Assembly: GCA_937892815.1 (NCBI GenBank)
Contig: CALBHZ010000084.1
Span: 1 to 7,421, forward strand
DNA from: an uncultured archaeon
GTDB taxonomy: Archaea; Thermoproteota; Nitrososphaeria; Conexivisphaerales; CALBHZ01
Length of the DNA: 7,421 bases
Reading direction: 5' to 3'
In this document: positions 1 through 7,421 of the stretch, one piece after another
Layout: each line of letters opens with the position of its first letter
How positions within the stretch are numbered: the stretch's first letter is position 1
Program-made: the position numbers and the translations under genes
Notes under the pieces: model-generated
The model's database searches: none
The model's input: the letters and a program-made list of their open reading frames with translations, nothing else
What the model was told of the DNA's origin: nothing

Positions 1-236
1 TCGGTGTTCATTATAGCTAACCTAGATTTTCCGCGTCTCTTCTCTATAAATAGAGCGAGCCTAGGCTTACGTTGAAAGGTCTTGCCGAAAGCCTTGAAAG
101 TCCCTCCAAGCTTAATGACCGATGCCTGCATCTCTCCTTCTCTAACGACCACTTTCCTTTCGAAATCCTTGAGCTGTCCTTCGAGCTCCTTTAACCTTTC
201 TTCCAAGTTTTCAGTTGTTGTAATTTCCTCGCTCAT
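1..236 (-). CDS. Unrecognised coiled-coil protein, 5' part only
   Basis: The reading frame starts with ATG at 236 and runs open off the left edge, so 78 residues are visible and the C-terminus is missing. Residues 1-35 are highly charged with a heptad-like leucine pattern (ENLEERLKELEGQLKDFERK), suggesting a coiled coil. Residues 36-78 turn basic and mixed (QASVIKLGGTFKAF, then several Lys/Arg). I do not recognise the family. The start is well supported: the mRNA carries AGCGGGAGGG ten bases before the ATG, a strong ribosome binding site, and a TATA-like box lies further upstream. The same ten-base motif precedes the GTPase gene at 5821. No function can be assigned. Confidence 0.7.
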   Translation of the reverse strand, partial: MSEEITTTENLEERLKELEGQLKDFERKVVVREGEMQASVIKLGGTFKAFGKTFQRKPRLALFIEKRRGKSRLAIMNT

Positions 237-246
237 CTTATAAGCT

Positions 247-256
247 CCCTCCCGCT
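247..256 (-). promoter_or_regulatory. Ribosome binding site, AGCGGGAGGG
   Basis: On the minus strand AGCGGGAGGG sits 10 bases before the ATG at 236. The identical 10-mer occurs 7 bases before the GTPase start at 5821, so both starts are likely correct and both messages have leaders, unlike the leaderless genes elsewhere in this window. Confidence 0.65.
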
Positions 257-281
257 AGATCGTTCTCCTATTAAAGTAGGA

Positions 282-297
282 ACTTAAAAACTCTTTT
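282..297 (-). promoter_or_regulatory. Probable archaeal BRE/TATA promoter for the coiled-coil gene
   Basis: Read on the minus strand this is a purine-rich TGAAAAG followed by GTTTTTAAG, resembling a BRE plus TATA box. A start site about 25 bases downstream would fall near 260 and give a leader of roughly 24 bases that contains the ribosome binding site. The match to the TATA consensus is only moderate. Confidence 0.4.
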
Positions 298-363
298 CAA
301 AAGAACGAGATAGTTCGTAATAAGACGTAATACTATGAGAAAAATGGAAATTCGCTACATAAT

Positions 364-957
364 CTAAACGATAGCGTACGCCTTTAACCCATCCAGTATC
401 ATCTGTACCGCGATTGCGGCTACGAATACAGCCATAACCCTGGCTATAACGGCCGATCCCTTCCTCCCTAGAAAGCCGTATATCTTCTCGCTACTGTTCA
501 GTACGAACCAAGTTATCGCCATTACGATTATTACGGAAGAGAGAGCGTAGAGAATTCCGTATAGCTGTAGGTTAACTATGGTAACGGTTATAGCTCCAGG
601 GCCTACGAGGAGGGGGAAGGCTATAGGCACTACTCCTAAATCCTCCGCTTCAAGCCCCTTAGCCTTCCACTCTCCTCTAATCAATATCTCCATTGAAATT
701 ATGAAGAGAAGGATGCCGCCGGCTATCATGAAGCTATAAATCGATATGTTGAATAGGTTTAAGAGCTCCCTTCCTATTAAAGCGAATAGGAGAAGTAAGG
801 CTGTAGCGGTGTACGATGCAGTTCTAAACGCCTTTCTACGAGCCGACCTATCTAAGTTGCTCGTCATTCCTACGATTATAGGTAAGTTGCCTATAGGATC
901 CACTATTATGAAAAGCCCTACCGTAACCTTTAATAACGTTAGTAATGGATCCTCCAT
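364..957 (-). CDS. MarC family integral membrane protein
   Basis: This encodes a 197-residue polytopic membrane protein of the MarC family (COG2095). Despite the name, no multiple-antibiotic-resistance role is established for the family and its substrate is unknown. Six hydrophobic segments are visible, with the family hallmarks VDPIGNLP near the end of helix 1 and PLLVGPGAIT in the fourth segment; the length is typical. I start at the ATG at 957, giving MEDPLLTLLK, because it places the first helix as in relatives and has GTGAG nine bases upstream. A longer version starting with GTG at 987 would add ten residues and cannot be excluded, since a TATA-like box lies about 25 bases before it. The gene follows the kinase-phosphatase gene by about 50 bases on the same strand and could also be co-transcribed with it. 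Confidence 0.88.
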   Translation of the reverse strand: MEDPLLTLLKVTVGLFIIVDPIGNLPIIVGMTSNLDRSARRKAFRTASYTATALLLLFALIGRELLNLFNISIYSFMIAGGILLFIISMEILIRGEWKAKGLEAEDLGVVPIAFPLLVGPGAITVTIVNLQLYGILYALSSVIIVMAITWFVLNSSEKIYGFLGRKGSAVIARVMAVFVAAIAVQMILDGLKAYAIV

Positions 958-966
958 CCCTTTCAA

Positions 967-971
967 CTCAC
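967..971 (-). promoter_or_regulatory. Ribosome binding site GTGAG supporting the start at 957
   Basis: GTGAG on the minus strand lies 9 bases before the ATG at 957. The same motif stands 7 bases before the vapC start. It favours the shorter MarC start over the GTG at 987. Confidence 0.4.
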
Positions 972-1006
972 GCAATACGTTATACACGCTAATCTAAATC
1001 TAATCC

Positions 1007-1016
1007 GTATTTAAAG
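1007..1016 (-). promoter_or_regulatory. TATA-like box for the MarC gene
   Basis: CTTTAAATAC on the minus strand overlaps the stop codon of the upstream kinase-phosphatase gene. A start site about 26 bases downstream would be near 985, giving a leader of about 28 bases for the start at 957 or a leaderless message for the GTG at 987. This suggests MarC can be transcribed on its own. Confidence 0.45.
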
Positions 1017-2090
1017 AGCTATCCTCGAAGGAAGCTCCCCTAAGTTATCGATTATTAAGTCCGGCTCTTCGTAAATTAGATCCTCTAAAGCTCCAACTCC
1101 CGTTAAAACCGAGATCGTGGAAATCCCAGCGGCTTTACCGGTTCTCACATCGATCGCGGAGTCTCCGACGTAAACGCAGCCTTCCTTTTCTACCCCTAGT
1201 AGCTCTATACACTTCCAGATTATATCGGGATAAGGCTTTCCCCTCTTTACGTCCCTTCTGGTAACTACTACGTCGAAGTACTCCGCTACTCCGCTTCTAC
1301 TTAAAAGATCCTCTAATTCTTCAGCGGAGACATCGCTACCGGTAGCCGCTCCTATCAAGATCTTATGAGATTTAACGAAGTTTAGGGCTTTTCTAACTCC
1401 TTTCAACGGCCTTATTCCCTCTTCGATCAAGCTCTTGTATACAACATTTATCTCTTCATATAACTCCTCAATTAAATCGGAAGGAGCGTGATTGGATAAT
1501 ATTTCAGTTAAGCTCTTTCCCAGGCTTAGCTCTCGTTTAAGCCTATCTAAGGGTAAGGTATCGAGCTTAAAGGACCTAAGCGCTTCATTGAAAGATCTAT
1601 AAAATAGCTTTACGTTGTCGAAGATAGTTCCATCAATATCAAAAATAACGGCTTTCAACCCTTTAACCCTCTTAATAGGCACTTCAACGTTAACCTTTAC
1701 TCGATCTCCTTCCCTTAGCTTAAAGTGCTTCCTTAACTCCACCGGAGCTATTACTTCGACAATATCGGTGTAATAGCCTTTAACTAACGGAATAACTACG
1801 GCACAAGGTTCTCCACCTTCAAATACGGCTTTAAAACACAATCCTAAACAGTAAGATCTGCTCGGGGGAACTATCTTTACGGCGCCATCTAGATGTTTTC
1901 TAACTAACCTCAAGGAGCTTAGCTCGTCTACCTTAACGTTTAAAGTTCCCGGATATGGGGTAAAGCCTAGTTTCTCCTTAAATTGGGAAAGAGCCCATGG
2001 GATGGATACGAACCTTCTTCCTTCCTCTTTTCCGTGTACATACCTTCCCCGTATCTCTACGTTAATGGCTTCAATATCGATCTCGACCAC
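1011..2090 (-). CDS. CTP-dependent riboflavin kinase fused to a HAD-family phosphatase
   Basis: The protein is 359 residues from the GTG at 2090. Residues 1 to about 137 match the archaeal CTP-dependent riboflavin kinase (COG1339, DUF120), which makes FMN from riboflavin: IRGRYVHGKEEGRRFVSIP, GFTPYPGTLNVKVD and IEVIAP-like VEVIAPVELRKHFKLREGD line up with the single-domain enzyme MJ0056 as I recall it. Residues from about 145 form a complete HAD phosphatase: DIDGT (D151, D153), AATGS (T250), RGKPYPD (K285) and VGDSAID (D310, D314), with a helical cap between the first two. All four HAD motifs are intact. Substrate of the phosphatase half is unknown; its sequence is of the phosphoglycolate-phosphatase type. 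A longer start at 2111 adds seven residues, but the GTG has a strong ribosome binding site. The upstream 65-residue gene ends about 50 bases before and may share the transcript. Confidence 0.9.
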   Translation of the reverse strand: MVEIDIEAINVEIRGRYVHGKEEGRRFVSIPWALSQFKEKLGFTPYPGTLNVKVDELSSLRLVRKHLDGAVKIVPPSRSYCLGLCFKAVFEGGEPCAVVIPLVKGYYTDIVEVIAPVELRKHFKLREGDRVKVNVEVPIKRVKGLKAVIFDIDGTIFDNVKLFYRSFNEALRSFKLDTLPLDRLKRELSLGKSLTEILSNHAPSDLIEELYEEINVVYKSLIEEGIRPLKGVRKALNFVKSHKILIGAATGSDVSAEELEDLLSRSGVAEYFDVVVTRRDVKRGKPYPDIIWKCIELLGVEKEGCVYVGDSAIDVRTGKAAGISTISVLTGVGALEDLIYEEPDLIIDNLGELPSRIAL

Positions 2091-2097
2091 GGTTGAG

Positions 2098-2104
2098 CCC
2101 CCTC
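2098..2104 (-). promoter_or_regulatory. Ribosome binding site that decides the kinase-phosphatase start
   Basis: GAGGGGG on the minus strand lies 7 bases before the GTG at 2090 and inside the longer frame that begins at ATG 2111. No comparable motif precedes 2111, so translation most likely begins at the GTG. Confidence 0.55.
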
Positions 2105-2142
2105 TCAACATACCGTAAATAGCTTACCGTCTCAGCGATTAA

Positions 2143-2340
2143 CTAACTTCGGAAAACTTCGTTCTCCACTCTCATATGTTCATTAAGCGTATCCCCTATC
2201 CTTAGCAGCTTAGTTAACTCCTTTACCAGCTCCTCAAGCTTTATCTCCTTTAACCTATGGGCTTTAAGGCGTTGAGTTACTTCCCTGCTTAGCTCTTTAC
2301 GTCCGTTTAAAGCTCTTTCCACCGCTTTAGCTAAATCCAT
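2143..2340 (-). CDS. Small charged helical protein of unknown function (65 residues)
   Basis: The frame runs from ATG 2340 to a TAG and encodes 65 residues rich in Lys, Glu, Arg and Leu, predicted by eye to be two or three amphipathic helices (LAKAVERALNG, LKEIKLEELVKELTKLL). I do not recognise a family. It is supported as a gene by a well-placed TATA box about 28 bases before the ATG, which predicts a leaderless message, and by its position just upstream of the riboflavin kinase-phosphatase gene on the same strand with a gap of about 50 bases. Its small size means it could be spurious. Its composition resembles small nucleic-acid-binding or protein-partner proteins, but this is only an impression. 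Confidence 0.5.
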   Translation of the reverse strand: MDLAKAVERALNGRKELSREVTQRLKAHRLKEIKLEELVKELTKLLRIGDTLNEHMRVENEVFRS

Positions 2341-2362
2341 ATCTTTAAGTCATATCTCGAAT

Positions 2363-2380
2363 AGATATATCGTTTGCTTT
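2363..2380 (-). promoter_or_regulatory. BRE/TATA promoter for the 65-residue gene, leaderless
   Basis: On the minus strand an A-rich AAAGCAAA is followed by CGATATATCT. The TATA centre is about 28 bases before the ATG at 2340, the spacing expected when transcription begins at or next to the start codon. Confidence 0.55.
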
Positions 2381-2381
2381 T

Positions 2382-2396
2382 TTCGTTAAAAACGAA
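2382..2396. repeat. Inverted repeat TTCGTT-AAA-AACGAA upstream of the minus-strand promoter
   Basis: This is a perfect 6-base inverted repeat with a 3-base spacer. It lies about 10 bases upstream of the TATA box serving the 65-residue gene, where an archaeal activator or repressor could act. It may be chance in AT-rich intergenic DNA. Confidence 0.35.
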
Positions 2397-2480
2397 GTAA
2401 GCTCGATGAAGTAACCTGGAGAAGATAAGCCTTGTAACTTACGATAAATCGATCGTTGAAGTCCGAAATATGATCTACTA

Positions 2481-2496
2481 TTGACCAAGCGGTCAA
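2481..2496. repeat. Inverted repeat TTGACC-AAGC-GGTCAA, possible operator
   Basis: This is a perfect 6-base inverted repeat with a 4-base spacer. It lies about 10 bases upstream of the TATA box of the winged-helix membrane regulator. Its size suits a dimeric winged-helix protein, so self-regulation by the downstream gene product is a reasonable guess. Confidence 0.45.
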
Positions 2497-2503
2497 GGAC
2501 GCT

Positions 2504-2515
2504 AGAATTATATCT
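2504..2515 (+). promoter_or_regulatory. TATA promoter for the membrane-anchored regulator, leaderless
   Basis: AGAATTATATCT contains a TATA-like core centred about 25 bases before the ATG at 2535. No ribosome binding site precedes the ATG, so a leaderless transcript is expected. Confidence 0.55.
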
Positions 2516-2534
2516 ATTGTTTATGTAATATTTG

Positions 2535-2969
2535 ATGGTGGAAAAATTGGATATAGATAAGGAGTTTGAAGCTATATCCCATCCGTTGAGGATAAAGATT
2601 TTGGAAATATTATCTAAAAAGCCGTTAAGGTTTTCAGAGCTGAAAAGAGAGCTGGGAATAGAGAGCAGCGGCAAGCTGGACTTCCATATAAGTAAATTAG
2701 GAGGATTAGTTGAAGTAAATAGTGAAGGGAAATACGCCTTAACGAGGGAGGGATACGCTGCTCTTCAAGCTATAGAGGCTATTAGGAGATATGGATGGCA
2801 AAGGAGAGCTTACTACCTCAACCTACTAGCTTACTTAGTAGCGAACGCTTACGCCGCTATCTCCAATTTAAATCTATGGTTAACCTTAATTTTGCCTATA
2901 ACGAGCGCATGGATAGCCTTTTATAGCTATTGGGCTATCGTGAAAAGGGGGATATTTAGGGCTTTTTAA
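2535..2969 (+). CDS. ArsR-like winged-helix regulator with two C-terminal membrane helices
   Basis: The 144-residue protein begins with a winged-helix domain: AISHPLRIKILEIL opens the domain, RFSELKRELGIESSGKLDFHISKL (about 32-55) holds the helix-turn-helix and recognition helix, and LVEVNSEGKYALTREGYAAL is the wing. Residues 93-111 and 113-136 are two hydrophobic segments rich in Tyr, Trp and Leu, followed by a basic tail, so the regulator is probably anchored in the membrane with its DNA-binding domain in the cytoplasm. The same architecture is known in the Sulfolobus regulators ArnR and ArnR1 of archaellum genes; equivalence here is not claimed. I start at ATG 2535 because of the promoter spacing; a TTG one codon earlier is unlikely. 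An inverted repeat upstream could be its own operator. Endonuclease V follows 56 bases later. Confidence 0.85.
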   Translation: MVEKLDIDKEFEAISHPLRIKILEILSKKPLRFSELKRELGIESSGKLDFHISKLGGLVEVNSEGKYALTREGYAALQAIEAIRRYGWQRRAYYLNLLAYLVANAYAAISNLNLWLTLILPITSAWIAFYSYWAIVKRGIFRAF

Positions 2970-2990
2970 CTTCATTAATTTTATAGATAA

Positions 2991-3000
2991 GGAATATAAG
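2991..3000 (+). promoter_or_regulatory. Weak TATA-like box before endonuclease V
   Basis: GGAATATAAG is centred about 30 bases before the TTG start at 3026. A second AT-rich candidate (TTTTATAG) lies near 2979-2986. Read-through from the regulator gene is also possible. Confidence 0.3.
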
Positions 3001-3025
3001 AGGTCGGAGGTTAATTTAATACAGG

Positions 3026-3676
3026 TTGGTTAAAATCGACTTAAGGAAAGCGAGGTACGCACAGATATTAATTTCGAAAAAGGCGATCGAAGAGGATTCC
3101 TTTAACCATCCCATTAGGAACGTTGGAGGAGTAGATGTAGCCTTTAAGTCCAATTACTCAATAGGGGCGGCCGTAGTTTTAAGCTACGACGATTTAAGGG
3201 TTTTAGGGAAGGCGTATTATATCTCAGAAGTTAGGATTCCTTACATACCTACGTACTTAGCCTTTAGGGAGATAAGGGCTATGATTGGAGCCGTAAATAG
3301 GCTTTCGATTAAGCCCGACATAGTTTTAGTCGATGCTCACGGTAAATGCCATCCTAGGAGAGCTGGAGAAGCTACTCATTTAGGGGTCGTACTAGATATA
3401 CCTACTATTGGAGTTGCTAAATCTCACTTAACTGGAAAAGAGAGGGAGGATGGATACATAGTTGATAACGATGGAGAGGTATTAGGTTATCATCTCATGC
3501 CAAACGTATACGTTAGCGTTGGCCATAGGATTTCGTTAAAAACGGCAATTAAGATCGTTAAGAAGTTAACCGTGTACGGAATACCTGAGCCTACTAGGCA
3601 AGCCCATATATATGCAAATGAGGTAAAGAGCAAATTAAGTAAAATCTTGAGTAAAGGAGGGAAGGCCGAGCTTTAG
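3026..3676 (+). CDS. nfi: Endonuclease V (deoxyinosine-specific repair nuclease)
   Basis: This 216-residue protein is endonuclease V, which nicks nucleic acid at the second phosphodiester bond 3' of a deaminated adenine (inosine) and starts its repair. The family motifs are all present: GVDVAF with catalytic D37, the wedge region RIPYIPTYLAFRE with Y73 and E82, LVDAHGKCHPRRAGEATHLG with D103, and IGVAKSHL with K132. Near the C-terminus PEPTRQAHIYANE carries the conserved histidine (H194). Length is normal. The start is a TTG: an in-frame stop lies three codons upstream, and MVKIDLRKARYAQ is the usual N-terminus of the family. GGAGG at 3006-3010 is 15 bases from the TTG, too far for a standard ribosome binding site, so the message may be leaderless. 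The gene follows the membrane regulator; I see no functional link. Confidence 0.93.
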   Translation: MVKIDLRKARYAQILISKKAIEEDSFNHPIRNVGGVDVAFKSNYSIGAAVVLSYDDLRVLGKAYYISEVRIPYIPTYLAFREIRAMIGAVNRLSIKPDIVLVDAHGKCHPRRAGEATHLGVVLDIPTIGVAKSHLTGKEREDGYIVDNDGEVLGYHLMPNVYVSVGHRISLKTAIKIVKKLTVYGIPEPTRQAHIYANEVKSKLSKILSKGGKAEL

Positions 3677-3700
3677 CAAAACGTAAGCATAAAGTAAGAA

Positions 3701-3711
3701 TTTTTATATAC
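3701..3711 (+). promoter_or_regulatory. TATA promoter for vapBC, leaderless
   Basis: TTTTTATATAC is centred about 27 bases before the ATG at 3734, with an A-rich AGTAAGAA just upstream as a possible BRE. This spacing favours ATG 3734 over the TTG at 3719 as the antitoxin start. Confidence 0.6.
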
Positions 3712-3733
3712 TACCTTTTTGTATAAGAAATTT

Positions 3734-3964
3734 ATGGGTAGGTATGTTACCGTTTCAGCTAAGGTGCCTAACGAGCTTAGGGAGAAAGCCAAGAAGTTCA
3801 ACATCAACGTTAATCGATTAATTAGGAAAGCTCTTGAGGATGAAGTCCGTCGTAAAGAGGAGGAAGAGTTGAGGAAGATGGCTAATGAAGTAAGCGAAAT
3901 ACTTAAGAAGATATCTAGTGAAGAGATCACGAAGTTAATTCGTGAGACGAGATATGAAAGGTAG
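3734..3964 (+). CDS. vapB: VapB-type antitoxin, ribbon-helix-helix
   Basis: The 76-residue protein is a probable antitoxin that binds and neutralises the PIN toxin encoded next to it and represses the shared promoter. MGRYVTVSAKVP is the N-terminal DNA-binding ribbon, NELREKAKKFN and NVNRLIRKALEDEVRR are the two helices of a CopG/MetJ-like fold, and the rest is a charged helix with runs of Glu, Lys and Ile (EVSEILKKISSEEITKLIRE), the usual toxin-wrapping region. A TTG at 3719 would add five residues, but the TATA spacing points to the ATG. Its end overlaps the start of the toxin gene by 11 bases, which indicates translational coupling. The assignment rests on fold pattern, size and the adjacent PIN gene. 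Confidence 0.82.
   Translation: MGRYVTVSAKVPNELREKAKKFNINVNRLIRKALEDEVRRKEEEELRKMANEVSEILKKISSEEITKLIRETRYER
3942..3946 (+). promoter_or_regulatory. Ribosome binding site GTGAG for vapC, inside vapB
   Basis: GTGAG ends 7 bases before the ATG at 3954 and lies within the last codons of vapB. It decides between that ATG and the GTG at 3942. Confidence 0.45.
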
Positions 3965-4394
3965 GTATTTATTCGATGCGAGTAGCCTTCTAAACATAAC
4001 GAGGGAGCTGGGAGAGAAGGTTATCGATGTAGTAAAGAACAACTTTACGATATCTCTCGCCTATTATGAAATTGGAAATGCCCTTTGGAAGGAATGTAGA
4101 TTACTCAGGAAATTAGATCTAAATTCAGCGATAAAGACCTTAAGGTTCATGTTCTCAATGTTCTCTAAGATGACGGTAATAGGGATAGAAGAAGGAGGCT
4201 TGGGAAACTCGATACTGACTAACGCCTTCAAATACAACATCACTTACTACGATGCCTCGTACTTAAGCGTAGCTAAGAAGTTGGATGCGATTTTAGTCAG
4301 CGATGATAAAGAGTTGATTAAGATAGCTAAAAAGCTGAAGGTAAACGGTATAACGAGTAAGGAGCTAATTAATTTACTGTACAGTAAGGATTAG
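3954..4394 (+). CDS. vapC: VapC-type PIN-domain ribonuclease toxin
   Basis: The 146-residue protein is a PIN-domain toxin, expected to be a magnesium-dependent ribonuclease cutting tRNA or rRNA when freed from its antitoxin. The acidic active-site residues are in place: D8 in YLFDASSLLN, E39 in YYEIGNALWKE, D100 in TYYDASYLSVAKK, and D117/D118 in LVSDDKELIKIAKK. Length is normal and the frame is intact, so the module looks functional. I start at ATG 3954 because GTGAG lies 7 bases upstream; a GTG at 3942 would add four residues. The coding region overlaps vapB by 11 bases. Toxin-antitoxin pairs are common accessory cargo in hyperthermophilic archaea; the stretch that follows (4395-4654) holds only gene debris at most. 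Confidence 0.88.
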   Translation: MKGRYLFDASSLLNITRELGEKVIDVVKNNFTISLAYYEIGNALWKECRLLRKLDLNSAIKTLRFMFSMFSKMTVIGIEEGGLGNSILTNAFKYNITYYDASYLSVAKKLDAILVSDDKELIKIAKKLKVNGITSKELINLLYSKD

Positions 4395-4489
4395 CAAAAT
4401 CTACGAGCTATTTTAAGAAGTAGGGAAAGGGATTTGAATGCTTCATCGAAATAGCTTTAGCCCCCAAAAAACCCTTCTAGACTTTCCAT

Positions 4490-4654
4490 CTATACGTCAA
4501 TATCTTTAATGATCTGATTGCGTTCAGTTCTTGAGAATTTCAGCTCAGATAATATCTTCCTTGCTTCATTAAAGTACCGATAGGAGACATTCTTCTAATT
4601 AATTTTAACATCCTGTCTAATATTTAAATGATCTTTACTGAGGAGGTGTATAGC
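4490..4654 (-). pseudogene. Possible short coding remnant downstream of the GTPase gene
   Basis: Between vapC and the GTPase gene lie 260 bases without an intact gene. On the minus strand, in frame with the GTPase and directly after its stop, codons continue as a short peptide, hit a TAG at 4595-4597, and continue again for 34 codons containing FNEARKILSELKFSRTERNQ before a second TAG. The last part has the amino-acid make-up of a real archaeal protein and no start codon. It may be the tail of a lost gene or a chance open frame. A run of six T on the minus strand near 4465-4480 could act as a weak terminator. Confidence 0.15.
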
Positions 4655-5821
4655 TTACTTCCTAAGATGTATTTCGATTATGTCTCTATCCTCAAGCTTA
4701 TGTTCTAAGCCAACCCTCATTCCGGGGTATTTAGCAGAAGGTCCCCATATCTTAGCATACTTAAAGTGCTTTACAAAATCTCTATGTATTAACTTAGCTA
4801 CATCTTGTACCGTAGATCCTCTTTTTAACACTAAAGGAGTAGATGAAGGAGCTTCATTTGGCTGTTTAGTATAAACCCTTATTAAGTCGAGCATGTCGAA
4901 AAGGGTTCTACATATATCCTCTAGCCCCTTATTTTCTAGAGCTGAAACGGGTATAATGGGGATCTCCTTTGGAACTACTTTCCTTAGCTTTTCGTAGTTC
5001 TCTAAAGCTCCTTCGACATCGATTTTGTTGGCTACGATGATTGTAGGCTTGTAGGAAACGTTTCCAAATATCGACTTCTCTACGTCATCTAAAGTTACCT
5101 CTCCAGCGATCTTAACTACGGCGTTGTATATCCTATAGCTCTTCAGAAGCTTAATTACATCGTCTACCGTGCATCCTATTAGCCTGCCCGATAGAACTAC
5201 CTTAATTCCTATACCTCCTTTCTCGATAGCTACTTGCCCCTTGGGCTTCTTAACGTAGATGTTAACCTTGGAAAGCTCGCTTAGTACCACCTTTAGCTGT
5301 TCTATCGGATCGCTAGATAGATCGAGCACTATTACTAAACCGTCCGCATTTCTAGCGAGTCCCAAGACCTTAGTTCCCCAAGCAACTCCTTCGGCGGCTC
5401 CAGGCATTAACGCAGGAGCCTCGATAAATTGAAATCTTATATCTTCGTATTGAGGCATGCCGGGTACTGGAAACTTCGTAGTATACGGATAATCGGATAC
5501 CTCAACTTTTGCATTTGAAAGTCTGGATAACAAAAGGCTTTTCCCTACGTTCGTAAGCCCTAACATAACCACTTGAGCGGCTCCTTCCTTCTCTATGAAG
5601 AAGCTCGGTCCTCTTCCGACCTTCTTCCTCCTCTTCTCCTCTAACTCCTCCCTAAGCTCGGCAAGCCTCCTCTTAGCCCAGTAAAGGAGGTTTTCAGTGC
5701 CCTTATGCTTAGGGACCGCCGATATGAACTCCCTTAAGGCCTCAATTTTCTCCTCGATAGTTCTAGCTTCCCTAACTTTAGCCCATTTAGCCTTAGCTTC
5801 CGAAGGCAGGTTAGCCGGCAT
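4655..5821 (-). CDS. DRG-like GTPase with C-terminal TGS domain
   Basis: The 388-residue protein belongs to the DRG/Rbg branch of the Obg-HflX GTPases (COG1163), cytoplasmic proteins linked to ribosomes and translation. Residues 1-70 are a helical, charged N-terminus with KGTENLLYWAKRRLAELREEL. The G domain carries G1 GLTNVGKS (88-95), switch I YPYTT (111-115), G4 NKID (265-268) and G5 SALE (293-296), interrupted by the family's inserted subdomain (about 185-255). The TGS domain fills about 314-388 and ends in DRDIIEIHLRK. The G3 motif is unusual: QFIEAPAL replaces the typical QLLDLPGI, so both the Asp and the Gly of DxxG are changed. The start at 5821 has GGGAGGG seven bases upstream and a TATA-like box further up. 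It is divergent from the poorly defined region to the right. Confidence 0.9.
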   Translation of the reverse strand: MPANLPSEAKAKWAKVREARTIEEKIEALREFISAVPKHKGTENLLYWAKRRLAELREELEEKRRKKVGRGPSFFIEKEGAAQVVMLGLTNVGKSLLLSRLSNAKVEVSDYPYTTKFPVPGMPQYEDIRFQFIEAPALMPGAAEGVAWGTKVLGLARNADGLVIVLDLSSDPIEQLKVVLSELSKVNIYVKKPKGQVAIEKGGIGIKVVLSGRLIGCTVDDVIKLLKSYRIYNAVVKIAGEVTLDDVEKSIFGNVSYKPTIIVANKIDVEGALENYEKLRKVVPKEIPIIPVSALENKGLEDICRTLFDMLDLIRVYTKQPNEAPSSTPLVLKRGSTVQDVAKLIHRDFVKHFKYAKIWGPSAKYPGMRVGLEHKLEDRDIIEIHLRK

Positions 5822-5828
5822 CGATATA

Positions 5829-5838
5829 CCCTCCCGCT
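5829..5838 (-). promoter_or_regulatory. Ribosome binding site, AGCGGGAGGG
   Basis: On the minus strand this 10-mer ends 7 bases before the GTPase ATG. It is identical to the one before the coiled-coil gene at 236. Confidence 0.65.
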
Positions 5839-5867
5839 GAGAATACCATCGATGATTTATTATTATA

Positions 5868-5879
5868 TCATAAAAATGA
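5868..5879 (-). promoter_or_regulatory. TATA-like box for the GTPase gene
   Basis: CATTTTTATGAT-like sequence on the minus strand lies within a very AT-rich tract (5850-5895). A start site about 26 bases downstream would be near 5847 and give a short leader with the ribosome binding site. The tract holds several alternative TATA-like words, so the exact box is uncertain. Confidence 0.4.
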
Positions 5880-5893
5880 TTATTATTTATTAT

Positions 5894-6140
5894 ATGTATA
5901 TCGCTACCTTAGTTTTCGGAATTTATGAAGAGGGAAGGGCTTTACCTCTACAGCTTTCGCTATGTTGGTGGGTTCTGGATATCGGCTGGATAGGCCTTAT
6001 TAGCTTCATCCTCGCTGTATGGCTTATGGCGTTTGCCGTTCAATAGCGTTATTTTCTCGCTTACCGGCTTAATATTGTTGCTAATTGGATGTACGTCTGC
6101 TCTCGCTGAGCTTTTGAACTCCGTTCATTTCATAGGTTAG
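5894..6140 (+). pseudogene. Possible frameshifted small membrane protein; otherwise empty stretch 5822-6178
   Basis: No convincing gene lies between 5822 and 6178. Two hydrophobic frames overlap here. One runs from ATG 5894 to a TAG at 6044-6046 and contains WIGLISFILAVWLMAFAV. The other, shifted by +1, is open from 5994 to a TAG at 6138-6140 and contains SVIFSLTGLILLLIGCTSAL. Joined by one frameshift they would give a protein of about 81 residues with two or more membrane segments. An AT-rich TATA-like word near 5861-5870 is spaced for a leaderless start at 5894. There is no ribosome binding site and no recognisable family, so this may be non-coding. The complementary strand has a longer hydrophilic open frame but no start codon. 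Confidence 0.2.
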
Positions 6141-6161
6141 TTGAGAAAACCTACAGGCTTT

Positions 6162-6169
6162 AGGGAGGA
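6162..6169 (+). promoter_or_regulatory. Ribosome binding site AGGGAGGA for the 46-residue gene
   Basis: AGGGAGGA ends 9 bases before the ATG at 6179. It directly follows an in-frame TAG, so the short frame cannot extend upstream and this ATG is the only plausible start. Confidence 0.5.
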
Positions 6170-6178
6170 TTTAAAACG

Positions 6179-6319
6179 ATGACGCTTAGAGAATGGAAAG
6201 AGTTCTTCGAGAATTTAGGGTTAATTGAGGTTAAGAAATTAAATGGCTATGCAGTATTTAGAATTAGTGATAAGGGGTTAAAGGTTATTAATAATTTACA
6301 ACAGTTACTTAGGCATTAA
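6179..6319 (+). CDS. Short winged-helix domain fragment (46 residues)
   Basis: The peptide looks like the second half of an archaeal winged-helix DNA-binding domain: a helix WKEFFENLGLIEVKK followed by the wing NGYAVFRISDKGLKVINNL. The first helices of the usual domain are absent and a stop codon precedes the start, so it is either a degenerate remnant or a minimal stand-alone protein. A good ribosome binding site argues that it is translated. It lies at the point where base composition changes (about 6110-6200), and its 5' part may have been lost at a recombination or assembly junction. It is followed after 42 bases by a 111-residue gene on the same strand. Any regulatory target is unknown. 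Confidence 0.5.
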   Translation: MTLREWKEFFENLGLIEVKKLNGYAVFRISDKGLKVINNLQQLLRH

Positions 6320-6361
6320 CTTAATTAATGCAACGTCACAGAAGTTCTTGAGGGGTGATTA

Positions 6362-6697
6362 TTGAGGGTTAGGGTCTTAAGGAATGAGGATGTTAGTAAA
6401 ATTATAGCCTTTATACCTCCTCGCCATATACATACACGTGTAGCTTTATTCATAGGTGATGATGTTTTAATACTTCAGCAAGCAACTGTAGATGCTTTAA
6501 TCAGGGCATATGCATCAGTAGCTTTACACCCTACTAGGAGGGCTATTGAGTTAACTAGTGTTAAGCTCTTTAAGGGTGCTAGGAAAGACGGTTTTGCTGA
6601 GTATCAATTAATTGAGTCAGGGAGACCTGAGGATGAGGTTTTAAATGAGATTACTAAGTTATACTACGGTGATGAGACCCGCGCGTCAGATAGTTGA
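6362..6697 (+). CDS. Conserved-looking archaeal protein of unknown function (111 residues)
   Basis: The frame begins with TTG at 6362, just after GGGGTGA, a ribosome binding site at close spacing; an in-frame TGA at 6356 rules out anything longer. The protein is soluble, with a regular alternation of strands and helices: VRVLRNEDVSKIIAFIPP, HTRVALFIGDDVLILQQATVDALIRAYASVALHPTRRAIELTSVKLF, then GFAEYQLIE. The central part (ATVDALIRAY, HPTRRAIEL, FAEYQLIE) looks strongly constrained and I have the impression of a small archaeal family, but I cannot name it or give a function. The last ten codons are embedded in a C/D box sRNA candidate, and its TGA stop is part of the C' box. An HD phosphohydrolase gene follows about 100 bases downstream. 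Confidence 0.75.
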   Translation: MRVRVLRNEDVSKIIAFIPPRHIHTRVALFIGDDVLILQQATVDALIRAYASVALHPTRRAIELTSVKLFKGARKDGFAEYQLIESGRPEDEVLNEITKLYYGDETRASDS

Positions 6698-6716
6698 TGA
6701 GACCGCCATCGTCTGA
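6669..6716 (+). ncRNA. C/D box guide sRNA candidate overlapping the end of the 111-residue gene
   Basis: The segment has the layout of an archaeal C/D box sRNA, which guides 2'-O-methylation of rRNA or tRNA by fibrillarin, Nop5 and L7Ae. It shows C box GTGATGA (6669-6675), an 11-base guide, a degenerate D' box CAGA (6687-6690), a 4-base spacer, C' box TGATGA (6695-6700), a 12-base guide (6701-6712) and D box CTGA (6713-6716). Box order and spacings fit the archaeal pattern closely. Predicted complementary targets are ACGAUGGCGGUC for the D guide, with the U as the methylated base, and ACGCGCGGGUC for the D' guide. The terminal stem is weak and D' is imperfect. TTTT follows at 6722-6725. I could not place either target in rRNA from memory. 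Confidence 0.65.
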
Positions 6717-6746
6717 GAATTCTTTTGATTGCCATAGCTATAGAGT

Positions 6747-6757
6747 AACTAATATAC
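6747..6757 (+). promoter_or_regulatory. TATA-like box for the HD-domain gene
   Basis: AACTAATATAC lies about 44 bases before the ATG at 6796, which would give a leader of roughly 15-20 bases. The leader holds GGTTGAG 5 bases before the ATG, a weak ribosome binding site. A short inverted repeat (CCACA at 6763-6767, TGTGG at 6781-6785) lies between them. Confidence 0.35.
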
Positions 6758-6795
6758 CTCTTCCACATCTATACTAGTGGTGTGGTTGAGTTAAG

Positions 6796-7351
6796 ATGGT
6801 TATTGTATCCCCATACCTACTTCAGAAACATATATCTAGTTCTTACCTACTTCAAAAAGTAAGTAAGGTTGTTGAAAATGATGAGGAGATTAATGAGCTT
6901 CTTAAGATGAGTAACGTAATGGCTGTTACAAGGCTTAAGTATAATGACCATGGCATCGTTCATGCTAGGATAGTTGCTGGAGCTTCCTTAGAGCTTATGG
7001 ATTTACTACTTAGGGGAGGTGTTGAACCTACTACATTAAGGGATGGTATTGCTAAGAACCTAGATGAGGTTAAGTTAATTGTTTTCCTAGCTGCTTACCT
7101 TCACGATATAGGTAATTCAATACATAGGGTTAATCACGAATATATAGGTGCTTTATTAGCTAAGGACATCTTAGACAGGGTTTTACGGAATGTACTTGAG
7201 GTATCTGAGAAAAGGCTTTACGGTATTAGACAGGAAATACTGCATGCTATATACGCGACTGAATATCATGTAGAGTGCTTAACAGTTGAATGTAGTGCTA
7301 TTAAGATAGGGGATGGACTTGATATGTCTGAAGGCAGGGCAAGAATACCGT
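6796..7351 (+). CDS. HD-superfamily metal-dependent phosphohydrolase, 3' end cut by adapter
   Basis: The ATG at 6796 opens a frame with 185 genuine residues before the adapter. It is an archaeal HD-domain phosphohydrolase, most like COG3294. The metal-binding pattern is visible: H52/H56 in HGIVHARIV, H103-D104 in AYLHDIGNSIHRVNHE, H150 in EILHAIYATEYH, and D173/D176 in KIGDGLDMSEGRARIP. The last motif closely resembles the ADGTDMxxGRARIPY signature of this family as I remember it, and the single T at 7351 would begin the expected Tyr codon. Perhaps 40-60 residues are missing. The frame stays open through the adapter to the end of the window, so an automatic translation would carry a false 23-residue tail. 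The natural substrate is unknown. It belongs to the CGA/TCG-poor right arm. Confidence 0.88.
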
Positions 7352-7421
7352 CTGTCTCTTATACACATCTCCGAGCCCACGAGACCTCTCTACATCTCGT
7401 ATGCCGTCTTCTGCTTGAAAA
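7352..7421 (+). other. Illumina/Nextera adapter read-through, not genomic
   Basis: CTGTCTCTTATACACATCT (7352-7370) is the Tn5 mosaic end, CCGAGCCCACGAGAC (7371-7385) the read-2 side of the Nextera adapter, CTCTCTAC (7386-7393) an 8-base i7 index (N707 as I remember it), and ATCTCGTATGCC onwards (7394-7417) the P7 flow-cell sequence. Four A follow. This is synthetic DNA left untrimmed at a contig end. Confidence 0.98.

Follow-up and report, generated by a model that had tools for sequence, protein, structure and literature searches.

The window, that is, the whole stretch of 7,421 nucleotides of archaeal DNA that was analyzed, raises the question of whether the last codons of a short protein gene near its right end also serve as a small guide RNA. 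The segment at 6669-6716 on the + strand very probably represents a genuine box C/D sRNA gene. The best explanation, held at a probability of roughly 0.88, is that of a C/D sRNA gene overlapping the tail of the 111-codon gene, predicted to be cut from the mRNA and to guide 2'-O-methylation.

Geometry of the candidate and its overlap with a protein gene

In archaeal C/D sRNAs, each of the two guides measures about 10-13 nt, and the spacer from D' to C' is short. The C/D pair forms a k-turn and the C'/D' pair a k-loop, both are bound by L7Ae, Nop5 and fibrillarin join the L7Ae-bound RNA, and the target base that becomes methylated faces the fifth base of the guide, counted back from D or D'. Read directly from the + strand, the segment has the form GTGATGA-11-CAGA-4-TGATGA-12-CTGA (Table 1), and this geometry, which an earlier note had put at 6669-6716, was found to be exact, coordinates included. 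The outer boxes agree with C (RUGAUGA) and D (CUGA), internal C' and D' boxes (TGATGA, CAGA) are present, and the guides of 11 nt and 12 nt and the 4-nt spacer have the expected lengths. The 10-base direct repeat that had also been claimed is likewise exact, with copies of TGATGAGACC at 6670-6679 and 6695-6704. A strict and a looser C/D pattern were searched on both strands of window positions 1-7340 and gave one match each, and neither pattern matched in any of 1000 simulated windows, generated as order-3 Markov sequences of that length.

Table 1. Coordinates of the candidate C/D sRNA and of the open reading frame that it overlaps
Feature	Position	Strand	Remarks
111-codon ORF	6362-6697	+	TTG start as listed; no Pfam match
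C box GTGATGA	6669-6675	+	Coding: GDE
D' guide GACCCGCGCGT, 11 nt	6676-6686	+	First 10 nt identical in L135, L137, L138, and L140
D' box CAGA	6687-6690	+	Canonical CTGA in L137, L138, and L140; not recognizable in L135 (alignment)
D'-C' spacer TAGT, 4 nt	6691-6694	+	Sequence read directly
C' box TGATGA	6695-6700	+	First TGA is the stop codon of the 111-codon ORF
D guide GACCGCCATCGT, 12 nt	6701-6712	+	Unlike the D guide of relatives
D box CTGA	6713-6716	+	Identical in 5/5 aligned loci

The last nine codons and the stop of the ORF are shared with the sRNA, the C box and the D' guide being written in these codons, and the stop TGA at 6695-6697 lies inside the C' box, where it supplies the first bases of TGATGA just as the earlier note had described. 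A TATA-like TTTTAAAT at 6639-6646, seen by eye inside the ORF about 23-30 nt 5' of the C box, is a possible promoter candidate of the sRNA's own.

Over this stretch of the window, Rfam gave matches to five C/D families (sR14, snoPyro_CD, sR11, sR5, and sR1), all below their gathering scores, the best being sR14 (RF01145) with 22.9 bits and an E value of 0.0074 against a gathering threshold of 38 bits. Box order and spacing in these five families are like those of the window, whereas the guide sequences in the alignments shown are unlike it. At the same place, L135, one of the related loci treated below, matched sR10 (25 bits) and sR1, again below the gathering score, and L137, L138, and L140 had no Rfam C/D match there at E values up to 10.

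Conservation in relatives and the two arrangements

The protein search returned 16 proteins, the first of which was the window's own. The closest other protein, P0002 (77% identity), ends in GDEARTSDS versus GDETRASDS in the window, and a tail like that of P0002 was found in no other row of a 14-row protein alignment made without P0013 and P0015, nor in those two proteins. Judged by this protein tail, the D' guide would carry at least two changes in P0002. A scan of genome contigs with the single protein gave no match, and an alignment-based scan of genome contigs gave 67 homologue loci. Four of them (L135, L137, L138, and L140, from MAGs titled Desulfurococcales) have (G)TGATGAGACCCGCGCG, the C box plus D' guide of the window, where the orthologous gene ends, with ACCACCGGCTGA farther on. 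Near the orthologous stop, the longest word in common with the window was 17 nt in L137, L138, and L140 and 16 nt in L135, versus 10 nt or less in the other 28 of the 32 archaeal-titled loci compared (the 35 bacterial-titled loci were left out of this comparison). Words of 16 and 17 nt were also obtained from 4 of 2000 random stretches, presumably draws that landed on the sRNA itself. The exact GACCCGCGCG, searched on both strands of 201 loci including bacterial ones, was present only in these four loci and in four copies of the window. Since L138 and L140 are closely related, the four loci stand for fewer than four independent lineages, and L136 and L139, which belong to the same gene family, are without such an sRNA.

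The C box is GTGATGA in L137, L138, and L140, identical to that of the window, and ATGATGA in L135. Conservation of a guide beyond codon constraint was found for the D' half only. In the alignment of five loci, the D guide and the C' region differ between the window and its relatives, and the C' box is degenerate in all four relatives, which have the end of the D guide, ACCACCGG, and the D box in common. The conservation beyond codon constraint whose absence, by the earlier note, would have counted against the sRNA was found for the C box and the D' guide.

The relatives differ in where the sRNA lies with respect to the stop codon. The C box starts 7 nt after the stop in L137 and 8 nt after it in both L138 and L140, and because it lies 3' of the stop in these three loci, the conservation of the D' half cannot be attributed to the codons of this protein. 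The proposal that the same bases double as codons and guide in the window is supported. In L135, the C box starts before the stop, and the ORF crosses the C box and the D' guide in the same reading frame as in the window, with DETRA encoded in both. The TGA stop of L135 is within ATGAG, aligned with the ATGAG of L138 that is taken as a degenerate C' box, and it is placed 6 columns from the window's stop in the automatic alignment. In a tree built from 20 protein rows, L135 falls together with L137, L138, L140, and P0007 (89/86), and the window protein with P0002 (99/98). The separate state forms one nested group (97/90) among the six labeled rows, so one change suffices. The overlap would then be the older state, an order that is not pressed, as the tree has a midpoint root, 14 rows are unlabeled, and P0002 is labeled by its protein tail alone.

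Other C/D-like sequences were observed in the same searches. L142, from an Ignisphaera aggregans MAG, has six C/D-pattern matches on both strands at about 824-3320, within 4.8 kb around the orthologous gene, and these are possibly a C/D sRNA gene cluster. The C'-D half of the window, searched with up to 3 mismatches in 400 genomes of the bin's class, matched in 60/400 and was exact only in the window. A C'-D half, TGATGAATCCGTCAACATCTGA, recurs in L118-L133 and in further genomes of one genus, with one base different in L128, and probably belongs to a separate conserved C/D sRNA whose guide is different.

Origin of the contig's right end and search for guide targets

The nearest named relatives of the 111-codon gene are Desulfurococcales, and at an E value of 0.001 the gene was found in 0/19 same-order genomes and 8/41 same-class genomes. 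Codon usage differs between the two right-hand ORFs and the six left-hand ORFs of the window (GGT 0.56 versus 0.08 and AAC 0.20 versus 0.68, the right-hand values being based on few codons). Of 98 pieces of the bin, some overlapping one another, 97 have a smaller 3-mer distance than 5851-7340. Because codon usage and 3-mer composition differ, the right end of the contig probably comes from another organism, through a chimeric contig, misbinning, or transfer. A foreign origin is without effect on the sRNA itself, but it means that the rRNA of the bin's kin may be the wrong place to look for targets. Positions 7352-7421 have the look of Nextera/Illumina adapter read-through (CTGTCTCTTATACACATCT ... 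ATCTCGTATGCCGTCTTCTGCTTG), and the HD-domain ORF downstream of the sRNA would then be cut artificially near 7350. Farther left, at 3719-4394, a small CcdA-like antitoxin ORF is followed by a PIN-domain ORF, each just under the Pfam cut-off, an apparent toxin-antitoxin pair.

A convincing rRNA or tRNA target was established for neither guide in these sequence comparisons, which gave only partial pairings. The bin (G000) had no 16S or 23S match, and the rRNA of its kin was scanned in 15 SSU and 15 LSU loci, with 18 genomes matched for each among 31. Nine contiguous Watson-Crick pairs join the D' guide to ACGCGCGGGAG in the 23S of the same-order genome G008 (L014 and L039), formed by the nine bases adjoining D' and with N+5 paired; the genus-mate L037 has ACGCGTGGGAG. 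A second run of 9 contiguous Watson-Crick pairs, also with N+5 paired, is formed with GGGCGCGGGTC in the same 23S. In the remaining LSU loci, the stems that hold these two sites are different or cannot be aligned, and because these stems vary and G008 is not the host, the two pairings are only leads. The tRNA match that the earlier note had asked for did not materialize: among the 25 tRNAs of the bin, the best pairing of the D' guide had 8 Watson-Crick pairs, 2 G-U pairs, and 1 mismatch (L092, tRNA position 44) and that of the D guide had 9 Watson-Crick pairs, 1 G-U pair, and 2 mismatches (L084), neither of them convincing.

Desulfurococcales rRNA was scanned as LSU in 6/18 genomes and SSU in 3/18. 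The D' guide has 8 contiguous pairs to the 23S sequence AACCGCGGGTC in L203 and L205 and 9 contiguous pairs (7 Watson-Crick and 2 G-U) to GCGTGCGGGGT in L202, and for the D guide, runs of 8 contiguous pairs are formed with GATGGCGG in L203, where N+5 falls within the run, and with TGGCGGTC in L202 and L206. A rough calculation suggests that matches of 8 nt are about as long as chance would produce over the sequence scanned. A near-match to the D guide in 16S, GCGAAGGCGGTC, was rejected, as its mismatch falls exactly on N+5. In pattern searches of the window's own genome, neither guide had an exact complement outside the sRNA itself, and viral contigs held no relative of the ORF protein and no exact match to either sRNA half. 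From the 10 nt conserved in the D' guide, a CGCGCGGGTC-like site is predicted in the RNAs of the organisms that carry this guide. The 23S available from only one of the four carrier genomes, that of L137 (G401), has no full match, in a MAG that holds more than one LSU and where the assignment is uncertain. The G401 23S locus, L203, is about 600 bases longer in its match than most others, between conserved stretches, and this extra length seems to be an intron with an ORF-like insert.

Alternative readings, mechanism, and meaning

A chance likeness in an ordinary gene tail, produced by the short duplication of TGATGAGACC together with codon bias, would account for the two exact copies of the repeat, but it is extremely improbable given the shared-word comparison, in which 16-17 nt are kept in four loci versus at most 10 nt in the other 28 loci compared; the conserved stretch lies outside the gene in three relatives, and none of the 1000 simulated windows reproduced the pattern. 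The motif could instead be a k-turn at the mRNA end that binds L7Ae and regulates the ORF or the downstream HD-domain gene, with no free guide RNA. Its place at the end of a gene, 79 nt 5' of the HD-domain ORF, would suit such a role, as would a report entitled "RIP-Seq Suggests Translational Regulation by L7Ae in Archaea" (PMC5539422), going by that title. Regulation would have no need of a conserved 10-nt guide or of a second box pair, and no relative of the HD protein turned up when 36 homologue loci were searched by tblastn, so those loci do not keep a pairing with the HD gene. This reading is considered very unlikely.

A more serious possibility, tentatively entertained though not the favored one, is that only the D' guide works and that the D half in the window is a freely varying orphan guide. 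This is a variant of the best explanation rather than its opposite, and part of the variation would come from the coding and stop constraint. It is favored by 10 nt of the D' guide being the same in all five loci, in contrast to the D guides of the window and its relatives (GACCGCCATCGT versus ..ACCACCGG), and orphan guides arising from gene overlap have been proposed, according to the review text on overlapping genes (PMC7994747). Against it stands the conservation of the D box and ACCACCGG in L135, L137, L138, and L140, which indicates that the D half is maintained there too.

Under the preferred reading of an overlapping C/D sRNA gene, the production of the sRNA from the gene's mRNA is predicted and fits the known system. 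By analogy with that system, the C/D k-turn and the C'/D' k-loop at 6669-6716 would each be a binding site of L7Ae, which Nop5 and fibrillarin would then join. Degradation of the remaining mRNA would spare the protein-bound RNA, and the target base facing the fifth base of each guide, counted back from D' or D, would receive a methyl group.

The overlap with a gene tail is itself a known arrangement in archaea. In the review's passages on such overlaps (PMC7994747, reviewing Tripp et al. 2017), 25% of C/D genes in six model archaea hold the stop codon of the upstream gene; the stop is found in any of the four motifs, with the C box as the stop site in almost half of the overlapping cases, and start or stop codons are proposed as seeds of k-turn motifs. 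Compared with the overlapping genes described there, the window differs in having its stop in C' rather than in the C box, and its family differs in that one sRNA both overlaps and lies just 3' of the same gene in relatives.

The case adds a C/D sRNA that is below every Rfam gathering score and that was recognized from raw sequence and then backed by synteny. A functional coupling of the coding tail and the guide RNA, suggested by the fixed frame (DETRA) and by the stop in C' in the window or presumed C' in L135, is unlikely. If it were true, sRNP assembly and translation termination on the same mRNA would be mutually exclusive, and the output of guide RNA would be tied to the translation of the gene. 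The separate state in L137, L138, and L140 and the overlapping state in L135 and the window make it possible to compare, within a natural set, how codons and a guide RNA come to share bases, and this is one family on which the seeding of k-turn motifs by start or stop codons, as put forward in the overlap section of PMC7994747, can be examined.
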